Shown here: positions 1-32,321 of the stretch, one piece after another
Layout of the letters: every line of letters begins with the position of its first letter
How positions within the stretch are numbered: position 1 is the first letter of the stretch
Assembly: GCA_944324435.1 (NCBI GenBank)
Contig: CALUWH010000023.1
Span: forward strand, 1 to 32,321
DNA from: Candidatus Gastranaerophilales bacterium
GTDB taxonomy: Bacteria > Cyanobacteriota > Vampirovibrionia > Gastranaerophilales > Gastranaerophilaceae
Direction: 5' to 3'
DNA: 32,321 bases
Translations under genes and position numbers: made by a program
The notes under the pieces: model-generated
Seen by the model: the letters and a program-made list of their open reading frames with translations, nothing else
Database searches by the model: none
Told to the model about the DNA's origin: nothing

Positions 1-192
1 AAAATCAGAAAAGATGTAAACGTAGTAATCACATTTGACGACAAAGAATATTCGGAAGAAGAAACCGCAATTCTTTATCAACAATTTTTTGAGAGTTTAG
101 CAAAAATCAAAGGAGTAAAAATTCCGGAATATACCGGAAAGGCTTTAGCGAAGGCACTTAGAGCCAAAGAAAAAATATCTAAAGAGATTTGA
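1..192 (+). CDS. C-terminal end of an unknown protein (5' truncated)
   Basis: An open frame runs from the first base of the window to a TGA at 190-192 and encodes 63 residues. The fragment has mixed charge, with an acidic stretch near FDDKEYSEEE followed by a lysine-rich tail (AKALRAKEKISKEI), as is common at the C-terminus of a cytosolic protein. There is no membrane segment and no motif I recognise. The two-way terminator at 293-320 lies about 100 bases downstream. No function is assigned because the N-terminal part is outside the window. Confidence 0.6.
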   Translation, partial: KIRKDVNVVITFDDKEYSEEETAILYQQFFESLAKIKGVKIPEYTGKALAKALRAKEKISKEI

Positions 193-292
193 ACCTCTAA
201 AACTGACAGTAAAAAAGAGTTTTAGCGATCTTTTTAAAATTCTTTCAAAATGTTCGAAATTTGCAAACGCAGACCACGAGCGAAAAGCCACT

Positions 293-320
293 AAAAAAGA
301 GCCTTTTCGGCTCTTTTTTT
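293..320. terminator. Bidirectional intrinsic terminator
   Basis: An 11-bp stem (AAAAAAGAGCC with GGCTCTTTTTT) closes a five-base loop and is followed by T's on the plus strand. The A-rich left arm gives a T-run on the minus strand, so the hairpin can end both the plus-strand gene of 1-192 and the minus-strand tRNA-Ala, whose 3' end is six bases away. Confidence 0.85.
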
Positions 321-325
321 ATAAA

Positions 326-401
326 TGGTGGAGGTTAGGAGATTCGAACTCCTGACCCCCTGCGTGCAAAGCAGGTGCTCTACCAGCTGAGCTAAACCCC
401 C
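326..401 (-). tRNA. tRNA-Ala (anticodon TGC)
   Basis: Read on the minus strand, this 76-base gene folds as a full cloverleaf. The acceptor stem is GGGGGTT with AACCTCC, there is a D-loop with AGCTGGTAGAGC, the anticodon loop TTTGCAC carries TGC (plus-strand 366-368), the T-loop is GTTCGAATC, and CCA is encoded. Acceptor pair 3-70 is G:U, the main alanine identity element known for alanyl-tRNA synthetase, which supports the assignment independently of the anticodon. The terminator at 293-320 lies just past the 3' end. Confidence 0.97.
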
Positions 402-508
402 ATATTCTTTTGTCAATTTGCAACCAAATCCGTAAATACCATTTATTCAATTTACCCATCGGCTACATTTTCTATTTTACATGATGATTTTTTTTTGTAA
501 AGGGGGTG

Positions 509-537
509 TTGATAACATTGAGTATTTCTAGTATCAT
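509..537 (+). promoter_or_regulatory. Sigma-70-type promoter placing +1 on the GH57 start codon
   Basis: TTGATA at 509-514, a 17-base spacer and TATCAT at 532-537. The usual start, seven bases beyond the -10 box, falls on the A of the ATG at 544, so the message would be leaderless. No Shine-Dalgarno sequence precedes the gene, which fits. Confidence 0.55.
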
Positions 538-543
538 AGGTGT

Positions 544-2787
544 ATGAATAGTCGTAAATTATCTCTTGCTATATACTGGCACATGCATCAGCCGGTGTAT
601 GAGCTTGAAGGCACTTATTTAATGCCTTGGGCAAGGCTTCACGCAGTTAAGGATTATTTGGATATGGTTTTGATTTTGGATAGGTTTCCTAAGTTGAAAC
701 TCAATTTTAATATTGTTCCGGCTATTCTGGATACGATTATTGATTATTCTGAAAACGGGTATCACGATATTCATTCAGAACTCACAGCTGCAGATGAACG
801 AGCACTTACAGACGAAGAAAAAGAATTTATTTTAAACAATTTTTTCAGCTCCAAATATGAAACCATGATTTATCGGAGTGAAACATACAAAAACCTTTAT
901 CAAAAACGCTTCTCGAGCGATATACCCGTGCTGGAAAACTTTTCGGCGCAGGAATTATCTGATTTAATGGCGTTGTTTAACCTGGTTTGGATTGATCCTG
1001 TACATTATGAAAGGTACCCGAGACTAAAAGATTTGTGGGAAAAGCAGAGCGGATATACACAGGCAGATAGGCTGGAGATTCTTAGTATTCAAAAACAAAT
1101 TATCAGAGAGATTATTCCTGCTTATAGAAAATATGTTCAGGAAGGCAGAATTGAGTTAACCACCAGCCCTTATTATCATGCAATCTTGCCGATTTTAATT
1201 GATGTAAAAGCCGCTGTTAAATCTGTTATGACAACGGAAGGTTTGCCGGCTTCTCTGGATATGATTGATGATGCGAGAGAACAGATTGCAACAGCTCTTG
1301 ATAGGATTGAAGAAGTTTTTGGGGTTCGCCCCAAGGGCATGTGGCCGCCGGAATTATGTCTGGGGCCTAAGACGCTTAATCTGCTTGCGGAGGAGGGGAT
1401 TAAGTGGACAATTTCTGATGAGGGTGTGCTTTCTAATTCGATAGGGTTTGATTTTATCAGGGATTTCAAGGGGAATTTGAATGATCCGTACCACCTATTG
1501 AAGGTTTATAATTACAAGACTAAAAATTCAGAGATTGATGTAATCTTTCGCGACCGTTCTATTCCTAATCTTATTAACTTTGAGTATGCCGGAATTAATC
1601 CTGATATGGCCGCAGGCGATTTATACGACAAGATTAAGGTTATACAGAATAAGCTCTTGGTCTCTCCTGATGACAGTCACCTTCTCACTATTGCGTCGGA
1701 TTGTGAAAACTGCTGGGAGAACTATCAGAACGACGGAAGAGATTTCCTGGAGAGGGTTTATTCTTTAATTTGCGAGGATGAAACTCTTGAAACAGTATTA
1801 ATCAGTGATTATATAGAAAATGAAATGCACAAAAAAAGCCTAAAAAAAATATATTCCGGCTCCTGGATAGACAAGACTTTTCAGTATTGGATTGGAGATC
1901 CGGAAAAAAATAAGGCGTGGGCGTATCTAAAATCTGCAAAAGATACTTTTGAGAAGTTTTCTAAAAAATGTAAGGATAAAGAGAAGGTTGAATTTGCGCA
2001 CAGAGAACTATTGATAGCGGAGGGAAGTGATTGGTTTTGGTGGTATGGTGAGCCGAATAATTCGGGGCAGGATTTTGTATTTGATTATATGTTTAGAGAG
2101 CGGCTCAAAAATATTTACCAGTTTTTGGATTTAGAATATCCGGAATATCTTAACAGGACTATTATAACCTCCATGGAAGTTCCGTTCAAACATCCTAAGC
2201 GTCCGATATCTCCGTCTGTTGACGGTCTAATTTCGAGTGCGGATGCGTGGTACAACTCCGGTACAATAAGTATGCTTGATGGGCCTGTTTATCGAGAGAA
2301 TAAAATTGTTGATAAGATTAATTTCGGATGTGACGGCGAGAATATTTATTTCAGGCTACATGTAAATAAGGGTTCGTCTGAGATAACATTTATGGATAGG
2401 ATAAACCAGTTTTATATTTACATCAGAAATGCGCTATGCGTAAGGGATAGGGCGTTTATAAGACTTATCAGCAAGACGGATAATCCTTATCCTGTTTTGA
2501 CAGAAAAATTTGAGCACGAACTTACGCTGACAATTGTTCAAGATACTTTATATCCTCCAAGGCTTGCAACTGTACTTCACCCAAATATGTGGACGCTTGA
2601 TAATCCTGAGGGGATAAAGGTTGTTTATAATGATGTTATTGATGTTTGTATTCCGTTTGAAAAGCTCGGGGTTAACCGCGGAGAGACTGTTGAGTTTTTC
2701 ATGGCAAATACCGATTCCGGGGTAAAGAATACTGCAATTCCGCAAGAAATTTTATTGAGAATGACGCGCGAGACAGAGCTTTCATAA
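544..2787 (+). CDS. Glycoside hydrolase family 57 protein (alpha-amylase/alpha-glucanotransferase type)
   Basis: A 747-residue cytosolic enzyme of the GH57 clan, expected to cut or rearrange alpha-glucans such as glycogen or maltodextrin. Seen in the sequence: the N-terminal HMHQP motif (13-17) of the first barrel strand; GMWPPE with the likely catalytic nucleophile Glu270; SDCENCWENY with the likely acid/base Asp386; and the aromatic GSDWFWWYG block near 494-502 typical of the amylopullulanase-like COG1449 branch. Residues from about 560 to the end look like an additional beta-rich domain, as found in large GH57 proteins. There is no signal peptide, so the substrate is probably intracellular storage glucan. 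The gene stands alone between tRNA-Ala and flagellin and has no Shine-Dalgarno sequence. The family call is secure; the exact reaction cannot be read from the sequence. Confidence 0.9.
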   Translation: MNSRKLSLAIYWHMHQPVYELEGTYLMPWARLHAVKDYLDMVLILDRFPKLKLNFNIVPAILDTIIDYSENGYHDIHSELTAADERALTDEEKEFILNNFFSSKYETMIYRSETYKNLYQKRFSSDIPVLENFSAQELSDLMALFNLVWIDPVHYERYPRLKDLWEKQSGYTQADRLEILSIQKQIIREIIPAYRKYVQEGRIELTTSPYYHAILPILIDVKAAVKSVMTTEGLPASLDMIDDAREQIATALDRIEEVFGVRPKGMWPPELCLGPKTLNLLAEEGIKWTISDEGVLSNSIGFDFIRDFKGNLNDPYHLLKVYNYKTKNSEIDVIFRDRSIPNLINFEYAGINPDMAAGDLYDKIKVIQNKLLVSPDDSHLLTIASDCENCWENYQNDGRDFLERVYSLICEDETLETVLISDYIENEMHKKSLKKIYSGSWIDKTFQYWIGDPEKNKAWAYLKSAKDTFEKFSKKCKDKEKVEFAHRELLIAEGSDWFWWYGEPNNSGQDFVFDYMFRERLKNIYQFLDLEYPEYLNRTIITSMEVPFKHPKRPISPSVDGLISSADAWYNSGTISMLDGPVYRENKIVDKINFGCDGENIYFRLHVNKGSSEITFMDRINQFYIYIRNALCVRDRAFIRLISKTDNPYPVLTEKFEHELTLTIVQDTLYPPRLATVLHPNMWTLDNPEGIKVVYNDVIDVCIPFEKLGVNRGETVEFFMANTDSGVKNTAIPQEILLRMTRETELS

Positions 2788-3110
2788 ATTTAGAATTGAA
2801 AGTTTCGTAGTGAGCAGCAGACAGCTTTTTAGCTCATAAACTTTGGATGTATTTGGCCTTTCTTTATTAATAAATTTTAACTTTAATTAAGATTTGTAAA
2901 AAAATGCAATTAAATAGTTTACTTTTTTTATATAGTGTAGCAATAATGTTATTGTAAGAAGTATATATCGCAAATCTAACAAATAAATACATGGAATGTA
3001 TATTTTGAATAAGTGGTGCAAGCAAAGGATGCAGGCAAGCTTATGAAAAATGTGTATAAATCGTTTTAATCGTCAAGGGAAAAACTGCTTGTTAGATTAG
3101 GTATATAGAA

Positions 3111-3136
3111 GTACATATCAAAAGAAAGAGAGAATA
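3111..3136 (+). repeat. Direct repeat, copy 1 of the flagellin leader element
   Basis: GTACATATCAAAAGA followed by AAGAGAGAATA. The first 15 bases are identical to 3339-3353, and the rest matches the flagellin ribosome binding site region with small changes. No start codon follows at the right distance, so this looks like a spare or decayed copy of the leader. Confidence 0.7.
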
Positions 3137-3193
3137 ACGCATTAAAGCCTTATGTAGTTTAGAGGCTTAGTTGGGGCGCTTTTATTTTGAAAC

Positions 3194-3233
3194 GCCCTTG
3201 CGGTGAACTACGCCAAAAATAAGGTTCAAGGGC
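3194..3233 (+). promoter_or_regulatory. Leader hairpin 1 of flagellin mRNA
   Basis: GCCCTTG (3194-3200) is complementary to CAAGGGC (3227-3233), with an inner TGAAC/GTTCA helix. CGCCC at 3193-3197 can instead pair with GGGCG at 3174-3178, so two mutually exclusive folds share one strand. This is seen by eye; energies were not computed. Confidence 0.4.
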
Positions 3234-3275
3234 AAGTATTGCCTAAAATTGAATAAAAAAGAGAGACATAGAGTG

Positions 3276-3294
3276 CTGCACAGGGATTGTGCAG
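3276..3294 (+). promoter_or_regulatory. Leader hairpin 2 with a GGGAT loop, CsrA-site-like
   Basis: CTGCACA pairs with TGTGCAG, seven base pairs, to present the loop GGGAT. The core ACA-G-GGA-U-UGU is nearly the known CsrA target (ACA-R-GGA-UGU, with GGA in the loop). It lies about 65 bases before the flagellin ribosome binding site, which itself contains GGA. Confidence 0.5.
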
Positions 3295-3296
3295 TC

Positions 3297-3330
3297 CGGG
3301 GAAGTCTGTGCCAAAACACGGATTTGCCCG
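3297..3330 (+). promoter_or_regulatory. Leader hairpin 3, long stable stem before the flagellin RBS
   Basis: CGGGGAAGTCTGTG (3297-3310) pairs with CACGGATTTGCCCG (3317-3330) over 14 positions with one mismatch and two G:U pairs, around a CCAAAA loop. It ends 25 bases before the ribosome binding site. It has no T-run and so is not a terminator; a role in mRNA stability or translation is likely. Confidence 0.6.
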
Positions 3331-3338
3331 AATTAGGA

Positions 3339-3365
3339 GTACATATCAAAAGAGAAAGGAGATTA
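3339..3365 (+). repeat. Direct repeat, copy 2, carrying the flagellin RBS
   Basis: Same GTACATATCAAAAGA element as at 3111, here followed by GAAAGGAGATTA, which holds a good ribosome binding site (AAAGGAG) before the ATG at 3369. Confidence 0.7.
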
Positions 3366-3368
3366 TCT

Positions 3369-4439
3369 ATGGCACTCACAATCAACACAAACATTTCGTC
3401 AATTATTGCACAGAGGAGTTTGAACAATGCAACAAACTCTTTGAACACATCAATTGAAAGAATGACAACCGGTTACAAAATTAACCATGCACGAGACAAT
3501 GCTGCAGGTTATTCAATTGCAAACATGTGGGAAACTCAGCTGGGTTCTCTTGATGTTGCAGCTGATAATGCAGCAACCGGTTCAGACTTGCTTACTACAG
3601 CAGAACAGAGTTACGGTTTATTATCAGATCACTTGCAGCGTATCAGAGACTTAACCGAACAAGCAGCAAATGGAACTTATGCTTCAGCTTCTTTAAAAGC
3701 AATTCAGGCAGAAATTGAAGCAAGATTGGATGAAATTTCTCGTGTTGCTTCCAATGCAGAATTTAACGGTATAAAATTAATGGCCTATGTAGAAAATGGC
3801 GTTCCGTCGGGCGTTGGTATAACAGACGTGGGTATTAATCTGCAAGTTGGACTTTATGCAGACCCAAACAGTATCATTAACTTAGATATTGATTTGTTCA
3901 GAAGTGCTACTGTTAGCGGTTTGTTTACAAAACTTGCAGAGACATCTAGTAACAGTGATACACCTGCAACTTTAACAGAAATGATTGCACAGGCAAGTAA
4001 TAATACTATGCAAGATCTAGAAACCGCTGTAGAAGAAGAAAATTTTAATAAAATATTTGCTGCAGCCTGCAGTTCTCTAATATATCTTGGCGAAGATGCT
4101 AATGGTAATGATTCTTATATACTTGCATCTGACGGTGAAATGACTGGTACTAAAACAGTGTTTGGTGCAAAAGAAATGCTAGGTTTTCTGGATGCCGCAA
4201 TAGACGATATCTCTGCTAGAATAACCAGAATTGGTGCTGCGCAAAACAGGGTTGATTCTGCTATCACAGCAATTGATGTACAGTCTCAAAACCTGACATC
4301 ATCATTGTCAACATTAAGAGATACTGACGTTGCAGAAGAATCTTCTAACTACATTTCAGCACAGATTCTTCAACAGGCATCTGCAACACTTCTGGCAACA
4401 GCTAACCAGACACCTAGTATCGCTTTGAACTTAGTGTAG
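3369..4439 (+). CDS. fliC: Flagellin (filament subunit)
   Basis: A 356-residue flagellin, exported by the flagellar type III apparatus to build the filament. The start at 3369 is chosen because AAAGGAG lies just upstream and the N-terminus MALTINTNISSIIAQRSLN is the classic flagellin D0 segment; the frame is open back to 3249, but that extension is leader sequence. The N-terminal D0/D1 region covers about 1-165 and the C-terminal D1/D0 about 270-356, ending ASATLLATANQTPSIALNLV. The middle, about 165-270, is a small variable domain. The D1 stretch LQRIRDLTEQ (89-98) matches the region known in other flagellins to bind TLR5. There is one cysteine, Cys234, in the variable domain, which is unusual for flagellins. 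A terminator follows, so the gene is probably monocistronic. Confidence 0.96.
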   Translation: MALTINTNISSIIAQRSLNNATNSLNTSIERMTTGYKINHARDNAAGYSIANMWETQLGSLDVAADNAATGSDLLTTAEQSYGLLSDHLQRIRDLTEQAANGTYASASLKAIQAEIEARLDEISRVASNAEFNGIKLMAYVENGVPSGVGITDVGINLQVGLYADPNSIINLDIDLFRSATVSGLFTKLAETSSNSDTPATLTEMIAQASNNTMQDLETAVEEENFNKIFAAACSSLIYLGEDANGNDSYILASDGEMTGTKTVFGAKEMLGFLDAAIDDISARITRIGAAQNRVDSAITAIDVQSQNLTSSLSTLRDTDVAEESSNYISAQILQQASATLLATANQTPSIALNLV

Positions 4440-4484
4440 TCGGATTAATTATTTAATATAGCTGTTGATTAGGCCAGTATATGG

Positions 4485-4523
4485 ACAAAGGGAAGCACAT
4501 TTATGCTTCCTTTTGTGTTTTTA
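4485..4523 (+). terminator. Intrinsic terminator after flagellin
   Basis: ACAAAGGGAAGCA (4485-4497) pairs with TGCTTCCTTTTGT (4504-4516), a 13-bp stem with one G:U pair, followed by GTTTTTATA. Confidence 0.85.
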
Positions 4524-4573
4524 TATAATCTTAACCTACTATACCATTTACCATTATAATTCTTTATGTTAAT

Positions 4574-5383
4574 ATGCAGATTATGGAAAGCATTAAAAAC
4601 CTTGTAAAGACAGAGCTTGAGAGAATTGATGGAGAACTTTTTTCAATTTCAATAAACCAAAATGATTTGGGTTATGATTTAAACAATTTTTTAAAAAGCC
4701 CTAGAAAGCGAATTCGTTCTCTTGTTGCAATATTGTACCTGAAAGCATTCAGTCAAAATATTGATGAGCAAATTATTAATATTTTGACTGCAGGCGAGCT
4801 TATACATAACGCATCTATTTTGCATGACGATGTCATAGATGATGCTGAAACAAGAAGAGGTAACATAACCATCGGGAAAAAGTTTGCTCCGGAGATTTCT
4901 ATACTTACAGGAGATTTTCTTCTTTCTATTGCAATTGAAAAAATAATGGCTCTTAAAAATTGGGATATAGTAGAAATATTCCAAAAATGTACAAAGAAAA
5001 TGAGTGAAGCTGAAATTAAACAATATTTTCTGCGCGGTAAACTACCGCAAATAGACGAGTATATTGAAATAGCAGAAGGGAAAACAGCAAAATTATTTGA
5101 AGCAATTTTTACAAGCTGTGCAATACTCACTCAAATACCTCAGGCAAAAAGTATCTCTTTTGCAAAAAACTTTGGAATATTATTTCAACTAAAAAATGAT
5201 TTAGATTCCGCCTCGGCAGAAGCTGACAAAAAAAATAAAGTCTTTACCCCAAAAGATATTTTTGGTGTTGAAAAAACAATTATTTTAATAGATAATTATA
5301 AAAAAGAAATAAGAAGAGAATTGGCAGAGCTACCTGATAATATATATAAAAAGGGCTTAGAGGATTTGTTAAACGGATTATGA
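4574..5383 (+). CDS. Polyprenyl synthase family protein (trans-isoprenyl diphosphate synthase)
   Basis: A 269-residue all-helical isoprenoid synthase, expected to extend allylic diphosphates with isopentenyl diphosphate. The first aspartate-rich motif is intact (HDDVIDDAETRRG, Asp85/86/89/90), with the following arginines, and GKT appears at 169-171. The second motif, normally FQxxDDxxD, reads FQLKNDLDS (205-212), so the leading Asp is Asn208 and the final Asp is missing. The protein is also shorter than the usual 290-330 residues. It may be a divergent short-chain enzyme or a non-catalytic partner. The start is uncertain: ATG at 4574 or 4583, neither with a Shine-Dalgarno sequence, and a TATAAT box lies at 4555-4560. 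Its stop overlaps the lepB start as ATGA, so the two genes are translationally coupled. Confidence 0.85.
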   Translation: MQIMESIKNLVKTELERIDGELFSISINQNDLGYDLNNFLKSPRKRIRSLVAILYLKAFSQNIDEQIINILTAGELIHNASILHDDVIDDAETRRGNITIGKKFAPEISILTGDFLLSIAIEKIMALKNWDIVEIFQKCTKKMSEAEIKQYFLRGKLPQIDEYIEIAEGKTAKLFEAIFTSCAILTQIPQAKSISFAKNFGILFQLKNDLDSASAEADKKNKVFTPKDIFGVEKTIILIDNYKKEIRRELAELPDNIYKKGLEDLLNGL

Positions 5384-6018
5384 TTGACAAAGAAAAGATA
5401 AAAGCAAATTTTAAAGAAACAGTAGATACAATAGTTTTTGTAATAGTTGCTGTAATTTTAATAAGATTTTTTATCGCTGAATTAAGATGGATACCTTCAG
5501 GCTCTATGAGACCGACACTGGTTGAAGGGGATAGAATTGTTGTAGAAAAACTCTCTAAATTCCCGAATGTAATCAAACATCACAGCTTTGAATGCACCCC
5601 GAAACGCGGAGACATTATGATATTTTACCCTCCGTTTGTAAAGCTTAAAACAACTCCCTGGGCAGTCTTTAGCAGACTTACAGGATTTTTCTGTAAAGAT
5701 ATTGCCTATATTAAACGCGTCATAGGGCTTCCAGGAGAAAAACTTGAAATCAAACAGGGCTCAAACGGGGCTTACAAGGTTTATATAAATGATAAGCCTC
5801 TGGAAGAAGAATACATAATGAGCGAATATGATTTTCATAAATGCAAAGAAGATATGTTCTGCGGTCCGTTAATTATTCCGGAAAATCAATATTTTATGAT
5901 GGGTGATAACAGAGGCAATTCAATGGACAGCAGATTTTGGGGTACTCTGCCAAGGGAAAGATTTATAGGGCGTGCAGTATTTTTATTCTGGCCTTTAAAT
6001 CATATCAAAGGATTATAA
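5380..6018 (+). CDS. lepB: Signal peptidase I
   Basis: A 212-residue membrane serine protease that removes signal peptides from exported proteins. One membrane anchor spans about 17-33. The catalytic serine is Ser42 in PSGSMRPTL (box B) and the general-base lysine is Lys112 in YIKRVIGLPGE (box D). Box E is GDNRGNSMDSR at 175-185. Length and box order are normal for a single-anchor enzyme. The start overlaps the stop of the polyprenyl synthase by four bases. It ends one base before the stop of the convergent sigma-factor gene, with no terminator visible between them. Secreted proteins in this window, such as the SLH protein and the repeat protein, are plausible substrates. Confidence 0.96.
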   Translation: MIDKEKIKANFKETVDTIVFVIVAVILIRFFIAELRWIPSGSMRPTLVEGDRIVVEKLSKFPNVIKHHSFECTPKRGDIMIFYPPFVKLKTTPWAVFSRLTGFFCKDIAYIKRVIGLPGEKLEIKQGSNGAYKVYINDKPLEEEYIMSEYDFHKCKEDMFCGPLIIPENQYFMMGDNRGNSMDSRFWGTLPRERFIGRAVFLFWPLNHIKGL

Positions 6019-6019
6019 A

Positions 6020-6703
6020 CTAATAATCCTCTCGTCCTCTGCTTTTCAAATATTCTCTAATCTGGTTAAGTGAAAACTGGATAATTCTTGTAATTCTGGA
6101 TGGTGAAAGTCCAACCATAGTGGCAATATCTTTTGCCTGCATATTTCGGTAGAAACGGTATTCTACAACAGTGCGTTCTTTTTGCGGCAGCTTAGCAATA
6201 GCTTGCTTTATAAGTCTGCTCATCTCAACAATTTCTGCTTGTTCATCAGGCATGGCAGACGGATCTTTTATAAAGTCAAATGGAGAAGCATTGTCAGTTG
6301 CAGCAGCCGCTAAGCCGTCAATTGATAAAATGGTCTCATACACCGCTTCTCTAACCTTTGTTGGCGAAATGGTAAATCCCATATCTTCCGAATCATCAAC
6401 AGATGTCTGTACATCAGAAACATAAGCATCAGAGTCATCTTTCTTATGCTTCATTGTATACCATTTATAACGATGTCTTAACTCGTTTCTGATAGCCCAC
6501 TTAACAGCAGTTCCTATATATGCATCATTATAATGGCTTAATTGTTCTTCACTTTTCCCCTTAATCAACGATTGTATAGCAAGCACACCTATACTAACCA
6601 GTTCTTCATATTCAATCATGTGGTTAGGTATACGTCTGTGCTCTACTCTTGCAATTTTTTGTACAATACCGATGTACTGTTTGATTAAAGTTTTATTATC
6701 CAT
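6020..6703 (-). CDS. fliA: Sigma-70 family factor of FliA/WhiG type
   Basis: A 227-residue alternative sigma factor. Residues about 5-85 form sigma region 2 (IEYEELVSIGVLAIQSLI, then TAVKWAIRNELRHRYK). Residues about 168-220 form region 4 with a helix-turn-helix (LPQKERTVVEYRFYRNMQ, KDIATMVGLSPSRITRI). The linker between them (90-160) is acidic and unlike a standard region 3, so this is a lean FliA-like factor. It follows flhB on the same strand after 70 bases, and flagellin lies 1.6 kb away, so late flagellar genes are the expected targets. The fliA symbol rests on this context; a more general stress or motility sigma is possible. No typical sigma-28 promoter was found before flagellin, so its recognition sequence may differ. 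Confidence 0.8.
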   Translation of the reverse strand: MDNKTLIKQYIGIVQKIARVEHRRIPNHMIEYEELVSIGVLAIQSLIKGKSEEQLSHYNDAYIGTAVKWAIRNELRHRYKWYTMKHKKDDSDAYVSDVQTSVDDSEDMGFTISPTKVREAVYETILSIDGLAAAATDNASPFDFIKDPSAMPDEQAEIVEMSRLIKQAIAKLPQKERTVVEYRFYRNMQAKDIATMVGLSPSRITRIIQFSLNQIREYLKSRGREDY

Positions 6704-6773
6704 CTTTTCTTATTAACTAACCTTACTTAATCTTACCTTGATTTTAATATTTTTTCAAGTTTTAAAAATCTGT

Positions 6774-7841
6774 TTACCTTGTATTGTCTTTATTTTTTAA
6801 ACCATAAACAAAAAGAAGGATTTCTGCCACAGCTTTATATAGTTCCGGCGGAATCTGCTGATTCAAATCCACCATTCTAAAAATTGCCCTTGCAACCGGA
6901 GGATTATCAATAACCGGAACATTATGGTGAATTGCAATTTCAATAATCTTTTTTGCAATAAGCTCCGTACCTTTAGCCGTAACGGTCGGAGACTGCATTG
7001 TTTCAGCGTCATATTTAAGAGCACAGGCTACGTGGGTCGGATTTCTTACAACGAAATCCGCATCAGGCACGGAATCCATTGCACCACGCTGGAGCATCTG
7101 CATACGACGCTGACGCAAAGCAGCTTTTACATGAGGATCTCCTTCAGAGTTTTTGTATTCATCCTTTATCTCTTTAAAAGACATTTTTTGGTCTTTCAAA
7201 AATTTCCACTTCGTAACACCGTAATCCGCAGCTGCGATTATAAGAAACGCGATACAAGCCTTATAGATAAACTCTACTATTAATTTCCCAAATTCAATCA
7301 TTACCGCAAAGTGATTGTCAATTGCCGCAAGCATCAGAATACTCTCTAAATGCGCCTTATATACAGACCATCCCACAAGCCCCAGCACAGCAACTTTGAC
7401 AATATTTTTACCAAGTTCAAATAGTGTTTTTATCTGGAATAGATTCTTAAAATACTTCATAGGATTCAATTTATCCAGCTTTGGAACAAGAGGGGCTACC
7501 GCAACCAAAGGCCCAACCTGAATAAAATCACCCAGAATTGCAATAAATGCAGCAACAATTAAAACAGAGCCGATTATTGCAACCGCAGGAATCAACGAAA
7601 CCGTCAGCATATAAGGATATCCTATAGTTGACAAATGCTGGTTCGGAATCTGCTCATATAAAGTTCGAAAAAGCCCTACAATAAGTTTCCACATTACAGG
7701 GGCTAACATATTAATAAAAGTAAACATTACAAGAAGAGACAATGCAACAGACACGTCTTTGGATTTTACAACCTGCCCCTCTTTTCTGGCTCTTTCTAAT
7801 TTTTGGGGCGTAGCATCAAATTGTTTATCTTCATCACCCAT
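6774..7841 (-). CDS. flhB: Flagellar type III export protein FlhB
   Basis: A 355-residue export-gate component that switches substrate class from rod/hook to filament. The N-terminus has the family signature DATPQKLERARKEGQVVKS (9-27). Four hydrophobic segments follow, at about 30-60, 80-105, 145-172 and 185-208. The cytoplasmic domain carries the NPTH self-cleavage site, Asn267-His270, within DFVVRNPTHVACALKYD. The related injectisome SctU family has the same fold and NPTH, but the neighbouring sigma factor and flagellin favour the flagellar version. No fliP, fliQ, fliR or flhA is present here, so flagellar genes are scattered. There is no strong Shine-Dalgarno sequence before the ATG. It is probably transcribed together with the downstream sigma-factor gene. 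Confidence 0.94.
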   Translation of the reverse strand: MGDEDKQFDATPQKLERARKEGQVVKSKDVSVALSLLVMFTFINMLAPVMWKLIVGLFRTLYEQIPNQHLSTIGYPYMLTVSLIPAVAIIGSVLIVAAFIAILGDFIQVGPLVAVAPLVPKLDKLNPMKYFKNLFQIKTLFELGKNIVKVAVLGLVGWSVYKAHLESILMLAAIDNHFAVMIEFGKLIVEFIYKACIAFLIIAAADYGVTKWKFLKDQKMSFKEIKDEYKNSEGDPHVKAALRQRRMQMLQRGAMDSVPDADFVVRNPTHVACALKYDAETMQSPTVTAKGTELIAKKIIEIAIHHNVPVIDNPPVARAIFRMVDLNQQIPPELYKAVAEILLFVYGLKNKDNTR

Positions 7842-7927
7842 TGGCTTGCTTTCGTCGGATTTTCTACATTATTATTCTATCATAAACTTATGTTTTATTG
7901 TACAATAATATATATAAGGAGTGATAA

Positions 7928-8224
7928 ATGAAAAATCTACTATTTATAATATTATCAGCACTATCTGTTTCTGCCGCCGGTTATTCATTTTTGTATATGA
8001 GCGTAAAAACAGCTTCTGCAATAATATTTCTATGCGGTTTAATGCTTGGAATATTCATTATGAATATAAAACTTAATTCCAAGAATGACAGAATTAATTC
8101 GTACAAAAGAGAGCTCGAAAAAGAATCTATTGCAAGCACTGAAAGCTCTTCCAGAGTAAAAGTCTTAGAATCAAAAATCGAAGTCCTTGAAAAGGCTTTG
8201 GAAAATGCTCTAAATAAGAAATAA
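7928..8224 (+). CDS. Small membrane protein with a coiled coil (LapA-like layout)
   Basis: A 98-residue protein of unknown function. It has two membrane segments, about 4-20 and 29-48, followed by a charged heptad-rich tail (50-98, including VKVLESKIEVLEKALENAL) that should form a coiled coil in the cytosol. This layout resembles LapA-domain proteins, but I see no decisive motif. A good ribosome binding site (AAGGAG) precedes the ATG. It is divergent from flhB with 86 bases between and lies 63 bases before clpP, which has its own promoter. Confidence 0.8.
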   Translation: MKNLLFIILSALSVSAAGYSFLYMSVKTASAIIFLCGLMLGIFIMNIKLNSKNDRINSYKRELEKESIASTESSSRVKVLESKIEVLEKALENALNKK

Positions 8225-8232
8225 AAACAATC

Positions 8233-8261
8233 TTGCACACATCATAACTTTATTGTAAAAT
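8233..8261 (+). promoter_or_regulatory. Sigma-70-type promoter of clpP
   Basis: TTGCAC at 8233-8238, a 17-base spacer and TAAAAT at 8256-8261. Transcription would start near 8268, giving a 20-base leader with AAGGAG before the ATG at 8288. No CIRCE or CtsR-type operator is visible. Confidence 0.6.
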
Positions 8262-8287
8262 AATGTTAAGATTGCAAGGAGAGATTT

Positions 8288-8893
8288 ATGGATTATAAGA
8301 AAATACTAAGTTACGTTCCGACGGTTATTGAATCCTCATCAAGAGGAGAAAAGTCTTTTGATATTTTTTCAAGACTTCTGAGAGAAAGAATCATCTTTTT
8401 AGGAACTGAAATTGATGACGATGTTGCAAATTCCGTTGTAGCACAACTGCTGCTTTTAGACAGCGAAAACCCCGAAAAAGATATAATGTTGTATATTAAC
8501 TCTCCGGGCGGTGTAATCACTGCCGGCATGGCAATTTATGATACTATGAACTTAATTAAGGCAGACGTACAAACCATTTGTCTTGGAGAGGCTGCCTCAA
8601 TGGGTGCATTTTTACTTTCAGCCGGCGCTAAAGGTAAAAGAATGGCTCTTCCGAGTGCAAGGATAATGATTCACCAGCCTCTGGGCGGTGCAAAAGGTCA
8701 GGCTACCGATATTGAACTTGAAGCAAAAGAAATTCTTAGAATGAAAGATATGTTAATCGGTATTATGGCAGAAAATTCAGGCCAGCCTTTTGAAAAAGTT
8801 AAAGAGGACTGCGAGCGTGACCACTATCTTTCAGCAGCAGAAGCAGTAGAATACGGTCTGATAGATAAGGTTGTAACCTCAACCGGAGAATAA
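8288..8893 (+). CDS. clpP: ATP-dependent Clp protease proteolytic subunit
   Basis: A 201-residue serine peptidase that forms the tetradecameric chamber fed by ClpX, ClpC or ClpA for protein turnover. The full triad is visible: Ser104 in [11 protein letters not shown], His129 in MIHQPLGG and Asp178 in [12 protein letters not shown]. The oxyanion-loop motif NSPGG is at 71-75. Length is standard. A short N-terminal propeptide is possible, since the first 20 residues vary in this family. Neither tig nor clpX is adjacent, unlike the common tig-clpP-clpX order, so clpP is a single gene here with its own promoter and terminator. Confidence 0.97.
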
Positions 8894-8914
8894 TAAATTT
8901 AGTTTAATAAATAG

Positions 8915-8946
8915 AAAGGGCAGGTCATATCTGTCCTTTTTATTTT
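8915..8946 (+). terminator. Intrinsic terminator after clpP
   Basis: AAAGGGCAG (8915-8923) pairs with CTGTCCTTT (8931-8939), nine pairs including one G:U, followed by a T-rich run. Confidence 0.75.
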
Positions 8947-8994
8947 ACTTGCTTTTTGAAACTCTTCATACTAGAATGTTGCTAATATGTGTAA

Positions 8995-9040
8995 CCGGGT
9001 CGGAATTAAAAACCTTACCGGAGTAATATAAATTAAGGAG
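8995..9040 (+). promoter_or_regulatory. metK leader with hairpin and possible anti-Shine-Dalgarno
   Basis: CCGG at 8995-8998 can pair with CCGG at 9018-9021, with an inner GG/CC, enclosing an A-rich loop. The base CCTTA (9013-9017) sits in this hairpin but is also complementary to TAAGG (9034-9038), part of the metK ribosome binding site AAGGAG. The two pairings compete, which is how translational switches work. No known SAM riboswitch consensus was recognised. The fold is short and the case rests on inspection only. Confidence 0.3.
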
Positions 9041-9049
9041 AAAATCATT

Positions 9050-10321
9050 ATGACATCAAAAAATTTTTTGTTTACTTCTGAATCAGTAACAGAAGGCCAC
9101 CCCGACAAAGTTTGCGACCAGATTTCTGACGCAATTCTTGATGAATTTTTAACCAAAGATCCGCAATCAAGAGTTGCTGCTGAAACTACCGCAACAACAG
9201 GCATGGTATTAGTTTGCGGTGAAATCACATCAAATTGTTATGTAGATATACCGCACGTTGTAAGAAGAACCGTAAGAAATATCGGGTACGCTGGTTCTGC
9301 CGGCGGCGGTTTCGATTGTGATACCTGTGCCGTATTAACAAGTATTGATGAACAGTCTGTTGATATTGCAGGCGGTGTTAATAAAGCTCTTGAAAGCAGA
9401 AGCGAAAACGCTGATACATCATCAAGCGAAACCGATAATATTGGAGCTGGTGATCAGGGAATTATGTTCGGCTTTGCCTGTAACGAAACTCCAGAATTAA
9501 TGCCACTTCCGATTAGCTTGGCGCACAAGTTGTCATACAGACTTGCTCAAGTTAGAAAAGAAGGTATTTTAACTTACCTGAGACCGGATGGAAAATCTCA
9601 AGTTACGGTTGAATACGTTGACGGTAAACCTTCAAGAATACATACAATTCTTATTTCAACACAGCACGCTGCTGAAATCAACGGTATCAGCGACAATTCT
9701 AAAATCCAGGCGATAATCAGTCAGGATTTGCAGCATTGTGTTATAGACTATGTTTTTGAAAAAGAATCCATAAAACCTGATTCAGAAACAAAAATCTTAA
9801 TCAACCCATCAGGAAGATTCGTTGTCGGCGGCCCTCAAGGCGATTCAGGTTTGACAGGAAGAAAAATCATCGTTGATACATACGGCGGTTATTCTCGTCA
9901 CGGCGGCGGAGCTTTCTCAGGTAAGGATCCTACAAAGGTTGACCGCTCAGCTGCTTACGCTGCAAGATATGTTGCAAAAAATATTGTTGCAGCAGGACTT
10001 GCTGAAAAGTGTGAAATTGAATTAGCTTATGCAATCGGTGTTGCAGAACCTGTTTCAATTTTTGTTGATACTTTTGGTACAGGAAGAATTGCTGACGACG
10101 AAATTTCAAAAATCGTCCGTTCAAACTTCGACTTGAGACCGGCTGCTATTATTGCAAACTTTGATTTAAGAAATCTGCCTGCTAAAAACGGCGGTAAATT
10201 CTATCAGAAACTCGCAGCATACGGTCATGTCGGACGTACTGATTTGAATCTTCCTTGGGAACAGTTAGACAAGGTAGAAGATATAAAAAAGTCCGCATCT
10301 AGCGTCTGCGCTTTATGCTAA
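9050..10321 (+). CDS. metK: S-adenosylmethionine synthetase
   Basis: A 423-residue enzyme that makes S-adenosylmethionine from methionine and ATP. Visible motifs are GHPDK (16-20, ATP site), [16 protein letters not shown] (132-147, the family signature) and [19 protein letters not shown] in the C-terminal half, which binds the triphosphate and metal. Slightly longer than the roughly 384-residue E. coli enzyme, as in cyanobacteria and Gram-positives. AAGGAG precedes the ATG at good spacing. It stands alone between the clpP terminator and its own terminator, and its leader may have regulatory structure. Confidence 0.98.
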
Positions 10322-10342
10322 AAATAAAAATTTACAACAAAG

Positions 10343-10367
10343 AGTCGGGAGGTATCCCGACTTTTTG
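10343..10367 (+). terminator. Intrinsic terminator after metK
   Basis: AGTCGGGA and TCCCGACT form a perfect 8-bp stem around GGTA, followed by TTTTG and further T's. Confidence 0.9.
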
Positions 10368-10512
10368 TTTTTAGAACGGTTTGCTTCTTGAATTCGCCCA
10401 ATAGACTATGTAAATAAATGTAACAATTTATAAAAAAAACGCAATTATAACTCAAAAAGAAACTTTATATATATAACAGTATATACAAGATGATATTAAA
10501 GAAAGGATAAAT

Positions 10513-10695
10513 ATGAGTACAGAAGCAGTAAGCAGTTCAGGGCCAGCACCAATATGGGCAAGAGCAGAAGAAGATCGTAAGGATGTATCGGTCCCTGCAT
10601 ATTATCAAGAACTACAATCAGGCAGCGCCTGGGACGTTGCCAAAAAACATCCGGGACTTGAAAATTCTCTTACAGGGGGAGCTTCTATCTGGTAA
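10513..10695 (+). CDS. Unknown 60-residue protein
   Basis: A short gene that I judge real because it has a ribosome binding site (GAAAGGAT) before the ATG and is framed by the metK terminator upstream and a perfect terminator downstream. The protein has no cysteine, signal peptide or membrane segment. It is rich in Ser, Pro and Ala near the start, has a middle of mixed charge (ARAEEDRKDVSVPAYYQELQ) and ends in GGASIW. I do not recognise the family. The next gene begins only 23 bases after the downstream terminator and has no clear promoter of its own, so partial read-through may feed the acetyltransferase. Confidence 0.6.
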   Translation: MSTEAVSSSGPAPIWARAEEDRKDVSVPAYYQELQSGSAWDVAKKHPGLENSLTGGASIW

Positions 10696-10714
10696 TTGGA
10701 CTGGAGGATTTATT

Positions 10715-10753
10715 AAAAGCGGAATTTTGATTAATCAAAATTCCGCTTTTTTG
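10715..10753 (+). terminator. Strong intrinsic terminator
   Basis: A perfect 16-bp stem, AAAAGCGGAATTTTGA (10715-10730) with TCAAAATTCCGCTTTT (10735-10750), around TTAA and followed by T's. It separates the 60-residue gene from the acetyltransferase gene. Confidence 0.93.
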
Positions 10754-10776
10754 ATACAATATTTGAGGAGGTTTGT

Positions 10777-11328
10777 ATGGAAGAATTTAACAAAATGATA
10801 GCCGGAGAAGCTTACTATCCTATGACAGGTTATCTCATCGGATTAAGGGACAAGGCGAGAGAAACTATTGCAGATTTTAATCTTGAAAAAGAAGCTTCTA
10901 AACGGTCTGACATAATAAAAAAACTGTTTAAAAAAGTCGGCGAAGGATGCTACATAACACCGACCTTTTTTTGCGATTACGGCTGCAATATCGAATTGGG
11001 AGAGCGAGTATATTTTAATGCCAACTGTGTTGTTCTTGACTGCGCCCCCGTTATAATAGGGAGTGATACCTTTATCGGACCAAATACCCAGCTTTATACA
11101 CCTGTTCATCCTCTGGATTACAAGACAAGAAATACTTTTATTGAAAGTGCAAAACCAATTAAGATAGGAAAGAATTGCTGGCTTGGGGGAAGTGTTATTG
11201 TTTTGCCCGGAGTAACGATAGGTGATGGTTGTGTAATCGGTGCCGGTGCCGTTGTTACCAAAGATATTCCGGACAACTCGCTTGCTGTCGGCAATCCTGC
11301 AAAAGTTATCAGAACTATTGAACAATAA
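10777..11328 (+). CDS. Maltose/galactoside O-acetyltransferase family protein
   Basis: A 183-residue left-handed beta-helix acyltransferase of the LacA/Maa family, which moves acetyl from acetyl-CoA to a sugar hydroxyl. The N-terminal MEEFNKMIAGEAYY matches the family's Mac domain. Hexapeptide repeats run from about residue 70 to the end (IELGERVYF, VIIGSDTFIGPN, IKIGKNCWLGG, VTIGDGCVIGAGAVV). His111 in YTPVHPLDY is the expected catalytic base, and the C-terminus GNPAKVIR is typical. GAGGAGG before the ATG is a strong ribosome binding site. The true acceptor sugar cannot be told from the sequence. It converges with the symporter gene. Confidence 0.9.
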   Translation: MEEFNKMIAGEAYYPMTGYLIGLRDKARETIADFNLEKEASKRSDIIKKLFKKVGEGCYITPTFFCDYGCNIELGERVYFNANCVVLDCAPVIIGSDTFIGPNTQLYTPVHPLDYKTRNTFIESAKPIKIGKNCWLGGSVIVLPGVTIGDGCVIGAGAVVTKDIPDNSLAVGNPAKVIRTIEQ

Positions 11329-11371
11329 ACCCAATAAACGGACAACGGGAATTAGCAGGCGTAACTTCAGG

Positions 11372-12841
11372 CTAACGCAATAATCCGGCTATTCTGCCGC
11401 CAACTTGATAGCGTTCGCAATAGCGCTTTAATTCTTTTACAACAACATTAGAAAGAGCAAAGACCGCTATTAAATTAGGAACTGCAAGGAAAAGAGTTAC
11501 TGCATCCGAAAGATTAATAATACTTTTAAAATTCATCGCAGAGCCTGCAATAATACATACACAATAAATTGCCTGAAAAGTTCTTGTTTTCCAAATACTG
11601 TCACCGAACAAGAAGTTCCACGCTTTAAGTCCATAGTATGAACCGCAAAGCATTGTTGATAGAACAAAACAGCTTGCCATTATTGTTAAAATTATAGGAT
11701 AGAAAGGACAAATTGTTCCAAAAGCTTTTGAAGTAAGTTCTATTCCTGCAATTCCGTCCACATTTAAATAAACTTTTGAAACTACTATTACAAACGCTGT
11801 TGCAACACCAACGATTACTGTATCCACGAAAGGCTGAAGCATTGCAATAAAGGCTTGCGCTACAGGTTTATTTGTATTCACTGCCGAAAACGCTATAGGT
11901 GCCGTTCCCAAACCGGATTCATTTGCAAACATTGCACGCCTGAATCCCCACAACATGCACGCAAACGCCCCTCCTGTCATTGCTCTTGGTGAAAACGCTT
12001 CTTTTAGAATTAAAACCAGAGTTTCCGGTAAATGATGAATGTTTACAATGCAGACTAAAAACGCACTCAGAACATATAGGGAGCACATTACAGGGGTAAC
12101 CTTAGAAGTAAATTTTCCGATTGCTTTAATACCGCCAATTATAGTAAACCAGGTAATAACCGCAACAATAACCCCCAAAATCCATCCGTTATTTGCAAAA
12201 ATACTATGTTCTCCCCCAGTTACCTCTGTAAACTGCGCAGTCATAGCATTAATCTGAAACAGATTCCAGCCGCCTATCATTGCAAAAATACAACATATCG
12301 CATAAGTTTTTGCAAGAAAAGGTGCAAACTTTTGTGAATATTTACCTCTTAAACCTGCCGGAATATAGTACATAGGCCCTCCTGAGACAGTACCGTCCGG
12401 ATTTGTTTTGCGAAATTTCACACCAAGCAGCACCTCAGAAAATTTGAGAGCCATTGAAAATAATCCGGCGATTATCATCCAGAAAATTACTCCCGGACCG
12501 CCAATTGATACCGCTGCTGCGGAGCCTGCCACATTACCGATACCGGCAGACGCGGATATTGTTGCACTTAGGGCCTGAAAAGAAGATAATTCCCCCTTTT
12601 TTTTCCGCTGGTACCCGTTGGTTTTGTGCTTATAGTTATTTGTTATAAGTTTAACCGCGTGCTTAAACCCCCAAATGCCTATAAAACCTGTTCTCATCGT
12701 AAAATAAACAGCAGCCGCAATCAGTAGTGCAACAAGAAACTCAACCTTTACTCCATCTATTGTGACATAAGAAAAGATAATACCTGAAACCTTGTCTGCT
12801 ACAGGCGATAATAAGCTATCTATTACGGCATCCAAATTCAT
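11372..12841 (-). CDS. Sodium:alanine/glycine symporter (AGCS family)
   Basis: A 489-residue inner-membrane transporter of the AGCS (AlsT/DagA) family that imports alanine or glycine with sodium. It has about ten to eleven hydrophobic helices. Family signatures are visible in TMRTGFIGIWGFKHAVKLI near residue 50, SASAGIGNVAGSAAAVSIGG near 110, GPGVIFWMIIAGLFSMALKF just after it, and FRRAMFANESGLGTAPIAF near 300. Length is normal. The gene has no Shine-Dalgarno sequence; a promoter at 12848-12877 would start the message on or beside the ATG. It is divergent from the riboswitch operon, with abutting -35 elements. Confidence 0.95.
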   Translation of the reverse strand: MNLDAVIDSLLSPVADKVSGIIFSYVTIDGVKVEFLVALLIAAAVYFTMRTGFIGIWGFKHAVKLITNNYKHKTNGYQRKKKGELSSFQALSATISASAGIGNVAGSAAAVSIGGPGVIFWMIIAGLFSMALKFSEVLLGVKFRKTNPDGTVSGGPMYYIPAGLRGKYSQKFAPFLAKTYAICCIFAMIGGWNLFQINAMTAQFTEVTGGEHSIFANNGWILGVIVAVITWFTIIGGIKAIGKFTSKVTPVMCSLYVLSAFLVCIVNIHHLPETLVLILKEAFSPRAMTGGAFACMLWGFRRAMFANESGLGTAPIAFSAVNTNKPVAQAFIAMLQPFVDTVIVGVATAFVIVVSKVYLNVDGIAGIELTSKAFGTICPFYPIILTIMASCFVLSTMLCGSYYGLKAWNFLFGDSIWKTRTFQAIYCVCIIAGSAMNFKSIINLSDAVTLFLAVPNLIAVFALSNVVVKELKRYCERYQVGGRIAGLLR

Positions 12842-12847
12842 AAGACT

Positions 12848-12877
12848 ATTTTACTACAAACTTGAAAATTTTGTTAA
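12848..12877 (-). promoter_or_regulatory. Promoter of the symporter gene, predicted leaderless
   Basis: On the minus strand, TTAACA (plus 12872-12877), an 18-base spacer and TAAAAT (plus 12848-12853), then six bases to the ATG at 12841. Start of transcription would coincide with the start codon. Confidence 0.5.
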
Positions 12878-12906
12878 TTGTGTACTAAAGTCAATTGTGT
12901 TATAAA
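12878..12906 (+). promoter_or_regulatory. Promoter of the riboswitch transcript
   Basis: TTGTGT at 12878-12883, a 17-base spacer and TATAAA at 12901-12906. Transcription would start near 12913, just before the riboswitch-like element. The -35 directly abuts that of the opposite symporter promoter. Confidence 0.5.
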
Positions 12907-12920
12907 TAAATTAAAACTAA

Positions 12921-12987
12921 ATACGAGGAAACTACGGTGGAAATCCGTGACTGTACCGCAGCCGTTAAAGCCGGAATACTTCAGGGA
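12921..12987 (+). promoter_or_regulatory. Cobalamin-riboswitch-like element (compact form)
   Basis: The order of conserved blocks matches the adenosylcobalamin aptamer core: GAGGAAAC, then CGGTGGAAATCCG, then GACTGTACCGCAGCCGT, then AAGCCGGAATACTTC, which resembles the B12 box. The region between the ACTGT-like block and the B12 box is only a few bases, so the peripheral helices of the full form are missing, as in short variants. Two weaker hairpins lie between it and the first gene: GCCC/GGGC near 13036-13055 and 13079-13105. I infer control of the 13156-15313 genes by a B12 derivative. How it switches, by termination or translation, is not evident. Confidence 0.65.
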
Positions 12988-12992
12988 TAAAT

Positions 12993-13008
12993 GGGTAAAG
13001 GGGTAAAA
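12993..13008 (+). repeat. Tandem octamer GGGTAAAG/GGGTAAAA
   Basis: Two head-to-tail eight-base units just after the riboswitch-like element. The same GGGGTAAA unit appears in other intergenic regions, including three near-perfect copies at 27821-27844 on the other strand. Confidence 0.6.
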
Positions 13009-13155
13009 TAAATACAACATAGAAATAAGTAAAAAGCCCGATATATAAGAAGGGCAAACCTCTTTATTTTATCCGAAATGCAACACTGCGAGTTACAGTA
13101 TTGCATAGAGCTTTTCTTTGTTGCGGTAAAACTCGGCATAGAAAGGTTTTTTATT

Positions 13156-13824
13156 ATGCCTGCAGCAAATATTAATAATGTAAAAAGCGGACTCTGTCCT
13201 CACGGAATGTCACCGGGCGCCTGCCCTGTTTGTTCGGGAATGGGAGGCGGAGGAAGCCGTGTGGGAGAAAGACCCCAAAAAGCCGGAGAATGGAGTTATC
13301 ATCATTGTGCAATGGTAGGTGCAATGATGAAGGCAAGAGCACAAAGGATTGAAAACCACGAAAAGAATCTTTTGGCACATGCAGAAGCTCTTTTGAAATT
13401 TCAACAAAATCTGGAGAAAATGACACAGAAAATGATTGATTTTGCAAATCAAATTTCAAAAAGCTTTATTTTAAAACCTGTTGCATTTACAATAAAGAAT
13501 ATCGTAGTTCCAATTATCAATACTATTAGAAATATTCCGAATATTATTTCTAATCTGAACCAGATAAAACAGAGATTTGTTGATATACAAGACAAATTGA
13601 ATGCGCTGTTTGGGGAGGCCAAGGCCTTTGTTGAAAAGAAAATTTCAGAATTTATAAGTTCTGTAAAATCAAAGTTTGAGGACATCTTCAAGATTTTTAA
13701 AAAGAATAACACAGAAGATGACGATACAAAAATTGATGATGACAAAAGGATTTTTAATCTGAAGAAAGTTTTAAGAAAACTCTGGAAGAAAAGGGATGAT
13801 ACAGAAGATAAATCAGGATCTTGA
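13156..13824 (+). CDS. Unknown Cys/His-rich protein, first gene after the cobalamin-type riboswitch
   Basis: A 222-residue protein of unknown function. The start at 13156 is chosen because AGAAAGG lies nine bases upstream; the frame is open back to 13078, but that stretch is leader. Near the N-terminus is a compact metal-binding-like motif, LCPHGMSPGACPVCSG (13-28: Cys14, His16, Cys23, Cys26), then a glycine stretch and YHHC (48-51). Residues 60-105 are helical and coiled-coil-like. Residues 106-135 are hydrophobic but not a clear membrane span. The rest is amphipathic and ends in an acidic-basic tail. There is no signal peptide. The membrane-protein gene at 13796 overlaps its end, so the two form an operon. 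A zinc-binding role for the N-terminus is inference. Confidence 0.8.
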   Translation: MPAANINNVKSGLCPHGMSPGACPVCSGMGGGGSRVGERPQKAGEWSYHHCAMVGAMMKARAQRIENHEKNLLAHAEALLKFQQNLEKMTQKMIDFANQISKSFILKPVAFTIKNIVVPIINTIRNIPNIISNLNQIKQRFVDIQDKLNALFGEAKAFVEKKISEFISSVKSKFEDIFKIFKKNNTEDDDTKIDDDKRIFNLKKVLRKLWKKRDDTEDKSGS

Positions 13825-15313
13825 ATCTTCAAGACACCAGAAAAACATGACTAATACTCAAAAGCGCAATGATACATACGTAAAAGAGGGTATCATTGTT
13901 AATTCTTACGTGAAAGATCCCCTTCTGGATGGGAGTAAATCTGCGACATTTGACAGTTCATCAAAAAACCCGTCTTTACTAAACGAAACTTACGATACTC
14001 TTGTTATTTCAAATACAATAGATATGCCGCAAAAGCTTTATGAAAAAGAGGAGAAAAAAATAAATCCGCTGCTTCCGCTCTGCATTGCAACAATTGGGGT
14101 TATGGGACTTTTAGGCGGATTTACCGCTATGATGAGGAAATTTTCTAAAGGCAAACTTGAAAGCTCAAAAGAATATCTGCTTCCGGGAATTACCAGAAAC
14201 CACTGTATAAATGACGAAGTACACCAGAGTATTTTCAGCATGATTCAGTCTCCAAACAGAAAAACAATTCTTGCTTCTCTTGGGGTTATAACCCTTGGCT
14301 CTATGGCGTTTATGGGGAAAATCTTTATCGACGGTTTTAAGGAAGTCTGGGTAAAGAAGCAGGAAGCTGACATCCAGAAAAACTTGCAGGAAAATTTAAT
14401 TGAGGTTGAAACACAGTCGTTTTCCGGAAAGATTCAGATAATAAGAAGCATGCTTTCTGCCAAAGCCAATATGTTCTCATCAGAGCTTGCTTTTAAAGGA
14501 AATAAAAAAGATAAAGAAGAAAATGACCAGAAGCCTCTTTTATTGTTAGGTGGTTTGACACTGCTATCGATACTCGGCTTAGGATATTATTCCGCAAAGA
14601 ACATCAGAAAGAGCGACGAGTTTATAAAAAAAGGGATTAAAAATACGAAAAAAGGGCTTGAAAACGTTATAGATGATTATAATAACGGTAAACCGATTAA
14701 TAATATGCAGGGGCATAACGGAGAGGTTTTAATAGGGAAAGACGCATACAAACTTTTAATAGAAAACCTTCTTGAATCTGTTTACGCACGGCCGGATGAG
14801 GTTAAAGAAGCTGTTAATAAAATGGATATGCCGGAAAAAGAAAAAGAAGAGTTTCTAAATCATCTGCTGGATTCAATGAATCAGGCGACCGAAAAGGTTA
14901 ACCCGATGATGGGCGGCTCAGGGCGGAATAAGATTACTTATTTTTCTCATGTTAATGATTACTTATCCTTCTTTTATGATTGGCTTATGAACCCTAAAAA
15001 TCCGCAGTTTAAAAATCTTTTCTTCGGAATAGCCGGAATCTCTGCGCTTGCCTATGGCGGTAAAGCTGCAGCAGAGGCAGTCAAGGAAGTCCAGGTAAAG
15101 AAATATAATGCAGATATTGAGCTTAATCTCCAGAAACGCCTAGTTTCTACAGAACTCCGAAACTTTAAGGCAAAAAAAGATTCGGCAATTGAGCCTTTGT
15201 GTGAAGAATTTATTAAACAAAAACAAAGCGGTAAATCTCAGGAAGAATTAAAGGTTATAGCGGACAATATACTCTTTGAAATCAAAAACGGGCCGCCGTT
15301 TGTATACAGTTAA
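13796..15313 (+). CDS. Unknown membrane protein with an internal duplication
   Basis: A protein of up to 505 residues. The start is ambiguous: 13796 overlaps the previous gene by 29 bases and has GGAAG upstream, while 13847 gives 488 residues but has no ribosome binding site. Membrane segments lie at about 91-112, 157-180, 247-265 and 407-428. Two blocks, about 152-212 and 402-462, are clearly related: each has a hydrophobic helix followed by KEVxVKKxxADIxxNLQ and a further 20 residues. A short LAFKG motif at 231-235 recalls motifs in other proteins of this window. A terminator follows at 15323. It is probably an inner-membrane protein made with the Cys/His-rich protein under cobalamin-type control. 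Function unknown. Confidence 0.8.
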   Translation: MIQKINQDLESSRHQKNMTNTQKRNDTYVKEGIIVNSYVKDPLLDGSKSATFDSSSKNPSLLNETYDTLVISNTIDMPQKLYEKEEKKINPLLPLCIATIGVMGLLGGFTAMMRKFSKGKLESSKEYLLPGITRNHCINDEVHQSIFSMIQSPNRKTILASLGVITLGSMAFMGKIFIDGFKEVWVKKQEADIQKNLQENLIEVETQSFSGKIQIIRSMLSAKANMFSSELAFKGNKKDKEENDQKPLLLLGGLTLLSILGLGYYSAKNIRKSDEFIKKGIKNTKKGLENVIDDYNNGKPINNMQGHNGEVLIGKDAYKLLIENLLESVYARPDEVKEAVNKMDMPEKEKEEFLNHLLDSMNQATEKVNPMMGGSGRNKITYFSHVNDYLSFFYDWLMNPKNPQFKNLFFGIAGISALAYGGKAAAEAVKEVQVKKYNADIELNLQKRLVSTELRNFKAKKDSAIEPLCEEFIKQKQSGKSQEELKVIADNILFEIKNGPPFVYS

Positions 15314-15318
15314 GATAA

Positions 15319-15352
15319 AAAAGAGAGGCAGTTTCCCACCTCTCCCCTTTTA
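15319..15352. terminator. Terminator between converging genes
   Basis: GAGAGG (15323-15328) pairs with CCTCTC (15339-15344), flanked by A's on the left and CCCCTTTTA on the right. The stem is short, but its position between two converging genes supports the call in both directions. Confidence 0.6.
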
Positions 15353-15377
15353 TGAGCGAACGACATAATATTACTTA

Positions 15378-17321
15378 CTATTCGCCGCTGCAGCCGAAAG
15401 CTATAGTAACGTGTTCTTTCGGGTTGATAGCTGAGATTTTGTAACCCTTAGCATCAACTAAGTAGCCAACCTCGTCTCCTGTTGCCTGAACAAGCCCTAC
15501 CGTACCTGAGATTGCAGTTCTTGTTATATCAATAGGAGCCTTAACAGTATCCTTAACAACATCTCCTACACTTCTTGCAGATGCCATAAACTGACCCTGG
15601 AATGCTTCACCAAGTGCAATACCAGTACCGGAAGCGACGTCTTCTAAAGCATTACCCAGGTTAGAGAGCATACCGCCGGTTGTTCTGCCGACAATACCTA
15701 ACATCTGACCGCCCCAGGTAAGAGGTGCTGTAACAATTCTTGATACAATATTAGGAGTATTTGATTTGTTAATTTCAGCGTTCAGAATCTGTCTTGGTAA
15801 TGTTGCCTTGCAGCCGCAGTGTTCAATTTCTGTAAATGCAAGTTTTAAAGCACCCTTCTGACATCCTGAAGGTCTGATTACTTCTACAACCTTACCGTAT
15901 ACCTTTGAACCGCAAGGGTAAAGCTGACCGTTAATTGTTACATCTTCTAATGTCTTAGCTGCAAATCTCTGACCTACGTGTGAAGATTTTGCACTTACCT
16001 GGTCCTTAAATTCTAACTGTAATGTCGGAATTTGAACAATTTCTTCGTTCTCAATAAAGGCCTTCTTATCTGTAGGACACATTGGACAATCATTATTTGC
16101 TGTTACAGGGTTTTTATCAATACCTGCTGCTACACGAACGTTTTGAAGCATTGCTGCTATATCAGCACGAGAAGCATCCTTAAACGGTGCAATTGTGTTC
16201 GGATTTGGCGAATTATTCAAAGCGCCTTTATCCAAAGCCTTAGCTACAGGGATTTGTGCCCATTCAGGAACGGTGTTACCGTCACAGTATTTAGACAGAA
16301 TTTCCTGTGCTTTGCATTTATCCATTTCTGCACACTGAATACCCTTTGATAATGCACAAAGTGCTTCTACTCTTGTTACGTTATGATTAGGCATAAATTT
16401 GCCGTTAGGATATCCTTTTAACAAGTCCTGATGTACAGCAACAGTGATTGCTGAATTAGCCCAGTGATTTGTCGGAACGTCTGAGAATAACTTTTCAGGT
16501 GCACAAGAGTACATATCCTTGTCAAAACCTTTTACTAACATTGTAGCAAATTCCGCACGTGAAATATTTCTTGACGGCTTAAATAATCTGTCAGGATAGC
16601 CTACGACAACATCATTTGTTGCAAGCTTATCAATTTCACAAGAAGCCCAGTATCCTTCCGGAACATCAGGGAACATCTGTAAGCCCGCTGCAGCACCTGT
16701 CATATTGCTGAAAGGTGATAAATCAAACGGCTCTAATGTCTTCTTTATTGCTTGAATAGAATTTGCCGTACCCATCTGAATCGGGCAGCCGTTACCGTCC
16801 ATTTTTGCTTCATCGCGGACTATAGGAGCACCCTGATGGCTTGATAAATCATTCAAGCAAGGAATGTTTGTTGCAGCACCGGTAATTGATCCGTCACTTG
16901 CAACTGTAGTGCCCATGGTTCCTGCTGTAAGCTTGTTGATTTCTCTGTTAACAGAAAAACCTTCTGCCTTGTAGATTGAATCTTTTTCTGTACCTACAAA
17001 GTTGTTGTACCCATAGACTGCATTCGGATATGAATATACCTGTTTCATATCAGCTCTTGACAAGTCTTTTACACCCGGGCATAAAGCACAAGACGGAACA
17101 GGGTCCGGCTCGCATTTCGGTGCGGTATCACAACCGCATGCCGGTTCCGGCTCACAAGGACAAGCTGCACCTGTCATTTCCGGAATTTCATTACACGGAC
17201 AAGCTCCCTGAGTAACTACAGGGCGCTGATCACACGGGCAGGCTGCCATTACCGTATTGAACGAACACGTTGCTATACCAACGGCAATTGCAGCTGCCAC
17301 AGTAAGTTTTCTAATCGTCAT
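15378..17321 (-). CDS. Secreted Cys-rich S-layer-homology (SLH) protein
   Basis: A 647-residue surface protein. The start at 17321 is chosen because AAGGAGG lies at ideal spacing and a clean signal peptide follows (MTIRKLTVAAAIAVGIATCS to about residue 26); the frame is open to 17354. After cleavage comes a Cys-rich stretch with repeated CPC motifs (28-82), including CPCEPEPACGC. Three SLH domains follow at about 217-267 (FPDVPEGYWA), 279-328 (FSDVPTNHWA) and 353-396. Residues about 430-540 form a beta-rich domain of unknown type (VGQRFAAKT, NGQLYPCGSKVYGKV), then a glycine-rich, moderately hydrophobic tail. SLH domains are known to bind cell-wall-linked polymers or peptidoglycan, and in cyanobacteria they anchor outer-membrane proteins. 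There is no porin barrel here. Cysteines may give disulfide cross-links. AAC at the signal end could also be read as a weak lipobox. Confidence 0.9.
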   Translation of the reverse strand: MTIRKLTVAAAIAVGIATCSFNTVMAACPCDQRPVVTQGACPCNEIPEMTGAACPCEPEPACGCDTAPKCEPDPVPSCALCPGVKDLSRADMKQVYSYPNAVYGYNNFVGTEKDSIYKAEGFSVNREINKLTAGTMGTTVASDGSITGAATNIPCLNDLSSHQGAPIVRDEAKMDGNGCPIQMGTANSIQAIKKTLEPFDLSPFSNMTGAAAGLQMFPDVPEGYWASCEIDKLATNDVVVGYPDRLFKPSRNISRAEFATMLVKGFDKDMYSCAPEKLFSDVPTNHWANSAITVAVHQDLLKGYPNGKFMPNHNVTRVEALCALSKGIQCAEMDKCKAQEILSKYCDGNTVPEWAQIPVAKALDKGALNNSPNPNTIAPFKDASRADIAAMLQNVRVAAGIDKNPVTANNDCPMCPTDKKAFIENEEIVQIPTLQLEFKDQVSAKSSHVGQRFAAKTLEDVTINGQLYPCGSKVYGKVVEVIRPSGCQKGALKLAFTEIEHCGCKATLPRQILNAEINKSNTPNIVSRIVTAPLTWGGQMLGIVGRTTGGMLSNLGNALEDVASGTGIALGEAFQGQFMASARSVGDVVKDTVKAPIDITRTAISGTVGLVQATGDEVGYLVDAKGYKISAINPKEHVTIAFGCSGE

Positions 17322-17659
17322 TTTAACCTCCTTTTTAATAGGTGGAGTACACATTTACCCCTTTTCTTTAGGTGGAATAAATTTACGTTTATTTTATCAA
17401 CTTTATTTACCCCTACCTCAGGAAAACTAACTCCTAAATTATGGAAGTTTTCAAGGATTAAAACATTACCGAAAAAGGGAATCCAGTCGGGGGATTCAGA
17501 GGCGGTAAAAGAACGACATTTGTATAAGCTGATATCCGAAATAAGTGAAGAATTCATTTACGTTACTGTAAGGAATTAATATTTCTTAATATTTAGTCAA
17601 ATTTTATATGTTGAAAAACTTTATATTAATATAAGAGTAAGACATGGGAATAAATTAAG
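17322..17659. other. Divergent intergenic region, no gene seen
   Basis: About 340 AT-rich bases between the SLH gene and the plus-strand gene at 17660. On the minus side the SLH leader contains two copies of TA(C/T)TCCACCT and two GGGGTAAA octamers (plus-strand TTTACCCC at about 17355 and 17409). A four-codon frame (ATG at 17644, TAA at 17656-17658) ends one base before the ATG at 17660. No clear promoter pair was found for either gene. Confidence 0.5.
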
Positions 17660-18880
17660 ATGGGAAAAGTTGATTTAATAAGACACATAGCAAGAAAACG
17701 TATGCAAAGCCTGCAATTAGGCAAAAGTATTCAAGGAAATACTGATAATATTGCGCTATTTCCGTTTGCCAAAAATCATCCTCTGAATGATTCTACAGGA
17801 AGACTTTCTGAGGACGGATTAGTATTAACTCATCTTACCGATTTTGCCCCGAATAATGGGATAATAGATACCGCACGTTCGGCAATTCAAGGCCCGAGAG
17901 ACAGTGTGCATTTTGCGGTAAATCATGCCGTAACTTCACATGCGCTGGGAAGTTGGGATACTAAGCCGTTTGCTTTAATTATGCCAATGGCTAAAACAAT
18001 GAAAACAAAAGAAAACAAGTTTTTCGGAGGTGTCGCAGGAGATTTTTATTCAAGAGGCCCTGTAAGAATCCCAGAGGGTTCTATTATAGTAAGAAAAAGC
18101 TCCAAAATTCCAGCAGGCAGATATAAACTGCAAGATGCGGCAGAACTTTACGGGCTGCGCGGTTGTTACCTTATCGAAGTCGCAGAAGAAACAAATACTA
18201 AAACCATTGTCGATAAATTAATAAGAAAAATGGGATATAAGTTAAAAGATACACAATATGCGACTTATTGGGGTAAAAAAGAAAATAAAGAAGCTTTTCA
18301 GGAGTTTAATAGATTCAATACTTTTTTAAAAGAACACAATATGAAACCGGCGCTTCATTCGTATACGCCGGACGGCAAAATAGATATGCTCATATCACAT
18401 TTACAATGCCTGGACAAATTTGGGAAAAGCTGGCTTATAAAGTATGGAGACGATGTTCTTTTTGATTACAAAAAAGAGTATTTAAAAGCTATTAATAAAA
18501 TTGAAAAACTCTCAAGGCAGACAGGTTATACTTGTTATATTGATTTAGATAAATTGAAAAAATTTGTAAAAGAAGCAAAAACCCCTAAAGAAGCCTGTGA
18601 AATACTAAAAAAAGAAATGAATATTTCCGGCGTTATGATCAGACCTGGAGGAAATCTGGAAACGTTAACAACACTAAGTTCTATGGAGCAAGACATTTCA
18701 GGGCTTGTAATGTTTCAACAGTTTGTGGGCGGAAAACCTATAAATGTACAAAAATATTTGAATATTCCAAATAAGACCAATCTTGAGGAAATTGAAGAAG
18801 CTGATTTAGAAAATGCTTTATCTTTGTTTGAAATTGGTGCAAAATTTGAAAAATATATACAATTAGATACCCTGATTTAA
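17660..18880 (+). CDS. Unknown 406-residue cytosolic-type protein
   Basis: I do not recognise this family. The N-terminal half (about 45-175) looks like a compact catalytic-type domain with well-spaced polar motifs: LVLTHLTDFAP (51-61), RDSVHFAVNHAVTSHALGSW (78-97) and GDFYSRGPVRIPEGSIIV. The C-terminal half is lysine-rich and mostly helical, and ends in EKYIQLDTLI. There is no signal peptide or membrane segment. The His-rich blocks hint at an enzyme or effector, but this is only an impression. The gene converges with the 18884 gene with three bases between their stops. It has a weak ribosome binding site and a four-codon frame directly before its ATG. Confidence 0.8.
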   Translation: MGKVDLIRHIARKRMQSLQLGKSIQGNTDNIALFPFAKNHPLNDSTGRLSEDGLVLTHLTDFAPNNGIIDTARSAIQGPRDSVHFAVNHAVTSHALGSWDTKPFALIMPMAKTMKTKENKFFGGVAGDFYSRGPVRIPEGSIIVRKSSKIPAGRYKLQDAAELYGLRGCYLIEVAEETNTKTIVDKLIRKMGYKLKDTQYATYWGKKENKEAFQEFNRFNTFLKEHNMKPALHSYTPDGKIDMLISHLQCLDKFGKSWLIKYGDDVLFDYKKEYLKAINKIEKLSRQTGYTCYIDLDKLKKFVKEAKTPKEACEILKKEMNISGVMIRPGGNLETLTTLSSMEQDISGLVMFQQFVGGKPINVQKYLNIPNKTNLEEIEEADLENALSLFEIGAKFEKYIQLDTLI

Positions 18881-18883
18881 TGT

Positions 18884-19669
18884 TTATGAAATATCTTTTG
18901 AGCTCTCATAAGTTTTTACGCTGATTGATTTATGAATCCCATCATAAGTTATAACAACTTCACGATTTCCATTTATATTTTTTATCTCAGATACATTACC
19001 GGATTTATCAAATTTGCAGTCTATAAGCATAAAATCCCCATCAGGGGTTTCTTTTGCTTCCATATATCTTAGAGGTTTTAAAGAATCAGGATTCCGTATC
19101 AATGTTCTAAAAGAATCTCCTTCACCCGAGAATTCTGTTATGCTGCTGATGTTTCCATCCTCCTCCGCTTGAAACATTGTATATTTATTATTAACATTTG
19201 CATCAAAAATTGTTATATTTGTTTTCACGGCGCCGTCTTTATCAACTATCGGAGAATATTTGGCAATTATATTGCCGCTATTTTTATCATACACATCTAT
19301 CCTATCAATAAACTGCTCATCTTTTGCCGGATAAAACTCCTTTATTGTGTCATTGGAAAATTCTCTTATACACGCAAGAGTTCCGTCTTTTTTATATATA
19401 TGTTCACCGTTAACTTCATCTATGTTATAGCTATGAGGCAGCTCCATTCTGGAAGGTGCCAGATTATTTAAGTCAGAAGCTTTACGCAACACTTGCAAAG
19501 AATCATTGTCCTGCTTAGGTTTAAGCAAAACCTGATTATAATTAGAAAGTGCCGTTAAGCTCGACAAATTAGCCTTTAGTCTTAAAGGATTTGGAGAATC
19601 GCTCTGAAGGTTCTGCTCTACTTCTTTATTATATGCGACATTGGCTTTAAATGTTATTGGATTAATCAT
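18884..19669 (-). CDS. Unknown protein with N-terminal ITFKA motif and beta-repeat character
   Basis: A 261-residue protein. The first residues, MINPITFKANVAYN, carry a short F-K-A motif similar to ones in other proteins here. From about residue 95 the sequence alternates short beta-type stretches with D/N-G turns (KKDGTLACIREF, DKDGAVKTNITIF, EEDGNISSITEF, DKSGNVSEIKNI, ending in VVITYDGIHKSISVKTY), about 30 residues apart. This resembles RHS/YD-type or toothed beta-sheet repeats but is too loose to assign. There is no standard signal peptide. It lies 75 bases downstream of the metalloprotease gene on the same strand, so the two may be co-transcribed. Confidence 0.75.
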   Translation of the reverse strand: MINPITFKANVAYNKEVEQNLQSDSPNPLRLKANLSSLTALSNYNQVLLKPKQDNDSLQVLRKASDLNNLAPSRMELPHSYNIDEVNGEHIYKKDGTLACIREFSNDTIKEFYPAKDEQFIDRIDVYDKNSGNIIAKYSPIVDKDGAVKTNITIFDANVNNKYTMFQAEEDGNISSITEFSGEGDSFRTLIRNPDSLKPLRYMEAKETPDGDFMLIDCKFDKSGNVSEIKNINGNREVVITYDGIHKSISVKTYESSKDIS

Positions 19670-19744
19670 TTAAATACAACCTTATGTTTTTACTAACCGT
19701 ATATTTTAATAAAAACATTTGAGTTAAAAAAATTGCCTAATTTT

Positions 19745-20521
19745 TTAATTTTGTCTGTTATTATTTAAATAATTCTTAACATTTGGTGATATTGAAATGT
19801 TTTGAAGCATCATATTGTACCGCTTCAAATCCCCGATATTAGCGGCTTCTTCCAGCAAATCTCTTCTGGTTGATATCTGAATTTTATTATCTTCTGATTG
19901 GGTAGAATTTTTTGAATCAATCTTACTAATAACTGAATCAATGTCAGTAGATGTAGAAATTCCGTACTTGGAAGCAATCTGTTTTACGGAAGCTCCTGCC
20001 GGAAGTCTGTAAAGCCAGTTAATAGAATACTTGTCGTTTTCAGACAAAGCCGCTACTCCGTACTGATGCGGAGTATACATTATATCCTGCTTGTATGGGC
20101 TATGGTTTAACCCTAATGCATGTCCTACTTCGTGCAGAATCGTATGATAAACCTCTATATCACTGTCATACTGCTGATGAATACGCCCGTCCGTAAGTCC
20201 GATTGAGACTTCTGCCCCATACAATCGTCCCTGTGCGTCCCAGTTAAAATAACAATGACCCAGAGCTTTTCTATCCACTCTTTTCCAGTCAACATTTATA
20301 TTAGACTCCAAAAGAACGTTGGTTATACGAAAACGAATTTTCCCCCCTGTTGCAGCAGCCCAGACGCTAAAAGCGTCCATTACCATTTTCCTGAATTTTG
20401 CATCTTCACCGGGTTTTGAATAAAATTTCATCGGTGCAATATAGACAACCAGATTATTTACCGGCCACCTCATTATATTGCCGTTTTTTATACTGCCGTT
20501 AAGATAAGTTCGTCTCTGCAT
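19745..20521 (-). CDS. Matrixin-like zinc metalloprotease (M10-type metzincin)
   Basis: A 258-residue protein with the metzincin zinc site HTILHEVGHALGLNHSPYKQ, in which His130, His134 and His140 bind zinc and Glu131 is the catalytic base. IMYTP follows with Met148 as the Met-turn. Upstream, KMVMDAFSVWAAATGGKIRF and GAEVSIGL fit the beta-sheet of matrixin catalytic domains. The C-terminal 90 residues include QIASKYGISTSTDID, possibly a short LysM-like or helical element. No signal peptide and no cysteine-switch propeptide is visible at this start, and no in-frame upstream start codon was evident. It could be exported by another route. It is divergent from gltX with 70 bases between. Confidence 0.85.
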   Translation of the reverse strand: MQRRTYLNGSIKNGNIMRWPVNNLVVYIAPMKFYSKPGEDAKFRKMVMDAFSVWAAATGGKIRFRITNVLLESNINVDWKRVDRKALGHCYFNWDAQGRLYGAEVSIGLTDGRIHQQYDSDIEVYHTILHEVGHALGLNHSPYKQDIMYTPHQYGVAALSENDKYSINWLYRLPAGASVKQIASKYGISTSTDIDSVISKIDSKNSTQSEDNKIQISTRRDLLEEAANIGDLKRYNMMLQNISISPNVKNYLNNNRQN

Positions 20522-20572
20522 ACTAATATATTTACACGATTTCTTTATTTGTGCAATAATTAAGGGGTAAAT

Positions 20573-20605
20573 ATGAAAAGGAAGGTTAATTATGTCAGAA
20601 GTTAG
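20573..20605 (+). CDS. Possible 10-codon upstream frame overlapping the gltX start
   Basis: ATG at 20573, with AAGGGG five bases upstream, encodes MKRKVNYVRS and stops at 20603-20605, eleven bases past the gltX ATG at 20592 in another frame. It could couple or damp gltX translation. It may equally be chance, since gltX has its own good site (AAGGAAGG). Confidence 0.25.
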   Translation: MKRKVNYVRS

Positions 20606-22058
20606 AGTAAGAATAGCTCCTTCTCCAAGTGGAAATCTACACGTCGGAACTGCAAGGACTGCTTTGTTTAACTATTTATTCGCTAAAAAAAATAACGGTA
20701 AATTTATACTTAGAATAGAAGATACTGATGCTGAAAGGACCAGTCAGGAATATGTTGATAATATTTTTGACAGCTTAAAAGCTCTCGGACTTAATTGGGA
20801 TGAAGGCCCTGACGTAGGCGGTGATTACGGCCCATATACACAATCCCAAAGATTCGATATCTATCCTAAATATATTCAAACACTCTTGGACAAAGGCTTT
20901 GCCTACGAGTGTTTTTGTACGCCGGAAGAACTGGAAGCTGAGAAGGAAGAAGCTACAAAAAATAAAAAAGCCTATGTTTATTCAAGAAAGTGCGAAAACT
21001 TAACGGAAGAAGAAAAAGCAAAACTTAGAGCAGAAGGCAGAAAACCTGCTATAAGGTTTAATGTAGCAAAGGCGCAAAAAGCTTTTCACGACACTTCCAT
21101 CCTTGAATTTGACGATTTAGTTAAAGGCAAGCTGCACATGGATACCAACCTTATTGGAGACTTTGTTATCTTGAAGTCAAACGGAGCACCAACATACAAC
21201 TACGCTGTTGTAATTGACGATGCTTTGATGAAAATATCCCATGTTATCAGAGGTGAAGACCATATTTCAAATACTTACAAACAAATCCTGATATTTGAAG
21301 CTTTAGGATTTGAAGTTCCTCGCTTCGGACATCTTGGAATGATTCTTGCGCCTGACAGAAGTAAACTCTCCAAAAGACACGGCGCTACAGCAGTATCTGA
21401 TTTTGTTGAGCAAGGCTATCTGACAGAAGCTCTTGTCAACTTCGTGGCGCTGCTCGGCTGGTCTCCGTCTGATGGGGTCGAAATTAAAACTGTTGATGAG
21501 ATTGCAAAAGACTTCAGAATAAATGAGATTTCATCTTCCAATTCAATTTTTGAATACGACAAACTAAAATGGATGAACAGCCATTATATTAAAATGCTGC
21601 CAATGGAAGAGTTAAAGGAAAAATTAAAAAAATATCTAACAAAATATGACCTGTCTGAAATGTCGGAAGAGCATTTCAACAGAATGATTGAAGTTACAAG
21701 AGAACCCCTTGTTCTACTTTCAGATATAACAGATGCTGTTTCTTACTTCTTCGGCGGAGAAAAGGTTGAAATTGACGAAAAAGCTGCTGAAAACTTGGAT
21801 ACTGAATTATCTCAAGATGTGTTAAAATCATTTATTGAACAAGCAGAGAATTGGGAATGGACAGAAGAAAATCTGCACGAAAAGCTTGAAAAATTCAGAG
21901 CTGATTTCAAAGAACAAAAAGGATATAAACCTAAATTCACAATGTGGGCAATAAGAGCCGCAGTAACAGGAAGGCTATGCGGAGCTGATATGGTAGCCAT
22001 ACTTGATATACTCGGCAAACATAACTCACTTGAAAGAGCAAAAGCGGCATTAAAATAA
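20592..22058 (+). CDS. gltX: Glutamyl-tRNA synthetase
   Basis: A 488-residue class I aminoacyl-tRNA synthetase that charges tRNA-Glu and, in organisms using the amidotransferase route, often tRNA-Gln too. The HIGH motif is HVGT (17-20) within PSPSGNLHVGTARTALFNYL. The KMSKS motif is SKLSKR (257-262). A zinc-site-like set, Cys107, Cys109 and Cys134, lies in the acceptor-binding insertion. RGEDHISNTYKQ at 220-231 is typical of bacterial GluRS. Length is normal. AAGGAAGG precedes the ATG. A terminator at 22062 follows. Confidence 0.97.
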   Translation: MSEVRVRIAPSPSGNLHVGTARTALFNYLFAKKNNGKFILRIEDTDAERTSQEYVDNIFDSLKALGLNWDEGPDVGGDYGPYTQSQRFDIYPKYIQTLLDKGFAYECFCTPEELEAEKEEATKNKKAYVYSRKCENLTEEEKAKLRAEGRKPAIRFNVAKAQKAFHDTSILEFDDLVKGKLHMDTNLIGDFVILKSNGAPTYNYAVVIDDALMKISHVIRGEDHISNTYKQILIFEALGFEVPRFGHLGMILAPDRSKLSKRHGATAVSDFVEQGYLTEALVNFVALLGWSPSDGVEIKTVDEIAKDFRINEISSSNSIFEYDKLKWMNSHYIKMLPMEELKEKLKKYLTKYDLSEMSEEHFNRMIEVTREPLVLLSDITDAVSYFFGGEKVEIDEKAAENLDTELSQDVLKSFIEQAENWEWTEENLHEKLEKFRADFKEQKGYKPKFTMWAIRAAVTGRLCGADMVAILDILGKHNSLERAKAALK

Positions 22059-22061
22059 TAA

Positions 22062-22092
22062 AAAATGGGGCCCTATAAAAGGCCCCATTTTA
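22062..22092. terminator. Bidirectional terminator between gltX and the repeat-protein gene
   Basis: A perfect 11-bp stem, AAAATGGGGCC (22062-22072) with GGCCCCATTTT (22081-22091), with T's on one side and A's on the other. It lies between two converging genes. Confidence 0.92.
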
Positions 22093-22099
22093 TTAAAAA

Positions 22100-22702
22100 C
22101 TAAAAACGTTTAAAACTGCCCGTTTTGTTTCCGTTTGCATCATATCTTATTGTTTTACCGCTTTTTAATTGCTTATAGCTGCCGGTTCTGTTACCGTTAG
22201 CGTCATAAGTATATGTTCTTCCGTTAGGCATTTGTCTTATTGAACCCGTCTTGTTGCCATTTGCGTCATACATATAAGTTCTGCCATTTGATTTTTTTAC
22301 GTATGAACCGGTTTTGTTTCCGTTAGCATCGTAAGTTACGGTTTTATCATTAGAGTATCTTATAGCTTTTCCTGTTCTGTTGCCATTCTCATCATAAGTA
22401 CGTATTGTTCCATTCTCGGATTGTCGTATGGAGCCGGTTTTGTTGCCATTGGCGTCATACACATAAGTTCTGCCGTTTGACCTGTTTACATACTTCCCGG
22501 TTTTATTCCCGTTTTCGTCATATACTACAGTTTTTTCTCCTTCAACAAAATTTGGTGATATACTGCTCGGATTTGCACCTGCTGTACTTTCTACAGTTTG
22601 ATAAACTCTATTACCATTTGAATCATAGGAGTATACCTTATATGCGTAAGCACTTGTAGAAACTGTTGTAAAAATTAATAAAACTAATAAGATTTTTTTC
22701 AT
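22100..22702 (-). CDS. Secreted protein built of 21-residue YD-type repeats
   Basis: A 200-residue exported protein. The signal peptide covers about 1-20 (MKKILLVLLIFTTVSTSAYA). A YDSNGN element lies at 26-31. From residue 61 there are seven units with an exact period of 21, each starting YDxNGN(K/R)TG (at 61, 82, 103, 124, 145, 166 and 187). The D-x-N-G-N core resembles RHS/YD repeats and calcium-type turns. It has no catalytic motif and no anchor, so it is probably a periplasmic or surface beta-structured protein. AAGGAG lies six bases before the ATG. The preceding minus-strand gene ends 71 bases upstream. Confidence 0.88.
   Translation of the reverse strand: MKKILLVLLIFTTVSTSAYAYKVYSYDSNGNRVYQTVESTAGANPSSISPNFVEGEKTVVYDENGNKTGKYVNRSNGRTYVYDANGNKTGSIRQSENGTIRTYDENGNRTGKAIRYSNDKTVTYDANGNKTGSYVKKSNGRTYMYDANGNKTGSIRQMPNGRTYTYDANGNRTGSYKQLKSGKTIRYDANGNKTGSFKRF
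22103..22522 (-). repeat. 63-bp coding tandem repeats
   Basis: Seven in-frame units of 63 bases, the last one partial, encode the YDxNGN repeats. Units 1 and 4 share YV(N/K)(R/K)SNGRT and units 2 and 5 share SIRQ, which indicates a higher-order period of three units (189 bases). Confidence 0.8.
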
Positions 22703-22773
22703 TCATAACTCCTTGCTTTGTATATATAACGATTTTTTACAAAGTTTGTTCATTTATTATACCAAATTTTTAC

Positions 22774-24048
22774 TTATGATATAATCCCCTCTTTTATTAA
22801 TTGCTCTTTAATTTCTTTTTTAGTTTGAAACTCTTTACCGTCTTTGTCAGTAAGTCTTTTAATAACCATAGCAGCAGGCGTAATTACTCCAAGAGCCAAT
22901 ACACAAGCTCCGATATTCTTTATTATGGACATTCTCTTTAGTTTTTTTACACCATTAAAGAATTGTTCAGAAGTTTCGCCTTTTGCCAAAGCATCCTTAT
23001 ACTGATTATACAATTCATCAACCTGACTATGCATACCTTCTACATCTTTAAGGTCAATGAAAGCCCTTGTATCAATCTTATCGGTTCCCTTCATTGTTTT
23101 AATAATATCGGCCTGTTTAGCAAGTTTGACAATCTGGTTTTCAGGATGTTTATGCAAAAATTCATACAGTTCAAGCTTTGTAGAGTATCCGTTTTTAAAA
23201 TCCTTCATTGCCTTTTCTACAGAGCCGTCGTCAAATGTCTTTTTAAAACCTTCGTCTTCTAGGATTCTTGAATCCAGAGTAATTGATTTATTATGTTTTT
23301 TCTTAGCAGAATTTTCCATCCACTGTTGAATCTTTTTACCAGCATAGTATAGGAAGAACAAACAAGAGCCCTCTTTTATGGCATAGCCGGCAAACTCCTG
23401 AGGGTTTCTTGAATCCGTTAGTCTTTCTGTTGTAATAAAACCGTCCATAATATACATATTTTTAACAGGGGAGAATGCAAACTCTTCGACAACTCTTCCT
23501 ATCCCTTTAAACGAAGGATTCTGAGATTGCTTTTCTTCTTTTTTATTTTTATTCTCATTGTATTCCTGAATCAAATTCTTCCTTATTTGCTGCTTTGTAT
23601 AATATTGTTTTAATCTTGTTAAACCGACATAAGATACTGCAGCAAGAACCGTTGATACAACAAACTTTGACGCCGCAAGATTTTTAAAGAGTTTTTTCTG
23701 CATCCCAGCTTTTTCAAGATTCTTCTTTATATCATCTGTTGGGGCATATTCTTTTATTTTCTCGAAAATCTCTTTATCCTTAAAGTTTCTGGGGTCAATT
23801 TTTGAATCTAAACTAAATGATTTGAAAACAATTTTATCAAAAAGCCACTTAAAGGCCGGAATTCCGCCTAACCACAAAGCCTCTGTTCCAAACTCATCAA
23901 TAAATCTGTCTACACCTTCCTCTTTTTTTCCTGTGATATATGAACCTGCTGTCATCCCAAGGCAGCTAGAGCCGTCTTTGACCCCTAATGGCCATAATGA
24001 ATTGGGGTTGCCTAAAGTCGAGTATAGTTTTGCTGCATTCCAAATCAT
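22774..24048 (-). CDS. Unknown membrane protein with an internal PSFKG motif
   Basis: A 424-residue protein of unknown function. Hydrophobic segments lie near 53-68, 128-148, 220-240 and 380-400. A membrane helix followed by LKQYYTKQQIRKNLIQEY (145-162) recalls the helix-plus-KKQxxDIQKNL repeats of the 13796 protein. NPSFKGIGRVVEEF at about 178-191 carries the F-K-G motif. The region 250-360 is charged and helical. The ATG at 24048 has no ribosome binding site; a 15-codon frame with a strong site ends four bases before it, so translation is probably coupled. The terminator at 24172 separates it from the upstream rpoZ-like gene. Confidence 0.75.
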   Translation of the reverse strand: MIWNAAKLYSTLGNPNSLWPLGVKDGSSCLGMTAGSYITGKKEEGVDRFIDEFGTEALWLGGIPAFKWLFDKIVFKSFSLDSKIDPRNFKDKEIFEKIKEYAPTDDIKKNLEKAGMQKKLFKNLAASKFVVSTVLAAVSYVGLTRLKQYYTKQQIRKNLIQEYNENKNKKEEKQSQNPSFKGIGRVVEEFAFSPVKNMYIMDGFITTERLTDSRNPQEFAGYAIKEGSCLFFLYYAGKKIQQWMENSAKKKHNKSITLDSRILEDEGFKKTFDDGSVEKAMKDFKNGYSTKLELYEFLHKHPENQIVKLAKQADIIKTMKGTDKIDTRAFIDLKDVEGMHSQVDELYNQYKDALAKGETSEQFFNGVKKLKRMSIIKNIGACVLALGVITPAAMVIKRLTDKDGKEFQTKKEIKEQLIKEGIIS

Positions 24049-24052
24049 ACTA

Positions 24053-24100
24053 TCATAAGCCCCATATTAAATTCATTAACTTTTTGCTGTGTTTGTTCAT
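24053..24100 (-). CDS. Possible 15-residue leader peptide before the 22774-24048 gene
   Basis: On the minus strand AAAGGTAGG precedes an ATG at 24100. The frame encodes MNKHSKKLMNLIWGL and stops at 24055-24053, four bases before the ATG at 24048. The good ribosome binding site here and the lack of one on the longer gene suggest coupling. A frameshift joining the two frames is the alternative. Confidence 0.35.
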   Translation of the reverse strand: MNKHSKKLMNLIWGL

Positions 24101-24171
24101 ACTACACCTACCTTTCTTTTAAGTATTCTAAAGTTTCAAAATTGCTGATATATTAAGAAATTTTTACAAAT

Positions 24172-24207
24172 AAAAAAGAACCCCTGACGTCAGGAGTTCT
24201 TTTTTAT
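24172..24207. terminator. Intrinsic terminator after the rpoZ-like gene
   Basis: AAAAAAGAAC pairs with GTTCTTTTTT, and inside it CCTGA with TCAGG, with one C-A mismatch between the two helices. The T-run on either strand allows it to work both ways. Confidence 0.85.
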
Positions 24208-24221
24208 AAATTCATTATCGG

Positions 24222-24464
24222 TTAGCCGACCAACTCCGTATCGTCAGATTCGGAAGCTTTAACCATAATTGCGTGCTCAACAGGATTTTCCTTTTTATAA
24301 GCATTTTCGTTAACAGCTTCCTCAAAACCAAACTCGTCTCGGGCTTTCTTCATCTGAGTCTCATCAACTAACTTTTTAGCCAATTCAGCTATTTCGTAGA
24401 CCAATTTATATCTGTTTTCTGTATTTTCATTCAATTCCCAGGCTACTTTAATTATCTGATCCAT
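24222..24464 (-). CDS. rpoZ: RNA polymerase omega subunit-like protein
   Basis: An 80-residue acidic, all-helical protein. NRYKLVYEIAELAKKLVDE (17-35) resembles the omega core (N-R-F/Y-x-L-V-x-x-A-x-x-A-x-x-L), and NPVEHAIMVKASE (60-72) resembles the C-terminal KPVxxAxxEIAE element. Omega helps assemble and stabilise RNA polymerase by clamping the beta-prime subunit. Size fits. A good ribosome binding site (AAGAGG) precedes the ATG and a terminator follows. The match is by eye and several usual residues differ, so an unrelated small helical protein cannot be excluded. Confidence 0.5.
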   Translation of the reverse strand: MDQIIKVAWELNENTENRYKLVYEIAELAKKLVDETQMKKARDEFGFEEAVNENAYKKENPVEHAIMVKASESDDTELVG

Positions 24465-24584
24465 TTTTACCTCTTCAATTTCTCAATAATAACGATTGTA
24501 TAACGCTCAAAAAGTTTTGTCTAGGGGGGATGAAATTTCATAGAAAAATTTTATATTTACAATACTTAACAAAAAAGTCAATTT

Positions 24585-24612
24585 TTAACAAAGAAAATAC
24601 TTAATATATACA
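24585..24612 (+). promoter_or_regulatory. Probable promoter of the 24638 gene
   Basis: TTAACA at 24585-24590, a 16-base spacer and TATACA at 24607-24612. Start would be near 24619, with AAGGAG before the ATG at 24638. The region is very AT-rich, so chance matches are likely. Confidence 0.35.
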
Positions 24613-24637
24613 TACACGAGAATAATAAGGAGAAAAT

Positions 24638-25183
24638 ATGGGCGGACAGTATTCATTAGATTATTTGAAGAACAATTCAACACTTTACAAACTGGCAGAA
24701 AAGTATGATTCAGCCGAGAATAAAGGCAATAATGACAGAATATTAAACGGAAAAGAGGTCAGTCTGTTCACAGCGGAACTAAAAAGCCGGGGTATAAATT
24801 TTGATTTTTCTAAAATTAAAGATTCAGACTATTTAAGCGGTGTGGACAAGCAATATGCGAAAGAACTAAAACAGGCAGAAAAGAGAAAAGAATTAATAAA
24901 TGAGCTTAAAGATGAGTATTCAATTGAACAATTCAAAAATTCTAACGGAGAAATGATGTATAGAATAACTCCGAAAAAGGATGTCAATGTAAGCGGAGTT
25001 ACAAGTGATTTAAAACTTGTTGCCGGCACTATTGCAGAAAATAATGACGGCTATGGCCAATGGGATGGACCGAATGGAGGCTATATCGGTAATAAGCAAA
25101 TGAAAGGTGTTTCATTCGTCATACCGGAACGTGCACTTGGGGCTCAAAAAGGCTTTTTTGAAGCAATACTGGATCTTTGGTAA
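24638..25183 (+). CDS. Unknown 181-residue protein with an EF-hand-like stretch
   Basis: AAGGAG at good spacing and a full frame support a real gene. The N-terminus has YDSAENKGNNDRILNGKEV (24-42), which resembles an EF-hand or dockerin-type loop with Asn/Asp ligands and a closing Glu, but the spacing is imperfect. The middle (70-100) is a charged helix. The C-terminal part is glycine-rich and hydrophobic (VAGTIAENNDGYGQWDGPNG, then GVSFVIPERALGAQKGFFEA) and ends in ILDLW. There is no signal peptide. It converges with map, with three bases between the two stops. Function unknown. Confidence 0.75.
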   Translation: MGGQYSLDYLKNNSTLYKLAEKYDSAENKGNNDRILNGKEVSLFTAELKSRGINFDFSKIKDSDYLSGVDKQYAKELKQAEKRKELINELKDEYSIEQFKNSNGEMMYRITPKKDVNVSGVTSDLKLVAGTIAENNDGYGQWDGPNGGYIGNKQMKGVSFVIPERALGAQKGFFEAILDLW

Positions 25184-25186
25184 CAA

Positions 25187-25939
25187 TTAGTCCATCAGAG
25201 TTGTCATAAGCACAGGTTCACCGTCAGTTGCAAGAACAGTATGTTCAAAATGCGCAGACGGTTTTCTGTCTTTAGTTACAACGCCCCATTTGTCATCTTC
25301 CACAAAAACTTCATCTCCGCCGAGATTAAGCATGGGTTCAATCGCAATAACCATGCCGGACTTTATAAGAGTTTCGTCTCCTACTCTAAAGTTAAACAGG
25401 AACGGATCCTCATGCATTGAATGCCCGACGCCGTGCCCTCCATATTGTCTTACAATACCAAGATTATAACTTTTTGCGACATCTTCCACTGCTCCAGATA
25501 TGTCATCTAAAACATTTCCGGCTCTCATTTGTGCGATACCTGCAAATAGAGCTTCTTCGGTGGCTTTCATAAGCATTTTTTTTTCATCCGAAATATTACC
25601 TACAGCATAGGACCAAGCACTATCGCCAACCATCCCCCCATAGGTTGCACCGACATCTATTGCTATAATATCCCCTTCTTTAAGGATTTCAGTCTCTGAA
25701 GGTATGCCATGTACGACTTTTTCATTAATTGAAGTACAAATACAGCCGGGGAAGCCGTGATATCCGAGAAAAGTAGGAATAGCTTTATTTTCTTTTATAA
25801 CCTGCATTGCTATACTATCGAGCTCTTTTGTAGAAATCCCCGGTTCTACAACTTCTCTCATTTTTTTATGCACAAGAGCAACGATATGTCCGGCATGCCT
25901 CATTCTTTTTATTTCATCACGTGATTTTCTGTTAATCAT
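25187..25939 (-). CDS. map: Methionine aminopeptidase type I
   Basis: A 250-residue metalloenzyme that removes the initiator methionine from new proteins. All five metal ligands are visible: Asp95 (IAIDVGATYGG), Asp106 (GDSAWSY), His169 (YGGHGVGHSMHE), Glu201 (AIEPML) and Glu232 (HFEHT). His78 in HGIPS is the substrate-side histidine. Length and order match the E. coli enzyme. The start is supported by GAGG upstream. It lies downstream of dapL on the same strand, but a 138-base gap with a possible terminator suggests separate transcription. Confidence 0.97.
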   Translation of the reverse strand: MINRKSRDEIKRMRHAGHIVALVHKKMREVVEPGISTKELDSIAMQVIKENKAIPTFLGYHGFPGCICTSINEKVVHGIPSETEILKEGDIIAIDVGATYGGMVGDSAWSYAVGNISDEKKMLMKATEEALFAGIAQMRAGNVLDDISGAVEDVAKSYNLGIVRQYGGHGVGHSMHEDPFLFNFRVGDETLIKSGMVIAIEPMLNLGGDEVFVEDDKWGVVTKDRKPSAHFEHTVLATDGEPVLMTTLMD

Positions 25940-26033
25940 ACAAACCTCATTCCTGCCCTTATTGTAATCCCAATAAACAAGTAATGCAAGATGACAAGTT
26001 AGACTCGCACCCTCTGAATAGCACCGTTAAAAT

Positions 26034-26057
26034 AACGCTTAATAAGTAATGAGCGTT
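26034..26057 (-). terminator. Weak terminator after dapL
   Basis: On the minus strand, AACGCT pairs with AGCGTT around a 12-base loop, followed by ATTTTAAC. The stem is short and the T-run modest. Confidence 0.35.
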
Positions 26058-26077
26058 GTCATGACACAGAATAATTA

Positions 26078-27247
26078 CTACATAAACAGTTTTTCAAACC
26101 GCTCCATAGCTTCTCTTGTGTTTTCTTTGGAGCCAAATGAAGTTAAACGGAAGTATCCTTCACCATTTTTTCCAAAGCCGGAGCCCGGAGTACCTACTAC
26201 TTGCGCATTTTCTAATAAATAATCAAAGAATTCCCAAGATGTCATATTGTTTGGGCATTTTAGCCATATATAGGGAGAATACTTGCCGCCAACATGCCAA
26301 ATGTTACACCTTTTTAATGTTTCGGAAATTAATTTGGCATTCTCTTTATAGTAATTAAGATTTTCTTTAATTTCTTTTTGCCCATCTTCCGTAAATACCG
26401 CTTCTGCAGCGCGCTGGACTATATAGGGCACACCGTTGAATTTTGTTGTCTGACGTCTCAGCCACATTTTATTTAACTTCCCTAAAACCTTTGGTACAAT
26501 TGTGTATCCGCATCTTGTACCTGTAAATCCTGCCATTTTAGATAGTGAACAAAATTCTATAGCACATTCTTTTGCACCTTCTATCTCGTATATGCTGTGA
26601 GGAAGGCTGTTGTCGTCAATAAAGCATTCATAAGCAGCATCAAACAGGATTACGGCTCCAAGCTCTCTTGCATAATCAACCCACATCTTTAGCTGTTCCT
26701 TGTTATATGCTGCTCCTGTAGGGTTATTTGGAGAGCAAATATATATAATATCTGCTTTTACACTTTTATCCGGCAGCGGTAAGAAACAGTTTTCCCCATT
26801 AGCATCAGCAAAAACAACTTTTCTGCCGGCCATAATATTTGTATCAACATACACCGGATAAACAGGATCCGGAACTAAAACAGTATTATCCTGTGCAAAT
26901 AGGTCAAGAATATTTCCTAAATCGCTCTTTGCTCCGTCAGATATGAATATTTCGTCAAGTTCCAGTTCAACTCCATGGCTTAGATAATATTTTTTCACGG
27001 CCTCTCTTAAAAAATCATAACCCTGCTCTGGGCCATATCCTCTGAATGTTGCCTGAACGCCCATTTCGTCGACAGCTTTATGCATAGCGCCAATTACAGC
27101 TTTGCATAAAGGCAAAGTAACATCGCCGATGCCAAGCCTGATAACTTTCTTGTCAGGATTCTTTGCTGTAAATTCATTAACCTTTTTTGCGACTGTTGAG
27201 AATAAATAACTTTGTTCTAAATTTTCATAGTTTTTGTTTATGTTCAT
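26078..27247 (-). CDS. dapL: LL-diaminopimelate aminotransferase
   Basis: A 389-residue PLP enzyme of fold type I that converts tetrahydrodipicolinate directly to LL-diaminopimelate for lysine and peptidoglycan. N-terminal RLGIGDVTLPL (37-47) and FRGYGPEQGY (68-77) are typical of DapL rather than of general aspartate aminotransferases. CSPNNPTG (171-178) contains the PLP-contacting Asn, FDAAYE (202-207) holds Asp203 and Tyr206, and SLSKMAGFTGTRCG carries the Schiff-base Lys237. This one-step route is known in cyanobacteria, plants, chlamydiae and some others, which supports the lineage call. The gene starts nine bases after the stop of the preceding unknown gene, so the two form an operon. 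Confidence 0.95.
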   Translation of the reverse strand: MNINKNYENLEQSYLFSTVAKKVNEFTAKNPDKKVIRLGIGDVTLPLCKAVIGAMHKAVDEMGVQATFRGYGPEQGYDFLREAVKKYYLSHGVELELDEIFISDGAKSDLGNILDLFAQDNTVLVPDPVYPVYVDTNIMAGRKVVFADANGENCFLPLPDKSVKADIIYICSPNNPTGAAYNKEQLKMWVDYARELGAVILFDAAYECFIDDNSLPHSIYEIEGAKECAIEFCSLSKMAGFTGTRCGYTIVPKVLGKLNKMWLRRQTTKFNGVPYIVQRAAEAVFTEDGQKEIKENLNYYKENAKLISETLKRCNIWHVGGKYSPYIWLKCPNNMTSWEFFDYLLENAQVVGTPGSGFGKNGEGYFRLTSFGSKENTREAMERFEKLFM

Positions 27248-27256
27248 ACTGCCCTC

Positions 27257-27790
27257 TTATTTTTTTAACATTTTACTAATAGGATGCTCTTTAACCATTT
27301 CTGACACAAAGCTCTTAAAGTCTCTTATAAAAGCTTGAATATTTTCAAACTCTTCTACTGTTGGCATTTTCACATAACATTTTTTGACAATATTGTTATT
27401 ATCAAAATTTTCATTAGCCTCTTTTACTATATTTTCGCCATCCTTTAAAATTGTTGTCCATTTGGAAAATAAAGGTTTTTCCATTTTTTTTACTTCACCG
27501 GTTTCATTATTAACAAAAAAAGCTGTCTTTTTGTTAACTCCAATAACAGATTCACCATGCATCGTACCAACATTCTTACGCCCCTGCGTAAACCATCTGA
27601 AATCAGCAATTTTAGAATCTTTGCCAATAATTACTTTATCCAGAATCATAGCTTCAAAAAAATTATCTTTATTAGGATAAACCGATTCCTGATTCATTTT
27701 ATCCAACAGAGAGTGCAGGTTTTGCATCCCATCTTTTGATAAATATCTTTTTGCCTGAAAATTTTGCCCCTGAATACTTTGAACTTTCAA
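27257..27790 (-). CDS. Unknown 177-residue protein with TTG start
   Basis: The frame begins with TTG at 27790, preceded by AAGGAG at good spacing; the first in-frame ATG is 21 codons later. The N-terminus, KVQSIQGQNFQAKRYLSKDG, carries an F-Q-A-K motif near residue 11, similar to the F-K-G/A motifs in neighbours. The middle has beta-type stretches (VGTMHGESVIGVNKKTAFFV) and the C-terminus is helical and basic (KEHPISKMLKK). No signal peptide, membrane segment or known domain. It lies nine bases upstream of dapL and is likely co-transcribed with it. Function unknown. Confidence 0.78.
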   Translation of the reverse strand: MKVQSIQGQNFQAKRYLSKDGMQNLHSLLDKMNQESVYPNKDNFFEAMILDKVIIGKDSKIADFRWFTQGRKNVGTMHGESVIGVNKKTAFFVNNETGEVKKMEKPLFSKWTTILKDGENIVKEANENFDNNNIVKKCYVKMPTVEEFENIQAFIRDFKSFVSEMVKEHPISKMLKK

Positions 27791-27820
27791 AACCTTCTCC
27801 TTAACTAAATCTATCTCTCC

Positions 27821-27844
27821 TTTACCCCTTTACCCCTTTATCCC
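27821..27844. repeat. Tandem octamer TTTACCCC, three units
   Basis: TTTACCCC twice and then TTTATCCC, head to tail, between the stop of the nuclease gene and the start of the 27257-27790 gene. On the coding strand it reads GGGGTAAA. Confidence 0.85.
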
Positions 27845-28354
27845 TTATTGGTCGGATTCTTCGTGTCGGCCTTTCATCATCTTTTCAAAATCAGAAGGTT
27901 TTATGTTCTGGATAAAATCTTTAAATTCCTGTGCTTCTTCTTCATCTTTTGCAGAATCGGTTGATACAGAGCCGTTCATAAGAACATTTGCAGTAACAAA
28001 TATCGGAGCTTCTGCTCTCATTGCAACTGCTATGGCATCAGAAGGACGAGCGTCTATCTCTAAAGTTTCGCCGTCTTTTACAAGATACAGAGTTGCATAG
28101 TATGTATCTTTTTCAACATCGTTGATTTCAACCTTTTCAAGCTTGTAACCTGTTTTTTCGATAATATTAGTAATCAAATCGTGTGTCATCGGACGTGCAA
28201 CAACAAGTCCTTCTATACATCTTATAATAGCGCTTGCTTCAGCAGAGCCAATCCATATAGGAAGCGCCTTTCTGTTATCTAAATCATGCAGAACAACAAT
28301 CGGTGAATTTGTTCGGACATCCAATGCTATACCCATTACTTTCATTTCTATCAT
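27845..28354 (-). CDS. Bifunctional nuclease domain protein (DUF151/BFN)
   Basis: A 169-residue protein of the BFN family, reported in plants and bacteria as nucleases acting on DNA and RNA. The start at 28354 is chosen because GAGGG lies eight bases upstream and MIEMKVMGIALD is the usual family N-terminus; an in-frame TTG at 28369 would place that site inside the coding region. Family blocks are visible: LPIWIGSAEASAI, RPMTHDLI and the RPSDAIAVAMRAEAPIFV segment. The C-terminal 40 residues are acidic and low-complexity, ending GRHEESDQ. Biochemical activity is inferred from the family. It is divergent from nadK by 74 bases. Confidence 0.9.
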   Translation of the reverse strand: MIEMKVMGIALDVRTNSPIVVLHDLDNRKALPIWIGSAEASAIIRCIEGLVVARPMTHDLITNIIEKTGYKLEKVEINDVEKDTYYATLYLVKDGETLEIDARPSDAIAVAMRAEAPIFVTANVLMNGSVSTDSAKDEEEAQEFKDFIQNIKPSDFEKMMKGRHEESDQ

Positions 28355-28415
28355 TTTATTTGCCCTCAACCAGTGTGATCTTGAGCCTATTATAACATAA
28401 AAGAGAATTATATGA

Positions 28416-28421
28416 TATAAT
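28416..28421 (+). promoter_or_regulatory. -10 box placing the nadK start on or beside its ATG
   Basis: TATAAT at 28416-28421 is a perfect -10; the -35 region is weak. Start would fall at 28428-28429, on or next to the ATG. No Shine-Dalgarno sequence precedes the gene, so a leaderless mRNA is likely. Confidence 0.45.
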
Positions 28422-28428
28422 CCAATGT

Positions 28429-29214
28429 ATGAAATTTAATGTTATATACAATCAGACCATAACTAATTATAAGGACGTTCTATCAGCTGTTGAAAACGCT
28501 CTTATCAAAAGCAATATAGAGTTTCGTTCGTTTAATATAGACTGCATGGAAGATTTCGGGGATTTTACAATTGTTATCGGCGGTGATGGAACTCTTTTGA
28601 AGGCCGCAAGATTTTATTCTAAAACTAAGACACCTGTCTTTGGTATCAACGTCGGCCGTTTAGGCTTTTTAGCACAAGCAGGGAATGGTGAGATAGATAA
28701 TGCTATAAAAGCAATTCTGAAAGGACAATATTCAACAGAAGAACGCCTGATGCTTTCAGCAGGCTCGTCTCTAGCTTTAAACGATTTTGTAATCAAAGGC
28801 TGTTCTCCGAGCAGAACCTCAAAACTATTTTTAGAAATTAACGGAAAATTTGTCTGTGACTATATTGCGGATGGTTTGATTATTTCAACTCCAACAGGCT
28901 CTACAGCTTATGGACTTTCAGCAGGCGGACCTGTATTATACCCGACACTGGATGCACTTGTAATCGTACCTATATGTCCGCATACACTAAATGCAAGACC
29001 TCTTGTTATTCCGTCAGATGAACAAATTACAGTTAAAACAGGAGATAAGCTGCTTTCAGTTGCCGCAGACGGTATTGATACAATGGAATGTGTTAATAAA
29101 ATTGATATCAAGGCTGCTAAAGAGAAAGCAATACTTGCCTTTTTAAAAGATGACAGTTTTTATTCTGTATTAAGAAGTAAGCTTCACTGGGGCATTTCGC
29201 CCACTTCGATATAA
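28429..29214 (+). CDS. nadK: NAD kinase
   Basis: A 261-residue cytosolic kinase that makes NADP from NAD. The catalytic GGDGTLL motif is at 51-57 (Asp53) and FGINVGRLGFL follows at 71-81. The glycine-rich DGLIISTPTGSTAYGLSAGG element is at 148-167, and LNDFVIKG supplies the usual Asn-Asp pair near 118. It is slightly short at the N-terminus compared with larger bacterial homologues but complete in its core. No ribosome binding site is present. The TolC-like gene starts 69 bases downstream with its own TATAAT (29259-29264). Confidence 0.96.
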   Translation: MKFNVIYNQTITNYKDVLSAVENALIKSNIEFRSFNIDCMEDFGDFTIVIGGDGTLLKAARFYSKTKTPVFGINVGRLGFLAQAGNGEIDNAIKAILKGQYSTEERLMLSAGSSLALNDFVIKGCSPSRTSKLFLEINGKFVCDYIADGLIISTPTGSTAYGLSAGGPVLYPTLDALVIVPICPHTLNARPLVIPSDEQITVKTGDKLLSVAADGIDTMECVNKIDIKAAKEKAILAFLKDDSFYSVLRSKLHWGISPTSI

Positions 29215-29283
29215 ACAATTTCATACAAGAAAATGAACTCTAATTTTTGTTTGTCGTCTATAATGTAGTAGAGAAACAGATAA

Positions 29284-30828
29284 ATGAAAAATAAAATTCG
29301 GATATTATTAATACTAATATGTTTGACTGTAGGAGTGAGGGCTTATGCAATACAGAATATTCAGATTGAAAAACATGCTTCACTCGGACTAAATGATTGT
29401 ATTCGTATTGCTCTTAATAATAGTCCGGTTGTAAAAAGATATATATTAAACCTTGATATAGCAAAATCTAGTGTAGGTGTTGCAAAATCTGCATATTTTC
29501 CGACCCTTTCCGCAGGTGTTGGGTATAGCCAAGGATTCGGGCACAGGAATAATAATACAAGCTATAATACACGAACGCTGCCCGGATTCGATGCGTCTCT
29601 ATCGCAGCTTTTATGGAATTTTGGGAAAACCGGCGCTAATATAAGAATGGAAAAGTTTAACAGAATAGCGGCGGAATTTGATTTTGACGAAACTGTTTTA
29701 ACAACTATTTTTAATGTTAAACTTCAATATTATGCTGTATTAGCGGCAAGATCTTTGATGGAAGTCGAAAAGCTCAACGTTCAGATAAATGAGAGAAACT
29801 ACCAAAGAACTCTCGCGTATTATGAGGAAGGTATAAGGTCAAAAATTGATCTTGTAAACGCCGAAGTTAACCTAAGTGACTCAAAAATAGCATTAGTAAA
29901 TGCAGAAAATACATATAAAAATGCCATTGTAAATTTAAACAATGCTATGTATGTAGCGTATGCTCCGGAGTATAGTATAAAAAATACCGAGACTTTTAAC
30001 CTTTCAAACCCTTATGTTCCAATGAGTTTGAAGAATATTGATAAATATGACAGATTACTGAAACTTCCGGAGGATATTTCGGATGCTACTTATGCAGTTA
30101 AAGCTGAAAAAAGTAATGTACTCGCAAACTATGTATTCCAAAAATATCCGTATACATTTGAAAAATCTGTAACAATAGCAAAAGAAAACAGGCCTGATTT
30201 AAAAGCTCTTGTTGCTACTGTTAATGCTATGAAACAGTATGTTCTTTTGACCAAACGTCAATATTTGCCGGAACTTAGAGGCGGCGTCGGATACAGTTAT
30301 GATAACAGCAGATTCTACTCCCAAAACGGAATGAATGTATCTTTAAATCTTGATACGACATTTAATATAAAACAGGTTAAACATGAAGTAGATATTGCAA
30401 ATTCAGAACTAAACCTTGCAAAAACAGAGGTTGAACTGCTTAATCAGAATATGTATTTTACAATCCAATCTGCTTATATTGATATGATACAGCTAGAAAA
30501 ACAAATTCCGCTTCTGGAGACCAAAGTGCGTCAGACACTTGAAAACTTAGAGCTTGCAGACGGCAGGTATGAAGTCGGATTGGGCGATTACATTCAACTT
30601 CAAGACGCAAGAGTTAATTATAACAATGCTCAAAGTTCTTATGTTCAGGCTGTTTATAATTATAATGTAGCGCGTGCAACCTTAGAAAGAGAAATAGCGC
30701 TTCCTCAAGAAGAGACTTTGACGGTTGAAGACGTAAAAGACTATCAAAAAGACTTAAAAAAACAAGAAAAACAAGTTAAGAAAAATACCAAAAAAATTAA
30801 AAACACTGAAAAAAAGGATAATGTATGA
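29284..30828 (+). CDS. TolC-family outer-membrane efflux protein
   Basis: A 514-residue outer-membrane channel component. The signal peptide covers about 1-22 (LLILICLTVGVRAYA). Two related halves with long coiled-coil helices follow, as expected for TolC proteins: LGLNDCIRIALNNSPVVKR near the start and the matching SVTIAKENRPDLKALVATV block in the second half. YVGLGDYIQLQDARVNY-type residues near 435-455 match the conserved helix before the C-terminus. The tail from about 475 is lysine-rich and disordered. The stop overlaps the next gene's ATG as ATGA, so the pair is translated together. It should form a trans-envelope conduit with the adaptor. Confidence 0.93.
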   Translation: MKNKIRILLILICLTVGVRAYAIQNIQIEKHASLGLNDCIRIALNNSPVVKRYILNLDIAKSSVGVAKSAYFPTLSAGVGYSQGFGHRNNNTSYNTRTLPGFDASLSQLLWNFGKTGANIRMEKFNRIAAEFDFDETVLTTIFNVKLQYYAVLAARSLMEVEKLNVQINERNYQRTLAYYEEGIRSKIDLVNAEVNLSDSKIALVNAENTYKNAIVNLNNAMYVAYAPEYSIKNTETFNLSNPYVPMSLKNIDKYDRLLKLPEDISDATYAVKAEKSNVLANYVFQKYPYTFEKSVTIAKENRPDLKALVATVNAMKQYVLLTKRQYLPELRGGVGYSYDNSRFYSQNGMNVSLNLDTTFNIKQVKHEVDIANSELNLAKTEVELLNQNMYFTIQSAYIDMIQLEKQIPLLETKVRQTLENLELADGRYEVGLGDYIQLQDARVNYNNAQSSYVQAVYNYNVARATLEREIALPQEETLTVEDVKDYQKDLKKQEKQVKKNTKKIKNTEKKDNV

Positions 30829-31991
30829 AGATTCCTGAAATACTAAAAAAGAAACGCGGTATACTCGCAATTGTTGCTATTGTTTTGATATTAATTTTCA
30901 TAATATCATCTCTTACCAAAAATAGAGTACAATACCAGACCGCCAAAATAAAACGCAGAACTATAACACAAGTAGTTGAAGCCTCAGGCACAATAAATCC
31001 TGTTAATACTGTTTCTGTAGGTTCAACGGTTTCCGGGCTTATAAGTGCAATATATGTTGATTTCAATTCAAAAGTTACAAAGGGACAGCTTCTTGCAGAG
31101 ATTGACCCCAGAACATTTCAGGCGACTGTAGATCAAAATGCCGCTTCTATGGCATCTGCCCAGGCTGATTTAGCTAATAGAGAAGCAACTTTTGAGATGG
31201 CAGCAAAAACTTTAAGGCGCTACAAAAATCTTTATGCAAAAGATTTTATCCCCAAAAGTGAATTAGACCAAGCAGAAAGCGACTATAAAGCGAGCTTAGC
31301 TCAGGTGAATGCAGCAAGAGCAAAAATAAATCAAACACAGGCTCAATATAATCAATCTCTTGTAAATTTGAATTATACAAAAATAACTGCGCCTGTAGAC
31401 GGCATGATTATTTCTCGAGAAATCGACCTTGGCCAGCCGGTTGCAGCAAGCTTTCAGGCTCCTGAATTATTCACAATCGCGCAGGATTTAGAAAAAATGC
31501 AGATAGAGGTTAATGTATCTGAAGCTGATATTGGAGATGTCAAGGAAGGACAGGATGTCACCTATACGCTTGACGGCTATCCGAATAGTACATTTAACGG
31601 TAAAGTAACGCAGGTTAGAATATCTCCTACAACAGTATCGAATGTCGTTACGTACTCGGTTATTGTAACTGTTGATAACAGTGATCTAAAGTTAAAACCC
31701 GGCATGACTGCTAACGTTTCTATTATTACCGCCCAAAATAAAGATGTACTAAGTGTGCCGAATGTTGCATTAAAATTTACTCCCGAAACCAGTGGTAAAA
31801 AATATAAAACTCAAGGTTTATGGATAAAAGATGGCCTAAAGCTCAAAAGAATTGATATTAAAACCGGAGCCAGCGATGATTCTTATACGGAAGTCAGCGG
31901 AGATGGAATTTATGAAGGGCAGCGCATTCTGGTAGGAATAAAAAGCGGAAAAGGAGCAAAGCAAGGTGAATTTAGACCGCCCAGATTATAG
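30825..31991 (+). CDS. MacA/HlyD-type periplasmic adaptor (membrane fusion protein)
   Basis: A 388-residue adaptor linking an inner-membrane pump to the TolC-like channel. A membrane anchor spans about 13-30. The first lipoyl half is VSVGSTVSGLISAIYVDFNS, a helical hairpin spans about 95-180, and the second lipoyl half follows (NYTKITAPVDGMIISREIDL, then GQPV). Beta-barrel and membrane-proximal domains complete the protein (LKPGMTANVSI, and GLKLKRIDIKTGASDDSYTE near the end). This order matches MacA-type adaptors for ABC exporters. No permease or ATPase follows: the next 330 bases are non-coding. The pump may lie beyond the window or elsewhere. Confidence 0.93.
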   Translation: MKIPEILKKKRGILAIVAIVLILIFIISSLTKNRVQYQTAKIKRRTITQVVEASGTINPVNTVSVGSTVSGLISAIYVDFNSKVTKGQLLAEIDPRTFQATVDQNAASMASAQADLANREATFEMAAKTLRRYKNLYAKDFIPKSELDQAESDYKASLAQVNAARAKINQTQAQYNQSLVNLNYTKITAPVDGMIISREIDLGQPVAASFQAPELFTIAQDLEKMQIEVNVSEADIGDVKEGQDVTYTLDGYPNSTFNGKVTQVRISPTTVSNVVTYSVIVTVDNSDLKLKPGMTANVSIITAQNKDVLSVPNVALKFTPETSGKKYKTQGLWIKDGLKLKRIDIKTGASDDSYTEVSGDGIYEGQRILVGIKSGKGAKQGEFRPPRL

Positions 31992-32108
31992 ATTATAGGA
32001 GAAAACTACTTACTAATCACAATTTTAGCCCTTCACTTGCTACCTCTAACAAAAGGTCACAACTGTCCCGAAGGATATTTCTATCAAGCGGAATAGGTTA
32101 GTGGTAGG

Positions 32109-32134
32109 ATGCGGAAATCTGTGATTTACCGCAT
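32109..32134 (+). other. Hairpin resembling part of the cobalamin element
   Basis: ATGCGGAAATC pairs with GATTTACCGCAT with one bulged base, 11 pairs around TGT. GGAAATCTGTGATTTACCGCA is close to GGAAATCCGTGACTGTACCGCA in the riboswitch-like element at 12939-12960, but the other conserved blocks are missing. No T-run follows. Confidence 0.35.
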
Positions 32135-32219
32135 TAACAATATAATAAAATCGTAAACCTGATATTTAATACTGCCCTTTAACTCTCCATAGGCTTCACT
32201 AGAGATTACCAAAACTTAT

Positions 32220-32321
32220 GGGCTTAGAGGTTGATAAGTTGAACAGTTGAAAAGTAGTTTTAGGGTTTAGAGGTTGAGTAGTTTATAAGTTTAGGAGAAG
32301 TTATAAAGGGTTGATAAGTTG
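32220..32321 (+). repeat. Degenerate G/T-rich direct repeats
   Basis: GGTTGATAAGTTG occurs at 32229-32241 and again at 32309-32321, and TTAGAGGTTGA occurs at 32224-32234 and 32267-32277, with further partial AGTTGA/AGTTTA units between. The block reaches the edge of the window and is probably longer. Confidence 0.65.

Follow-up and report, generated by a model that had tools for sequence, protein, structure and literature searches.

A class-II cobalamin riboswitch precedes two conserved, unnamed gene families in the gut order Gastranaerophilales

Relation to described cobalamin riboswitches and transporters

Known B12-regulated targets include the corrinoid importers CbrT/ECF and BtuM, which are small membrane uptake systems, and cobalt uptake genes are likewise known targets of cobalamin riboswitches, cobalt import serving B12 synthesis. 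The Gastranaerophilales are non-photosynthetic relatives of the Cyanobacteria that live largely in animal guts. Among class-II cobalamin riboswitches, class IIa prefers MeCbl or HOCbl and class IIb prefers AdoCbl (PMC11260477). In the corrinoid riboswitches that have been studied, kissing of loops L5 and L13 stabilises P13 and a hairpin holding the ribosome-binding site (RBS), which leads to repression with one activating exception (PMC10653944), and nearly all published switches with this kissing-loop and RBS-hairpin logic repress (PMC10653944, PMC11260477).

The stretch of DNA analysed here (the window; 32,321 nucleotides, contig CALUWH010000023.1 of assembly GCA_944324435.1, Candidatus Gastranaerophilales bacterium) carries a leader that resembles RF01689 switches, among them env8HyCbl and the leader of M. 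tuberculosis ppe2, in its compact aptamer, GGAAA junction and B12 box as well as in its L5-L13 kissing loop and RBS hairpin. As with M. tuberculosis ppe2, the target is of uncertain function (PMC11260477). The window differs from the known RF01689 switches in its target genes and in an extra conserved hairpin, with a CGAGUCA-like loop, that precedes P13. The riboswitch itself belongs to a known class, and the novelty lies in the target genes, here called gene 1 and gene 2. The papers searched describe neither this operon nor B12 riboswitches in the order, and judging from them its B12 economy appears undescribed.

The closest comparison within the order is with btuB-btuCDF operons under cobalamin riboswitches, which share the switch class and occur in G348, a genome from which genes 1 and 2 are missing. 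Unlike those operons, the window operon encodes no TonB receptor, FecCD permease, ATPase or binding protein; the sequences are unrelated, and searches of Pfam, NCBIfam and the PDB sequences reveal no BtuB or BtuCDF homology in genes 1 and 2. It differs also from CbrT/ECF and BtuM, for which the two genes give no Pfam or NCBIfam match; EcfT (PF02361, CbiQ/EcfT) is present in none of the 27 Gastranaerophilaceae genomes surveyed, the window's own included, in a search whose controls were positive. Nor do the genes match the B12-independent isoenzymes MetE and NrdD in Pfam or NCBIfam.

The aptamer

The aptamer at positions 12913-12988 of the forward strand matches the AdoCbl-II family (RF01689) with 36.1 bits (E 8.1e-7; covariance model over 701 bases), and RF01689 is the best-scoring family of its clan for this element. 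The covariance search that the original prediction had proposed for its adenosylcobalamin-type aptamer is therefore significant. The score lies 0.4 bit under the curators' gathering cutoff for RF01689 (36.5 bits), and for this reason a scan of the window at gathering thresholds is empty; orthologous leaders reach 56.9 bits with the same model, many of them above the cutoff. Within its own genome of 1.95 Mb the window aptamer is the sole strong match, and three weaker matches were not upheld when scanned against all Rfam families. The covariance alignment places the B12-box region (AGCCGUUAAAGCCGGAAUAC), conserved in 53 leaders, at 12960-12979. The L5 loop UACCGCA, the aptamer half of a predicted kissing loop, is at 12954-12960. 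The window aptamer is almost certainly a real cobalamin riboswitch.

As to the promoter claimed by the original prediction, a promoter consensus scan of the region gave matches no better than those in shuffled sequence, but a candidate -10 element, TATAAA at 12901-12906 just 5' of the aptamer, recurs in relatives as judged by eye, an AT-rich TAnnATA-like element being found just upstream of the aptamer in same-genus leaders.

The expression platform

A P13 hairpin is predicted by folding at 13107-13150, with a Shine-Dalgarno sequence AGAAAGG (13140-13146) in its 3' strand. Its predicted energy is -16.1 kcal/mol, and the Shine-Dalgarno has a paired probability of 0.98. Because MAFFT failed to align the P13 region structurally, the L5-L13 and P13 pairings were scored sequence by sequence in 53 same-genus leaders. 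Across these leaders the predicted mean paired probability of the Shine-Dalgarno is 0.83 versus 0.53 with the upstream part shuffled, and it is higher than in the shuffled versions in 47 of the 53. The L13 loop of the window (UGCGGUA, 13122-13128) is complementary to L5 at seven of seven positions. The L5 sequence of the 53 leaders is either UGCCGCA or UACCGCA; most of them have a loop shortly 5' of the start codon that reads UGCGGCA, UGCGGUA or a near variant; a perfect 6-bp complement between the two is present in 32 of 53 leaders versus 1.4% of shuffles. The pairing also shows a compensated exchange, in which a G-C pair of the relatives is replaced by A-U in the window and in the leaders L113 and L116.

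An accessory hairpin that is absent from the RF01689 model stands between the aptamer and P13 (13079-13105; loop CGAGUUA in the window). Its conserved loop, CUUCGAGUCAAAG or CUGCGAGUCACAG, is found in the window and in 43 of the 53 same-genus leaders, and the outer stems vary in sequence while retaining complementarity.

In the predicted fold the Shine-Dalgarno sits within the L13-bearing hairpin, an arrangement able to block translation. Because L5-L13 kissing represses in the studied corrinoid riboswitches (PMC10653944), a translational OFF switch is predicted, and the leader very probably is one. By analogy with those systems, a bound corrinoid would stabilise the kissing loop along with the P13 hairpin, thereby blocking initiation, and when corrinoid is scarce the ribosome site would open and gene 1 would be translated. 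Gene 2 would then be made, probably by translational coupling over the overlap of the two genes.

The two target genes

Gene 1 (13156-13824, forward strand; 222 aa) encodes an N-terminal CPHGMSPGACPVC motif and a glycine run followed by amphipathic helices, the product beyond the motif and glycines being predicted to be helical. Its start is the ATG at 13156, about nine bases past the conserved Shine-Dalgarno, and the alignment agrees with this placement, most relatives starting with TTG at the equivalent site; an in-frame ATG at 13078, the start of a longer reading frame in a mechanical list, receives no support from the alignment. The Cys/His-rich character originally ascribed to this protein holds for CPHG and CPVC, which are nearly invariant, but not for HHC, in which relatives usually have Y or W in place of the first histidine and Q, E or N in place of the second. 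The CxHx6CxxC motif (C14, H16, C23 and C26; 13195-13233) and nearby glycines are each at least 90% conserved among 54 gene 1 homologues, and the near invariance of the Cys and His residues suggests that the motif is a metal site.

Gene 2 (13796-15313, forward strand; 505 aa) starts within the 3' end of gene 1, so that the two genes overlap, as had been predicted; the overlap measures 29 nt (13796-13824). The encoded membrane protein has two repeated halves, with three hydrophobic segments over the threshold and a fourth near residue 410 that appears plausible by eye. The internal duplication claimed for it was recovered by hhalign, which aligns residues 141-215 (14216-14440) with residues 388-463 (14957-15184) at a probability of 97% and 28% identity. 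The protein ends in EIKNGPPFVYS, and among relatives conservation runs through to the C-terminus as EIKNGPPF[VI]Y.

Neither protein has a significant Pfam or NCBIfam family or a relative by PDB sequence-profile search, in which coiled-coil noise was all that appeared, and a PHROGs search returned nothing significant. The view that the genes are unlike the usual B12 targets is borne out by these searches. Structure prediction from 54-55 homologues gave low-confidence helical models for both proteins (pLDDT 65 and 66 for genes 1 and 2), which found nothing in the PDB at E < 0.001 with Foldseek. Weak resemblances to alpha-xenorhabdolysin-type proteins (NCBIfam E 0.009 for gene 1, Foldseek E 0.17 for gene 2) were set aside as ordinary long-helix noise. 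An order-specific F-[KG]-G sorting motif, considered for gene 2 and its neighbours, shows no enrichment, with 11.4% of N-termini having it versus 10.8% in shuffles.

Linkage and phylogenetic distribution

Gene 1 is present in 56 of 58 genomes of the window's genus and an AdoCbl-II match in the identical 56, in all of which the aptamer, the one strong match of its genome, lies directly upstream of gene 1 on the same contig and strand; the remaining two genomes (G025 and G048) have neither switch nor gene. Outside the genus, the first sample holds 15 members of the order with gene 1, and in 13 of them a cobalamin riboswitch can be detected directly upstream of it. The leader of G062 has diverged with its B12 box still legible by eye, and in G075 gene 1 is present with no upstream switch found. 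Homologues of the genes thus keep a conserved leader throughout the genus and in the greater part of the order, as expected from the original prediction. In G065 the orthologous leader (L073 6108-6279) is of the larger RF00174 type and not AdoCbl-II, so that the aptamer class changes and the target is kept.

At every one of the 67 loci read the two genes are adjacent, gene 2 coming second, and they overlap in nearly all; in G248 and G331 gene 1 stands behind a switch without gene 2. Nearly all members of the order Gastranaerophilales carry the two genes, and gene 1 is restricted to the order save for one marginal match. In a class-wide sample of 289 genomes gene 2 was detected in 181, with none seen beyond the order, and the named public genomes that hold DNA relatives of it are MAGs of Candidatus Gastranaerophilales. 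The operon extends to members of the order outside the window's gut family (families f3 and f5-f7). The aptamer, the L5-L13 complementarity, the position of the Shine-Dalgarno inside the predicted L13 hairpin and the gene linkage are all established by sequence comparison, and the observation behind the original prediction is confirmed. The switch links two conserved, unnamed protein families to B12 in an uncultured gut order.

B12 economy of the order

The same switch class has other targets in the order. It precedes a BtuB-like receptor gene with BtuCDF-type genes in G063, G068 and G348 (receptor identity checked) and, elsewhere, NrdD-NrdG (NrdD identity checked), MetE-like genes and a CbiM-like gene, the last in G072 of family f3. 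In many members of the order a switch of this class stands before nrdD, usually with nrdG, at L269, L270, L272, L273, L275, L277, L081 and L083, and genomes with a switch-led nrdD mostly also carry the B12-type reductase.

Known importers are scarce in the window's family. The survey covered the TonB plug, FecCD and EcfT domains, and apart from the missing EcfT it found TonB plug and FecCD in one of 27 Gastranaerophilaceae genomes each, both times G348. A class-I/II ribonucleotide reductase domain is present in nine of the 27, its identity as NrdJ being confirmed for the two that were checked; eight of these nine genomes are without the tested importers, and seven of the eight carry gene 1. 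Outside the window's genus the reductase is found in 13 of 13 genomes with gene 1 versus 2 of 10 without it, a comparison in which the genomes without gene 1 were picked deliberately and the Fisher test (p 9e-5) ignores phylogeny. In G348, one of the two reductase-bearing exceptions without gene 1, the switch leads BtuBCDF genes in place of the operon. G253 has the reductase but neither the operon nor any tested importer. Family f7 holds both BtuBCDF and the operon.

Within the window's own genus the B12-type reductase is missing from all ten genomes tested, and MetH is confirmed in one of the ten (G056), with similar matches in G005 and G020. QueG, considered as a hidden B12 user, is absent from all 33 genomes searched, including all 27 of the family. 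The sole protein with a B12-binding domain in the window's own genome is an HpnJ/BchE-like radical SAM enzyme, and relatives that have no operon possess this enzyme as well. Either this radical SAM enzyme or an unknown enzyme uses B12 in the genus, or else the operon is not for B12 supply.

Possible functions of the operon

Standing behind a B12 switch in bacteria that mostly lack the major known importers, the two genes are promising candidates for a novel means of acquiring or handling B12. The product of gene 2 would be an integral inner-membrane protein, and its soluble partner, the product of gene 1, would have a Cys/His site for metal or corrinoid; together they may acquire or retain corrinoid where BtuB, BtuCDF and ECF importers are lacking. 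A role in acquisition or retention, with the genes made when B12 is scarce, is the favoured reading, held tentatively and at rather less than an even chance. The explanation as a whole, in which a class-II cobalamin riboswitch translationally represses a Gastranaerophilales-specific corrinoid acquisition or retention operon, comes close to an even chance; that the two genes form the core of an undescribed system replacing BtuBCDF and ECF across the order is possible but doubtful. The window's genus, without most known B12 enzymes, counts against acquisition, as do the lack of transporter homology, of a reliable fold and of a Foldseek match, the presence of both systems in f7, and the reductase of G253 in the company of neither system. 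The cautious interpretation of the original prediction holds, and its suggestion that the genes may form an undescribed unit for uptake, storage or metal handling gains weight from the almost complete lack of TonB, FecCD and ECF importers in the family and from the association of gene 1 with the B12-type reductase outside the window's genus. If acquisition is the true role, the operon would give bacteria that have no TonB, Btu or ECF systems a new way to import B12; otherwise, the retention of a B12 switch where few B12 enzymes are known suggests that this genus uses the vitamin in some unrecognised way.

The main rivals to acquisition or retention are B12 sparing and metal handling. The operon could be a B12-sparing stand-in of the MetE or NrdD kind, made only when B12 is short, and sparing is indeed a main theme of the regulon, since in the order this switch has NrdD-NrdG and MetE-like genes among its direct targets; neither gene product resembles an enzyme, however, and the operon is kept throughout a genus in which there would be little to replace, as it has no B12-dependent reductase and in most cases no MetH. 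Sparing is accordingly judged unlikely. Alternatively the pair may handle cobalt or zinc, with gene 1 as a chaperone that docks on gene 2 and B12 as a readout of cobalt sufficiency. The nearly invariant CxHx6CxxC and the CbiM-like gene behind the switch in the f3 member agree with this proposal, but CbiQ/EcfT is missing from all 27 family genomes and the B12 synthesis that cobalt import feeds is not among the published vitamin pathways of gut Melainabacteria (PMC3787301), so that metal handling too appears improbable.

It is less probable again that the operon serves the cell envelope or host-associated physiology, with B12 merely a cue for gut location or neighbours. Such a role would suit the retention of the switch by the window's genus, for which few users of B12 are known, and the long membrane-anchored helices of the models could be structural; yet the operon follows the B12-type reductase outside the genus and occurs beyond the gut family, which together suggest a metabolic tie. 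As for the aptamer being a decayed relic above genes that are not B12-regulated, the shortfall of the window copy from the Rfam cutoff is outweighed by the strong scores of its orthologues, by an L5-L13 pairing held through compensatory change in the window itself, and by the joint loss of switch and genes, leaving this explanation barely credible.

Neighbouring genes and a public genome

Elsewhere in the order many genomes have a third small gene (about 140-190 aa, of no known family) 3' of gene 2, for example at L281 7127-7609, L280 6769-7230 and L144 830-1249; in the window's own genus it was found in a single genome. In the window itself, a gene for an SLH-domain protein (15378-17354, reverse strand) is convergent to gene 2 and ends 65 bases from its stop. 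A public MAG tagged 'uncultured Acinetobacter sp.' (CAMORE010000122, L167) carries a Gastranaerophilales gene 2, and its Acinetobacter label is for this reason probably wrong.
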